DNA from: Rhabdophis nuchalis
Lineage: Eukaryota > Chordata > Lepidosauria > Squamata > Natricidae
Direction of reading: 5' to 3'
Assembly: GCA_039707465.1 (NCBI GenBank)
Contig: CM077644.1
Span: 198,249,962-198,313,961 of the forward strand
DNA: 64,000 nt
How positions within the stretch are numbered: the stretch's first letter is position 1; each line of letters opens with the position of its first letter. A program made the position numbers and the translations under genes. The notes below the pieces were generated by a model that made no database searches, was not told where the DNA came from, and worked only from the letters and a program-made list of their open reading frames with translations. Positions 1 through 64,000 of the stretch are shown in pieces.

Positions 1-167
1 TTAGAAAAATTAAAATCCAATATACAAACAATAAAAAGCAATATCCCCCTATCCCTCTGGCAATAATAATCAAGCAAACAAGCCACTTTATAGATTCCAT
101 CCTATTCTGGGTTCTCCTGGCCCATTGATAAAACCAGATCTTTAAGGCCTTGCAAAGAGTATAATTT

Positions 168-380
168 AATAGCAATAGCACTTAGACTTATATACTGCTC
201 CATAGTGCTTTACAGCTGTCTCTAAGTGGTTTACAATCTTAGCATATTGCCCCCAACAATCTGGCCCCTCATTTTACCAACTTTGGAAGGATGGAAGGCT
301 GAATCAACTTTGAGCAGGTCAGAATCAAAATCCAGTGAGTTCACCTACAGTATTGCACTCTAACCACTGTGCCACCATGG
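168..380 (-). mobile_element. tRNA-derived SINE (squamate type), degraded
   Basis: On the minus strand the unit opens with a tRNA-like head (CCATGGTGGCACAGTGGTTA), continues through a body about 'pastes' of GGTTGATTC/CAGCC, a long AATGAGG..TTGTTGGGGGCAATATG block and ends in a GCACTTAG..TGCTATTGCTA tail. The same body and tail recur on the plus strand at 39890-40100 and 46360-46600, so it is a dispersed family. Non-autonomous and presumably mobilised by a LINE partner; this copy has lost part of the promoter region. Confidence 0.7.
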
Positions 381-464
381 TTCTTATTCTTTATGATTCC
401 AGTACAATTAGATTAAAGTTATGAGGAAGAAGATTCAGGGCAAACATTAGAAAGACACTCTACT

Positions 465-545
465 AGGTTCTGCCTGAATAGAAAATTGGCTTAATAGCCT
501 TTAAGGTCTGCTTCAGTATTAAACTTCCATGATTCTGTGAATTTT
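465..545 (+). mobile_element. Possible ancient CR1 3' end
   Basis: The stretch with TTTAAGGTCTGCTTC and the closing CATGATTCTGTGA resembles the terminal region and short tandem tail of old amniote CR1 copies (AAGGTCCCTTCCAAC...ATTCTATGATTCTGTGA). No coding part survives. Low confidence because the match is short. Confidence 0.3.
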
Positions 546-1845
546 ACTGCCCTTTCTTAAAAGCTGAGGGGTGGGTGATTTTCAACCACAATTTTCTCTC
601 TTCTATCATCATTCTATTTTTCTCAGTCCCCATCTTCCAGAGATTTTATCTACTTGCCTGCACAATGTCCAAAGGTTTTCTTCCTCCTCTTTCGGAATAA
701 AGAGAAAAATTAGGAGTCATGTTTTTCCATCTTCATTTTATCCATCTAGAAGGAATGCTGCTAGATAAAGAGCAATCTGCTGTACAGAAATGAGGATTCT
801 CACTCAGTGATGATTTTTTTCTCCATTTTATTTAGTTTTTAAGTATTTTAAAATAATGTGTCAATGCAATATGATTAATGATCATTAGATTGTAGCAGGA
901 AAGTGATGATAACAGCTCTGCAATAAGTGGTCAATATGTGCTTGAAACGGGTTTTTAGAAAAACAAATTAACATTATTTATAATATTATTTATTTAAGTT
1001 CTTAAATTGTCCTGTTAATTCCATTCACAACCCAGATTCAACCCTTACATGTAGAGACATCTAGCACTATTTGAACCATATGCAGATTTACAACACTTTT
1101 ACATGAAGAAACTGCAAAGGAATTACTATATTCATGTGAAATAAAATTTATGTTAAGGGAATAGACATGTCTGTCATTGGTGTTACATTTTTCATGACAA
1201 TTTATGCAGTTAGGATCTTTAATTTCTCCAGCACTTTATCCCAATTGGAATAGGAAGGGAACAGTCTATCGAATAATTTCTAATACTGCATCTAATCAGC
1301 GGCTTCTCCTCTTTAAATACTTTTAAAATAAGTTGTAACAGAGTAATCTGGTAATTTCAGAAATAAATCCTTATTATAACTGGATCACGCTAATGAGTCC
1401 TGTTACATAATTATTCTTCCATGCTTCTGTTGCTAAATCTCCATGGTATGAGTTCAAACCAGAGCTTATCTATTGCAAACTTTCTAAAACTTGGCAAATC
1501 ACCCCTTCTCTCCTCCCCTTCCCCCATTTTTTTCATTGGTGGCTAAAATGTACATACTAGGCAAGTCATTCCAGCATTTGTTTTCTTTTCCCCAGAGATT
1601 TCACTTTGCTTACCTGTAATATCAGCTCTCTCCTCTTTGTGTATGTGTGTGTGCGTGGTCTTCAAAAATATCAGCTCACAATGCACAGTACTGGATGCAA
1701 TTTGAGCAAAGATTGAGCTGCAAAGAAGTGTATGGGCACAAGAGGCCAGTAGTGTGAATCAATTTGAAGTCAACAGAATGTTTAGCAGGGGATAGAATCA
1801 CTAACGTGTGGCAAAGCTCATTATTAACATCATGGAAATGTCCAT
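546..1845. other. AT-rich DNA, no supported feature
   Basis: Only short AT-rich frames are present (for example 571-768), with no recognisable domain, promoter context or repeat family. Nothing further is supported. Confidence 0.6.
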
Positions 1846-1847
1846 GG

Positions 1848-1950
1848 CTATGTGATAAAACATATGTTTTGCATGCAGGAAATCCCTGGTCCAATTCTTG
1901 GCATGACTGGGCAGAGATTGAAATCAACCGCTTGAAACCCTGGATTTCAT
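1848..1950 (+). mobile_element. tRNA-derived SINE relic
   Basis: TTTTGCATGCAGGAAATCCC followed by TGGTCCAATTCTTGGCA is a tRNA-like second half with a decayed B box, and the downstream CCGCTTGAAACCCTGG matches the body of a widespread vertebrate tRNA SINE type (family recalled, not searched). Strongly diverged. Confidence 0.4.
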
Positions 1951-1989
1951 TTGCCAAAATTCCAACCCTGAATGAGACTGAATGACTAA

Positions 1990-2770
1990 CTATAAAGCAA
2001 CCTCTTAGGTATAATTTGCAAACCTATAAGAGTTTAGGATGTATTGAACATCCACTGCTTTTTTTAAACACAACAATAACAACAAAACCACAAAATCTTT
2101 TCTCCCTCTCTGGTAATCTAAATGAAAACACACATTGCAAGTTGCCTACTTATTTAAGGGCTTGCTTTAATTTTGTTCCAGTTTATATCTGGCCAAAAGA
2201 AATACAATGGTTCTATAAGATTAAAACTACAGAGCAAATTCACCCACATAAAGGTAAGTTCACAACTTCTACAAGGAGTAGCAAAATTTCACGAATTTGT
2301 CATAAATATCCAGTGCTTTTGAAAACTGCTTCAATCTGTATGTTTGGAAAATAAATTTATCCACAGGAGATATAATCTACTGAGAACTCTTGTAAAATAC
2401 ACAACCCTCTACAAGAAATGACAGTTGAATAAGATCGCATCTAATATCTTGCATAAATCCCATTCATTCGAGCTGACTTCACAGTAGCTTTGTGTGCATG
2501 ATTCTTAAAAGCAAACAGATTGTGTTCCGAATGTTGACTGTAAACTTATTCAAACAGTACAGAGTCACATATAATAAATGAATACAATGTGTAAGATGCA
2601 CAATGGACCAAAACCTTGATGGCTATTGGTTAACATAATCATTATGAAAATCTTGATCAAATCTTAAAATCTTAACATCACTATTCTTGCCTTCTTGAAT
2701 GCTTGGAGATTTCCTTTAGAAATATTGTCTATGTGTCTTCCTTAGTAAGGTAGCAGAAAGTGCACACCAG
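1990..2770. other. No supported feature
   Basis: The 112-codon frame at 2016-2354 has no recognisable motif and a composition like random AT-rich sequence. No other feature is seen. Confidence 0.55.
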
Positions 2771-2774
2771 AAAC

Positions 2775-2874
2775 TATATTTGTTTATTTATTGTTGTTGT
2801 TATTTATTGTTTTTATGCTACCTGTGCACCGCCCCGAGTCCCCGTGGGGAGAGGGGGCGGTATAGAAATAATAA

Positions 2875-2875
<1 letters not shown>
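2775..2875 (+). mobile_element. L2-type LINE 3' tail fragment
   Basis: Contains the terminal motif TGCACCGCCCCGAGTCCC followed by GGGGAGAGGGGGCGGTATA, which is shared with the 3' ends of the L2-type elements at 7.7, 20.0, 43.4 and 53.8 kb. The C-rich and G-rich halves can form a hairpin. An ATT microsatellite follows immediately as the tail. Only the 3' UTR is present. Confidence 0.75.

Positions 2876-2910
<35 letters not shown>
2872..2910 (+). repeat. (ATT)n microsatellite
   Basis: About 12 ATT units directly abut the L2-type 3' tail and probably derive from its terminal repeats. Confidence 0.9.
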
Positions 2911-2911
<1 letters not shown>

Positions 2912-3347
2912 TGTTTTTAGTCCTTCTTATCCATTCTTCCATTTATTTGATCCAAATGTTCAGTGGCGCCACCAAGATCATTGTCCTGCCTGGAAACTTT
3001 TGGAGTCTGTAATTCACTTCAAAAGCTCTGGCTGCAGAGGAATCCTATTTACCTCCCTGAGTTGCTGGCCAAAATATCGGATAATGTGCTGCTTGCTTCC
3101 TCCCAACTACTTGCCAAAATATCAAGTGATGAAGAGAAAGAGACAAATCTGGAAGGAAGCTCCAGGCTAAATTATCTCAGTGGCTTCAGGACTTCCCACA
3201 TTTGCTGAAGCTGTCTAGAAGTTATAGTTGTATCATGGCGGGTATGATGCTAAGAAAATTATTTTGAGAAATTGGAAAAGTAATAACATTCTGGATATTA
3301 AGGATTGGATTTTAGAAAGGTATGATCTTCAGTTTAAAAAAGAACAG

Positions 3348-3545
3348 AACAGAATGGAAAAAATTATAGTTGGATGGGACCTTGCAGGTCTTCTAATCCA
3401 ACCCCCTGCTCAAGCAGCAGACCCTATAGCATTTCAGACAAATGGCTGTCCAATCTTTTCTTAAAAATCTCCAGTGACAGAGCACCCACAATTTCTGAAG
3501 ATAAGCCATTCCACTGATTAATTGTTATAACTGTCAGGAACCATC
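3348..3545 (-). mobile_element. CR1 LINE 3' end
   Basis: Read on the minus strand it encodes the end of the CR1 ORF2 protein (decayed, as in FLTV..IN.W and LDSHLSEM) and then the typical 3' UTR with GGTTGGATTAGAAGACC. Compare the intact copy at 19380-19590. A 5'-truncated relic with no long frame. Confidence 0.8.
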
Positions 3546-3549
3546 AGGA

Positions 3550-5035
3550 ACTAAGTACTAATTAAGAATGACTCAATATGCTTGTTTTTTCCCCTTATGG
3601 AATAAGTTTTACAATATTTGTGATGTTAGAAAATCATTATTTCCCACCTCCCCAGTAGATTTAGAAATCTGTTTGACATTTGATTAATATGTGACACATA
3701 TAGACAAATTATCCTCCCCCTCTCTCTTGTATTTTAAAAAGACTTCCTTTGCTTTATTACTGCTTTAAAAGCCTCACCCTACTTCCATTTCTAGATTTCC
3801 AGACCTTTTCAAACAAATTTAAGCTGGGCCAGTAATTCCCTCTCTTTAGAATGTTCACTGAGCTATGTTACCTAATTTATCTGAGTGTCCATAACATCTG
3901 TTAGCTGTGACCTGAATTAAAACATGATATGGAATCAATATCATCCTTCTTCCTTGTTATTATGCCTCCAGTAAGATCTTTAGCAGCTATGTATATCTTA
4001 TGAATGACAGCAAACAGAGTTGGCTACAAGGAAAAAATAAATAAAATGAAACATGGAAAGGGAAGAACCTTCTACTAAGTAGAACTATATTTCTCCAAAC
4101 TGTGTATTAAACCATATTTGCCTATAAATGATATCCCAGTTGGAAACAACAATTGAAAGAGATTCAACACAGAGAAAAAAGGGATGAAACTATGTGTATT
4201 TTAGTAAAATCACTGGGATTTTTTCATTGTGGAAAAAATAAGTTAATAATATCCAAATATGCTTGCTTTCTCGGTTTAAGAAAAGAGGGGGGCAAGAACC
4301 TCCTTCATCCAAGTAAAAGATGTTTGCATCAATTTCAGCAAAGTACAATCATTTTGCAAATGGTCCTATCTAAACCTCTTACACTATGAGGTAAGATTTT
4401 CACAGTATGACCATATGTTCTTGTCATATCCAGGAGTAAATAATGAATACCTAAGGTAAGCCCCTTAATTTGCTCTTTATACATTTCCACGATGCTAAGA
4501 TTGCTTGAATTTTCTTCAAGCCTATTTTTTTTCTAATTTAGTTCACAGGAAATCTGTTTCACTAGATATTCCAAACTCAGTAGCCAACCTATAAAGCTAT
4601 TCATCTCCTGCCTGTTCTATGAATTGGTGTAGTTATCACCTGGAAAGATGTAAAACCAACAGACTTCCCCTATTATCATACTAAAGAAAATGGACGAGGA
4701 CAAAGAAGAGGGGGAAAATAACAATCAAGCAATATAATACCATTTGTTGGTCAGCTAGCAGGTGGTACAGTTCTTAAATGTCATTTTATCCATTTCAGAG
4801 AAAATTTCAGCACACTGTAAATTCTACGTATGCCACACATTATAAACAGAGTTATAATGGAAGCCATATATCTGTGCAGAGGGATATTGTATATCAGAAA
4901 GTATGACTCAAAGATGAACCTATAGGGGACATATATATTTCAATGTAAAATGTAAACTGTCTGCATTATATAAAAATAGAAGTACACCATATATAAAATG
5001 TACATAATGAAACAGCCATTCTCAGTTTTATTTGC
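3550..5035. other. No supported feature
   Basis: AT-rich unique-looking DNA. Short frames such as 4153-4389 show no domain. No repeats above a few units are seen. Confidence 0.55.
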
Positions 5036-5049
5036 ATAAGTTGAATGTG

Positions 5050-5140
5050 CCCAGATAAGTGACAATATCTTGCTGATTTTGGCTAATCTCAAAAGCTAAT
5101 CAGGATAGGATCTGGTTGGATGAAAGATCACCAACTACTC
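5050..5140 (+). mobile_element. 5S-rRNA-derived SINE relic
   Basis: AATCTCAAAAGCTAATCAGG and, a few bases later, TGGTTGGATGAAAGATCACC track the internal control region of 5S rRNA (GATCTCGGAAGCTAAGCAGG..TGGATGGGAGACC). Too diverged to be a gene; similar relics lie at 6.1 kb and, inverted, at 62.7 kb, so a 5S-headed SINE family is more likely than independent pseudogenes. Confidence 0.55.
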
Positions 5141-5167
5141 CAAAATCCAGTGAGAGAAGATATACAT

Positions 5168-5199
5168 AGTGGTGTGTGTGTGTGTGTGGGGGGGGGGGA
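5168..5199 (+). repeat. (TG)n plus poly-G tract
   Basis: About nine TG units run into a G homopolymer. Simple repeat. Confidence 0.85.
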
Positions 5200-5235
5200 C
5201 GGACAATAGCAAAATGTTTCTGCTTTGTGAAAAAA

Positions 5236-5268
5236 AACATATCCATGAAACTCATCAAGGAGAGAAGC
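5236..5268 (+). mobile_element. CR1 fragment, left half of a split copy
   Basis: GAAACTCATCAAGGAGAGAAGC corresponds to the CR1 coding stretch that reads W-K-L-T-K-E-R-S in the intact copy near 19360-19382. It is continued exactly at 5796 beyond the hAT-type insertion. Confidence 0.75.
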
Positions 5269-5795
5269 CAGAGGTGAAATGCTAAAAAATGCTACCTGTT
5301 GTAAAAAAAGCAACTGGTTCACCCAAACCAGTAGTAAAAAAATGCTACCAGTTCAGTCAAACCGGTAGCAGCTGTGCGACAATCAGTTGTGCCATGTGAT
5401 TTATATTTGCTAGAAATCATGCAGCACAGCTGACTGTTGCACATCTGATCATCAGAATTTTAAAAAAAACTTTTTTTAGCATTTTTTTACTAACGGTTCA
5501 CCCCAGTAATAAAAAAAAATGCTTTAAAAAAGTTTAAAGAAAGTTCTGACGATCAGCTGTGCAACAATCAGCCGTGCCACGTGATTTATATTTACTAGAA
5601 AGCAGGAAATCCTGATTTCTAGTGAATCTAAATTGCACGGCACAGCTGTTACCCCCCCCTCGCTGTTCTACTTACCTTTGCAGACTCAGAAAAGGCTTCT
5701 TAGCGCCCGTGGTGTGCATGCGTGCAAAGTGTACATTTGGTGCCCATGTGTGCACGAAGCAAACTCGTAGCAGACTTCAAAGCATTTCACCTCTC
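5269..5795. mobile_element. hAT-type non-autonomous element inside CR1
   Basis: Inverted termini CAGAGGTGAAATGC (left) and GCATTTCACCTCTC (right) are flanked by a perfect 8-bp direct duplication AGAGAAGC at 5261-5268 and 5796-5803. Eight-base target duplications and CAG-RGGTG ends are hallmarks of hAT transposons. The flanking CR1 sequence is continuous once the element and one duplication copy are removed. Internally it holds a foldback (arms around 5430-5500 and 5505-5570) and direct repeats near 5370-5420 and 5551-5601. No transposase frame. Confidence 0.85.
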
Positions 5796-6003
5796 AGAGA
5801 AGCAACCTGGAATTAAGGAGAAATTTCCTAACAGTGAGGACAATTAACCAATGGAATAGCTTGCCTTCAGAAGTTGTGAGTGCTTTATCACTGGAGATTT
5901 TTTAAGAAAAGACTGGACAGCCAACTGTCTGAAATGGTATAGGGTCTGCTGTTTGAGCAGAGGATTGAAGACCTCCAAAGTCCCTTCCAGATCTATTCTG
6001 ATT
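5796..6003 (+). mobile_element. CR1 3' end, right half of split copy
   Basis: Continues the CR1 frame (decayed N-L-E-L-R-R-N-F-L-T-V-R-T-I-N-Q-W-N-S-L-P-S stretch), then LDSQLSEMV-like codons and the 3' UTR with GACCTCCAAAGTCCCTTCCA. 5'-truncated relic. Confidence 0.85.
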
Positions 6004-6054
6004 ATTTATATAAGTAACTAGAGTTGAGATCAACTGAGAGATGACTTGGTCTTT

Positions 6055-6190
6055 TGCCCAGCTAGTTGATAATATTAGGTAACCTTGATTCAATCTCAAA
6101 AAGTTAAGCAGGATTGAATCTGGATGAAATATGGATGGCAGCCCACTAGGTTTCCTCTGAAACCCTTCTTTTTTCCCTTGCATTGTTAAT
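6055..6190 (+). mobile_element. 5S-rRNA-derived SINE relic
   Basis: TCAATCTCAAAAAGTTAAGC followed after a gap by ATATGGATGGCAGCCCACTA aligns with 5S rRNA GATCTC-GGAAGCTAAGCAGG and TTGGATGGGAGACC. Second 5S-headed relic within 1.2 kb. Not an intact 5S gene. Confidence 0.5.
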
Positions 6191-6313
6191 TATTTTGTTT
6201 ATTCAGAAGTTCCCTGAAATGAGAAAACTTGTACATTATATTGTAAATTTTCAGTTGGCTTAATATAGTATCTTCTTTAATATAGTATCTTCTTTCCTCA
6301 ATATTATTTGGGA

Positions 6314-7724
6314 CTATCTAGATTCGCGCCAGTCCGGCTTCCGACCCGGGCACAGTACCGAGACCGCATTGGTCGCATTGGTCGATGATCTCTGGAGGGC
6401 ACGAGATAGCGGATTTTCCTCTATCCTAGTCCTATTAGACCTCTCAGCGGCTTTTGATACCATCGACCATGGTATCCTATTACGCCGACTGGGGGGGTTG
6501 GGGCTGAGAGGCACCGTTCTACGATGGTTCTCGTCCTATCTCTCTGGTCAGTCACAATATGTGTTGACGGGGGGGAAGAGGTCGACTTCTAGATCCCTCT
6601 TATGTGGGGTCCCTCAGGGGTCGGTCCTCTCGCCCCTGCTGTTCAACATATATATGAAGCCGCTGGGTGAGATCATCCGTGGTTTCGGGGTGGGATATCA
6701 TCTGTACGCTGATGATACCCAGCTGTACATATCCACCCCGGACCACCCCAATGATGCCGTCGAGGTTATGTCCCGGTGCTTGGAGGCTGTACGGATCTGG
6801 ATGGGTAGTAACAAACTCAGGCTCAACCCGTCCAAGACTGAGTGGCTGTGGCTTCCGGCACCCCGTTTCAGCCAGATTATTCCAACTCTGGCCATTGGGG
6901 GCGAAACACCAGCCCCTGTGGAGAAGGCACGCAATCTAGGTGTCCTCCTGGACTCTCGGCTGACTATGGAAGACCAGGTGGCGGCCGTGGCCAGGGGGGC
7001 ATTCCATCAGGTACGCCTGATGCGCCAATTGCGTCCCTTACTGGATCGGGGAGCCTTACGCACAGTCACTCAAGCACTCGTCACATCTCGACTTGACTAT
7101 TGCAATGCTCTCTACATGGGGCTTCCCTTGAAGTGCACCCGAAGACTACAGTTAGTCCAGAACGCGGCCTCACGGATAATTACGGGAGCGCCTAAACACT
7201 CCCATATAACACCTGTCCTACGCGAGCTCCACTGGCTTCCTGTGGTCTTTCGGGTGCGCTTCAAGGTCCTAACAACCATCTTCAAAACACTCCATGGCTC
7301 GGGACCTAGCTATCTGCAAGACCGTCTCCTGCCCCATACATCCCTGGGACCGACACGCTCCCATAGAGAGGGCCTCCTCAGGGTGCCGTCGGTCGGGCAA
7401 TGTCGACTGGCGGCGCCCAGGGGGAGGGCCTTCTCTGTGGCAGGGCCGGCCCTTTGGAACGACCTGCCCCCTGAAATCCGCACCATTCCTGACCTCCGCC
7501 TCTTCCGCAAATGTCTTAAGACTCACTTCTTTCAACTAGCCGGCCTTGCGTAACCCCAGCACCGCCAATTATAAACGAGGGTTTTAAAAACGGTTACAAC
7601 ACAGGCATCTAATATCTATGTATTTGCATTTTGTATTTATTGATTTAATTCTATGTTCGCCGCCCCGAGTCCCTTGTTGTGAGATGGGAGCGGGTTATAA
7701 ATATGAAAAATAAATAAATAAATA
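6314..7724 (+). mobile_element. L2-type LINE, 5'-truncated, young
   Basis: Bounded by a 13-14 bp target duplication AATATTATTTGGGA at 6300-6313 and 7725-7738. It begins inside the RT domain, keeps an open frame to the natural stop at 7553, and has a 3' UTR ending CCGCCCCGAGTCCC..GAGCGGGTTATAAATATG and AAAT repeats. High GC and CpG content against the AT-rich flanks, and the intact frame, suggest recent insertion. Truncation at the 5' end is typical of target-primed reverse transcription. Confidence 0.92.
6315..7553 (+). CDS. L2-type LINE reverse transcriptase, C-terminal part
   Basis: The frame is open from the element's truncated 5' edge, so there is no authentic start codon; about 413 codons remain. 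In order it shows [16 protein letters not shown], the RT block [16 protein letters not shown], the GVPQGSVLSPLLFN block, the catalytic YADDTQLY motif (near 6706), the thumb region LGVLLDSRLTMEDQVAAVAR, and the conserved C-terminal RELHWLPVVFRVRFK..SYL and ALWNDLPPEIR segments. The N-terminal endonuclease and the first RT blocks are missing, so it cannot retrotranspose alone. Family assignment to L2 (CR1/L2 superfamily) rests on YADDTQLY and the C-terminal LRLFRKCLKTHFF signature. Confidence 0.9.
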   Translation, partial: YLDSRQSGFRPGHSTETALVALVDDLWRARDSGFSSILVLLDLSAAFDTIDHGILLRRLGGLGLRGTVLRWFSSYLSGQSQYVLTGGKRSTSRSLLCGVPQGSVLSPLLFNIYMKPLGEIIRGFGVGYHLYADDTQLYISTPDHPNDAVEVMSRCLEAVRIWMGSNKLRLNPSKTEWLWLPAPRFSQIIPTLAIGGETPAPVEKARNLGVLLDSRLTMEDQVAAVARGAFHQVRLMRQLRPLLDRGALRTVTQALVTSRLDYCNALYMGLPLKCTRRLQLVQNAASRIITGAPKHSHITPVLRELHWLPVVFRVRFKVLTTIFKTLHGSGPSYLQDRLLPHTSLGPTRSHREGLLRVPSVGQCRLAAPRGRAFSVAGPALWNDLPPEIRTIPDLRLFRKCLKTHFFQLAGLA

Positions 7725-7739
7725 AATATTATTTGGGAT

Positions 7740-8660
7740 GGAAATACAATAACAACAACAAAAATAACAAGATAGCACTATAGGGAAGAGACACATTCAC
7801 TTCTGAGTAATTGATTTGTGCTTATTTCTTTTAATGAATCCAGCCCCTAAGTTATCAATCTTTGCCAGAAACCATAACATACTGCAGTGTATATTCTTTT
7901 CCAACCTCCTACTCTAAAAATATTTAATGAAAAAAGCTTTTTAAAATAAGTTGTATATGAAACACTTTTACTATCCAAGGTTGTTTTTTGTTTTGTTTTG
8001 TTTTGTTTTGTTTTAATAGTGCAAAACATTGTAGAAATCATCCCAGAATTAAAGCAGCCATGGAAGTGGTATTAAAATAATTCACTGATTGAATCAACAG
8101 ATTCATGCACTAGGAAAATAGGATTGCTCTGTGGCTATCTATTGAAATGCATTTATTTGTCTGATTAGTATTTAAATTTGCTGCACACAGTGCTTTAGCA
8201 ATATTGTCTAATGTGCAGAATAATAGCTGGATGTAGCCTTTGGGGGTACTATATAGTATATTAAAATTACAGCACCCCTTAGGTAGGAAGAGGCATATGA
8301 TGATCCTAGGGCTTTTGGAATGTTACTTGGAAGCTTACGGAAAATTAATGAGGGATTTAAAGGTGTATACTGGGGAATAAGCAAATAGCCGTTGTAAATA
8401 TGAAGCCTCTGGTGGTAAGGAGCCAAGTTAATCTTTACCCACTAGGCCCTTTTGACCGTAATTAAATAATCTTTGTGGAATTATATCGAATGGTATTACA
8501 ATGCAAAAATAGCCTGAACTAGTGTGCTCAAATGTTGCAGACATTTTCATGCCCATACTTAAAGCTATAGTCCTATACACACTCTTCTGGAATTAAGTTG
8601 CATTGCAATGAGTAGACACATTGAAGATTGCATAAGTACCTTAGCCTTCTTCTTCCTCTT
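7740..8660. other. No gene; short TTTTG microsatellite
   Basis: Holds a (TTTTG)n tract at about 7982-8014 and otherwise AT-rich unique-looking DNA. No domain-bearing frame. Confidence 0.55.
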
Positions 8661-8669
8661 CCTCTATAT

Positions 8670-9030
8670 CTGTGATGGCAAACCTATGGCACACATGCCA
8701 GAGGTGACACACAGAGCTCTCTCTGTGGGCACATGCACTGTCGCCAGCTGCTCTTCCAGTTTCTGGTGCACATGTTAGTCTTCAAATGTGCCAGAGCACT
8801 GGAAACCCAATGATGGCCGATGCGCATGCGCAAACCAGAAATCTGAAGACCAGTTGCCCCGCACGTATGGATGTGCTGGAAATCCAAAGGCTAGCTGGCT
8901 GGCATGTGCATGCACACTGGCCAGCTGATCTTTAAGTTTCTGGCACTCGGGCACACATGTCTATGCTTGCACACACATGTGTGCATGTTCTGGTTTCAGC
9001 ATTTGGTGCCGAAAAGGTTCGCCATCACTG
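8670..9030. mobile_element. hAT-type non-autonomous element
   Basis: Ends CTGTGATGGCAAACCTATGG and CCGAAAAGGTTCGCCATCAC-TG are imperfect inverted copies (right end complement reads CAGTGATGGCGAACC). The interior is rich in TG/CA dinucleotides and CpG decay (many GCACACATG steps). Flanking octamers CTCTATAT and TTCTATTA match at 5 of 8 positions, a weak candidate target duplication. No transposase. Confidence 0.6.
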
Positions 9031-9039
9031 TTCTATTAT

Positions 9040-9635
9040 CATCATCTAACCAGGCAGTTTTGCACTATCCTTGGGCAAAAAAGGAAGCACTGGAAGCAGA
9101 TTTAATTTTGTTACATTATTATTTCATTTATTTTTAATAACTTAACCTTGATTTTAAAAACTGATAATCTAATTACATTTTGCTACATTTTCCTTATCTG
9201 AAGAGCTGATAAGGAAAGCAAATTGCAGTAGCAGATACCCACAATTATTTCTTTATTAATTTATCTCCACAAGTGATTTTGTTCTGTGTTTATCCAACAT
9301 TCATGCTGTAAAGATATAATATATATTGAAAAATGTGGGGAATCATTTAGCAATATAGGGAGTAAATATTGGAACTACTTGCTAGGTAAATGTAAGATCC
9401 AAGAATATTTATCTTGCATCTATGCCCTATTCAAATTGCTGGACCTGGACTCAATTGTTTCCTCTCTACTGAGTTTAATAACATGAAAATCATTCAAACA
9501 AAACCAAAACAATGGAGAAAAGAACAGATATTAACATTATCGTGTGTTCTCTAAGTATTTAAATAGTTTTAAATAATAATTAATAAATAATTTAATTTAA
9601 TAAAAAGAAATAAAAATGAAAAATGAAAAGTTTGG
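9040..9635. other. No supported feature
   Basis: AT-rich, ends in a run of TAA/AAAT-like bases. Frames below 80 codons with no domain. Confidence 0.5.
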
Positions 9636-9638
9636 ATA

Positions 9639-9985
9639 GTGGATGTTGCAGTGCCTGGAGACAGTAGAATAGGAGAGAAAGATCACAGAATACAAAGACT
9701 TGCAGATAAAAGTAGAACAGCTATGACAAAAGAAAGCAAAGATAGTAAGTACCTGCCTTGGACACACTCTCAAAACAACTGGAGCACCACTTGAACACTA
9801 TTAGCATTGACAAAAATCGCCACCAATCAACAGCTTTGTTTGGAATAGCCTTCATGCAGCAGTGATACATTTAACACTATCAAAGAACAATATATGCTTA
9901 TCCCAGGCTCTTAGAAAGGACACAGTAGGTGGATAAAAATATCAAATCCAATCTAAATATCTGGCTAAAACAACAATCATAACAA
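9639..9985 (+). mobile_element. R4/Dong-like LINE, 3' terminal relic
   Basis: Translation from 9639 gives VDVAVPGDSRIGEKDHR, matching the core of the restriction-like endonuclease of R2/R4/NeSL-type LINEs (D-V/I-A-V/I-P-G-D-x-R), and further on DTLSKQLEHHLNTIS and QSTALFGIA, which resemble the family's conserved C-terminal region. Multiple frameshifts and stops; no function retained. The 3' part (9905-9985) is similar to 13265-13345, supporting a dispersed family. Confidence 0.6.
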
Positions 9986-10034
9986 AATTTGCTGGCCTTG
10001 AAACCAAGAGGCTTAAGATAATTTTAATTCTGGT

Positions 10035-10205
10035 ATAGGCTTGGCTGAATGGATATCTCTGGGCCAGTCACTTTCTTTCAGCCTAATTTACCTCATAGGT
10101 TATTGTTGTTGGAAAATAGAAGAGAAAAAAGTATGATGTATAATCACTGCCTTGAGTTACTTATAAAAGTAATGATGGTGAGATAAAAATCTAATAAAAA
10201 TATTT
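10035..10205 (+). mobile_element. tRNA-SINE body and tail (squamate type)
   Basis: GGCTGAATGGATATCTCTGG, CCAGTCACTTTCTTTCAGCC, ACCTCATAGG-TTATTGTTGTTGG, and the closing CTGCCTTGAGTTACTTATAA with AAATCTAATAAAAATA are the body and 3' tail of a widespread reptile SINE (recalled family, not searched). Promoter head not clear. Confidence 0.55.
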
Positions 10206-10209
10206 TAAA

Positions 10210-10811
10210 AATAGATTGGAAGTGCCAGTTTAGAAGTTTCCAATGCCTAGAAACAGACGTTTTAAAACTAACATTTCACTTGTTTACATGATTATCTCTC
10301 TATCAATCATTTATCTCAGTTTCTCATTTTCCATGTTGGCTACAATTCTACTTGTATGTTTATTATACTAAAAAGACCTGCACAATTAATTTAAGCACAA
10401 TGGGATTAGGGCATTGAAGTTCAGATATAGCCGTTTCTCACCCACTTGGTACTTAAAAACGTTCAATTAACCAATTTTATAGTAGTGACTCATATGGGTG
10501 AGAGAAAAGGGTCAGTTCAAATTACGAGTGCTGTTCCACATAATTTAGTTGCTCTTGATTTGAGGATGACCTTTTTGGTTAACTATACTGTCATAAATAT
10601 ACTGACCCTTGGAGAGACACTGACATGGGCAGTCATGAAACAGATAGATGAAAATAGACACGTTTAATTCTAGTAAGCAAATTTCTCGTTGTTTTCTAAA
10701 AGCAGTTGGAATTCTCAGCTCACAAGTTACAATGGAAGGTTGTATACAAATACGTAAATACAAAACTTGAAAGGAGGGGCTGGAAATGTTGATTAGTTTG
10801 GGGTGTTTGCA
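10210..10811. other. No supported feature
   Basis: AT-rich DNA; the frame at 10446-10667 has no recognisable motif. Confidence 0.5.
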
Positions 10812-10819
10812 CTATAAGT

Positions 10820-10947
10820 CACGGATTTCCAAACTTGGCAACTCTAAGATTTATGGAGTTCAGATCCCAGAGTTCCTCAGCTGGCTATTCTGAATTCTGA
10901 TAGTTGAAGTCCACAAGTTTTAAAGTTGCCAAGTTTGGAGACCCTGG
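10820..10947. mobile_element. hAT MITE (palindromic, 128 bp)
   Basis: Left end CACGGATTTCCAAACTTGGC and right end whose complement reads CCAGGGTCTCCAAACTTGGC form long inverted repeats extending through GGCAACTYTAAGA..TGGACTTCAACT. Flanked by CTATAAGT (10812-10819) and CTATAGGT (10948-10955), a 7/8 match to an 8-bp hAT target duplication. The same arm sequence (AATTCTGGGAGTTGAAGTCC) recurs at 31.3 kb and 35.3 kb. Confidence 0.8.
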
Positions 10948-10959
10948 CTATAGGTGTTA

Positions 10960-13250
10960 ACACTGAGCTTGAATTTAGGGAGCCAATAAAATGCCATAGG
11001 ATTTTCTTATATTGTAACATGGTAGTGGCATTTTCAGGATCGTCCCTGCAGTCTAGTTTACAATGCATAGAGTTGTAGATGTTTAAAAGAGGCTTAAATA
11101 ATAATATTATTATTAGTACCATGGTTAGAATATTTTGACCCAGACAATACATTGTTCACCAAGTATTTATGGATGTTAAAGAAAAAACTATAAATAAAAC
11201 ATAAAAAAGGCTTAAACATATCTGAGGAATATTGTATTCGATAAAAAAACTTCTTTGTCTTATCCCCACCACCACCACCACAAAAAAAAAAAAAAAAAAA
11301 TACACCTGAAAGTAAAAATTCCAGTTAAGCTGTTTCCTAGTTGGATTTCATGACACTTTTTTTGAATCTCACCTCCTGGGTCTGGCAATAATGCTTTATG
11401 GAGGAGTTGTGATTTAGAACTTCCAAAATATATCAAATTGGCCTTAGAAACTCAAAATAAATACCGTTCATCTCAATACATCCTAAAATTCAGGATCATC
11501 CAATTTTGATTGGGATTACTTTATCAAAGTTACTCCATTTCAGAAGATGGCTATCTTTTAAATTTAGAGTTATTCATAGAAGGAATTACATACAGAGACA
11601 CCCAGATATATCTTGTCGAGTAATATCATTTTTGATCTTCAGAATTACAGTAAATTACTAAGTTAAGTGGAGAAATTTTCACATTTGAAAATACATGGCA
11701 GTACTGAAAGTGAAACTTGTCCTATACTTTGGTCTGGTAACTCTTCACTATGAAAGAATCTCCATGGCCATTTTAATGTTAACTACATTTTACAAGAGTA
11801 CAACAAAATGTATTTATTTTTTGCATAAATTTATTTATCTCAATTATTCCAGAGGGTAAAATGCATATAAACACACTGGAGCTTCAGTAGAACATATTTC
11901 TGACTAGCACATACATTTGCATTTTGTGCAACTCATATATTCTGTTATTTAGCTTTATCTCAGAATACTTATTTTCATCTGTGGAGAGTTATTTTTATAA
12001 ACAATTTCAATGCAGCATTTAACTAACTCGAAGTGTGGAATTTGTCCCTGAAGTCATTGAAGCACATCTCGCAGCAGTCCCGATCTTCATAGTCATTGGT
12101 GAACATATTGCAAGTTGTGCTTAACACCATCTGGAGGACTACAGGTTTTCTCTTCAGGTCTTATTGTTTATTGTCATCAGTTTCCAGTAAATTTATGTCC
12201 CCTTTTCTGTCAAGCAAAAACCTCTTTATCTTGTCCTCTCTTCTCCTGCAAAGACAGCTACTTCTACCAAGTATTGTGTTATATAGCACACAAAGGATTA
12301 CCTCAGTCAGCAGCTTATCTCAGTCACCCATGTGCCTACTCAGCAGAATTCACTAGCTCAGCTTTCCAATTCAAAAGAGTAAAAAGTCTGTTCTGTTCCT
12401 TTGATCTGCAGATCACAGACCAAAACCAGCCAAAACCAAATGATTTGGGTCTTATCCAAGATGCTATATGCAAAGGTTGTGGTGACAGTGAATTATTTAA
12501 AGAAAGAATTGGAAATGTAATGCTTCTTCCCAAGTAGTTGAACCTATATTTTTCAGTATTGGCTTTTTGCAATTTTTTAATGTATCTTCACAATAACAGT
12601 TATCAACTGTATTGCTTGTCTTTCTAGATACCTCACCAAAAGTTTGACCCCGGATTATATTCTTTTAGCTATTCCATTATTATACAGAGACCATAGTAAG
12701 TATGAGTTCTTGATATTGCCATTTTCATATACTGTATACTATTGGAAATGTTGACCCCAGAGATCGACAAAGGACAAGCTCTTAAGATTCTTGATTGCTT
12801 TAAACATAGACAAACAATACAAATCATGCTAATGTGAACAATGTAAATTGCATCAGTCGTCTGAATGTCCAAAATTATATAACTGGTGCTATTTGCTAGC
12901 TGGTGATAGGATACTTGTAATGTCACTTGTTCCTCTTGTTGGAGGGGTCAATATACTACATCTCAAGATCCATTGTTCTTCCAAAACTTGGTCAGTGTTA
13001 GTCTTCAGGTATTTTAAATGACATGGACCATACAGAGAGAAATTTGAGCAGCTTCTGGAGAGCATTGATTAACCAACATCAATTAGAGCAGGGATCCACA
13101 AACTTTTCTGCTAAAGTTCATTATGAAGTTTCAGATTATTCATTAACTCCCCCCCACCTTTTGCTTTATGGGAATGATGTAATAAATACTATCATATTAG
13201 AACTATGAATAATTAAAAAAAATTCCTGTGACAATAACTTTAATGACACC
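10960..13250. other. No gene; poly-A tract only
   Basis: Contains a CCA run and poly-A tract at about 11265-11300. The overlapping frames of up to 140 codons at 12096-12537 have no domain and look spurious. A sequence at 13089 (CAGGGATCCACAAACTTT) resembles a hAT left terminus without a matching right end. Confidence 0.5.
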
Positions 13251-13254
13251 ATTA

Positions 13255-13425
13255 AACAACCTCTGGCCATACCAGATCCTTAAGATGAACTCAATAGGTG
13301 AATAAAAATGCCAAAAACAATCTAAACTCATGGCTGACTACAATGAACAACAACAACAACACAACAATAGCAAACAACAATGTTGTGGATGTTGTAGAAC
13401 CTGGAGACAGCATTTACTTAGTAAC
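13255..13425 (+). mobile_element. R4/Dong-like relic with AAC repeats
   Basis: 13265-13345 (AATAGGTGAATAAAAATGCC, then CAATCTAAACTCATGGCTGA) is similar to the 3' end of the relic at 9905-9985, followed by an AAC/CAA repeat. Just beyond, 13380-13412 translates to VVDVVEPGDSIY, close to the endonuclease motif of the same family. Either two fragments in tandem or one rearranged copy. Confidence 0.4.
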
Positions 13426-13429
13426 AACA

Positions 13430-14215
13430 ATTCCAGTAGTCTTACTTTTTATTGTAACCCCAGGAGAGTGTTGGTTAAACATGAGTCCCAGGCAAGGTGC
13501 ATGAGAGGACCCACATACTTATGGTGCCATGGGGAGCTTCAAAGAGCAGGCACTATAGAGGACAAGGAATGTGCCAATACCAAGGGTAGTGAGCTGTCTA
13601 GCAGGCAGGTCCTAGGGAAGGCAGGAAGGCTGTTGAGGACTGTGGGTGGGTGCTATGAAATGAAGGTGGGTTGGAAGTGGCTGTGGATGGGTGCTAGTGA
13701 GAATTGACATGGTGGGGGATTCTTAGGGACAACATGCATTATGGAGTGTGGGTGGATTAGGGGAAGCTATGGATTCCTGAAATCTTGTACTCCAAGGTGG
13801 TAGTTTGTCAGGAGAAAGGGTTACAGCAGCAATTTACCTGCAGCCTTACCTGCTGGCTTCCGCATTGTGTGAACAGCCAAAGGGAAGGTCACATATAGTG
13901 TTCACATGACCAGGGCTCATTATGATGTCATAATTGTAAGCTAGGGACCTGAGTACTCATACTGCACTCATACTGCTGTGGGGATTCTGCAATGGCTGCA
14001 ACTTCATGGATCAGTCATAAGTCCTCCTTGTTTGATGCCATAGTAATTTTGAATGGTGCTGACCATCTATTGACCCCATGGATTATCTCATCAATCCCTG
14101 AAGGTCAATATTGACCATTTGGGCAACATTGGTTTAGAAAGTATTCATTTCTATTAAAAGGGATGTTTATACCTTCTTAAAAGAGTTTCAAGCAAGTTAA
14201 AATTGTATGATATGA
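13430..14215. other. No supported feature
   Basis: G-rich purine-biased stretch (13500-13850) with no repeat family or domain I can name. The frame at 13330-13707 starts in the AAC repeat and is probably spurious. Confidence 0.45.
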
Positions 14216-14217
14216 CT

Positions 14218-14952
14218 AGCCGTTCCTGGCCACGCATTGCTGTGGCCCAGTCTGGTTAAATGGCCAACCAATCTGTGTGTAGATCTACACCTGCACACAC
14301 AAACACATACACACAACCACCGTATAACCCGCAACCTACCTACCTACTGTATTTCTCCCTCTCTCCACCTACCTACCTACCTACCTACCTACCTACCTAC
14401 CTACCTACCTACCTACTATATTCCTCCCTCTATCCCTCTACCTACCTACCTACTGTATTTCTCCCTCTCTCCCTCTACCTACCTACCTACCTACCTACCT
14501 ACCTACCTACCTACCTACCTACCTACTATATTCCTCCCTCTATCCCTCTACCTACCTACCTACTGTATTTCTCCCTCTCTCCCTCTACCTACCTACCTAC
14601 CTACCTACCTACCGACCGTATTTCTCCCTCTCTCTATCCCTCCACCTACCTACCTACCTTCCTACTATATTTCTTGAATCTTATGGACAGAGTATTTTAT
14701 GTCATAAAGGATGACATCATGCCTGTGGCCCACTGCTCTCCCTGTATCCATCTACCTACCTTTTACAATTTTTTACATTTCCTTTGTGTGTATCCGGCAC
14801 AGGTGTGACATCTACATAATCTCTCTATATATATATATATCATTGGTACTGTATTTGAAAGGAACGTTGTGTGAAAATTTGGAAACGATCGGTGCAGTAC
14901 TTTCAGAGATTAGCGGTTTTGAACAAACTCTTGTTACATTTTTATTTATATA
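14218..14952 (+). mobile_element. Dispersed element with internal CTAC repeats, copy A
   Basis: Left part (CCACGCATTGCTGTGGCCCA, then GGTTAAATGGCCAACCAATC) and right part (GTGTGAAAATTTGG, CGATCGGTGCAGTACTTTC, ending TTTTATTTATATAG) are shared with copy B at 52181-53229 in the same order and orientation. Between them lies a CTAC-based tandem array and a less conserved spacer. Termini of this kind recall non-autonomous derivatives of RTE- or Helitron-like elements, but I cannot place the family. No coding capacity. Confidence 0.7.
14333..14672 (+). repeat. (CTAC)n array with higher-order unit
   Basis: Runs of CTAC are interrupted at regular intervals by TACTGTATTTCTCCCTCTCT or TACTATATTCCTCCCTCTAT spacers, giving a higher-order repeat of roughly 60-130 bp. 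Translated frames rich in YLPT are artefacts of this repeat. Confidence 0.9.
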
Positions 14953-14956
14953 GCTA

Positions 14957-17158
14957 GAGCTTTTAGTGTGTTCTATTTGCTATTATATTGCATGATTCCC
15001 ACAGTACAATATAGCATAAATCAAGAAGTTATGCTTTTGCTGCTTCTGATTTGTGATTTCAGCACTGGTCCTGCCCCCTTACTTGACTGAAACATTGTGA
15101 AAGATAGAAAGTATTCCTGAAGGTTTAATTAGCATAGCTAACATATCTTTGGATAAAGAATATATTGCAGTAGTTTTATATTTCTTAGTGCACCACCAAA
15201 AGAGCCATTGCGATGCTAAAATATTCAAGAAAATGTGCCGCATTAGAATAAATATGTAAAACATCAAGAAAGTGATTTAATCATATACTAACTAAGGGGA
15301 CTGCTGTGAACATTTCAAAAATGATTCAGAAGTGCTTTGGAAGTCAAGGGCAACTCTTTTCTGCTACTTGTTAATGCAACCTATACTTTCAGGCTTCTGC
15401 ACAATGTGTTAAGAGTTGAATTAAGTTTAGTAACTTGACTACTTCAAGCAGTAGCATTTTTTTTCAGATTTGGAAACCCAAATAAAAGAGACCCAGCATC
15501 GTATTAATAGAAATGATGGCTGTGCTTACATTAATCAAAATGAAAATCTTTCTTTCAAAACACTTTAAAAACTATATCTAGTACAACTGGCCGAAAATAG
15601 TTGTGGGTTGTTAATTGTTAAACCATTTAATTTAATCAATGACATTAGGGTCATTTTCTAAACATATGGCAACAGAAAAACCACTGGGACAACTCATATT
15701 GCAGTGGCATATGCTGCAAACCAACAGGCTGTTTGCCAGGGTTGGACTCAGGACAAGTGATGCGCTAAAGACAGTCCAAGAGTAGTGACTGTCAACCCTT
15801 CTACTGTTTTACCGACAAGACATTAAGGCTCCTTAAGTGATTAAAACTAAAGTTGAGTGAGGCAGTGAAAGAATTAAGGGCAAGTTAGCTAGGGGAAAAA
15901 TCTCTGTGGTGCCCCCTTCCACTTGCTGCTCACAACACATCCTTATTTTTCTTAATAGTTATCCTATGCATCCTTCACAATGTCCAATTTTAAAGAGGCA
16001 GGGTGAGGGTTTTTCCAAATCCTTTCTGTCTAATGTTCGAATACATGCAGTCTCCCATCCAGTGTCTCCCATCCAGTACTCAAATACATGCATCATTTTC
16101 TTTGCAATTTTGTAGAAAAACAAAATAAAGATCTTAAAAATAATCAATGAGGATGATTTAGGATCTGTTTTATGAAGATTCTGCTGGGTCACACCACTAT
16201 TTCTAAGCACATTCTGTGAATTATTTAGAAGTATTCAGCTTGATTAACTCTTAAACGGTGCTATACTACGAATACTCCCATGTGTATCATTTAATTGGCA
16301 CACTATTGGAAATTAACTCCATCAATAGAGTTAGATAGTATGGTATATAACTACAGTCTCAATGACTTTGCTATATGTTATAATATCAATCTGATCTTTT
16401 ATTATTTATTGATATAGTTTGATTTGCAACCAACATATCTATGGACCACACTGAATCAATATATTTTTGCATGTGTTTATATGTGCATTAATCTACACCC
16501 AGACACATATAATTCTTGTGCCCATTTTCAACCCATTATATTAAATGAAATTTAGTGTGGACATTTAAGGCTGAGCAGGATGAGCATGATAGCAATCTTG
16601 TGCATCACAAGCAAATTCATTTAAACTACCCTACTTTTTCTAAGGGGCAACTGCCTTCTGGAACAAGTTCTATGACTAGTATTGGACATAGAAACTTTCC
16701 ACCCTCCTTGGTCCATGCTCCATGAATTCTGCAAAGCTTATGTTTTAATTTTTTTCTGAAATGAGTTAAGAATGAAGAAATCAAAGTTTTTCTTGTTCTC
16801 CAAAATGGTCTTCAAAAACAGATCTATCACAAATGTTGTATAGATTCTTTAAGCAAGTAGACAGTTGAAGCTTGGAGAATAATACTGATTTTAATGACAA
16901 GTAGGAAAAAATTAGGGTAGTCCAAAACTTTTCATAAAAACTTGTATTTAGTCTATGTTTTTATACTGAATGGAAGAGTTTCAAGATTTCCACATCTGTG
17001 TGAATAAGCATGTCTTCCCATTCCATAGATATAAAATATTAAATCTTTATATTTTTGCATGATCCTTAATTAACTTGTTCTTGTTCTGTGGAAAGTATTT
17101 GCTCGTGATATTTAGTCAGTCTTTTTTTCTATAAAAATAAGTCAAGTGATTTAAGCAG
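14957..17158. other. No supported feature
   Basis: About 2.2 kb of AT-rich, unique-looking sequence. Short frames (15906-16115, 15959-16210) show no domain. Candidate host non-coding DNA. Confidence 0.5.
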
Positions 17159-17159
17159 C

Positions 17160-19595
17160 AGGGAGCTGAGCATTTTAACTACCCTGACATCAATTGGGAA
17201 ACAAACTCTGCACCAAGTGGAAGATCCAACAGGTTCCTAACAAACCTAGCAGACAACTTTGTTTCCCAAAAGGTAGAGAAGGGAACAAGGGGATCAGCAA
17301 TATTGGACTTAATTCTCACTAACAGAGAGGAAATGATAGAAGGTGTAGAAGCTACAGGAACTTTGGGGGCAAGCGATCATGAAATACTGGAATTCAACAT
17401 TATGCAAACAAAAGTAGTTGAACAAAGTCAAACTAGAGTCTTAGACTTCAAGAGAGCTAATTTCAACAAACTCAGAGAGAGCTTGGGAAGGATTCCATGG
17501 ATGAGAATCCTCAAGGGGAAAACAACTCAAGAAGCTTGGGAAATTTTGAAAAATGAGATTATAAAAGCCCAGTCCAGCGCAATACCAATGAAGAAGAAAA
17601 ATAACAGTTCCCAAAAGAAACCAGCATGGCTGCATAAAGAACTCTCTGACAAATTGAAAGACAAAAAGGATAAATATAAAAAGTGGAAAAAGGGGGACAT
17701 AACCAAGGCAAAATATCAGCAAATAGCCCGAGCCTGTAAAGATGAAGTGAGGAAAGCTAAGGCTCACAATGAAGAAAGGCTTGCCAAAAAAGTAAAAAAT
17801 AACAAAAAAAGCTTCTTCCAACATGTTAAAAATAAGAAAAAAGTTAAGGAAACAATTGGTCCACTGCTGGGAGAAAATGGCAAGAAGATGATAAGCAACA
17901 GGGAGAAAGCAGAACTATTTAACTCTTTCTTTGCATCTGTCTTTACACAAAGGGATAAAACAGTCCAATCAATCAAAAACAGCACCACAAATATCAGATT
18001 AGGAACACAAGTTGAAATAGAGAAGAAAATGGTAAGTGAGCACCTGTCTGCCCTGGACGAGTTCAAATCACCAGGACCGGATGGATTACACCCCAGGGTT
18101 CTGAAGGAACTGGCAGACGAGATCTCAGAACCACTGAACTATATCTTTCAGAGATCCTGGAGCACCGGGGAACTGCCAGAAGACTGGAAAAGAGCAGATG
18201 TGGTTCCCATCTTCAAAAAAGGAAAAAAAACAGATCCAGGAAACTATAGACCCATCAGCCTGACCTCAATACCAGGAAAGATTCTGGAAAAGATAATTAA
18301 ACAACAAATAAGTGAACACCTAGAAGCAAACAAAGTAATAGCCAAAAGCCAACATGGGTTTGTCAAAAACAGATCATGCCAGACGAATCTAATTGCATTC
18401 TTTGACAAAGTAACAAAATCAGTGGACCAGAGGAATGCTGTTGATATAATTTACCTGGACTTCAGTAAGGCATTTGATAAAGTAGACCATAACCTACTAT
18501 TAGATAAAGTAGAAAATTGTGGGTTAGACAGCACCACCACCAAATGGATTCGTAACTGGCTGACCAACCGCACTCAACGTGTAGTCCTCAATGGAACTGC
18601 ATCTACATGGAAGGAAGTATGCAGTGGAGTCCCCCAAGGCTCTGTTTTAGGCCCAGTACTCTTTAACATCTTCATCAACGATTTGGATGAGGGGATAAAT
18701 GGGGAACTCATCAAATTCGCAGACGACACCAAGCTGGCAGGAATAGCCAACACTCCAGAAGATAGGCTTAAGATACAGAAGGATCTAGACAAACTTGAAC
18801 ATTGGGCACTGTCTAATAAAATGAAATTCAATTGTGAAAAAAGTAAGGTCCTACATATAGGCAAGAAAAACCAAATGCACAAGTACAGTATAGGTGGTAC
18901 CTTGCTCAATAGTAGCAACTGTGAGAGGGATCTCGGAATCCTAGTGGACAACCATTTAAATATGAGCCAGCAGTGTGCAGCAGCTGCCAAAAAAGCCAAC
19001 ACAGTTCTAGGCTGCATCAACAGAGGGATAGAATCTAGATCGCGTGAAGTGTTAATGCCACTGTATAGTGCCTTGGTAAGGCCACACTTGGAATACTGCA
19101 TACAGTTTTGGTCGCCACGATGTAGAAAAGACGTGGAGACTCTGGAAAGAGTGCAAAGAAGAGCAACCAAGATGATTAGAGGACTGGAGACTAAGACATA
19201 TGAAGAACGGCTGCAGGAACTGGGTATGTCTAGTTTGATGAAGAGAAGGACCAGGGGAGACATGATAGCAGTGTTCCGATATCTCAGAGGGTGCCACAAA
19301 GAAGAGGGAGTCAAACTTTTCTCCAAGACACCTGGGGGCAGGACAAGGAGCAATGGGTGGAAACTAACCAAGGAGAGAAGCAACTTAGAACTAAGGAGAA
19401 ATTTCCTAACAGTAAGAACAATTAACCTCTGGAACAGCTTGCCTCCAGCAGTTGTGAATGCCCCAACCCTGGAAGTCTTTAAAAAGATGTTAGACAGCCA
19501 TTTGTCTGAAATGGTATAAGATTCCTGCCCATGCAGGGGGTTGGACCAGAAGACCTACAAGGTCCCTTCCAACTCTGCTATTGTATTGTATTACA
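17160..19595 (+). mobile_element. CR1 LINE, 5'-truncated with intact frame
   Basis: Begins in the endonuclease coding region, contains an uninterrupted pol frame to the stop at 19519, then the compact CR1 3' UTR (GGGGGTTGGACCAGAAGACC, AAGGTCCCTTCCAACTCTGC) and a short tail of TATTG units. It is the best-preserved CR1 in the window and a reference for the fragments at 3.4, 5.2-6.0, 28.0, 34.6, 55.0, 58.8 and 63.1 kb. Only the 5' UTR, ORF1 and most of the endonuclease are missing. Confidence 0.93.
17171..19519 (+). CDS. CR1 endonuclease (C-term) and reverse transcriptase
   Basis: The frame is open from 17171, upstream of the first ATG at 17303, because the copy is 5'-truncated: FNYPDINW and LDLILTNRE followed by GASDHEILEF are the end of the APE endonuclease domain (the SDH carries a catalytic His). 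Counting from the ATG at 17303, RT motifs are YLDFSKAFDKVDH (about residue 384), GVPQGSVLGPVLFNIF (about 442), and FADDTKLAG (about 471, catalytic DD). The C-terminal domain includes RPHLEYCIQFWSP, ERVQRRATKMIRGL and RTINLWNSLPPAVV. No frameshift or stop in about 783 codons, so the copy is young; it is not expected to be autonomous. Confidence 0.93.
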   Translation, partial: HFNYPDINWETNSAPSGRSNRFLTNLADNFVSQKVEKGTRGSAILDLILTNREEMIEGVEATGTLGASDHEILEFNIMQTKVVEQSQTRVLDFKRANFNKLRESLGRIPWMRILKGKTTQEAWEILKNEIIKAQSSAIPMKKKNNSSQKKPAWLHKELSDKLKDKKDKYKKWKKGDITKAKYQQIARACKDEVRKAKAHNEERLAKKVKNNKKSFFQHVKNKKKVKETIGPLLGENGKKMISNREKAELFNSFFASVFTQRDKTVQSIKNSTTNIRLGTQVEIEKKMVSEHLSALDEFKSPGPDGLHPRVLKELADEISEPLNYIFQRSWSTGELPEDWKRADVVPIFKKGKKTDPGNYRPISLTSIPGKILEKIIKQQISEHLEANKVIAKSQHGFVKNRSCQTNLIAFFDKVTKSVDQRNAVDIIYLDFSKAFDKVDHNLLLDKVENCGLDSTTTKWIRNWLTNRTQRVVLNGTASTWKEVCSGVPQGSVLGPVLFNIFINDLDEGINGELIKFADDTKLAGIANTPEDRLKIQKDLDKLEHWALSNKMKFNCEKSKVLHIGKKNQMHKYSIGGTLLNSSNCERDLGILVDNHLNMSQQCAAAAKKANTVLGCINRGIESRSREVLMPLYSALVRPHLEYCIQFWSPRCRKDVETLERVQRRATKMIRGLETKTYEERLQELGMSSLMKRRTRGDMIAVFRYLRGCHKEEGVKLFSKTPGGRTRSNGWKLTKERSNLELRRNFLTVRTINLWNSLPPAVVNAPTLEVFKKMLDSHLSEMV

Positions 19596-19599
19596 TTAA

Positions 19600-19845
19600 T
19601 GAATATTCTGGTAAGCAAAATCAAAGCTGGGAGAGAGGGAAACAAGATGCTACCTCATGGCTGTGTGTCATCAGCCTTATGCTGCTAGAAATGCCCCACT
19701 TATATTATTTGTTACAATAAATAAAGCAGCCTTCAGAATTCTCTAGGTCTGCTTACTACATATTCAGAAATTTAACAAAAATGCTATCAGTGGGGGTTTA
19801 AATATTAAATGTTCACCAAATCTATTATGAAAGTTTTGGGTGGTC
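19600..19845. other. No supported feature
   Basis: Short unique-looking stretch between a CR1 and an L2-type element. Confidence 0.5.
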
Positions 19846-19848
19846 TCT

Positions 19849-19851
<3 letters not shown>

Positions 19852-19888
<37 letters not shown>

Positions 19889-21440
19889 ATTTATACCCCG
19901 CCCTTCTCCACAGAGGACCCAGGGCGGCGCACAGGAAATTTAAAAAACATACAAAAATACAATAAATATAATTTAAAAAACTATTAAATAACCCCATCCT
20001 GCGCTAAAACCAAATTTTTAAAAACCCAATTTAAAACTATCTTAAGTCCCCAAGGGAGGTTAGGCTAGGCCGGCTTGTTGAAACAGATATGTCTTAAGAC
20101 ATTGGCGGAAGAGGCGGAGGTCGGCGATGGTACGTAATTCAGGGGGTAGGTCATTCCAAAGGGCTGGCCCCGCCACAGAGAAGGCTCTTCCCCTGGGTGT
20201 CGCCAGTCGGCATTGTCCGGCCGACGGTACCCTGAGGAGGCCCTCTCTGTGGGAGCGGATTGGTCTGAGGGATGTATGGGGCAGGAGGCGGTCTCGCATA
20301 TAACTAGGCCCCAAGCCATGGAGCGCTTTGAAGATGGTAGTCAAAACCTTGAAGCGCACTCGAAAGGCCACAGGAAGCCAATGCAGCTCGCGCAGGATCG
20401 GTGTTATGTGGGAGCATCTAGTGGCTCCCATAATCACCCGCGCGGCTGCGTTTTGGACTAGCTGTAGCTTTCGAGTGCACCTCAAGGGAAGCCCCATGTA
20501 GAGAGTATTACAGTAGTCGAGTCGGGACGTCACGAGTGCTTGAGTGACTGTGCGTAGGGCAGCCCGGTCCAGTAAGGGGCGCAATTGGCGCATCAGGCGA
20601 ACCTGATGGAACGCCCCCCTGGCCACGGCTGCCACATGGTCCTCCATGGACAGCCGGGAATTCAGGAGGACACCCAAATTGCGCGCCCTCTCCACGGGGG
20701 CCAGTGTTTCGCCCCCAATGGCCAGAGTTGGAGTGATCTGGCTGAACCGGGGTGCCGGAAACCACAGCCACTCAGTCTTGGCAGGGTTGAGTTTGAGTTT
20801 GTTACCACCCATCCAGATCCGTACGGCTTCCAGACACCGGGACAGCACTTCGGCGGCATCGTTGGGGTGGTTTGGGGTGGATATGTACAACTGAGTGTCA
20901 TCAGCGTACAGGTGGTACTCCACCCCAAAACCACGGATGATCTCACCCAGCGGCTTCATATATGTGTTGAAAAGGAGGGGCGAGAGGACCGACCCCTGAG
21001 GAACCCCACATAGGAGAGGCCTCGAGGTCGACCTCTGCCCTCCCGTCAACACATATTGCGACCGACCAGAGAGGTAGGACGAGAACCACCGCAGAACGGT
21101 GCCTCCCAGCCCCAACCCCCCCCCAGTCGGTGCAATAGGATACCATGGTCGATGGTATCAAAAGCCGCCGAGAGATCTAATAGGACTAGGATAGAGGAAT
21201 ACCCTCTATCCCGCGCCCTCCAGAGATCATCAACCAACGCGACCAATGCCGTCTCGGTACTGTGACCGGGCCGGAAGCCGGACTGGCGCGGGTCAAGATA
21301 ATCAACTTCCTCCAGGTGTCGCGGAAACTGTTGGGCTACCACACTCTCGACAACCTTCACTAAAAAGTGAAGGTTGGAGACCGGACGATAGTTCTCTAGT
21401 AAAGCTGGGTCCAGGGACGGCTTCTTGAGGAGGGGCCTTT
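19852..21440 (-). mobile_element. L2-type LINE, 5'-truncated, minus strand
   Basis: Read on the minus strand it starts at AGGCCCCTCCTCAAGAAGCC (RT N-terminal part), continues through the RT and C-terminal domain to the stop near 20060, and ends with the GCGCCGCCCTGGGTCC hairpin motif and TAAA repeats at 19852-19886. About 1.6 kb. Very similar to the elements at 6.3 and 40.8 kb. No clear target duplication. Confidence 0.9.
20060..21360 (-). pseudogene. L2-type reverse transcriptase with one frameshift
   Basis: Two overlapping frames make up one protein: 21360-21046 carries [36 protein letters not shown] and [16 protein letters not shown]; 21115-20060 carries GVPQGSVLSPLLFN, YADDTQLYIST, the thumb region and the C-terminal RELHWLPVAFRVRFK..ALWNDLPPELR. 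The frame changes in the homopolymer of about nine C at 21117-21125 (plus strand), so one indel separates them. Apart from this the coding sequence is intact. N-terminal endonuclease absent through 5' truncation. Confidence 0.9.
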
Positions 21441-21710
21441 AATTCCTATTACAGACGTTACCCTATTTATGAACAGATTATGTACCAAGGGGCTATTCAT
21501 TTTATATTTTGTTCATGGGTTCAATAAGCACAACAAATATGCATAGTGCAAATCTTGCCTTGCATGGGTAGAGATCCAGTGGGCTTTGGGTAGCGACATG
21601 ACAGGGCATGGTAGGGAGGTCAGGAGAGGGTGGAAGCGGGTTGGTTTCTGATGTTCTGCATATATTTTATGGCATGCTGGAAGCTCTTCTTTCACTTTCT
21701 TTCCTGCTTC
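21441..21710. other. No supported feature
   Basis: Unique-looking spacer between an L2 and a hAT-type element. Confidence 0.5.
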
Positions 21711-21718
21711 CTTTCACT

Positions 21719-22150
<432 letters not shown>

Positions 22151-22159
22151 CTTTCACTG

Positions 22160-23745
22160 CTGCCCAAGGTTCACTGGGCCAATCATGTTTTACTGTAATG
22201 CTGCTGCTTGTGTGGGCTTAAAAGTGTGTTGCCTTTCTGCAACTTTGGGGTTAGGGAAAAGCAGGGAGGACTTGATATCTGCTGCATATGCATTTGGTTA
22301 ATATGAACAAACCTGGCAGACTTAACATGATTTCCAAGTACAGATAGGTTTGTTCATGTTGGCAAAGTTCACAGCACAAAAAAATGTTAATAATGTCTAT
22401 AATGGCAAGAAAAGAAAATTGGAGATAATTCCCAAATATAACTACAATATGATGCATATCAAAATATTCACAGTTAAAACTGTATTGTAAATATCCAAAT
22501 TGCCAGTACCTGAAAAAGGAGACCTTTACACCAGTCAGATATCCTAATCTCCAGAATTGTAAATATCTTTCGGATATGATCTAGGAAAAACAAATGTTTT
22601 AACAAAGGGAATTAATATCTGACAGTAAGTTCTAACTTGACTAAACCTATTTGTCTACTACCTTGCTCTGGTAGTTTATCACTGACATTTCCTAGCATGA
22701 AATGTAATAATATTGTTTGATGTAATTGGGAAATGATCTTTCCTTCTTCACCTAACAGCTTCTACTTTACCTCCAAATCTCTGGCAACTGCAACTCCACT
22801 CCAATATCTCCAACCCAAATGCCAAAGAATTTATAAGCTACTCTGTTAATGAAGAATATTAAAAGTACAGGATTCTCTAAGAATATGTTTGTCATACATG
22901 AAGCCTTTGAAATATGACTAATCAAACCTGTTTTACACTTAAACTCTTACTGCATAAAAGTCTTTACAAAGCCTGTGCACCCACCTATGTTGAAAGCAAA
23001 GTTTAGGACCAATGCTGTAAAAAAAAAAACCTATGAACGTACACTGCCACCCCATTTTTACTATTTACAGAGCTACAGTCCTAATTAAATGACTGCCTCA
23101 GATAGTGAGCATTTTTAGATATAACAATTAGAGTATGAAAAAGTCAATTGCAATCAGTCCATATTTACCACCTTGACAGTATCTCTCTCTGTTATGTGTT
23201 CAGCATTATAATAAAAATAAACTGTCCTGTGTCAGACTCATTTTTCTCTCTCTCCATACCCTTGGCAGAGCAGAAAGAAGCCTATACAAGCTATCCCTTC
23301 TTGAGATGCTTTTCTCTACTGTGCAATACTTCATAAATGTGCTACTGCAAGTTAACAAGCTGAGCTCTATGGCCTTAATTAGTTGAATAGAAGCTTCCAC
23401 TGTCTCACAGCTGCTACCTAAATCTGACAAGACTCTAATCAATTTCACAGTAAGTGTCTTGTAGCTCACAGCTGGGAGAACTCTAGATCAACAGCCAACA
23501 CTAGTATACTTCCTTTGATGCATACTCCCCATTGTGTGCCTTCTTACTCTCTTGTAATCTCTTCCTCTCCAATGCAAGTATAAATATTAATTCTCTCTTT
23601 CTAATTATCCCAGTGCTGGGGTGAACATTCCTAAGGGCTGTGGAAGGGGTAAGATGTTCTATAGGATTTGCCTTGTTACTTGACTTTCCAGAAATCTTTC
23701 CCATCACTTGGGCTTATCTGACTGTTTGGGATTGTATCCTTTTTA
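22160..23745. other. No supported feature
   Basis: AT-rich unique-looking DNA with a short poly-A tract near 23020. No domain-bearing frame. Confidence 0.5.
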
Positions 23746-23755
23746 TGCTGTAAAG

Positions 23756-23856
23756 TAGGGGTGTTAAGCTCATGGCTCGTGGGCCAGATACATCACCCCT
23801 GGTTTTTAGTGAAGGTGAAAAATGTCATGATACATCACATGATGCCACAATGCCTG
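23756..23856. mobile_element. Short hAT-type insertion (101 bp)
   Basis: TAGGGGTGTTAAGCTCATGG followed by GCTCGTGGGCCAGATACATC is the left terminus of a common squamate hAT-type repeat (CAGGGGTGTCAAACTC...GGGCCAG). CTGTAAAG flanks it on both sides (23748-23755 and 23857-23864), a perfect 8-bp duplication. The right end (..GCCTG) lacks a good inverted copy, so this is probably an internally deleted member. Confidence 0.55.
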
Positions 23857-23865
23857 CTGTAAAGC

Positions 23866-25495
23866 AAAAGAAAGCTGAAGTAATAAGCAGAACTGTGGTC
23901 ACATGATTTTTTACTTAGTCATTGTTAATCACTGAGTTGCTGGAACCAGCTGCTGTTGCTAAACAAGGACTATTTGCCTTGTTATATCACAGTGACTGAA
24001 TGTGAATAGTAATAGAAAAAGGACTGCATTCATATTTATCCTCAGATCTGTGCTTAACTAAAGAATACATTAAGGGTTTTTTGTAGAATTATTGTGCATT
24101 ACGGAGTAATACAGTATGTATATAGACCATGTGTGTGTGTAAATATATGGCATGAATATAGCTAAGTGGCATTATCTGATAAAGTCTTCAAAAGTGAAAT
24201 AATTCCAAAATCAACCCTTGTAAGGTGTCACGTATTCTTATGCAGCTTCTCAGCTCCTTTCTAGCTTTACTCCCAATTTCTCTGAGCTTGCAAGCAATTC
24301 ACAGCCCTATTAATGAAACAATGGAGTAAAATACTTGGGTCCCTATAGAAGTCACCTTTCTTGACTTCTCCTGTGAACATACTCTAATCAGCTTGGCTGT
24401 TGGAGTTGAGACACAGGAGCTGAATAGTAAAATTCAAATTAAATGTCAAACTGTTTTACTGTTTTAATTAATTTAACCCCCCCCCCCCATCTTTACTATG
24501 GAATCAAGTGTAGCATTTTCTCGTTTGCTGTTTAACAAGTAAAATTGAAGATAACACTGCAATATATGCTTCTCATTTCTGTTGTCAGTCAGAAATATTT
24601 TCTTCAAGCTTAAAATTCATAAAAAGATCAAATTACCATCACATTCTACATCTAGACCTCCTAATAAATGACAGTATGCTATGATCTTTGTCTCTATCTA
24701 ATTTCCATTCTCATGGTTGTCTTCTGATTACCCTGGAAATATCACTGTCTGGAAATAATATGATTCATCATATGAAGATATGGTTCTAGAATTGAATATG
24801 GTTAACACTAATCTTTGAGTATTGTGTCTCCATCTAACCTGATGCTGAAAGTGGATGGAACATCATATATTCTTAACATTTGCAGAATTATCTTAGAGGG
24901 ATGACATTGGAAGAACGTTCATAAATAGGATATGGGTAATATATTGCAAGAGAAGGGGTCATGTTTTTCTTTTTTCTTTCTGTAATTTAAAGATTGATGT
25001 CAAAAGATAAGTGTATTGTTTCCATGGGACATTATATCCAGCAGTGCTGCTACCTGCTGCATAGAAAGGAAGGAAATTAAAAGGTAAAGATTGATGTGGG
25101 GGGGAACCCCAATAACTCAGTATTTTGGAGCATAGGATTTTGTCATCATATTCTGGCAAATGTTTTGAAATCTAGAATTCTTCTCTCTAGCTGCCAGCAC
25201 CGAATACTATTATGAGAAGTTAGAATGATACTAAGTTTGTTTAGACCTCAGCATGTTTTTAAAACTCTAGTCTATTTTGAACTGATACAGTAAACTACGT
25301 TTAAGAAAATGGCTTAAGTAGGATTTCCAAAGGTCAGACAAAAAGGAGGACATGTCCTACTTTTGGTCTTCATATCCTCCTTGAGCTGCTTGAGCTGATG
25401 CCTGGATTTGACCAGACCTAAATCAGTTACTTGTTGAAGGCTTTTGGTCTCTTAGCCAGCTCTAGCTGAAGCTAAAGCTCAAATATTTCGACTAC
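23866..25495. other. No supported feature
   Basis: AT-rich with a poly-C tract at about 24478-24488. No recognised repeat family or gene. Confidence 0.5.
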
Positions 25496-25499
25496 CATA

Positions 25500-25650
25500 G
25501 GAGAAGATTTATTGAGGGAGGAAATGATGTTGAGAAAGATTGAAGGCAAAAAGGAGCAAGGGATGAAAGAGGATGAGATGGTTAGATAGTGTTATTGACT
25601 GTGGGCATGAGTTCCATGGACTTTGGGAAACTGTGGAGAATGCGGGGGTG
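25500..25650 (+). mobile_element. Bov-B (RTE) LINE 3' part, left of hAT insertion
   Basis: The frame containing RMRWLDSVIDCGHEFHGLW and ETVENAG matches the C-terminal end of the Bov-B RT protein (RMRWLDSI..S......L.E.VEDREAWRA pattern, family knowledge). It is continued at 25836 beyond a small hAT-type insertion, where AVIHEVVETQTRLSD and a stop complete the protein. Confidence 0.8.
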
Positions 25651-25827
25651 CAGTGGTGGTATTTACCGGTTTGGACTGAATCGCCTGAACTGGTAGCGGA
25701 AATCACGGGTGCCCCTGCCCATCACCCTGGCTCTACGGCATCCCATTTAGGCCCTTTTTTCACCAAAAGCACCCGGGCGTGCTCACATTTGCAAACCGGT
25801 AGGGAAGGTAAGTGAATTCCACTCCTG
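25651..25827. mobile_element. hAT-type MITE inside Bov-B (177 bp)
   Basis: Ends CAGTGGTGGTATTTACC and GTGAATTCCACTCCTG; the complement of the right end is CAGGAGTGGAATTCAC. Flanking octamers CGGGGGTG and TGGTGGTG agree at 6 of 8 positions. Bov-B coding sequence is broken exactly at these ends, which supports insertion. Interior shares TTTGCAAACCGGTAGGGAAG-type sequence (inverted) with the region at 60550-60600. Confidence 0.75.
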
Positions 25828-25835
25828 TGGTGGTG

Positions 25836-25900
25836 GTGTGCTGTGATCCATGAGGTTGTGGAGACTCAGACACGACTTAGTGACTGAACAAAGTAACAAC
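25836..25900 (+). mobile_element. Bov-B 3' terminus
   Basis: GTGGAGACTCAGACACGACT, TAGTGACTGAACAA and AGTAACAAC is the classic Bov-B 3' end. It completes the reading frame interrupted at 25650: the final codons are QTRLSD then stop. Confidence 0.85.
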
Positions 25901-25904
25901 CAGG

Positions 25905-27575
25905 TCTAGCACATTTCTGCTATTGAAAACCAGTCTTTCTGTGGCTGGAAGCTGTTAATTTTATGTACAGGTAGGACTAAGTATCTTTCTTTTTATTCTA
26001 GTAATTTTTATCTCAGATGCCAAGGAAGTTAATGAGGCCTCCTTTTCTCCCTGGTTCTCCTCTTTTCAATTGCCCATGTTCTCCTTTGCCTGTTTAGATA
26101 TCTGAGAAGCCTAAACTAGATTTCTTTCTACTTATATAAAACAAAAGAAAATTCTTATACTGCTTAGTACAAATCATTCCAGGTTATCCACTTTAAAAAG
26201 GGGGTAGAAAAAAAACCCCCACAAAACAAAGTTATGACTACACAGAGTCTTGCCACTTTCTACTATCTCATGCATGTAAAAAGGAGATGGAACATTGATC
26301 ACAATGGACATAACTGTTATATTGACTTTTGTCACTTCCATCCTGCCACTCCCCGACAATCTGGAAATCATTGTCAGTTTTTTTCTAAAATGAATTGTTT
26401 TATTTTAAATCACTGGGGTTTTTTTTCTAAAAACTTTGATGCATAAAAATTAATGGTATATTATATTTAAGACCTTGCTTTTAGTGCCAAATTATATAAT
26501 TTAATTATAAATAATCTATAAATATTTTATAGTGGCTAAAGTAAGATCACATCATCTTTTATTTTATTTCCTATATTGTTATTGCAGAAAATTGAATCTG
26601 CAATGCAGCTCAAAGTAGTTTTGAGTGACGTTCCCTTTTTGTCTTATTTTTCAAATGAGTATTTCCATTTTAGCAGCTAGTCTGATTCTCTTTTCCAGAA
26701 GACAATAACTCAGCTTTCTATTTTCATCCCATAAACTAAAGGAAAAAAAAAAGTGGGGTTGGAATGACAACATAAAACAGAACATGTCAGGATATTGAAT
26801 ATGAATGTTATCCCCAAGGAAAATTACGTTATAACAGGTCAAACAGTGATTTAAAAGATGTTACATTTGAAATGAGCTATAAATGATCTTCTCAACAAAA
26901 TTCATAGTATATAAACTTGCAAGTCCATTTTAGTTAAATATGCAGTTATCTAGCTGTGAAATAAAATAAAGTATAGGTTGGAAAAATAATTGCATAATTT
27001 GTTTTTATACTTTGTTAATGTCTCCCAAAAATATGCAGGGCAATGCAATGGAAAAAAATTTCCTAAAATAGATATAGAGATTCAGAATCAATAAGGTGTA
27101 AAATAAAGCATAGAAAATTGTCCCTCACTCAAATAATTCTGTGACAGTTGGCAAATCTGGTGTAAGTCTGAATATCATTCAGAATAAATAACACTTTTTA
27201 ATATATTCTCACATAAATTAATTTATTTGGTGTTGATGTACTGTGACAGCTCTTTAGCAGGTTCTGCCTGTTATTACTGTATACTGATTTGGTTCTAGTT
27301 AATGGAGAAAAGTATATTTTTCTGTGATAATATAAGTTTTGTTAAACAGCCCAGAAATCTAGAATGAAAACTAGTAAAAAAAAACAAAAAACAACAACTG
27401 GACCTTTTCATTTTCATTTTCATCTTCGTCTGACTTGTTTACCAATGTCAATATCAAGTAATGTTATGATCAATTAGTTCAGAGTATCTCCATGTGAATC
27501 AATGTGCTAAGCAAATACCAAATAGTAATGACCCAATTAACATGCACCAAGGTTATTAAATTAATCCTATGACAT
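25905..27575. other. No supported feature
   Basis: AT-rich unique-looking DNA; short frames only, no domain. Confidence 0.5.
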
Positions 27576-27576
27576 A

Positions 27577-27835
27577 TCTAGTGTTTAATTATGGCCCATC
27601 AAGTTGCTTTCTATTCCTAGTGACCATATAGATAGATTTTCTCCATGACAATCTATTCTAAGCCTGTTTTTTCAAGTATCCCACTGGTGTACCCATCGCC
27701 ACAGTAATTGAGTCCATCTACTTTGCAACTAGTTGTCCTCTTCTTTTTATTTCTACCTTTCTCAGCATTGGAGACTTTTCCAGAGATCCTAGATAATGTG
27801 TCTGAAGTAGGTTAATTGATGTGAATGGAAGTAAA
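27577..27835 (-). mobile_element. Bov-B/RTE-like LINE relic, minus strand
   Basis: On the minus strand the translation includes MLRKVEIKRRGQLVAK, MDSITVAMGTPVGYLKKQA and NRLSWRK, the terminal RTE/Bov-B pattern (W-x-D-S-I..L-x-x-x-A-x-D-R-x-x-W-R), with stop codons between the blocks. Clearly older than the copy at 25.5 kb and possibly a different RTE subfamily. Confidence 0.6.
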
Positions 27836-27884
27836 TATGCATGTCCCAGGATAATGATGCAGAAATCCAATCAGAGTTAGTCAT

Positions 27885-27965
27885 AGGATCAAAGGTTTAT
27901 TATTCCAGCCTTTCAGGCTTATATTGGAGCCCATTATCAGGGGACTTCTCTCTCTCCAGAATATG
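27885..27965 (-). repeat. Possible Penelope-like terminal relic
   Basis: The minus strand reads CCCCTGATAATGGGCTCC, then AATATAAGCCTGAAAGGCTG. This layout (CTGA..., a GGCT/AGCC hairpin, GAAA) resembles decayed hammerhead-bearing ends of Penelope-like elements. The core G8 is replaced by A and I find no convincing stem I, so no activity is expected. Family assignment is tentative. Confidence 0.3.
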
Positions 27966-27989
27966 GTTTATCTGATTGTTCTTCATGTT

Positions 27990-28187
27990 CAGGGGGTCAA
28001 GCTATTTCCCAAAGTACCTGAAGGCCAGACAAGGAAATTGACCAAGGAGAGATTCAACCTACAAGGAGGAATGTTCTGACAGTGAGAACAATCAACCAAT
28101 GGAATAGCTTGCCTTCGGAAGTTGTGGGGGCTTCATCACTTGAGACTTTCAAGAAGAGATTGGACTGCCATTTGTCAGAAGTGGTAT
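27990..28187 (+). mobile_element. CR1 3' end, left half of split copy
   Basis: Matches CR1 from GGGGTCAAGCTATTTCCCAA through the frame RTINQWNSLPSEVVGASSLE and CHLSEVV. It stops inside the 3' UTR at GTGGTAT, where an L2 fragment interrupts it; the remainder resumes at 28653. Confidence 0.85.
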
Positions 28188-28652
28188 TGATTTATTTGAT
28201 TTTGATTTATTTGGATTTATATAACCGCACCCTCTCCCCAAAGGGACCCGGGGCGGTGCACAGGAAGTTAAAAAACACAACAATATCACAATATAAATAG
28301 TTAAAATCAAATTAAATAATTATCCCTGTGCTAAAATTTAGAAGTTAAAACATAATCCCATACAAACCCAATTAAAACAATTTATTTTACAGACTGTAGG
28401 CTAGGTAGATAACTTAGGCCAAGCCGGCCTGATGGAACAGGAGTGTCTTTAATTTCTGGCGGAAGGTGCAGAGGTCCGTGGTTGTTCTGAGGTCGGGGGG
28501 TAGGTCGTTCCAGAGGGTTGGGCCCACCACAGAGAAGCCCCTTCCCCTGGGCGTTGCCCGCTGACATTGCCTAGTGGACGGCACCTGGAGAAGTCCCTCT
28601 CTGTGGGAGCGGATCGGCCGCAGGGATGTATGAGGTAGGATGCGGTCTCGCA
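28188..28652 (-). mobile_element. L2-type 3' fragment nested in CR1
   Basis: Minus-strand L2 end: C-terminal coding sequence (decayed ALWNDLPPDLRTTTD-like stretch around 28460-28530), 3' UTR and the ACCGCCCCGGGTCCC hairpin motif near 28250. Flanked by GGTAT at 28183-28187 and 28653-28657. The CR1 3' UTR is continuous across it, so the L2 arrived after the CR1. Confidence 0.88.
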
Positions 28653-28730
28653 GGTATAGGAACTCCCGCTTGAGTGGGGGTTGGACTAGATGACCTATAA
28701 GGTCCCTTTCAACTCTATTAATCTGTTAAA
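28653..28730 (+). mobile_element. CR1 3' UTR, right half of split copy
   Basis: GGTATAGGAACTCCCGCTTG, then GGGGGTTGGACTAGATGACC and AAGGTCCCTTTCAACTCT complete the CR1 3' UTR that broke off at 28187. Confidence 0.85.
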
Positions 28731-28749
28731 ATATGTTATGTTGTATTTT

Positions 28750-29118
28750 AGATTTAGATTTATTTCGATTTATATAACCACTCCTTCTCCATCGAAATGG
28801 ACCCAGGGCGGTGCACAGGGAGTTAAAATCAATAAATAACAATAAATACAGTAATAATATCTAAAATGAATTAAACTATGGGCCTGTGCTAAAACATTCC
28901 CATTAAAATTCTAAAATACATTTACTCGTTGGCTAAGATTGAATTATATCAGAGCTCTTAGCTCTAAGCTAGAAAGGCTTGATGGAAAAGATACATTTTA
29001 AGTGAGCGGCGAAAGAGGGGAAGGTCTGTGATAGGCCGAAGTTCGGGGGGGGGGGGGTAGGTCGTTCCAGAGGGATGGCCCTGCCACCGAGAAAGCCCTT
29101 CCCCTGGGCATAAACTAT
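28750..29118 (-). mobile_element. L2-type 3' fragment, minus strand
   Basis: Second minus-strand L2 end, about 100 bp beyond the nested one: hairpin motif (GGACCCAGGGCGGTGCACAG at about 28800), 3' UTR and a decayed ALWNDLP-like coding end with a long G run near 29046. 5'-truncated at about 29118. More diverged than the copies at 6.3 and 40.8 kb. Confidence 0.8.
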
Positions 29119-29119
29119 A

Positions 29120-30970
29120 TTTATATAGTTGCTGGTTATATATAGTTTTTAATTGTTGATTCAGGTACTAATGGCTCGCTATTAAATTGTTAATTGTTGT
29201 TACTTTATGCCACCTTGCCCTCAGCTCCTAAGTACCTGATAAACTAGTGGTATATCAGCATCCCTATTGACTGACAAGGGGCACATTCCTCAGGTTTCAA
29301 TCATTTCTCTGGCTATATTTATTCCTGCTCGACCAACAATCATAATAAAATTGAATACATGTATTTGTTCATTGCAATATGAGGCCATCAATGAGTTTGG
29401 CAGTTTGAGCCTGGTCATTGTTCTTCAAGTGAGAATTCTGGGTTGATTTGTTCAATGATCTATTGATTTGTTTCTTAATTGTCCATGATATTTTCAGGAT
29501 CTTCTTCCACATCACTTCTTTAGTCCAACGTTCATCTCTGTTGAATATCACAAGGAATATCTTGGCTAGCACGAACCTGTTCTTTGTAGGCATAGTTACA
29601 TTGTGGTTTTGAATATATTTTACAAGGCTGTCATGGCTGTCATAGCAACTCCTAGCCAGTGATGCATTTCCTGACTACTTGTTCCTTTGTGGTTGACAGG
29701 GTTAAACTAATCTAGTCCTATCCGTTGTATCTATGATACTTGGATAAAGATTTAGTATTATAAAACATCTTGTTAACATTTGTCTAGTCCAAGGTCTCAT
29801 GGCATACCAGGTCCTTCCTGGAAATCTACCCAAATAATACCTTTTAAATTCTGTCAGTGTGACCCTGTGTTGCAGAAATGATAAAAAAGACATTTGGTTA
29901 GGATTTTTTTTCAGTTTTTGACTGTATGTAGGATCAAGAACCATGAGTGATGTGAAGTCACCCAGTTACATGTTTGTCTACTCCTACAAGTAGCAGTCAA
30001 AGTTGTAGAGCAGAAAAAACATATTCCCTGCAGAGTAATGAAGTCACATTGTTGTGTCATGTCATGCCATGACATGTTCATGTCATGTTGTGTCACATGC
30101 TTTTCATTTATAGGTGTTACTGTTGAAAGGAAAAGGAGAATGACAGCTTTTTATAGTTCTCATCTCAACTATATTATAGTTTGTAATACAGCACTTTTGA
30201 TTCACCATCATTTCTAATTAATTGAGCCATTAGTTGTAAAGGTATAAAGAGCACTTTAACAACTTATGGATACAAATGGGAGCAAAGTTTCTTCACATTT
30301 TAATGTAAAGTTATTCACTTCACATATTCAGCCTTATTTGTGAAGTAGGCTTCAGTTATTTGAAGAAATCCACACATTTCCAAATTTGCACTAGTTTTCT
30401 TAACTCAAAATGCATTGAGAAATTATGTGTTAGGGGAATGATGAATATGAACACACAAGATATGTTATATTAGGAAGAAAAAAACTTTACAATGTGTATA
30501 TAACAATATTTATTTAAAATGTTTTATATACATACAAATGTACTTTGGCTGTGTTGTGTGTGTATGTGTGTGTTTGCAAAGGCTTAAGGGTGGAAAAATG
30601 ACAAAGGAAAATAACCATGTAAGGTTTCATAAGTGACAACCAGAAGATTGAATTGCACTTGCATGCCTACTGAGATTCACTGCGGTTCACAGAAGGATAG
30701 TTTAATATGAATGTTCTGAAGGGCATTCAAAACTCCCTTGCCTCTTATTCTGGACCAATTGCAACTTCTCAGTCTCATGAAGAATACATGATAGGAATCC
30801 ATTTTAAGGATGACTAAGGCATAAGTGACCATGATTAGGACCTCCTGATCCAGCAAAGGGCACAACTGCATACATGATGAACCTATCAAAGTTTCTGCTG
30901 GCTATGGCTGTCACCTGCTCCTAGAACAAGAGCTGCAAATCCAGGAGGATTCCCAAGTTATAACTTGTTC
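29120..30970. other. No supported gene; minor repeats
   Basis: 29190-29265 faintly resembles a SINE or L2 tail (CACCTTGCCCTCAGCTCC). 30045-30100 holds imperfect CATGTCATG-type direct repeats. Frames at 29369-29593 and 30677-30889 have no domain. Confidence 0.45.
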
Positions 30971-31303
30971 TTTGGGGGGGCAGTTCAGAGGTGGGTTCCT
31001 CCCGGTCCTGTCCGGTACACCAGAAGAGGTAGTGAAAATCTGGCATACTGGATCAGACCGGTAGTAATGGTGGCTTGGCCACGCCCCTGAACCTCCATCA
31101 GAAGCTTTTTTTTAAGCCCCTTTTCTCTTCCAGTTAAGGCAAGGGAAAAGAGGTTTTAAAAACTAAAAGAGAGGGGGGGGGAGTGTGAGGAACGAAGGGA
31201 GGTGAGAAATTAAAAAAATAAAATGAAAGCAGGAATCTCACTTTTTAACTGGGATTCACCAAAGGAGAAAAAAATGCTGTTTTAAATCAGAACTGAGCAT
31301 GCC

Positions 31304-31465
31304 TGGCTGTGGAATTCTGGGAGTTGAAGTCCACAAGTCTTAAAGTTGCCAAGGTTGCTTTGCTGGCTTTGTAATTCTGGGAGTTGAAGTCCACAAGTCT
31401 TAAAGTTGCCAAGGTTGTTTGCTGGCTGTGGAATTCTGGGAGTTGAAGTCCACAAGTCTTAATGC
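31304..31465 (+). repeat. Three tandem ~60-bp units
   Basis: Each unit reads GGCTGTGGAATTCTGGGAG, TTGAAGTCCACAAGTCTTAA and AGTTGCCAAGGTTG, starting near 31304, 31364 and 31423. The unit equals one arm of the palindromic hAT MITE at 10.8 kb, so a MITE arm appears to have been tandemly amplified inside another element. Confidence 0.85.
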
Positions 31466-31785
31466 TGCAAACTTTAAATTGAAACCTGGTTTAAATTGAA
31501 AAAGGAAGTTTGCAAAGTGACATTTAGTATGTTTCTGGGTCAACTGAACAACAAACCGGATAAAAGGTAGGATTATTATATGGTTCTATGTTTTTGAAGT
31601 TTTGGGGTTTCTGCAATATGGGCTTTGTGTTTCTAAAAGGGTTTGGATGATTTCTGCTTGTAAATGAAGCCCAACTTTCTATAGGCTCATTATCTCATTA
31701 TCTATCTGGCAGGCATATGGAATGAGCCTTTCTAGGAATAATATTTTTTTGGGGGGGAGGTTGTTGCTTCCCACAGAAAGAAGGG

Positions 31786-31844
<59 letters not shown>

Positions 31845-31861
31845 GAAAGAAAGAAAGAAAG

Positions 31862-31932
<71 letters not shown>

Positions 31933-31934
31933 AA
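31786..31934 (+). repeat. (GAAA)n microsatellite with GAGAAA variants
   Basis: About 37 units, nearly perfect, interrupted twice by GAGAAA. Located inside the composite hAT-type element. Confidence 0.95.
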
Positions 31935-31935
31935 A

Positions 31936-32010
31936 ACAGCACAGCAATTTAGGGCTAGAAGGCTACTCGGAGGTCATCTAGTCCAATTTCCTGTGTAGCA
32001 GGAAATCTCA
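31936..32010 (-). mobile_element. CR1 3' UTR fragment
   Basis: On the minus strand it reads TTTCCTGCTACACAGGAAATT and GGACTAGATGACCTCCGAG, the end of a CR1 3' UTR. It adjoins the GAAA tract and lies within the composite hAT-type element. Confidence 0.55.
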
Positions 32011-32334
32011 CATTGTCTGGATTATTTTGGTGTCTCTAACAAAAGGAAAATTGCCAGAAAGGAGAAGGAGTTTACAAGGACAAGGACATGCAGAGGAAGG
32101 CAGACATAGTCCTTCACTTATGACTATAAATGAACCCAAAATTTTGGTTGCTAAGCAAGAACATTTTTAATTGAGCTTCACCACATTTTACCCAATCCAT
32201 GACATCTTCTGGTGAGTGACATCAAGTTGGCCATGCCTACCCAATCACATGACTGCTAAGCCACACCCACAAAATATGCCACATCCACAGAATAAGTAGT
32301 AAAAAAATTGAAGCCCACCAGTGGGGCAGTTGTA

Positions 32335-34605
32335 TCCTTTGCTGGGTACAACTTTGAGAACTAAAAAAAGCTGAGTCTGTCCAGCCCCATCAAAACTTTG
32401 ACAGTCTTCAGATACTGAGAAAGAGTTTTAGTAATATCAGTTGCTTGGTCTGAGGTACGGATGTAGATCTTATGATGATAATTAGCCCTGGGACTGCAGA
32501 TGATCTCACCTGGTTATTTCATGGAGATGTTAAAAGGTTCAAGAGAGACTTGAGTCCTGAGGAGCCACATGAGAATGGAGTATTGATCCAGACCTTTTCC
32601 TCTTTATTACCATCAACTAAAATTAGCCTTGGAAGAAAATGAATGGAAGGAAGGGAATAAGGAAGGGAGGGTGGAGTGGGGGAGGAAGGAAATCAATGTT
32701 GTATCCATCCCTTCTGAAACAGTCCAGAAGCATACCACAAACCCTGTTATTGAAAGTTTATAACAGATCAAGAAAAATAAGGATAGATGTAGCATTGCCT
32801 AGTCTGTTCAATCATAAATCATCCACAATCACAATCTATGCTACCTCGGTCCTCTACTCAGGCCTGACACTTGACTAGAAAGGGTTCAGATCATCTATTT
32901 CCTCTAAGCTGAACTTATAACTAACAATAATTTTCAACCAAATTTTCTTTTTGGGTATATATACATATATCCTGAAAATATAGTGGAGTTTTCCTATCAT
33001 CCTTCATTTAAGAACTGACATAAATATATTTATTTTTATATGCAAGTATTTCATTTTATTTAATATTTTGTTCACTTAATGTAACCAATGCAATCTTATG
33101 GATACAACTCCGTGGAGACATTTTTGTATATGGTGCTTGAGCCAAATGCTACTTTTTCATAGCAAAGTAAGAGCATAGTCCAAATGGAATCAAGAATGTT
33201 TGAAGAAAAATACACACACAATGTCTTTGACAGTCCTTGTTTTGTTTGTTTCTTTCCCTTCCCTTCCCTTTCTTTCCGTTCCTTTTCCTTTCCTTTCCTT
33301 CTTCCATACACTTCAGGTAATTCCCAATGGGACAGTTTCCCCATAATGAAAATGTAATGGCTTATTATTTTTCTTTCATGTCAACACCAGCCAAGAATAC
33401 TTGTATAAAAATTATAAAATAAAATGTAACAATTCTGTCTCCACACATTCTTTCCAGTGTATAAAGCTATCTGCAATCCAATCAAAAAGAAGTAATCCTA
33501 TTACTGATTCTAAAAAGCCTTGGTTATTATTTTCCATTGTACCAGGTTTTATGATACAGTAGAATGAGTATTCAAATATTCAACTGGTTTACCCCAACTT
33601 TGGAAGCATAGATTTTCAGAAATATTCCATCCTAAGCACTTGAAAACAATAAATTGATGAAAGGCATAGGATTCTCTTGCATTTTCCTAGCTTGCCTAGA
33701 AAAAAGTTACAATGCCAGCTTTCCATGTAGAAATATATAATATATTTCTGTGTTGCATTTTACATTTGATAGCTCGGAGTAGATTACTTTTAACAAGATG
33801 GTTGTAACTTGCTCTTCCAGCAAGGCACACTTGCCCTTAAAGAGAAGAGGAGGAGAAGAAATGTAAGAAGTGTAATAATTTCTTATGTGGATCGACAAAT
33901 ATTCCAGAGTAAACTATTCATGATGACTTCAAACATAGACGTTTACATTTTTCTAACATGGCTGCTTACCTAAAACGGCAATTTTCTCATTCTCTGCAAT
34001 CCAAAGCATCTCTGTAAGGAAAGCATGTTGTTGTATATGTACACAAAATCTTTTCTGAAGACAACATAACATACTCTCTAGGGACTGATGACATGATTTT
34101 GAAACTAATGGTGTGGTTTTAATTGGCTGTAATTCAAATGTACAACACATATTTGATGTGGGTTAATTATACAAGTAGAGACCGGTATTATCTGAATATC
34201 CCTTGGACCTTTTTTTATGGAAACTAGAATTATTTCTTCTAAGACAGGCTGTACATTTTTGTACAAATTAGTTAGATGTGCAAATAGCATTTGTAAGCAA
34301 TTCTCTAGAAGGCACATAAACTAAACATTTTAATGAACACATCTTTTTATAAAGATAATCCCAACTGGCTTTTCAAAATATACAGGGCATTCTTAAATAA
34401 TATAATTTTACATCATTACTAACCCCTTAACCTTTCTTGAAGAATGTTTAATTTGAACAAATATAATTCTTATCCCCAACGGATCACAGGCCAAATGCAA
34501 CTAGCTATACATGTTTATATCCCTTTTTATTAGTTCTTTCATTAAAAAGGGCAGCTTCCTTATACCAACTTAAACTATTGGTCTACCCAATTCAGTATTG
34601 TCTAT
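32335..34605. other. No supported gene; pyrimidine tract
   Basis: Contains a CCCTT/CTTTC-rich tract at about 33245-33305. Short frames (32639-32878, 33096-33344) are unconvincing. Rest is AT-rich unique-looking DNA. Confidence 0.5.
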
Positions 34606-34611
34606 AGATGG

Positions 34612-34870
34612 AAACTAGTCAAAGAGGAAAGCTACCCAGAATTAAGGAGAAATTTCCTGACAGTTAGAACAATTAATTAGTGGAACAACTTTCCTTCATA
34701 AGTTGTAAATGCTCTAACACTGGAAGCTTTTAAGAAGATATTGTTATTTGTCTGAAATGGTATAGGGTTTCCTGCCTAAGCAGGGAGTTGGACTAGAAGA
34801 CTTCCAAGGTTTCTTCCAACTCTTCTCTTCTCTTCTCTTCCATTCCATTCCATTCCATTCCATTTCAATC
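34612..34870 (+). mobile_element. CR1 3' end with pentanucleotide tail
   Basis: Decayed CR1 coding end (NLELRRNFLTVRTIN-like, 34640-34680) and 3' UTR (GGGAGTTGGACTAGAAGACT), followed by TCTTC and CCATT pentamers at about 34822-34866 that represent the expanded CR1 tail. Confidence 0.82.
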
Positions 34871-35076
34871 CAATAATACCTCTCCAAGATTTCAAATAAT
34901 TATACTCACCTTCTGTACTTTCTCATGTTTCTTTTTTCTTTTTTAATTTACCAATGTAAAACATTAAATTGTAAATTCTTCAGATTAGTCACCATCCTTT
35001 TCCCTGCTTAAAATTATTTGCAGAAAATGATATACCTTGTCACTGAATGAATGAAATTATGTGAATGAAGTAATCA

Positions 35077-35115
35077 TACACACACACACACATACACACA
35101 CACACACACACACAT
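35077..35115 (+). repeat. (CA)n microsatellite
   Basis: About 18 CA units with one CATA interruption. Confidence 0.9.
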
Positions 35116-35124
35116 ATCCTGAGT

Positions 35125-35250
35125 TTGTCTATCAGAAAGGTTGGCAGTTCGACAGTTCAAATCCCTAGTGCCGCATAATGGAGTGAGCTCCCGTTACTTG
35201 TCCCAGCTTCTGCCAACCTAGCAGTTCAAAAAATGCAAGTAGAAAAATAG
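35125..35250 (+). mobile_element. tRNA-derived SINE fragment
   Basis: GGCAGTTCGACAGTTCAAAT (B-box-like), GCCGCATAATGGAGTGAGCT, CCCGTTACTTGTCCCAGCTT and CTGCCAACCTAGCAGTTCAA form the body of a widespread squamate SINE (recalled, not searched). The head is cut by the CA repeat. Confidence 0.6.
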
Positions 35251-35261
35251 GAACCACGTTT

Positions 35262-35361
35262 GGATATTTCAGCAAGTTTAAGTTGTGTGGACTTCATGGC
35301 TGACTTGGGAATTCTGGGAGTTAAAGTCCACACATAATAGTTGAGTTTGAGAAGCACTGAT
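35262..35361. mobile_element. hAT MITE relic
   Basis: Palindromic arrangement of TGTGTGGACTTCATGGC and GGGAGTTAAAGTCCACACAT, ending GAGAAGCACTG (complement CAGTGCTTCTC). Same arm family as the MITE at 10.8 kb. No clear duplication. Confidence 0.55.
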
Positions 35362-35369
35362 TTGAAGAC

Positions 35370-36740
35370 TACAATAACTACAATAACCACAGAAACATTA
35401 CAACTAATGTATATATTATAACATATTTGTAAGGAAACCTCCTTGCACCAAATAATCACACAGCTACAAAAGAGCTACAAAGAATTCCTTGCATTTATTC
35501 AAAACATGCAGTACTTTCTTTTCACACATACAAGGAAACACATAATATATGACTGTTAGATGAAGAAAGGAAACATGAAGCAGTCATCAACTGCTAAATC
35601 TCTTTTGGTACACTAAAATAAAATTATTGTATATTTTTTCTCAGACACAACTCTGCTTATATATGTACGTTTATGATTTAAAATTTATGACAAAGTTTCA
35701 AATAATTGCACTGTATATTAAAGAAAGATCAATAAGAGGCAGCTTTTGTACTTTAGATATGCATATGATCTATAATTTAAACCTTTTTTGTGTATATTCA
35801 GTTGCTGTCCTTGTCACTAATTGTGTAAAATTCAAGTCAATTCTTCTTCTTCCATGTAATTTGCAACCTGGTTGTTTCTCAAAACTTTCTTTTTCTTGCA
35901 ATGAAGAATTCTATATTCATTCAAAATTCAAAGTTCAAAATTCTATTCTACTGTGTTCCATTGAGGACCTCCCAACATTATATGAAGAGAGTAATACAAT
36001 TACTTTTTAATGTTCTCCTCAATACTGTGTGCATGTGATATTTGAGTGACAGTAGAAAATAATTTCTAAATTATGAAGAAATGCTTAAAATATCTTCTGT
36101 TCAGCATAGTCCTATGATGTCTGTAACATGCAAGACATTTTCCCCTGAATTAGTCTGGAAAAGAACAGAAGTTGTCAAATATAAAAGGAAAATTATCACA
36201 GGATGATCTTACTTTAATGTCAATTTCATCTTTAGTATGGTTTTGGAAGATTACAAGTAACCTGAGTTTTTACACATCTTAAATAGATCAATGTTGGCAA
36301 GCAGTGGGTTCCTGTGATAATTATGGCTTGTGTACAGCATCTTAATGGCAAAACACAGATAAAACCATTCTGTGGTAGGATTCATTATCATGCAGTATGT
36401 AGAGGAAGATAGCTAAGGGCTTGTTGGTAAATATGCTAATTTACACTAAAGGATTTATTAGTATCTTGTAAAATATCTAAAGTTTATCTTTTAAAAAGTC
36501 CTTTTACTGGCATGGAAAGTTGAAATAATATTTGCTCCTGGTTATATATAAGCAGCATTAGAATAAAATAAACAAGTTCAAAAAAATTACCTGGGGAAAG
36601 GCAAGTGGGAGATATTGTCTTTGGCTCTTGATTGATTGTTATCTAGAAAGAGCAGGATCACTGTCTAAGAATTCTCTAGGACTTTGGATCAGCAGATGAT
36701 AACTATGGTTAGGAAAATGTCTAAGGAGACTCTCAGTCAT
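35370..36740. other. No supported feature
   Basis: AT-rich. The 127-codon frame at 35627-36010 has no domain, starts in AT-rich sequence and is best treated as chance. Confidence 0.5.
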
Positions 36741-36753
36741 CCAGGTCATGGTT

Positions 36754-36880
36754 GTCCCAAAGGTGTTTTTTTCAAGATGCAACTGGACTTTCTGAAGAAG
36801 CTTCTTGGATGAGAAGTGAAACATCTTCAAAAAAAAATCAGAAAGTCCAGTTGTCTCTTGAAAAAAAGCACCTTTGGGAC
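36754..36880. repeat. Long inverted repeat with hammerhead-like loop
   Basis: Arms at about 36754-36795 and 36838-36880 pair over most of their length (GTCCCAAAGGTG..CAACTGGACTTTCTGA against TCAGAAAGTCCAGTTG..CACCTTTGGGAC). The loop contains CTGAAGA (36792-36798), a CTTCTT/GAGAAG stem and GAAACATC (36818-36825). This resembles a decayed hammerhead core (CTGANGA ... GAAACGTC) as found near ends of Penelope-like elements, but the CTGA is engaged in the long stem and stem I is unclear. Confidence 0.5.
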
Positions 36881-36884
36881 ATAT

Positions 36885-37499
36885 GGATAGGAGAGCCTTT
36901 GTCCAGCTTTAATTAGTATATTAGTTGTAGACCTACTAAAAACTGGATGCACTTAAGGTTCACATTCTTACCCCTTTGCAGTTAGACTATGGAAATTTGC
37001 TTTACATAAATTGCCCATGACTATCTGAAAAAATTAGCATATATAAAATGGAGCTATCTACTTATTTATGGAGGAATCACAGAAAACCATTGTTGTGGGA
37101 GCTTCATTGGTTACTGGTTTGTTTTTGAATGCATTTCAAGACATGAGTTCTCACCTATAAATCCAAGTACAGCTTTTTAAGTAACTTACAGGTTGCCTGT
37201 CATAAGGGCTGCCCACTCATCTGGGTGAACATACTTATTGAAGGTGTCCCCTGTCTAGGGATATGTAAAAGGGGCATGGAGGCATGAATTCTCAGTAGCT
37301 GGAACAATTTACCTCCAAGGTAAGGAGTACCCAATCTTCTTATCAACTTGAGGGAAATGAGTAAAGTGTGGCTTTTACAGAACAGATGCAGAAATTAAGC
37401 AGTCAGAGTAAAAGATATGCAATTAAGGAGATATTATATGGCATTATAGTTGTTTTTATGGTATTATTGCATTGTACTTTGTACAGTTTCTAGAGGCTT
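36885..37499. other. No supported feature
   Basis: Unique-looking sequence between an inverted repeat and an L1 insertion. Confidence 0.5.
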
Positions 37500-37504
37500 T
37501 AAAT

Positions 37505-37960
37505 TCAAGTGACTAGACTTATATTTGTTTTAATCGGCCAACTTCCAAGTGTCTTCCCCAAGAAGGATATATCCGGAATCAATATTTTAACAAATTTATT
37601 CCAAATTTTACTCAATCCCTTTAACCAATAACTGTTAATTGCCTTTTTTGTTTTTATTTTATCTAAAAACAATGTAGGGCCAAATCTCTTAATATCCTTT
37701 AACTCTAGATCTCCCCAATGTCCGTCTCCTCCTTTAAGTATTTTTATTACAGTTCGAATATTATAGGCCCTATAATAATTAAGTAGATTGGGAATTCCCA
37801 ATCCACCTTCCTTTTGATTTTGATACCACATTTTCTTCATTAATCTAGGTCTTTTCCCACCATTGCAAAATTTATCTAATTTCTTCTGATATCCTTCCAT
37901 ATCGTTCTCTGTCAAATTTAATGGTAGCATCTCAAATAAAAAATTAAACTTTGGTAACAA
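37505..37960 (-). pseudogene. L1 ORF2 fragment, inverted 5' segment
   Basis: Minus-strand frame beginning LPKFNFLFEMLPLNLTEND, then FCNGGKRPRLMKKMWYQ and QKEGGLGIPNLLNYYRAYNI, which is the post-RT region of L1 ORF2 (pattern LPKF.FLF..LP, GGLG.PN...YY.A). Its last codons run through the target duplication, so only 37516-37960 is L1. Not functional by itself. Confidence 0.88.
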
Positions 37961-39052
37961 CGTCGAGATAAAGTAGTTGAGGATGAAAATATAGGAAGTA
38001 TAGTAAATTGGTTAAGAGCATTAGAAATTGAGAGCAGAAAAAAAGAAATAATTGAAAAATTGGAGTTGAATTGGTTTGAAAAAATACAGGTAGAAAAATG
38101 GTCTACGGAAGTAAGAGGAACATGTAAAATAGGCAGAAGTAAAACTGAATTTGAAAGTTTAGTATCTCAAATTATCAAGGATGAAATTGGGTTAAAGGGA
38201 CTCATTAGTAAGATATATAAGATTATAAACTTTGATGGAAATCCACAAATGGTAATGAAGACGAATTGGGAGGAAGAACAAGATTAAAATATTAGACTCG
38301 GATTGGAATGTGAATTGGAAAAGTCGAATTATGAGGATTATGTCTATAAGGATTAAAGAGCACAACTTTAAGGTTGTTTGGAAATGGTATTGGACTCCAC
38401 TAAGGTTATCATTGATAGACAAAAAAATTAGTAATAAATGTTGGAGATGTAATATGGAAGTGGGAACTTATGAACATATGTGGTGTAAATGTGAAAAAAT
38501 TAAAAAGTTTTGGCAACAATTGGAGGAAATGATGTTTGAAATGATGAAGAAAAGAATAACTTTGAGATCAGAAACTATATTATTACTGATAATTAAGGAA
38601 TTAGAATTAACAAAATATGAGAAAGAACTGATTAGAATTATGATTATAATGGGTAGAATTATAATAGCAAGATACTGGAAAATAGAGGTAAATATTAAAA
38701 TAGAAGAATGGTATTGTGAAATGTGGAAATTAGCCTTAAATGATAAAATGACTTGTGATATTAAATTCAGAGAGGGGGTCTATAAAAAAGACATTTTCTG
38801 GAAGACTTGGAACCCATTTGTGGACTATGCACTTGGAACTTTGGATGCCTCGACACCTGTACCCAGGGAACGCGGATTTTGGAGATCTTAAAGACAATTG
38901 AAGATATCCAAAGAACCAACTCTTCCTTTCGTTTTGTATAGCACCGGGTGGATTATTGATTATTGTTTTTAAAAAAAAGTAAATTTTATGTGTAGATGTA
39001 TAATTTGTGGAAAATTATAATAAAAAAATAAAAAATAAAAAATAAAAAAAAA
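37516..39052 (+). mobile_element. L1 LINE with 5' inversion (twin priming)
   Basis: Flanked by a perfect 16-bp duplication TAAATTCAAGTGACTA at 37500-37515 and 39053-39068. The 3' part (about 37963-39052, plus strand) encodes the end of L1 ORF2 and finishes in an A-rich tail of AAAAAT repeats. The 5' part (37516-about 37962) encodes an upstream portion of the same ORF2 on the opposite strand. Opposite orientation of the two segments between one pair of duplications is the hallmark of twin-primed L1 insertion. The good frames and perfect duplication indicate a fairly recent event. Confidence 0.93.
37963..38891 (+). pseudogene. L1 ORF2 C-terminal part, 3' segment
   Basis: Two frames separated by an indel near 38280 (38060-38287 and 38310-38891; the former extends back to about 37975). 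The second has the L1 C-terminal domain: HNFKVVWKWYWTPLRLS, then the cysteine-rich motif CWRC-x8-H-x4-C (CWRCNMEVGTYEHMWCKC) and IKKFWQQLEEM. Stop at 38891, then a short 3' UTR and A-rich tail. Confidence 0.9.
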
Positions 39053-39069
39053 TAAATTCAAGTGACTAA

Positions 39070-39888
39070 TAAACTGAAATAAATATATAAATAGTTTCAA
39101 AAGAAAATTCTGGACATGTAGACTTTTCTATACCCATATTGAGTGTGAAGCTCATGTTACTGACTGCCACACAATCATATATCTGTAAAATTAGGGCTTG
39201 CAAGCGTACCAGTGTTTCCAACATAATCTTCACACTGACATATGCCTAGGAATACAGAATATTAAAATTCACACTTGCCTCATTCCCATAGCATATCTGA
39301 GTGGACAGCGTATATCCACACGCAGCCATCTAGTCTATTCGATCCACAGAAGTATCACTGGTACACTCTGTTGCTATTTCCCTTTTTACAAAAAACAGAA
39401 AGCCCTTGCAGAACATTGCATTATTCCTTTCAAAACTTTATTAAATTGAATTATTTGGAACTAAGAGAGAATAAATGTTTCATTAAGGATTAATTACTAT
39501 GGCTGGTAGCTTGGAGCTTTCCATGTAAAGTGAAGCACTGCCATAAACTTTACTAACCCTGACGACTCTGTGAGAAATTGTTGAGCTCTGAAGAAAATAG
39601 AAAATTATCAACTTTGAACACTTCCATTCAGCTTCCCATTATGTTATTTTTCAAGCAAATATTTTAGACTCCCTGGTTCATTTGTTTGGCATTGGGTGCT
39701 GCCAGGGCATAAGTCTTGATAACCCAAGTCAATTTATTTATACATTTCCTAGGCAACACAAATTATAATACTCATATTAGGCACTTCCTCCATAACAAAT
39801 CTACATTTTAAAATGTATTTACATGCATTTCTTGTACATTATTCGTTTTCTTTGTACTGAATAATTGCATCAATATTCTATTGATATT
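39070..39888. other. No supported feature
   Basis: Unique-looking AT-rich DNA between an L1 and a SINE. Confidence 0.5.
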
Positions 39889-39889
39889 G

Positions 39890-40102
39890 AGAGCCATGGT
39901 AGAACAGTGGTTAGAATTCAGAACTGCAGGGCTAATTCACTGCTCACGCTAGTTCATTCTGAGTGTCTCACGGTTGACTCAGTATTCTATCCTTTCGAGG
40001 TCTGTAAAATAGGGACCTGGATTGTTGGGGGCAATATGCTAACTCTGTAAACCACTTTAAAAGGGCTGTAAAGCAGTTTACTAGTGCTATTGCTATTGCT
40101 GT
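39890..40102 (+). mobile_element. tRNA-derived SINE (squamate type)
   Basis: Head GAGCCATGGTAGAACAGTGG-TTAGAATTC (A-box-like), body CACGGTTGACTCAGTATTCT, AGGTCTGTAAAATAGGGACC, GGATTGTTGGGGGCAATATG, and tail GGGCTGTAAAGCAG..GTGCTATTGCTATTGCT. Same family as 168-380 (inverted) and 46360-46600. Confidence 0.8.
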
Positions 40103-40104
40103 GC

Positions 40105-40755
40105 TGCCTGTCCATAAACAAGCTTTCGGACTTGGTTCTTCCCCTAGGTTTTTGGTTTAGGATTAGAACACATGGGTTAGGCATTCTAAAACAAATACAA
40201 AATTGGCTATGTCATACTGCAGATCATCCCATTATCAACCCAGTGTTATTTATTATTGGATCCTTCTTTGTTCTCACTACATCTAATTTCAAATGTGTCT
40301 AATAGACTTCTGTCAAATTGGGTTCATTGGGAACCCTCATTCAGTTAATCACAGCTTAATCCAAGTTAGGTTTTAGCTAAACATAGAGAATAGCATCTCA
40401 ATCTATCTGAGAACATCAGCTATTTCACAGTCATTCTCCTTACCTATAGATGCACTTTTTGCATTTACAGGTTTTCACTCTATAATCTCAACATGGCTAT
40501 GGTGGAAGGAGATTACTGGAGTACCACATCACACATGCATGTTAATTTACTTAAAATTGAAAGTGTACATAAAAATGGTTTACCCAGCAGCACTGCATGG
40601 CATCAGCCAGAAATCAGATACTCATAAACATTGGATATATAAGCCTTCATGTTGAGCAGAAGCAATAAAGAGATAAATAGAAGTTTATTTTTAAACTGTG
40701 TGGAGGAAATTAAGTATTTGAGATTGTACTGCAATTATGTTATTGGAACCTTGTA
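40105..40755. other. No supported feature
   Basis: AT-rich sequence upstream of the large L2-type insertion. Confidence 0.5.
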
Positions 40756-40761
40756 ACTCAG

Positions 40762-42918
40762 GTGTTCACTTTGGAGAGAGGAATTGTAGTCATGGGGGAC
40801 TTTAATCTGCCATCGTTGGGCGAATCATCCGAGGCAGCTCGGGAGTTCATGGCCTCCATGACGGTCATGGACCTGACCCAACTAATTCAAGGCCCCACCC
40901 ACGAGGGTGGACATACGCCGGATCTCATCTTTGTCTCGGGCCAATGGAAGAGTGATCTGGGTATAGGGGATATAGTCATCACACCCTTGTCATGGTCAGA
41001 CCACTCACTTCTCCGACTCGACCTTCCGACCGCTACTCCCCGTCGCGGGGAGGCGGAACCAGAACTTCCTATCTGGTTTCGCCCCAGGCGCCTGATGGAC
41101 CCTGTTGGGTTCCAGACGGCGCTTGGGCCACTTCCTGTACCCCTGACCCACGCCCCGATGGAGGACCTCGTGGCCGCATGGAATACTGCGACCACGGGAG
41201 CCTTGGATCGGGTCGCGCCCTTGCGGCCTCTCTTGCGGCGCCGAGCCGCCCCGGCTCCTTGGTTCACCGAGGAGCTGAGGGCGATGAAACGCTGCAAGAG
41301 ATGCCTAGAGGGAAGATGGAGGGCTACTCGCTCCGAATCTGACCGGACACAGGTAAGAGCCCATTTACGGACTTACATTGTGGCGCTGAGAGTGGCCAAA
41401 CGCCATCATTGCGCCACTCTCATAGCATCCGCAGAAAACCACCCTGCCGCCCTGTTTAGGGTGACCCGTTCCCTCCTGCAACAGAGGGTGCGGGAAGCCC
41501 CGCTACAGGGTAGAGCAGAGGAATTTGTGACTTTTCTGCAGGACAAAACCGCTCAGATACGGAACGAGTTAGCCCCCATTCGTGGCCCAGTGGGATGCCA
41601 CGAGGCTGATCTTGTTTGGGAGGAATTTGACTCCGTTGCTTCCGAGGATATGGACAGGTTACGTGGACGACTGCGAGCCACCACATGTTTATTGGACCCG
41701 TGTCCCTCCTGGCTTGTACTGGCATCCTGGGAGGTGACACGAGGCTGGCTCCAAGAGGTTGTCAACGCTTCTTTAAGTGAGGGTTCCTTGCCTGCTTCCC
41801 TAAAAGAGGCCATGGTGAGGCCCCTCCTTAAGAAGCCCTCTTTGGACCCAGCTCTTTTAACCAACTATCGTCCCGTCTCCAACCTTCCCTTTCTGGCGAA
41901 GGTTGTTGAGAGTGTGGTGGCACAACAGTTTCCCCGTCACCTGGAGGAAGTTGATTATCTAGACCCGCGCCAGTCCGGCTTTCGGCCCGGGCATAGCACC
42001 GAGACGGCATTGGTCGCGTTGGTGGATGATCTCTGGAGGGCCAGAGATGGGGGTTGTTCCTCCATCCTGGTCCTATTAGACCTCTCGGCGGCTTTCGATA
42101 CCATCGACCATGGTATCCTATTGCATCGGCTGGGGGGGTTGGGAGTGGGAGGCACCGTTTTACAGTGGTTCTCCTCCTACCTCTCTGGCCGATCGCAATT
42201 TGTGTTGGCAGGAGAGCAGAGGTCGACCCCGAGACCCCTCACATGTGGGGTGCCTCAGGGGTCGGTCCTCTCGCCTCTCTTGTTTAATGCATACATGAAG
42301 CCGCTGGGTGAGATCATCCGTGGTTTCGGGGTAGAGTACCATCTCTACGCTGATGATACTCAGCTGTATATATCTACCCCAAACCACCCCAACGATGCCA
42401 TAGCGGTGATGTGCCAGTGCCTGGAAGCCGTGCGGATCTGGATGGGAAGTAACGGACTCAGGCTCAACCCGACCAAGACCGAGTGGCTGTGGTTTCCGGC
42501 TGCCCGATTCAACCAGCTTTCTCCAACGCTGGCCATAGGGGGCGAACATCTTGCCCCTGTGGATGGGGCGCGCAATTTGGGAGTCCTCCTGGATACCCGG
42601 CTGTCTATGGAAGAGCAAGTGACAGCCGTGGCCAGGAGGGCGTTTTACCAGGTTCGCCTGGTTCGCCAATTGCGCCCCCTATTGGATCGGGACGCCCTTC
42701 GCACAGTCACTCATGCCCTCGTGACATCCCGACTGGACTACTGTAACTCTCTCTACATGGGGCTCCCCTTGAGGTGCACCCGGAGGCTTCAGTTAGTTCA
42801 GAATGCAGCCGCGCGAGCAATTATGGGAACCACTAGGTTTAACACCGCTCTTGCGCGAGCTGCACTGGCTGCCTGTCGTCTTCCGGGTGCGCTTCAAGGT
42901 GTTAGTTATCATCTTTAA
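40762..42918 (+). pseudogene. L2 endonuclease/reverse transcriptase, frame-shifted near C-terminus
   Basis: About 718 codons: VVMGDFNLPSLG at residues 10-21 and SWSDHSLLRLDL near 78 are the last two catalytic blocks of an APE-type endonuclease (D, N; then DH). A linker follows, then [53 protein letters not shown] (about 439), GVPQGSVLSPLLFN, YADDTQLY (about 528). The natural frame is lost near 42840, where a short deletion replaces the SHITP-type codons; the true C-terminus continues in the frame 42803-43186. The start is a truncation edge, not a real initiator. Confidence 0.92.
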
Positions 42919-43186
42919 AGCGCTCCATGGCTCGGGACCTAGCTACCTGCGGGATCGGATCCTGCCTCACACATCCTCACGGCCGATTCGCTCCCACAGA
43001 GAGGGACTTCTCCTGGTGCCGTCCACTAGACTTTGTCAGCGGGCGACGCCCAGGGGAAGGGCTCTCTCTGTGGCGGGCCCGACCCTCTGGAACGACCTTC
43101 CCCCCGATATTAGAACGACCACGGACCTCCGCTCCTTCCGCCTGAAACTAAAGACACATCTTTTCCGCCTGGCCGGCCTAGGGTAG
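42843..43186 (+). pseudogene. L2 RT C-terminal end after frameshift
   Basis: LTPLLRELHWLPVVFRVRFK, KALHGSGPSYLRDRILPH, SHREGLLLVPSTRLCQ and LWNDLPPDIRTTTDLRSF ending HLFRLAGLG at the natural stop. It continues the preceding frame after an indel and would restore the family's usual C-terminus. Confidence 0.9.
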
Positions 43187-43479
43187 TCTCTCTCTCTATG
43201 GGTTTTTTAATTGTTTATTTATATTTAGTGGGGATTTTTAGTTAATGGGATTTTAGCACAGGAATTAGTTTAATCTGTTTTAAATTGTATGTATTTTGTA
43301 TATTTATTGTTTTTATTCTCCCTGTGCACCGCCCCGAGTCCCTGTGGGGAGAGGGAGCGGTTAATAAATTCGACTTTATTATTATTATTATTTATTAATT
43401 GCTGAGGTTGTAAAACTATGCCAGGTTATGGCTATTCTATGATTTTGATTCTCTCATATTTTAATTGTTAAGCAATTTG

Positions 43480-43718
43480 TTCAATTTATTCAGCTTGCAA
43501 GCCAATCTTGACTCTTGGTGGAGGAGAACCTACAGTTTTCTTGGCAACGATTTTTCAAAGTGATTTTCAGAAATGGTTTGCCATTGCATCCTTCTTTGGG
43601 TTGACAGAGGTGACTGGTTCAAGGTCCCCCAACTTTCTCTGGGCCTAAAGTGAAAGGTAACTCATGGTTTTCTTGTTTCTAGCCTGATGCCTTAACTAGA
43701 TCAAACTGGCTCTGTATA
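43480..43718 (-). mobile_element. tRNA-derived SINE, minus strand
   Basis: On the minus strand the head is GAGCCAGTTTGATCTAGTTA-AGGCATCAGG (tRNA-like, decayed A box) with CATGAGTT at the B-box position, and the body runs through TCACCTCTGTCAACCC, TGGCAAACCATTTCTGAA and AAAACTGTAGG. Recognised as a common squamate tRNA SINE. Confidence 0.7.
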
Positions 43719-43719
43719 T

Positions 43720-44925
43720 TATTCTACAAAAATATTTCTGTGTATAGTCATCTAATGTAATTTGCAAAATAATGTCTCCTCTCCTTTCCTCTTCTCTCAT
43801 TTTACAGTAGGCTATTGTAGTTTCAATATTTCAGAAACTGGGTGCATAGTTAGATCTTGAAACTTCACAATGTTCAATATGTTTCTTAAAGGTTTCTTTA
43901 GGAAGTTGAATAGCTAACCCATAGTTTAGGTAAGTCATGTTATTAAGAAATTGAAACATTGAAACAATGTTACAAATAGATTATGTATCTCTATCTCTTT
44001 TCTGTCTCTGTAAATATAAATATACATACATATAAAGGCAAAATCATCTGCAGAGGAAATAATACATCATATGACCTCTCAGTGTTTTTGTTTGATTATA
44101 ACTCTGACTGAAGTGTTCCAAACCATAAAAAAATTAATCTAGATAATAAATGTGTTTCCTGAAATTGTAATAAGAATATACTGGATCCTATATTCTTGAT
44201 TAATAATCATACCTTCGAGGTAAGACAATATAATTTTATTTCAATGTCCATATAAAACATAGCTCAGAACATGTATTCCTGTACAAAGCATTTCACCTGA
44301 TATAAACTTAGATTATTGGCATCAACTCATATTCAGGTATTCAATAATATAAATATATCAGCACAGCTATAGGAAAACCCATAAGTTGTAGAATTATCTG
44401 CAAAAGAACAAGTCACCTTAAGAGAAAGGGACAAAGACGACCTTAATTCATTGGTTGACACGTCTCAGCAACTTCACATCTTTACTCCTTAGCATATAAA
44501 CAATATATTTAGTGGGACAAATGAATGATGGACATATTTAATACCACAGATTCTTGCTTCTATTGCTTCACCAAAAATGTATTTCTGCTCTCAAAGAATA
44601 GATGTGGCCATTCATCAACTGTATTTCATTTGGGACCAATATCTGTTAAGATGTGGTTCCTTCACTGATTTCAGCTTTCACTGTTATGCTGCTTCTGTCA
44701 TTGTGTCTATTTACTATAAACTTTTTTAGAGGACAGAAATGTTATAAGCAAATATTTTAAGAAGAAAATAAATCTAGGGAGCCTTAACTTTTTCATTGTT
44801 CCTGTAAAGCAAAGAATTGTTATTCTGCTACCACATCTATAATATCATCAAAATCAACTCACTGATTTGAGATCTTTCAAAAAAAAAAAAGGTTGATTTT
44901 TTAAAAAAGTTACAAGCCCATTAAA
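43720..44925. other. No supported feature
   Basis: AT-rich unique-looking sequence. A poly-A tract sits at about 44879-44890, next to the 3' edge of the R4-like element. Confidence 0.5.
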
Positions 44926-44931
44926 AGTACC

Positions 44932-46015
44932 AGTAGATTTCAAGTCTGGTAAATTTAGAATTTCTAAATAGTGAGGTAGCCCTTTAGGTATTGCTCCAAG
45001 GGCTCCAATTACAATTGGGACAACACACGATTTCTTTTTCCACAGTCACTCAACTTCAATTTGCAAGTCCCAGTATTTTGTGATTTTTTTCTTGCTGCTT
45101 ATTTTCAATTCGTGCATCACCAGGTATTGCAATGTCAATGAACCATACTTTTTTTCTTTTCGACTACTGTTATGTCAGGTGTGTTGTAGGCCAAGTGCCT
45201 GTCAGTCTGAATTCTGAAGTCTCACAAGATCTTGACTTTCTCATTCTCTAAAACCTTCTCAACCTGATGTTCCTAGTGGTTTTTGCTGTACTCAAATCAA
45301 AACTTCTGGCACAATTTCCAGTGAACAATCTTAGCAACGCGGTCATGGAGTTGTAGGTAGTCAGTTTGTGAAATTTTGCTGCACCCACTGATCAGGTGGT
45401 CGACTGTCTCATCTTTCTCATTACAGAGGCGACATTTGCTGTTGGTGGTAACATGTTGAATTTTTGCCTTCATGCAGTTTGTGGCTAAGGCTTGTTCTTG
45501 AGCTGCCAAAATAAAGCCTTCTGCTTCTTTTTTCAGTACTCCTGATCTTAACCAGTTCCAAATTAGTTTTTGGTCAGCTTTGCCTTCAGTACTTTTCAAG
45601 TATTGGCCATGTATAGCTTTATTTTTCCAATTTTCAGCTCGCTTTTCGATTGCTTCTTTCTTATATTCAGCTTTTGACTTGGTTGTCTTTAAAAGGCTTC
45701 CTTTATTTATCTCCTTAATCATTGGTTCTTCACTTTTCTGGATGTAATCATTCAAGCTGTGTCTTTCTTCTTCCACAGTCTGCTTTACTTGTAAGAGTCC
45801 TCGACCACCCTCTGCTCTTGGTAGATATAATCAGTCAACATCACTTTTAGGGTGCAAAGCATGATTCATTGTCATAAGCTTCCTCATTTTTCTGTATAAA
45901 TTGTCCAACTCCATCTGGGTCCAGTCAATTATTCCTGCAGAGTATCGAATCACAGGTATAGCCCAGGTATTTATGGATTTTATGATGTTTCCTCCACTCA
46001 ATTTGGACTTTAATA
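44932..46015 (-). mobile_element. R4/Dong-clade LINE, 3' half
   Basis: Minus-strand 1.1-kb fragment with, in order, the post-RT region, a zinc knuckle and a restriction-like endonuclease (REL). 5'-truncated at about 46015, where its edge abuts a (TTG)n/(TTA)n microsatellite. R4/Dong elements carry a C-terminal REL endonuclease instead of an APE domain, and Dong is known to insert in TAA repeats. Several frameshifts; nonfunctional. Confidence 0.82.
45297..45776 (-). pseudogene. R4/Dong ORF fragment with CCHC zinc knuckle
   Basis: Intact 159-codon frame EEERHSLNDYIQKSEEPMI..., with WKNKAIHGQYLKSTEGKADQ and WNWLRSGVLKKEAEGFILAA, then the knuckle CRLCNEKDETVDHLISGC (C-x2-C-x8-H-x4-C) and LQLHDRVAKIVHWKLCQKF. 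Upstream in another frame (45990-45780) are GIIDWTQMELDNLYRKMRKL, ALHPKSDVD and LYLPRAEGGRGLLQVKQ, conserved in the same clade. Downstream at about 45130-44935, split over three frames, are TPDITVVEK, VWFIDIAIPGDARIENKQQE and SCVVPIVIGALGAIPKGL, which form the PD-(D/E)xK nuclease core. Confidence 0.85.
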
Positions 46016-46028
46016 ACTTGCAGATTCA

Positions 46029-46029
46029 T

Positions 46030-46122
<93 letters not shown>
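46029..46122 (+). repeat. (TTG)n then (TTA)n microsatellite
   Basis: About 13 TTG units pass into about 18 TTA units. It borders the 5' edge of the R4-like fragment. Confidence 0.95.
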
Positions 46123-46123
<1 letters not shown>

Positions 46124-46124
46124 A

Positions 46125-46355
46125 ATAAACCTAACCTGCCACTCTACTTTAGTTCCAGGTTGAACTGAATGAATAGCATATCAAAGGAACAGGAAATTGA
46201 TAGTAAACAGTATACTCAGGCAAAAGCAACATATATAAACCAAAATCTTTATGAACATTTGGAAAGTATGAAGTTGTTAACACAAAAACCAGTTGTGAAT
46301 AAATGACTGCAAGATTTAATCTTGAGGGCAACATTAGGAAGGAAACTTTACCTAA
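46125..46355. other. No supported feature
   Basis: Short unique-looking spacer. Confidence 0.5.
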
Positions 46356-46359
46356 AGAG

Positions 46360-46600
46360 ATGGTGCAGTGAATAGAATGCAGTACTGCAGGGTACTTGCT
46401 GGTTACCTGCAGTTTGGCAATTTGAATCTCATCAGGCTCATGGTTGACTCAGCCTTCCATTCTTCTGAGGTCAGTAAAATGAGAACCCAGATTGTTGGGA
46501 GCAATATGTTAACTCTGTAAACCATTTATAGAGGGGCTGTAAAGTCCTCATAGTATACCATTATGAAGTGGCATATAAATCTAAATATTTTCAACACCTT
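46360..46600 (+). mobile_element. tRNA-derived SINE (squamate type)
   Basis: Full-length-looking member of the family at 39890: head GATGGTGCAGTGAATAGAAT, TTTGAATCTCATCAGGC (B-box region), body CATGGTTGACTCAGCCTTCC, AGGTCAGTAAAATGAGAACC, ATTGTTGGGAGCAATATG, tail GAAGTGGCATATAAATCTAA. Confidence 0.8.
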
Positions 46601-46604
46601 TACA

Positions 46605-47757
46605 TAACTAAGGTTAATAAATATCCATACTCATTTTTTTGACTATTAAGAGACATAAAGGGTTTTCTTTTGCAGTACTTCCAAATAAGGTATATATTTC
46701 ATGTCTATGAGGGGAAAGAGATAGTATTACCTCTTAGAATGCTAAAATATTCTATAAAAGGGGCTCTATCTGGAACTAATTTAGGAAAGTAACACACACT
46801 CTCTCCCTCCTTCTCTCCCTCCCTCCCTCTCTTGCTCTCTCTCTCCCTCCCTCCCTCCCTCATTCTCTCCCTTCCTCCCTCTTTCATTATAGATAGATAG
46901 ATTTTGTTGGGTCCCCTCAATCCAATTTGATCCATTTTTCTCTGAAAGTGAATTTCTGCTTATCTTCATTGAAAACACATTTGGCTTTCTTCTGGTTGAT
47001 GGAAAAGTCACTATAGATCTTTAGTTAGAATAATCATTCCAGGATGTAAAAATATATACAATAATGTCTCACTAGCAGAGCTTAGAAAGCTGTTATTTGT
47101 GAAGGAGAAGGGTAAATCAGAATTCAGAAATATATGTATATATGTTCCATCCACAATGCTTTTATGTTATTTCTTTATTCAGGAAATGGATTGCCTACTT
47201 ATGCTGCCTCCTTTAAGAGACCTGGAAGGAAGAGAGTAATCTCTTTCATTTATAGTGATATACTGTATACAACATCATTTATTTTTCACAACACATACAC
47301 AAAAAAGCAATTTTAGTTGTTTATCACAGCATATTTGCATCAGTTGGTTGGATGGATGGATGGATGGATGGGTGGATGGATAGAGGATAGATAGATAGAT
47401 ATGATTTTGGAAAACAACGTAGTTTTGTTTTAGGATTTCTTAAAGAATTAAAGACAGATGTCAAAAATGTATGGCATGTATATTATTTTTGAATAAGAAT
47501 TATATTTAGATAAATTGAAAAGAGAACTAATATTCCGAGAGGAAATATGATTATTGAATTGATTCTGAAATCTTATCCCATTTTTCTTCTCCATGAACAT
47601 TTGTTGGGGAAGGGATAATATCAAACAATATTTGATATACTGTGCTTGGCAGTTTTCTTTTTCTTCAACAATACCCTCAACAAACTACCTGTTTTATTTT
47701 AATTATGTTGGTTTTAAGTGTCCATATGATTTTGCCTATAATACAATTACACTATAT
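46605..47757. other. No gene; two simple repeats
   Basis: A CCCT/CTCTC tract at about 46798-46885 and a GGAT/GATA tract at about 47346-47401. Remaining sequence is AT-rich without supported features. Confidence 0.6.
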
Positions 47758-47765
47758 CTGACTTG

Positions 47766-48603
47766 CAGTGATGTGCAGTGAGGTTTATGGCTGGTGAGGC
47801 ACTGACATCATTACAATCAGATTTACAAACATTAAAATTCCTACAAATTATCTTATCCAATATTTGATTGGCAGCAGTTAACAGGTTATGTTTAAAGTCT
47901 CATATCAGCATTATTTACACATACTGTAGCACACACAAAAGCACATTTAATTGAAAAAAATGAAGTTATTATGGGTCTTACCTTTATTTATAAATGTAGT
48001 CCATCTGCCGCTTAACTCTTGACCACAGGTTTTGCGCTCTGTGGCTGTCGTCACTTACTTGCTGCCGCTGAGTCACAGGAAGAACGAGCGCCCTCTACTA
48101 TGAGGCAGGAGAACTGTGTGCCTCACCTAGTCTGACTTTTTAAGTGTTTTATGATTGCTCAGCATAAGAAACACGTTCCACACATAGTTTTTGACAAAAA
48201 AACACTCCATTTTATATTATATACATCAGCTAAACTATTAAAAGTGACATACAGAGAGACAGCAATATGGTCTCATTACAGATCATGTAAAACAGTTAAG
48301 TAGAGTCATCCACAGTGAGGCAGCAGCTAGCTCAGCCTCACCTCAGCTCTCCCCTGAGACGCTGAGCTCACTGCAGCCTCACCACAAGCTCTCGCCTGAC
48401 TAGTTGAACGGTAAATGTGAAAATTCTGCAATTTTAATACCAAATAATGTAAAACTGGTGAAGTTAAATGGAAAATAATGTTACGGTACAGATCAGTAGA
48501 TAAATACAAGCATTTAATTTATTTTTTCCTTTTCATTATTTTCTTTTCATAATGAGAGCGGTGAGGCTGTACGTTACTTGCCTCACCTGACTGCACGTCA
48601 CTG
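47766..48603. mobile_element. hAT-type element with perfect duplication (838 bp)
   Basis: Starts CAGTGATGTGCAGTGAGG and ends CCTCACCTGACTGCACGTCACTG read as its inverted copy (complement CAGTGACGTGCAGTCAGG). Flanked by perfect 8-bp CTGACTTG at 47758-47765 and 48604-48611. The interior has GTGAGGC/GCCTCAC motifs repeated near both ends and at 48320-48400. No transposase frame; non-autonomous. Confidence 0.92.
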
Positions 48604-48614
48604 CTGACTTGAGA

Positions 48615-51600
48615 ATGATGCAGATGTTGATCATTGAAATTATGCAATAGCAGCTACTTGGATGAAGTATTGATAAATAAAATTTATATTAATAAGAACA
48701 AATGAAGAAAGCAGCAACAGAGAAGAACAGCAGAGAAGAAAGTGGCAGGGCATTAAATGACATTGTGCTTTTTTGAAAAATTGAATGTATAGGCTGATTT
48801 TGAAAGACATCTGAGACATGGCTCAGATTTTCTTTATATTTTTGAATATATAGATAAATAAACTCGGCTACACATCTATTTAAAGAGGAAGGAAATGTAG
48901 GTACTCATTTGTTTATGTTGTCCAATGTTTCTGAGGTGAACTAGTGAAATAAATAAAGGTGAAAGTAGAAGCAACAATTCCTGGCATCACATGTAATGTT
49001 CGGAAATGTGATCATATAAAGTCAAGCAGAAATGTTATCTAAAAGAAGCATTGCAGTAGTCTTTCCTGAAATAAGACAAACAATTTAGTCAAGAGCAATT
49101 TCCTACTAGATTGAAATATTGACATTTCGTAATTTTAATCTGTTCATCTAATTTAACTATTTATATTGCTGATGTTCTCCAAAATCAGTTTAGATACAAA
49201 TAGTTTTTATTCAATACAATTATACAATTTGGAAAGCATATACTCAGATAATTGTATGGTCCTCAATTTTGCCCTGGCTTTTCCCTTATGTTAATTTATT
49301 CATGTGAGAAGCATCACAATTAAAATGAGATATATTAAATTACATAAAATTAAAAAAAAATCAAAGAGCTTTAATCAATGTGACAATAAGCAAAAATTAA
49401 ATGAACTATAATATATAGTTATAACTAAAGATTATAATTACTTTTTCTAGCACCTGAAGCAATAAAGCACTCAGGTATAAAAAGTCTCCAGAACATCGAA
49501 GTTTTTATGACCTTCCAGAAGGTCATGAAACTACAAAACAATTATATATATTTGTGCACTGAATGTTTGCCTCCAACTCCAATAACATTCAACATTACCT
49601 AGTGCAGAAGAATCAACTTATTTCAAACTAATATCTTCTTTGTATGATCAGTGGCAAATTTCTTCCTCTTTTGCTATTTTTTCTGTTTCCCATGGGAAAA
49701 GTCACATTGCACACTCTCTGACCTATTCTGCCATAATATGCATTGTAACATTTTGATTAATGTTCTATTCTGCAATGAACATCACAACACTCAGGAACTC
49801 CAAAAGCTAGTGGATAGCAAAGTTTTTTATTTCCCCATTAGTTCAAGAGACAATTGGCAGAATTTGTACATAAATTACAAATAACAAACTCTGAAATCTC
49901 ATTAATTTAATTTGTGTGATATCAGCTGACATATTTCTCTGAAGCAAGGAGAAGCTGGCACCATCCTTCATTCCATGTGGAAAAGCAGCTGCATTGGCTG
50001 CTAAAGGTTAGTTAACTACCAACTGCAGGAGAGGATTATCCAGGTTAAATGGAGGGTAACAGGCTAGTTTACAAGTTCTGGGCAGAGATTTTTTTTTCCT
50101 TGTCCTTACAAAAGAAATCCTAGAAGAAACAACTTACGAACTGTTGCAGAAGTACTTGGTTTGCATTGCCCAACAGGAGGGCCATCTCTAAAAATTCAGA
50201 TCTGGAGTAGTTACCATTTTATCCAGTACTGAGGATCTTCAGGATAAAAATTCTGAAGTATTCTGAAGTAAATTTGGAGCATTCTGAACCGTACTACTGA
50301 AATAATTTCTCTGTGTCAATCAACTTTGTTTTATTTTCATGTTCTGCTTATTCCTTAGTGAAGACTAAGGCTCATAAAGCCACAAATACCATTCGTAAAA
50401 ATAATATAAGGGGATGAACAGTTTTTCTTAAGCAGTTCTATCACACAGTAGCCATATGCCAGGAAGACTCTGGGTCAAAAGTTACTTTTCTGACATGAAC
50501 TTCATAGGTTCCCTTAAGGAAGCCTTAAGCAAGTTGCTATCCCTGATACCCCATTTTTGAAATGTTGTCTCACAAGGCTATCAGACTCTGCCGAGAGGGA
50601 AATTAATAACTGAGTGCACAATCAGATTTATAGCTGGAGATAATACCAAGATGCCTAGTGTGATTTCAGCCACATTTAATCACAGGAAACTACTGATTTT
50701 TTTTCAAAATTGAAAATATGGTATCTAATATTTATTTTTCTATAAACAAATTAAAAATGTTAAAGATCTGAATGTTATTTTACTCTGAATCTAAAACTGA
50801 ATCCAAAAATAAATCAGTTGCATGAGTCCTGTATTTCTATCTGCAAAACTTGCTGGAATTTTATACATGAAGCACAATCAATATTTGACATGTGTTCCAC
50901 ATGTGTTACTATTGCCATAGATACTACTGCAGCAATTTAGAATGAAGGAGCCAGTTTGGAATATATAACCTACTATGTAAATCTGAGGGAAGGGATAATT
51001 TTGCACTACCGAATCAGCTTTATTTTATTTTAGTATTTTATTTTATGTTTCTAAACAATCTCCCCTCAGCCCTCCCCAAAAATAATGAATGAATGCTGCT
51101 TGGGAAATTGAGTTTCCATTGTTTGCTCATCTGTAAAGTTTTATTCCTAAGAGACTCATTCATTTATCACAGTTCTGAGAATAAACTAGGAATATGCTTG
51201 GCCTCATTATGTATTTTATTTATTTTAAATGAAAAAGAACTCAAGGGAGAAACCAGAGAAAAATATTGTTTTTTAAAAAAATAATATTGTTAAAAAACCA
51301 ATATTGTTTAAAATTAGAAATTAAAATTTAGCTTGTCAGACTCCATAAATGTTCATGTTTTTGTATATTATCTACAAGGAGAAGAGCTTCTCAAAGTCTC
51401 TGTGTTTTAAAAATCCACAAAACAAGAAATTATAAAATAGAAGGTGGTAGAACTTATGGGTTCACTATTTTCTGAGAGAAATCATCTGTATGTTTTTAAA
51501 TATACAGGTGATGACTACCACATGGGTTTCATGTCATTGTTAAAAAGAAGAGGGGATAAATTGAAGTTGTAACTTATACTCACCACCCAAATGCCAGCTT

Positions 51601-52178
51601 AGGGCTGGATAATGGGTACTAGGATGTTTGTTTTGATTAGGACTTCCCTGACTTTAAATTTAATTGCTAAAGAAAATTATTAATTCCAAATTGATGGGAA
51701 TATTGGGTGAAATAACCAGTTTACATTTGTGGAAGAACAAAATGGTATGCATCTGATTCTTGACCCCTGCATCCAAATTATAGATATAACAGAAGTTAAT
51801 AGAAGTTGATTTAGAACATCAGGTTTGCCACATTCATATTATTATTGCTAATAACAACAATAACAACCACATGGATGTGCTCAATGATACATTATTAGTG
51901 TCTAAAGAAAATTATTGGACATAATACGCCAGGATATTAAGGCATTATTTATTTAAAATCAGATTACTTTGAACAGCACATATACAGTATTATAATCACA
52001 TATTTAAGTTTCCTCAATCCTTTGGAAGGATTTGATAGTCAAATCCAATCCAATCCAATCAGAACTATGTAGCAAACCATATGACAACAACAACAAAATA
52101 AATATGACCTATTGGTTGATCTATTCCTCTCTATTTATGGATAAATCTCTCTATATTTGACAGCAAATTTATTCCTTA
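48615..52178. other. Longest stretch without recognised repeats
   Basis: About 3.5 kb, AT-rich, no LINE/SINE signature, no domain-bearing frame. A short foldback ATGACCTT/AAGGTCAT lies near 49508-49527 and a (CCAAT)3 run near 52047. A candidate place to look for conserved non-coding host sequence. Confidence 0.5.
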
Positions 52179-52180
52179 AT

Positions 52181-53229
52181 AGCTGTACCCAGCCACGCGT
52201 TGCTGTGGCCCAGTCTGGTTAAATGGCCAACCAATCTGTGTGTAGATGTACACCTGATCACACAAACATGTACACACAACCACCATATAACCCCCAACCT
52301 ACCTACCTACTGTATTTCCCCCCCTCTCTCTATCCCTCTACCTACCTACCTACCTACTGTATTTCTCCCTCTCTATCTATCCACCTACCTACCTACCTGC
52401 CTACTGTATTTTCCCCCTCTCTCCCTTTATCCACCTACCTACCTACCTACCTACCTACCTACCTACCTACCTACCTACTGTATTTCTCTCTCTCTCTCTC
52501 TCTCTTTATCCCTCTATCTACCTATCTACTTACCTACTGTATTTTTCCCTATATCTCTCTACCTACCTACCCACCTACCTACCTACCTACCTACCTACCT
52601 ACTTACCGTATTTTCCCTCTCTCTATCCCTCTACCTATCTACCTACCTACTGTATTTTTCCCTATCTCTCTCTATCCCTTTATCTACCTACCTCCCTACC
52701 TCGCTACCTACTGTATTTCCCCCCCCCCTCTCTATCCCTCTACTTACCTACCTACCATGCAACCTCCTGGGACCAAAAATGGGCCACCTGGGAGTGTGCC
52801 ACCCCCATGCCTAGTTTTGGGCATAGTTGGGATCCATACAGCCTCCTTGGACCACAAATGGGCCACCTGGGAGTGTGTCACCCCCCATGTCTAGTTTTCA
52901 GCCTAGTAGGCCTCCATGCAGTGTGGGAACATTGGAAGCTTATTTGGTTGCTGAGGAAAAGACTGTTGGAAATGTGAGGGGTGTGTGCATGGCGCATCAT
53001 AAGAAGCAGCCATATGGGAGGAGCTACAGGAAGGTGAAAACCTGAGAAGTGAGTACCTTTTACATTTGTGCTGCTTGCACATGACACACATGTGCCAGCC
53101 ACACAAAATATACGTATGATTGCATCAGAAGTCCTTGGGAACATTGTGTGAAAATTTGGTGTCGATCGGTACAGTACTTTCTGAGATTAGTGGCTTTGCA
53201 CAAACTATTTTACATTTTTATTTATATAG
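52181..53229 (+). mobile_element. Dispersed element with internal CTAC repeats, copy B
   Basis: Ends shared with copy A: AGCTGTACCCAGCCACGCGT-TGCTGTGGCC on the left and TTGGTGTCGATCGGTACAGT, TTTCTGAGATTAGTGGC, ATTTTTATTTATATAG on the right. The interior has a CTAC array and a 300-bp unique segment with a near-duplicate of about 80 bp (GGGCCACCTGGGAGTGTG at about 52781 and 52859). No coding capacity. Confidence 0.7.
52287..52756 (+). repeat. (CTAC)n array with higher-order unit
   Basis: CTAC runs interrupted by TACTGTATTT..CCCTCTCTCT-type spacers, similar in structure to 14333-14672 but with different copy numbers. Confidence 0.9.
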
Positions 53230-53234
53230 ATGAG

Positions 53235-53788
53235 AATAAACAGATAGAATACCAGTTTCTAACATTTCATCCTATGCACACAAACATGCATAGATACACT
53301 TCGCTACTAAAGAAAGGTGATATAACTGAACAAATTTGCCTCTTCTTAAAAGAGAAACGAAAATTACTTCAAACATGGGCATTTGGTGAGAAAAAGAATT
53401 AAACTGATGTCAAACCTTGTTCACTGCATTAGTATTTGATGGGCTAAGAGAGGTGGCCTGTACATTCTAATATCAGCAACCTGACATTCTGAGATATTAC
53501 CAACCATTTGAAGTGCAAAGAGCATGCTGTAAATACTTTTACTCCGTTTGGCTATATCTATGATGTAGGTTAAGTTGCATTCATTTTAAATGAACCAACC
53601 TTGATGTATTATATCTGACATGCTCCAAATTCTTTATATAACAGTTCAGTGGCTGGAAGAAGGAATACCTTACTATACAGCATATTTTCAGAATTTTACC
53701 TACAGACTAGTAGACTTCTCAAATATTATGCTAGTTGTTTTCTAATCAGAGCATAAACATGCTAGCAACTGTATCAAATATCAGTATA
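53235..53788. other. No supported feature
   Basis: AT-rich, unique-looking. Confidence 0.5.
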
Positions 53789-53794
53789 GTACCA

Positions 53795-54302
53795 TTATTA
53801 TTAATAATAATAATAATAATTTTATTTCTAACCCGCTCTCTCTCCCCGAAGGGACTCGAGGCGGGGCACAGGGAATTAAAAACAACTAAAATCAACAAAG
53901 TACAAAATTAAAAATACAAATATAAATAAATGACTAAACTAAATAAAAATAGATTAAACAAATAACCCTGCGCTAAAATCCCTTATAATATCCCCTAACC
54001 TTAAAAGAGACTACCCTAGGCCGGCCAAGCGAAAAAGATGTGTTTTTAGTTTTAGGCGGAAGGAGCGGAGGTCCGTGGTTGTTCTAATGTCGGGAGGCAG
54101 GTCGTTCCAGAGGGCAGGGCCCGCCACAGAGAGAGCCCTTCCCCTGGGCGTCGCCCGCTGACAAAGTCTAGTGGATGGCACCCGGAGAAGTCCCTCTCTG
54201 TGGGAGCGAATCGGCCGTGAGGATGTATGGGGCAGGATCCGATCCCGCAGATAACTAGGTCCCGAGCCATGGAGCGCTTTGAAGATGACAACTAACACCT
54301 TT
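53795..54302 (-). mobile_element. L2-type 3' fragment, minus strand
   Basis: Minus strand: LVVIFKALHGSGPSYLRDRI, SHREGLLRVPSTRLCQ and ALWNDLPPDIRTTTDLRSF ending HLFRLAGLG with the stop near 54011, then 3' UTR, CCGCCTCGAGTCCC-type hairpin and ATT repeats at 53795-53822. Nearly identical in protein to the C-terminus at 43.0 kb. 5'-truncated. Confidence 0.9.
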
Positions 54303-54304
54303 TA

Positions 54305-55018
54305 AGAATTAATCTTAAGCAAATCAACTTCAATTTTTAAAAAAATAACATAATTAATTCTGTGGCTTTATGGCAGTATCACATAAGTAGACCTACTGAC
54401 TAGTTATGTCCAAAGCAACCAATTTAGATGGTTTTAAAAAGAGATTAGTTAAATTCATGGAGGGTGACTCAATTTAGAATTGTAAAATGTATGTTTTTAT
54501 CTTTTTTTCCTCTTGAAGCAGGTTTGGAAATAAAGCATAGGCAGTTTAGCATGTGTGTGTTCAAAATTTGGACATGATTTTAGTAACATAGAATCTTTTG
54601 AGAAAGAATATGTAGTGTGTTTCTTGAAAAAGGTACGTTCAGGATGGATTGTAAAGAGAGCAACTAAATGTTGGGACTTTATTTAAAGCATCAAAAGTCA
54701 AGTAGTCAATTTTATTTATTTATTTTCAAGCTGTTGTGCTCATACTAGTTATTTCATGCTGGACCACATCATATACTCACATTTAAAATACTTTTTGCAA
54801 TTTTATTTAGATTTTATTACATAAATGAATGTTTGCCCAAGAATGAGTACATTGCTATTAGTCTACAAAATTTGTAAAAAAATGTTTCATCTAAGAAAAC
54901 TTGTTTTCCATTTCTAAAATGAGAGTAAAGTTTTGCTGTTATGTCATTAATCCAAGAAAATATGACATCGTAACAGACATACTACATTGTTAAATATATC
55001 AGTGATCATGACAGTGTT
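54305..55018. other. No supported feature
   Basis: AT-rich, unique-looking. Confidence 0.5.
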
Positions 55019-55019
55019 A

Positions 55020-55696
55020 AAATGAGGGAATAAATGGGGAACTCATCAAATTTTAAGATGACACCAAGCTGGCAGGAATAGCCAATATTCCAGAAGATAG
55101 GCTTAAGATACAGAAGGATTTTGACAAACTTGAACATTGGGCACTATCTAACAAAATGAAATTCAATGGTGAAAAGAGTAAGGCTCTACATTTAGGCAAG
55201 AAAAACAAAATGCACAAGTACAGTATAGGTGGTACCTTGCTCAATAGTGGTAACTGTGAGAGGTATCTTGGAATCCTAGTGGACAACCATTTAAATATGA
55301 GCCAGCAGTGTGCAGCAGCTGCCAAAAAAGCCAACACAGTTCTAGGCTACATAAATAGAGGGATAGAATCAAGATCACGAGAAGTGTTAATACCATTTTA
55401 TAATGCCTTGGTAAGGCCACACTTGGAATACTGCATTCAGTTTTGCTTGCCACGATGTAGAAAACATGTGGAGACTCTAGAAAGAGTGCAGAGAAGACCA
55501 ACAAAGATGATTAGGGGACTGGAGACTAAAACATATGAAGAACGGTTGCAGGAACTGGGTATGTCTAGTTTAATGAAAAGGAGGACTAGGGGAGACATGA
55601 TAGCAGTGTTCCAATATCTCAGGGGCTGCCACAAAGAAGAGGGAGTCAAGCTGTTCACCAAGGCACCTGAGGGCAGGACAAGAAACAATGGGTGGA
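55020..55696 (+). mobile_element. CR1, left half of copy split by L1 derivative
   Basis: 5'-truncated CR1 beginning at the EGINGELIKF region, with a small deletion at the catalytic FADD (AAATTTTAAGATGACACC). It continues at 57721. Confidence 0.92.
55156..55695 (+). pseudogene. CR1 RT C-terminal frame, interrupted
   Basis: MKFNGEKSKALHLGKKNKMH through LNMSQQCAAAAKKANTVLG, NALVRPHLEYCIQF and ERVQRRPTKMIRGLETKTYE to KAPEGRTRNNGW, collinear with the intact copy at 18820-19360. The frame is cut at GGGTGG by the 2-kb insertion; the following residues in this frame belong to the inserted element. Confidence 0.92.
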
Positions 55697-56575
55697 GAGA
55701 CTTCCTTCCGGTTTCCCGGAGGCAACGGTCGAGTCTTGGGACTCGTCCGCCGTTTTGTTCCTTCTACGGCCCCTAACGGGCAGGGAGTTCCTTCTAAAGG
55801 ACTCCCGCTGTATGGTCGGCTTGCTGGGAATCTCCCCATCCCGACGGCGGTCAGGGGGGGTCCTTGTCTTCAACCCAGACGTGGGAGAACATGCTGCGGG
55901 GGGCTTGGTTCCCTTTGCCGATGGAGGATCGGAACATTTAATTGCTCTCGAGAGGGCTGAATCGCTGGAGTTGGAGGCAACACCGAGACTCCTGGCTATA
56001 GAGTGGATTGTGAGTGAATTTATTTTATTGCTTGCAACTTTTGCCTTGAAAGAAGATGGAGGGGGGAGTTTGTAAAAAAAAACCTTGGATTGGAAAAAAA
56101 GCGGCGTTTTAAAGATGCTCCTCAGACTTGAGGAAGCGGAGAAATCACCATCCGAATTTCTTTAAATGATAGTGAAAGTCTTTCCGGAATGATCGTCGGA
56201 TACTTACTATTGAAGTCTGGCAACAAAGAAACAATTTTTACTTGCTAATTCCCGGTGGCTTCCAGATGGGCGGGGGAAGATGGCGTTCCTTTGTTCTCAG
56301 GAGACATACTTTTCATGGAAAACTGCTGACATTCCCTTGTGCTCGGGACTGCCTTTCTCTTTTTATTAATGATTGCATGTAAATGATTAATTGGACCTTT
56401 CCCTGAAGTGCCTTCTTCTTTTTCTTTTTATTTGATTGCTTGAAGAAATTGGTTTCTCTCTGAACTCAAATTAGACAAAATTGTGACTTTGTTTATTGGA
56501 ATTTGCTCATGCCCTGTGTCACTGACTCCTCTTCAGCAGACGCCATTTTACTGACAAAGACTTAAATCTTTCATC
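55697..56575 (+). promoter_or_regulatory. L1 5' leader, likely internal promoter
   Basis: Starts GAGACTTCCTTCCGGTTTCC and is GC-rich with several CpGs for about 300 bp, unlike the AT-rich surroundings; then AT-richer up to the ORF1 start. L1 5' UTRs carry internal promoters; position and composition fit, but no factor site was verified. Confidence 0.55.
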
Positions 56576-57450
56576 ATGGCTTCAAAGAAGCAGACGCATC
56601 AACTTAAAATCACCTCGATGTTACCTGAAAAATCAGATACGGATGCTAAATTAGCAGCAATGGATGAAACACTTCAGAACATTATGAAAGAAATCAAAGA
56701 AATGAGAAAGGACCATGTCAGTTCTAAATTAGAACTTTTGGAGGTACAGAAGAAATTAATGGAAAATACGCAAAAGACTGATGAGCTGGAAGTGGGGTTG
56801 GTTGGGACAAGGGGAGAGCTTAAAAGTATTAATAATGAAATAGGGGATTTAACTGGTCATATGTCTAGGATGGATTTTGAAAGGATGTCATATTTTTTAA
56901 GATTTCAGAACGTTCTTGAGACAAGCGGTGAAGATTTAACTGATTTAATGTGCACAATTTTAGCAGATTATGTACAAAAGCCTAAAAAAGATATTAGAGG
57001 GGACATAGATCTGATATATAGAATAAATTCAGCATATGCCAGGATAAATGAAGTACCCAGAGAGATCCATATTAAATTTGTAAGGAGGTCAACAAGATCC
57101 TGAGAGCGCAGAGAGACAGTCCTTTAATTTACCAGCAGAATGAGATTGCCATCTTGAAGCAGGTCCCGAAAAAGATTAGAGAGATAAGAAGGAAGTATTC
57201 CTTCTTGTCCAAAAGATTATTTAAAAAGGGGATTTGGTTCAAGTGGGTGATGCCAGAGGGGATGTTGGTGTTCTGGGAGGGATGGAGGGTGAGAATTAAA
57301 ACAATTGCAGAGGCGGAAGCCTTTCTTAAAAAACATTCCTCAATCCTGGATGATGAAAATGGGAGAGCGGAGGGTGCCGCGGCCTCGCCCACTGGAGGTC
57401 AGGGAGAGGAAGACACAATTGCCAAAAGACTTAGATCTCAAAAGACTTAG
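56576..57450 (+). pseudogene. L1 ORF1 (RNA-binding chaperone), one frameshift
   Basis: The ATG at 56576 follows an in-frame leader (TCATCATGGCTTC). Residues about 20-105 are a coiled coil (MDETLQNIMKEIKEMRKDHV, LELLEVQKKLMENTQKTDEL). Next comes the RRM-like domain SYFLRFQNVLETSGEDL.., and PREIHIKFVRRSTR at the end of the first frame (stop 57103). The C-terminal domain continues in another frame from about 57098: ILRAQRDSPLIYQQNEIA, VPKKIREIRRKYSFLSKRLF, WFKWVMPEGMLVFWEGWRVR, LKKHSSILDD. A deletion of about seven bases at RSTR(DE)IL explains the shift. Total about 290 residues, normal for ORF1p. In L1 biology it trimerises and binds the RNA. Confidence 0.9.
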
Positions 57451-57720
57451 ATCTCAAAAGTGACTTTATTTTTGTATTGTACAACTTTTATTTGGATGTT
57501 TATACATGATTGTTAGCATAGATTTTACAATGATATATTTGCATTTCTTTCCACTTTGTAGTACAATTGAAAATTATGTATTATCTATATTTTGCTATGA
57601 AGCCTCGGAAGGGGTCAACGACTTCGACGTGAAAGTTCTCACAATATCTTTTTCATACCATACCCTTACCCTATTTGTAAAAAAATTGTAAAATCCAATA
57701 AAACTTTTTCAAAACAAAAA
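57451..57720 (+). other. 3' region of half-L1
   Basis: A 16-bp tandem duplication AAAGACTTAGATCTCA overlaps the ORF1 stop (57425-57460). Beyond it about 260 bp of non-coding sequence leads to AATCCAATAAAACTTTTTC and the A tail. Different from the 3' UTR of the L1 at 38.9 kb, so at least two L1 subfamilies are present. Confidence 0.7.
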
Positions 57721-57950
57721 AAGAAACAATGGGTGGAAACTAATCAAGGAGAGAAGCAACTTAGAACTGAGGAGAAATTTCCAGACAGTTAGAACAATTA
57801 GTGAGTGGAACAGCTTGTGAATGCCCCAACACTGGATGTTTTAAGAGGATGTTGGATAGCAATTTGCCTGAAAAGGTATAAGGTTCCTGCCTAGGCAGGG
57901 GGTTGGACTAGAAGACCTTCAAGGTCCCTTCCAACTATGCTATTGTATAT
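57721..57950 (+). mobile_element. CR1 3' end, right half of split copy
   Basis: Resumes AAGAAACAATGGGTGGAAAC and reads WKLIKERSNLELRRNFQTVR with a decayed end, then LDSNLPEKV-like codons and the 3' UTR GGGGGTTGGACTAGAAGACC to TGCTATTGTATA. Confidence 0.9.
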
Positions 57951-57954
57951 AAAA

Positions 57955-58762
57955 TCACTTCTGCACAATAAAACAGGAAAATATGAATAATGTCAGGTAG
58001 TAGGAGAAAGTGCAGAGTTTATGACAGCAAACTGTAATTATCTGAGTTTCGGTCTACTGAATATGATCATCCAAGGAAATCCAAAACAACCTTTGAAGTA
58101 CCAACTTATATGCAAATTTGTTCTTAGAAACCATCATGTTCTAATTAGTTAGAGACTCTGATGACGTATTAGCAAGGAAGTTGCTGGCCTAAATTGTTCT
58201 TTATATACACCTGACTATTAAAATGCAAAACTTGATCAAATCTGAAAGCATAACATTTCTGAGTAAAGAGAGGCAATTTTCCTAACAAGACCCACATTGT
58301 TCCATAATTTTCCCCAGTGAAATGTTAGAAATCTCAGATCTAAACTGGGCTATTTTTTTTGTCCTGGGCCAATTTAGGCCACATCACAATGCTTGACCTA
58401 GTTTGAAGTGACTGACAGCTTTAACTGACTCTATAACAAGAAGACAGTTACATAAAATTTCAATTTGGAAATATGGATCTAAAGCGATACAATCCAATCT
58501 CCAAATAAAATCAACTTTCTGAATTTAAATTAAAAACCAAATCAAATATTTGAATGGTATTATATACTTTTGAATGGGTTCAATTTATTTAGACATTAAT
58601 AAATTGGGCATGAACAGTGGGCATGAACAGAAATTCAAACTGAAATAATCCAATCAAATTAACAGTTCAAACAATATTTTAACAATATTTTCACATATGT
58701 AAATACAAAAAGATTGCATGTTTTGACATCTTGGATGGTTCTGAACAGGCTTAAAGAAAAAC
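57955..58762. other. No supported feature
   Basis: AT-rich, unique-looking. Confidence 0.5.
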
Positions 58763-58764
58763 TA

Positions 58765-59100
58765 GGATTCCTAAAAGGACTAGGGGAGACTTCATAGCAG
58801 TGTTCCTTTATTTGAGGGTCTCCTAAAAAGATGAGGGGATAAATTATTTTCCAAAGCACCACAAGGCAAGACAAGAAACTAACCAAGGAGAGAAACAACC
58901 TGGAACTAAGGAGAAAATTCTTAATAGTTAGAGCAATCAATCAATGGAATAGTTGGCCTTCATAAATTGTGGTTGCTCAATCACTGGATATTTTCAAACA
59001 GAGGCGGACAACCATTTGTCTGAAATTGTATAGAATCTTCTGCTTGAGCAGGACTAGAAGACCTTCAAGGTGCCTTCCAACTCTATGATTTTATGTTCCA
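58765..59100 (+). mobile_element. CR1 3' end, old copy
   Basis: Decayed KRRTRGDFIAVFLYLRVS-like codons at 58770-58825, NLELRRKFLIVRAINQWNS-like codons near 58900-58960, and 3' UTR with GGACTAGAAGACCTTCAAGG. Several stops and gaps. Confidence 0.82.
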
Positions 59101-59104
59101 TGTT

Positions 59105-60540
59105 CTAACTTCCATTTCTATTTGCTGGTTGATAAAAGAAATCTATTCATACTGTACATCTATTTAACCTTGTCTCAATTAAATATTTAATATTTCAAAA
59201 TACCCCAAGCAAAATAACAGTAATTAACGGTAAAAATCATATCCTTTTTTATACAAAGTAGGAAATCATCCATGTAAAAGATGGGTTGCGATACATCCTC
59301 AAACTTTTGGAGTCAATTTTGCATTACAGTTGCTTTAGTTTCCCCACAACACACATATTTTTAGACCATATAATGATTCTGAGAAAAAAGCACTTGCTTG
59401 AATGGTATGTCAAGAATAAAACTGAGGTCATCTTATCTAAGATGCTATTTCCACAATGGAAAATGGGTGGCCTCACTCAGCAAACAGTGGCATGTTGTGA
59501 CTCTATTCTCTTTCCATTTAACTGACATTTAGTAATGGGCTGCTTCTAAAGATTAAGCAACACTTAGCCATGCTATGGAGAAACTATCCTTCATATCTTT
59601 AGTATTAAAATCAATCTGGCCCTGGGTGATGTCATAGAAGAAAGTGTTTTATACATCAGCTCACTTTACCAGATTGTTTCTTTCATGGAAGAGAATAGAA
59701 GGGTGCAGCTGATGTTCTGGCTCTTGACATCAGGTAAACAAGTAAACTGTACGATTTCTTTTTCTTTGCTAGGCAACCAGGAATAGCAAAGGAGTGGAAG
59801 GACTGGAAACAAAGAAATGCTGGTCTAGTGCTGAATTTGTTATGGAGAGGATTGCTATGAGCTGCAATAAGTCAGAAGTACATTTAGAACTGTTTTCTAA
59901 ATGTTGATTTCAATCTATTTGAATAACAGGGAAAGAAAATGAGAAAAGTTAAGGCTCTATTCTTGCAACAACAACAAAAATCAAAATCCGAAACCAGATC
60001 CTATTCTGTTTAATAAAAAAGCTAGTCCTGAAATTATTTTCAACTTAATTCTGAATACTTTCAATTACCAAGTTTTATTGGTGAGGTCACATAAAAATAC
60101 AGAATAAGCAAGCTGTACATACTAATGCCCCGTTTGGGAACTCATTGTAACATGTTCATAATTGCTTAATAAAATCTGATATCCAAATATGGAGCTAGAT
60201 ACTTTACAATAGAGCTTACTGATTTTCTTTGTCTGTTACAGGAAAAAAAATGATAATATCTAGCCTCTCTTCAATACTCTCCTAAAGGACAATTCCCTTG
60301 CTCCTTAATTTAAGGAGAAAGGAGTATAAAATGTTTTTTTTAATAAAAAAAAATCTGATAAAAATGGAGCAAAACAGCGAATGGCCTTGCCACCAGCTGA
60401 CTGGGTGCAGGAGCTAAAGGGCTAAAGAAAGAAGATGGGGATTTGCCCTCCTTTTTTCTTGTGCCACAAAACCTACAGGTTTATGGGAAGTGTATTTGGA
60501 GGTCATGGTGGCACTGAAGCAGCCACAGCTCTCTTGGGAT
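59105..60540. other. No supported feature
   Basis: AT-rich; the frame at 59286-59525 has no domain. Confidence 0.5.
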
Positions 60541-60713
60541 TAATAGAAGTGGGGGAATCTACTTACCTTCACTACCGATTTGCAAATGTGAGCACACATG
60601 CCACCTCCATGCACGTGCAAGACCTTCCGTGCATGCACAGAGCATCAAAACTGGACGTGATGACATCCAGTGGTGTGGGTGGAGAATTCTGCTTCCTAGC
60701 TAATATATAGCAT

Positions 60714-60729
60714 ATATATATATACATAT

Positions 60730-60762
<33 letters not shown>

Positions 60763-60768
60763 TATATG
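60714..60768 (+). repeat. (TA)n / (TACA)n microsatellite
   Basis: TA and CATA units; adjoins the A/T-rich tail of the SINE-like unit. Confidence 0.9.
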
Positions 60769-60774
60769 TTAAGT

Positions 60775-60946
60775 TTTTTATTTTTTTATTTTTTTAAGGG
60801 CTGATTAATAAATAAGAGACCAGGATGGATCCATTTCGGGCTTATTAGCCCTCTTCAGCTGGCCATACTACCTCCACTGGGATTTGAACCGGCACTCTCC
60901 AGCATATCAAGCAAGGCTCTCTATGCTTTGAGCTATCCAGCTTCCC
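60775..60946 (-). mobile_element. tRNA-headed SINE-like unit with hammerhead
   Basis: Minus strand: starts GGAAGCTGGATAGCTCAAAG (tRNA-like, A box at 60926-60939, about +7), B box GGTTCAAATCC at 60880-60890 (about +56), normal tRNA spacing. The following 60 nt contain a hammerhead ribozyme (see next entry), then TTATTTATTAATCAGCCC and a TAAAAAA-repeat tail ending about 60775. Architecture is pol III head, ribozyme, A-rich tail. Schistosome Sm-alpha is a known SINE-like precedent for a pol III promoter plus hammerhead. Confidence 0.7.
60818..60864 (-). ncRNA. Hammerhead ribozyme, type I layout
   Basis: Minus strand from 60864: stem I 5' GGCCAG, core CTGAAGA (C3-U4-G5-A6-N7-G8-A9), stem II GGGC-TAATAA-GCCC, core GAAA (G12-A13-A14-A15.1), stem III ATGG-AT-CCAT, C17, then stem I 3' CTGGTC. 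All invariant nucleotides are present; position 7 is free in hammerheads. Stem I has six pairs (one G-U), stem II four G-C/C-G pairs. Predicted cleavage lies after C17 at 60824. Stem III is a self-complementary ATGGATCCAT, as in hammerheads that act best as dimers. Activity is not shown. Confidence 0.85.
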
Positions 60947-61138
60947 CTGATTACATCAGCCTTTACAGGACTATTGAATGAGAGAATATATTTACAACTC
61001 CTGTTCGGCCCCTTTTTTAAGGGAGGAGACAACTGTCATCCTTCTCTGCCTTTCAGCTCAACCTAGAGACCATCTGGGCAGAGAGCTCATGAGATTACTG
61101 TTGAATTTTAGATATGTGTTAAGGTTTTTTTTTGTTTT

Positions 61139-61267
<129 letters not shown>

Positions 61268-61354
61268 AATAGCGCATTACAACTGATCATTGGAAATATT
61301 GGTTCACCCGAACTGGTCCAAAACGGTAGCATTTCACCCCTGGACTAATGGGTT

Positions 61355-62580
61355 CAGCATTATGTGGGTTAGGCCATTTGAGTACCTTGGCTTAATAATC
61401 CTTGACCTATTTCACCCAACTGAAGGTTCCAAAAACACAGGAGAGTTTTATTTGTATATAGCAGGTGAATCTGCCTTGCCTTTGGCTTTTTGCCTTTCCT
61501 TTGCCTCCCCCCCCCTCATTCCTTTCCCCTCTTTTTCCATTCCATTCGTTCTTGAAAACAAGTTTAAAAGTGGATTAAACATTAGTTTGGAAGACACACA
61601 TTAGATCAGTTCATGCTAGAGTTATTGAGTATTGAATTCCTTAGATATCTTGACTTCTATTCCTGTTCTTAATAAATACTGCCTAATTTCATGCTGCAGT
61701 GCCAGGTTATATTTAGATAAAGTTTACACTCACTGAAATGCTTGCATCATCATAATGGAATAATCATTTCGTTAAAAGACGTCTTAACAATCACCAAAGG
61801 GTTACATATTTATTGTAGATAGAAGATACTGCAAAACAATGACAATTTAGTTGTTTTAAGTGGCTAATTAGCCTACAAAGAAAAACGGTTGAGACTGTTA
61901 TGGAAATCCCAATGTTTTATCATCCCTCTAATTTATTTTGCACTATAAATTATTGTAAAACATAGCAATAGGTCTTATATAAGATGTACTCTAGTTATTG
62001 CTTTCCTATTAGTCTTTTTTATAGTTCCCATAATACCAGCAAGAATTTCTTAAGTAACAAAACTTTGTTGTGCAATAGTTTGGATGAGGATTAAAAGTAA
62101 ATTTAGTGAAGAGAATGAATTTTAGTAAAGCTCCATTTATAGGCCAATATCCCATTCATGACCAGAGCATTCAGACATCAGAGGCAGGAGTGAATATTTC
62201 TATCTCTCCTTTCCATTTCTGATTTTTTAAAATGTTTTTCTTCTTTTCAAATAGATTTAATTGGTCCACATTCTGTGCTGCTTTGGAAAAGTGTTGGAAG
62301 AGACTATTTCATTCAATGAAAACTATCGGTCCTTAGGGTGTTTCCCTACATTAGAAAGTGGAAGGCCTCTAACATTAAATTCCCTCCCTCCAAGGTCAGA
62401 GGCTAGTATGTAACCTTTGGGTAGGATGGTTCAAATCTTAATGTTCTTGGATGCTATTCCCAACATTAAAGGATTATGCACAATAAACACAATTTAAGCA
62501 CCTTTAACAAAATTTAATTCAACATGTTTAATCTGACCAATAATAATAATAATAATATCTCCTTTGAACTGATCTTGGGC
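61355..62580. other. No supported feature
   Basis: AT-rich DNA with a short pyrimidine tract near 61500-61550. A short (AAT)n run lies at about 62540-62557. Confidence 0.5.
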
Positions 62581-62584
62581 CATG

Positions 62585-62740
62585 TGGATCAGGTAGGTTT
62601 GTTGGCAATAGTATGAAAGTGGTTTGTCATTGTTTTCTTCCAAGAAGCTTTTCCTGTCTAGCCAACAGGGAATTTCCTGATGGTCTCTTATCTGTAAACT
62701 AACTAGGTCTTATTCTGTTTCACTTTATTGAAGGACAGCC
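62585..62740 (-). mobile_element. 5S-rRNA-derived SINE relic, minus strand
   Basis: Plus-strand GATGGTCTCTTATCTGTAAA, CTAACTAGGTCTTATTCTG is the complement of the 5S-like GGATGGGAGACC and AAGCAGGGTC..CTGGTTAGTACTT order; upstream AGTGGTTTGTCATTGTTTTC and AACAGGGAATTTCCTGATGG belong to the SINE body. Third 5S-headed relic of the window. Confidence 0.55.
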
Positions 62741-63204
62741 AAAATCAGCCGGATATTGCCACCCTAGTTGAGACTGTGCTGCTTTAAATCCAAATGTTCT
62801 GGTTTAACTGATTGCAGATAAAGTTGTAAAAGTATGACATTTGTTCCTTATTGACCGTCACTCAGAGAAACACTGGCCACACCTCTCTAAAGATGGTAGA
62901 TAAACAAAGATTACAATAATTGATTGCTGCATATTCATTGCTTCAGTTAAGCACGAAATAATTATTTGCAGTTTCAGAATTGCAAACGTAACCTTTCCTT
63001 CAAAGGAGAAAAAAACTAGTAAAATGCAAATGTAACTCCAACAAGTTCTGAAATAGCTTCAGAAAGACTTTATTTTTATATATAGAATAGAATAACATAG
63101 TTGGAAGGGACCTTGGAGGTCTTCTAGTACCAATGGCTATTCAATATCTTCTTAAAGACTTCCAGTGTTGGAGCATTTACAATTTCTGGAGGCAAGTTGT
63201 TCCA

Positions 63205-63903
63205 CTAATTAATTGTTCTGACTGTCAGGAAATTTCTCCTTAGTTCTAAATTGCTTCTCTCCTTAATTAGTTTCCACCCATTGCTTCTTGTTCTGTCCTC
63301 AGGTGCTTTGGAGAATAGTTTGACTCCCTCTTCTTTGTGGCAACCCCTGAGATATTGAAACACTGCTATTATGTCACCCCTAATCCTTCGTTTCATAAGC
63401 CTAGACATATCCATTTCCAGCAACCATTCTTCATATGTTTTATCCTTGAATCCCCTAATCGTCTTTGTTGCTCTTCTCTGCACTCTTTCTAGAGTCTCGA
63501 TATCTTTTTTACATTGTGGTGACCAAAATTGGATGCAGTATTCCAAGTGTGGCCTTACCAAGGCATTATAATGTAGTATTATAGTGCACCGCCCTGAGTC
63601 CCTTTTGGTGAAAAGGGCGGTATATAAATTGAAAATAAAGTAAAAGTAAAGTATTAACACTTCATGTGATCTTAATTCTAGCCCTCTGTTTATGCAGCCT
63701 AGAACTGTGTTGGCTTTTTTGGCAGCTGCAGCACACGGCTGGCTCATATTTAAGTGATTGTACACTAGGACTCCAAAATCCCTCTCACAGTTACTACTAT
63801 TGAGCAAGGTATCATATATAATGTACCTGTGCATTTTGTAGTACCTGTACCTGTTACCTAAATGTAGTACCTTACTTTTTTCACCATTGAATTTCATACA
63901 GAC
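63205..63903 (-). pseudogene. CR1 RT C-terminal frame with in-frame insertion
   Basis: KFNGEKSKVLHLGNRYRYYK, LLNSSNCERDFGVLVYNHLN, AAAKKANTVLGCINRGLELR, then about 25 residues translated from an inserted L2 tail (FIFNLYTALFTKRDSGRCTI), then YNALVRPHLEYCIQFWSP, ERVQRRATKTIRGFKDKTYE and LRRNFLTVRTIN. The 75-bp addition (insert plus duplication) keeps the frame by chance. Confidence 0.9.
63581..63649 (+). mobile_element. L2-type 3' tail nested in CR1
   Basis: CACCGCCCTGAGTCCC and GGGCGGTATATAAATTG, with a tail of AAAGTA units, is the L2-type 3' hairpin motif. Flanked by AGTATT at 63575-63580 and 63650-63655. Extreme 5' truncation: only about 70 bp inserted. Confidence 0.85.
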
Positions 63904-63906
63904 AGA

Positions 63907-63925
63907 CGCACACACACACACACAC
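63907..63925 (+). repeat. (CA)n microsatellite
   Basis: About nine CA units at the 5' edge of the CR1 fragment. Confidence 0.9.
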
Positions 63926-64000
63926 CCCAAGATGTTGATTTATCAATTCAGTTGTTTCTAGGGCACGAGAAATATCTTGCTAAAAGAGTAACAAGGTGGA

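Follow-up and report, generated by a model that had tools for sequence, protein, structure and literature searches.

A 64,000-nt stretch of the Rhabdophis nuchalis genome (hereafter 'the window') carries on its minus strand what reads as a complete hammerhead ribozyme downstream of pol III promoter-like motifs, which raises the question of whether the ribozyme is genuine and what kind of element carries it. The sequence-only reading had proposed a SINE-like unit at 60775-60946, made up of a tRNA-like promoter, the hammerhead and an A/T-rich tail. The answer we prefer, with a probability of roughly 80%, is that the copy in the window is a retrozyme of the metazoan kind: a short and presumably non-coding retroelement that carries a type I hammerhead, would pass through an RNA circle and would be copied by a Penelope-like element (PLE). 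The relevant features are as follows, the parts of the hammerhead being read directly from the sequence:

60767..61129, minus strand: probable retrozyme copy, subfamily A, about one lap of a circular unit of about 333 bp, with zone I at both ends
61111..61123, minus strand: zone I, CTTAACACATATC, a 3'-end zone (58 of 141 copies end here)
60978..60990, minus strand: zone II, TATATTCTCTCAT, second 3'-end zone (64 of 141 copies end here)
60922..60935, minus strand: weak A-box candidate TAGCTCAAAGCATA (pattern with up to 2 mismatches; tRNA models give no confirmation)
60880..60890, minus strand: B-box-like sequence GGTTCAAATCC (identity 0.88 among 7 subfamily units)
60818..60864, minus strand: type I hammerhead ribozyme (sequence, descriptor, sub-cut-off Rfam HH9 match and covariation in copies; predicted cut 60824/60823)
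60864-60859, minus strand: stem I, 5' strand, GGCCAG
60858-60852, minus strand: core CTGAAGA
60851-60848 and 60841-60838, minus strand: stem II, GGGC/GCCC, loop TAATAA
60837-60834, minus strand: core GAAA
60825..60834, minus strand: stem III palindrome AUGGAUCCAU, which could pair between two RNAs (perfect palindrome in the 5 subfamily types computed)
60824, minus strand: C17
60823-60818, minus strand: stem I, 3' strand, CTGGTC
60773-60767, minus strand: CTTAACA (zone I) again at the copy end

The hammerhead and its genomic copies

The minus-strand hammerhead at 60864-60818 is genuine, with all core bases and three stems present. The invariant nucleotides, the GGGC/GCCC stem II with its TAATAA loop, the self-complementary stem III and the six-pair stem I originally claimed for it were all located on this strand, and the proposed cleavage position, 60824/60823, agrees with the layout of the stems and C17. 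Our hammerhead descriptor finds this single site in the window; run over both strands of first-order Markov sequence totalling 20 Mb, it gives 2, a rate of about 0.006 for every 64 kb. The covariance-model check gave a divided result: the best Rfam match, Hammerhead_HH9 (RF02275; 60876-60801, minus strand, model positions 1-77 of 77), has an E-value of 9.8e-07 for a 701-base stretch and 8.9e-05 for the whole window, but its 34.0 bits lie under the 52-bit cut-off, and at gathering thresholds Rfam has zero matches anywhere in the window. Across eight loci, HH9 produced 17 matches in seven, at 28.0–35.7 bits; locus L022, with intact hammerheads inside, has no HH9 match at an E-value of 0.01. Given that even the maximum of 35.7 bits in these loci stays short of the cut-off, we rejected membership in HH9, an amniote intronic family. 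HH9 marks a conserved intron site, whereas the hammerhead here sits in a mobile repeat. Counting against the hammerhead, the 76-mer when folded freely has a minimum-energy structure other than that of a hammerhead, with an unremarkable energy (z = -0.45).

The genome searched comprises 1.92 Gb in 348 contigs, with the window on contig 2. The beta-keratin family PF02422, which is not known outside reptiles and birds, has 31 matches in it, all in a cluster on contig 20 (1441624-1814525). A 301-base query, for which 40 of the 2485 candidates from a first look were scored, gave at least 74 genome matches; many of these matches are 97–99% identical across approximately the first 210 bases. An exact hammerhead pattern has 11,045 matches genome-wide (5463 + 5582), and a second one, covering the stem III palindrome and C17, has 17,273 (8646 + 8627), each with 0 for the reversed control; the two sets overlap and the counts are not additive. 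The genome holds thousands of copies of a short mobile hammerhead element. Scans of viral and prokaryote collections with a hammerhead pattern returned 0 and 0 matches.

Our closer sample of 58 loci (L001-L028 and L030-L059, some overlapping each other) is non-random, with 28 chosen by likeness to the window copy and 30 being the first matches on contig 1. It contains 106 intact-core hammerheads in distinct contexts, in 41 distinct 47-mer versions. Invariance of the core among these copies is no proof of selection, since the core was the search condition; the stems were not. Among the 41 versions, 94.6% of 574 stem cells are paired, as compared to 19.3–41.1% with slid partners, and double changes occur at 6 of 14 stem pairs (61 cells), spread over all three stems. 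Stem II appears as GGGC/GCCC, AGGC/GCCU, GAGC/GCUC or GGAC/GUCC, stem III is chiefly UGGAUCCA or UAGAUCUA, and pair 33-38 in stem III is A-U in 20 versions and G-C in 19. Shuffle tests are inflated by relatedness among the rows. Of 500 shuffles, 0 reached the observed number of paired cells, that of doubly changed cells or the covariation score; 15 reached the observed number of doubly changed pairs, and 315 that of further pair types. For whole units of seven subfamilies, 15 of 74 predicted pairs are doubly changed, the structure having been predicted from the same alignment. Both expectations stated at the outset, further copies in the genome and compensatory changes in the stems, are strongly borne out.

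A circularly permuted unit and its candidate promoter

Adjacent hammerheads are regularly spaced. Of 24 intervals between them, 22 measure 330–347 bp, at least one of which, in L014, joins two subfamilies; the two longer intervals hold foreign or inverted pieces. For orientation, the schistosome Sm-alpha repeat is 335 bp in size. The seven subfamily units find a single copy in the window, at 60767..61129, which is 97.0% identical to a tandem unit across 338 bases. We read it as about one lap because its start and end both fall in the CCCTTAAAAACTTAACACATATC stretch, through which tandem copies read seamlessly. A direct repeat around the copy (12 of 13 bases) was considered as a target-site duplication and rejected, as the tandem copies identify it as the unit's own junction. 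The proposed SINE at 60775-60946 gives way to a longer copy, at approximately 61129-60767, that is about one lap of a circularly permuted unit. What had been taken for an A/T-rich tail consists of the CTTAACA zone, which belongs to the unit itself, and the (TA)n that it leads into. Judging from these alignments, the element is a circularly permuted unit of approximately 330–347 bp, with several subfamilies; some copies are arrayed head to tail, and others make up a whole lap or part of one. Two hallmarks of metazoan non-LTR retrozymes are found together in it: a type I hammerhead with an intact core, and tandem, hammerhead-bounded units of about 170–400 bp.

When the seven units are compared in pairs, mean identity is 0.73 overall; it reaches 0.86 for the hammerhead, 0.88 for the B box and 0.92 for 15 bases of zone I, but 0.63 for the tRNA-like stretch upstream of the B box. 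The claimed tRNA-like pol III promoter holds in part: the subfamilies have kept the B box, but the A-box candidate is a weak one, and tRNA models find no match. Similarly, the B box does lie just upstream of the hammerhead, but GGTTCAAATCC ends 15 nt upstream of stem I rather than the 20–30 nt first given. ARAGORN finds zero tRNAs, and a tRNA origin was set aside as unsupported: neither ARAGORN nor Rfam reports one, and relaxed ARAGORN calls on the units scatter across both strands. Absence of TTTT was likewise discarded as a sign of pol III, since it is absent from 5 of 7 units and also from 19–39% of shuffles. The conserved B box could perhaps direct transcription by pol III. Elsewhere in the unit, a hairpin CTCTGCC ... 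GGCAGAG (61083-61044, minus strand) is kept among the seven subfamily units, with some double changes in the region, and may be a candidate site bound by the copying enzyme.

Copy ends and a probable Penelope-like helper

For the analysis of ends we used 141 distinct copies, drawn from 43 loci. The two 3'-end zones together account for 122 of the 141 copies. With 5 ends of each kind left out because query length had set them, 136 remain on either side; tested against a uniform distribution, chi-square is 358.8 on the 3' side and 50.5 on the 5' side. The 5' ends are much less clustered than the 3' ends, yet non-uniform. A simple-repeat run of at least 12 lies in 74 of 141 3' flanks and in 11 of 141 5' flanks, against a background of 2.1%. 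The 3' ends frequently adjoin (TA)n or (CA)n, and the terminal bases frequently continue the flanking repeat (AACACACA into cacaca, AATTCTCT into ctctct), which suggests that repeat DNA primes copying through matching bases; alternatively, the simple repeats may in part have expanded after insertion. Zone II joined to (TA)n, AATATTCTCTCATATATATA, occurs 959 times genome-wide (0 for the reversed control). Two results count against the retrozyme reading: the cut site joined to (TA)n has 0 occurrences genome-wide, leaving no genomic cleavage footprint, and 1 of 141 copies ends exactly at the cut site, which is not above chance.

Could the element simply be a satellite DNA whose tandem copies recombined, so that it spread with no RNA step? 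Multi-unit arrays, such as those at L030, L044 and L054, would fit. However, 94 of 141 are shorter than 0.95 unit and scattered, random-looking 5' ends stand beside fixed 3' ends, and the covariation of the stems calls for selection on RNA, so we regard satellite spread as very unlikely. Under the retrozyme reading, copies longer than one lap (35 of 141 exceed 1.05 units) would come from repeated passage round a circle; RNA of tandem DNA could be an alternative source, which counts against that reading.

Neighbouring copies within 60 bp of each other comprise 31 head-to-head, 14 tail-to-tail and 12 same-direction pairs. The gaps of head-to-head pairs lie between -7 and +13 in 29 of 31, and 25 of the 31 join copies of the same subfamily (all 25 with gaps of -7 to +13), as compared to 1 of 14 tail-to-tail pairs. 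Judging by these junctions, same-subfamily head-to-head joints look like single events, and tail-to-tail joints look like separate insertions at one repeat. This architecture bears on the view that a LINE moves the unit as it would any other tRNA-derived SINE, the hammerhead being a passenger. The conserved B box would suit such an origin, as would the LINE-type reverse transcriptase frames in the window: four long frames there, at 17150-19516, 40714-42915 and 6264-7550 (plus strand) and 20063-21157 (minus strand), match RVT_1 and are probably LINEs. A SINE should have a single fixed 5' start and a single 3' tail; what we find instead is scattered 5' ends, two 3'-end zones, circular permutation, copies of several laps and head-to-head pairs, together with covarying stems and no tRNA match. 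We consider a SINE very unlikely.

PLEs are present in the same genome. With 150 of its 622 candidates scored, a generic reverse transcriptase motif has at least 150 hits, whose open frames reach 1597 codons; among these 150 listed hits the PLE pairs within 6.5 kb are 11 head-to-head, 7 tandem and 0 tail-to-tail. A search for GIY-YIG was rejected as a route to PLEs, as its sole match is probably an SLX1 exon. On contig 3 (7437900-7441600; L060), a PLE stands in perfect-looking tandem with a period of 2972 and a long open reading frame, and the array looks recent. This copy scores 61.8 bits for RVT_1 and 19.9 bits for GIY-YIG, the latter under the 22.6 cut-off. Near the start of its frame lies a putative minimal hammerhead of the kind that PLEs carry; Rfam gives this candidate no score in the PLE copy. 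Of the 64 loci inspected, 24 contain PLE pieces, 52 in all. The end falls at PLE positions 2155-2160 in 20 pieces (11 with a repeat in the following 40 bases), at 2117-2134 in 14 (12 of them closely followed by a repeat) and elsewhere in 18 (1 with a repeat). Retrozymes lie beside PLE ends in shared repeats at L009, L062 and L063; the window itself has no PLE pieces at an E-value of 1e-4. As the genome's PLEs share their insertion architecture with the retrozyme, a PLE is the likely supplier of its copying enzyme.

The same parallels could mean that the unit is a shrunken PLE derivative that keeps a hammerhead-bearing pseudo-LTR, rather than an independent retrozyme: targets and end architecture are common to both, both have type I hammerheads, and the two are often neighbours. 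However, the unit, at under 350 bp, has neither the reverse transcriptase nor the GIY-YIG endonuclease of a PLE and does not significantly resemble the PLE copy, where the best match is 12 nt long (E-value 6.4, for the one PLE family examined); the putative PLE hammerhead belongs to the minimal class. Descent from a PLE is thus very unlikely. The earlier pointers to Sm-alpha and Penelope-like elements were apt.

For the retrozyme, we infer a life cycle that includes cleavage, RNA circles, pol III transcription and dependence on a PLE. Retrozyme RNA would be transcribed, a step for which pol III may use the conserved B box. In five subfamily types, the palindromic stem III is computed at -0.1 to +1.7 kcal/mol in the monomer and -9.8 to -13.8 kcal/mol between two RNAs; being stable between two RNAs and near-worthless in one, it makes it likely, on this model and by analogy with axolotl, that two hammerheads cut together. 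Two hammerheads joined via stem III would thus cut the RNA to unit length, and a host ligase would close it into a circle, round which a PLE reverse transcriptase would travel once, several times or only part of the way. Copying would start in one of the two zones, on DNA of a simple repeat that matches a few bases there, and head-to-head pairs would arise from copying on both target strands.

Known parallels and the place of a probable reptile retrozyme

The closest parallels are the axolotl retrozymes Rtz_331 and Rtz_353, of 331 and 353 bp as given in excerpts of PMC7229834, as compared to 330–347 bp here. By the same excerpts, they share with our unit the type I hammerhead, a helix III that is either weak or a palindrome, the tandem arrangement of copies and the presence of PLEs in the genome; they have no coding region, and the unit here is under 350 bp. 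Their dimers are cut much better, and circles occur. Unlike them, the present element has a reptile host, a conserved B box, two 3'-end zones at repeats and head-to-head pairs, and is known here from DNA. Sm-alpha of schistosomes, in the part of PMC2576457 consulted, likewise has a type I hammerhead downstream of pol III boxes A and B; its host differs, the A box here is weak, and the likeness is one of description, not of sequence alignment. For the Anolis PLE Poseidon PAc, excerpts of PMC11167929 describe tandem copies, two internal sites at which copying starts, extension of both DNA strands in vitro, and a hammerhead, mutants of which insert unaffected in vitro, with zero reads ending at the cut site; these last two results count against our reading. 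Tandem copies, two internal 3'-end sites and a hammerhead are found here too, and both strands would be extended; in contrast, the retrozyme has no reverse transcriptase and its hammerhead is of another class.

According to partial text of a 2020 review (PMC7761336), retrozymes seem promoterless, and metazoan ones have no motif pointing to a helper; excerpts of PMC9695139 report a promoter for a plant retrozyme. Against the picture in the former, the copies here record a helper's fingerprint, and the conserved B box is a candidate promoter. Excerpts of PMC6155905 and PMC7229834 place retrozymes in invertebrates and amphibians, and regard the hammerheads of reptiles, birds and mammals as motifs that stand alone or have been tamed. 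Our partial coverage of the literature yielded no reptile retrozyme; PMC7229834 scanned vertebrate_other genomes, and its supplements may list reptile hits. A mobile high-copy reptile family would, if true, fill this gap and provide natural small RNA circles in an amniote. The full picture, in which an amniote harbours a recently active high-copy retrozyme with a pol III-type promoter, a hammerhead paired through its palindrome, an RNA circle and PLE copying from two zones, repeat-primed on both strands, we put forward tentatively, at somewhat under even odds. The conserved intronic hammerheads of birds and mammals could have been tamed from a lineage of this sort.
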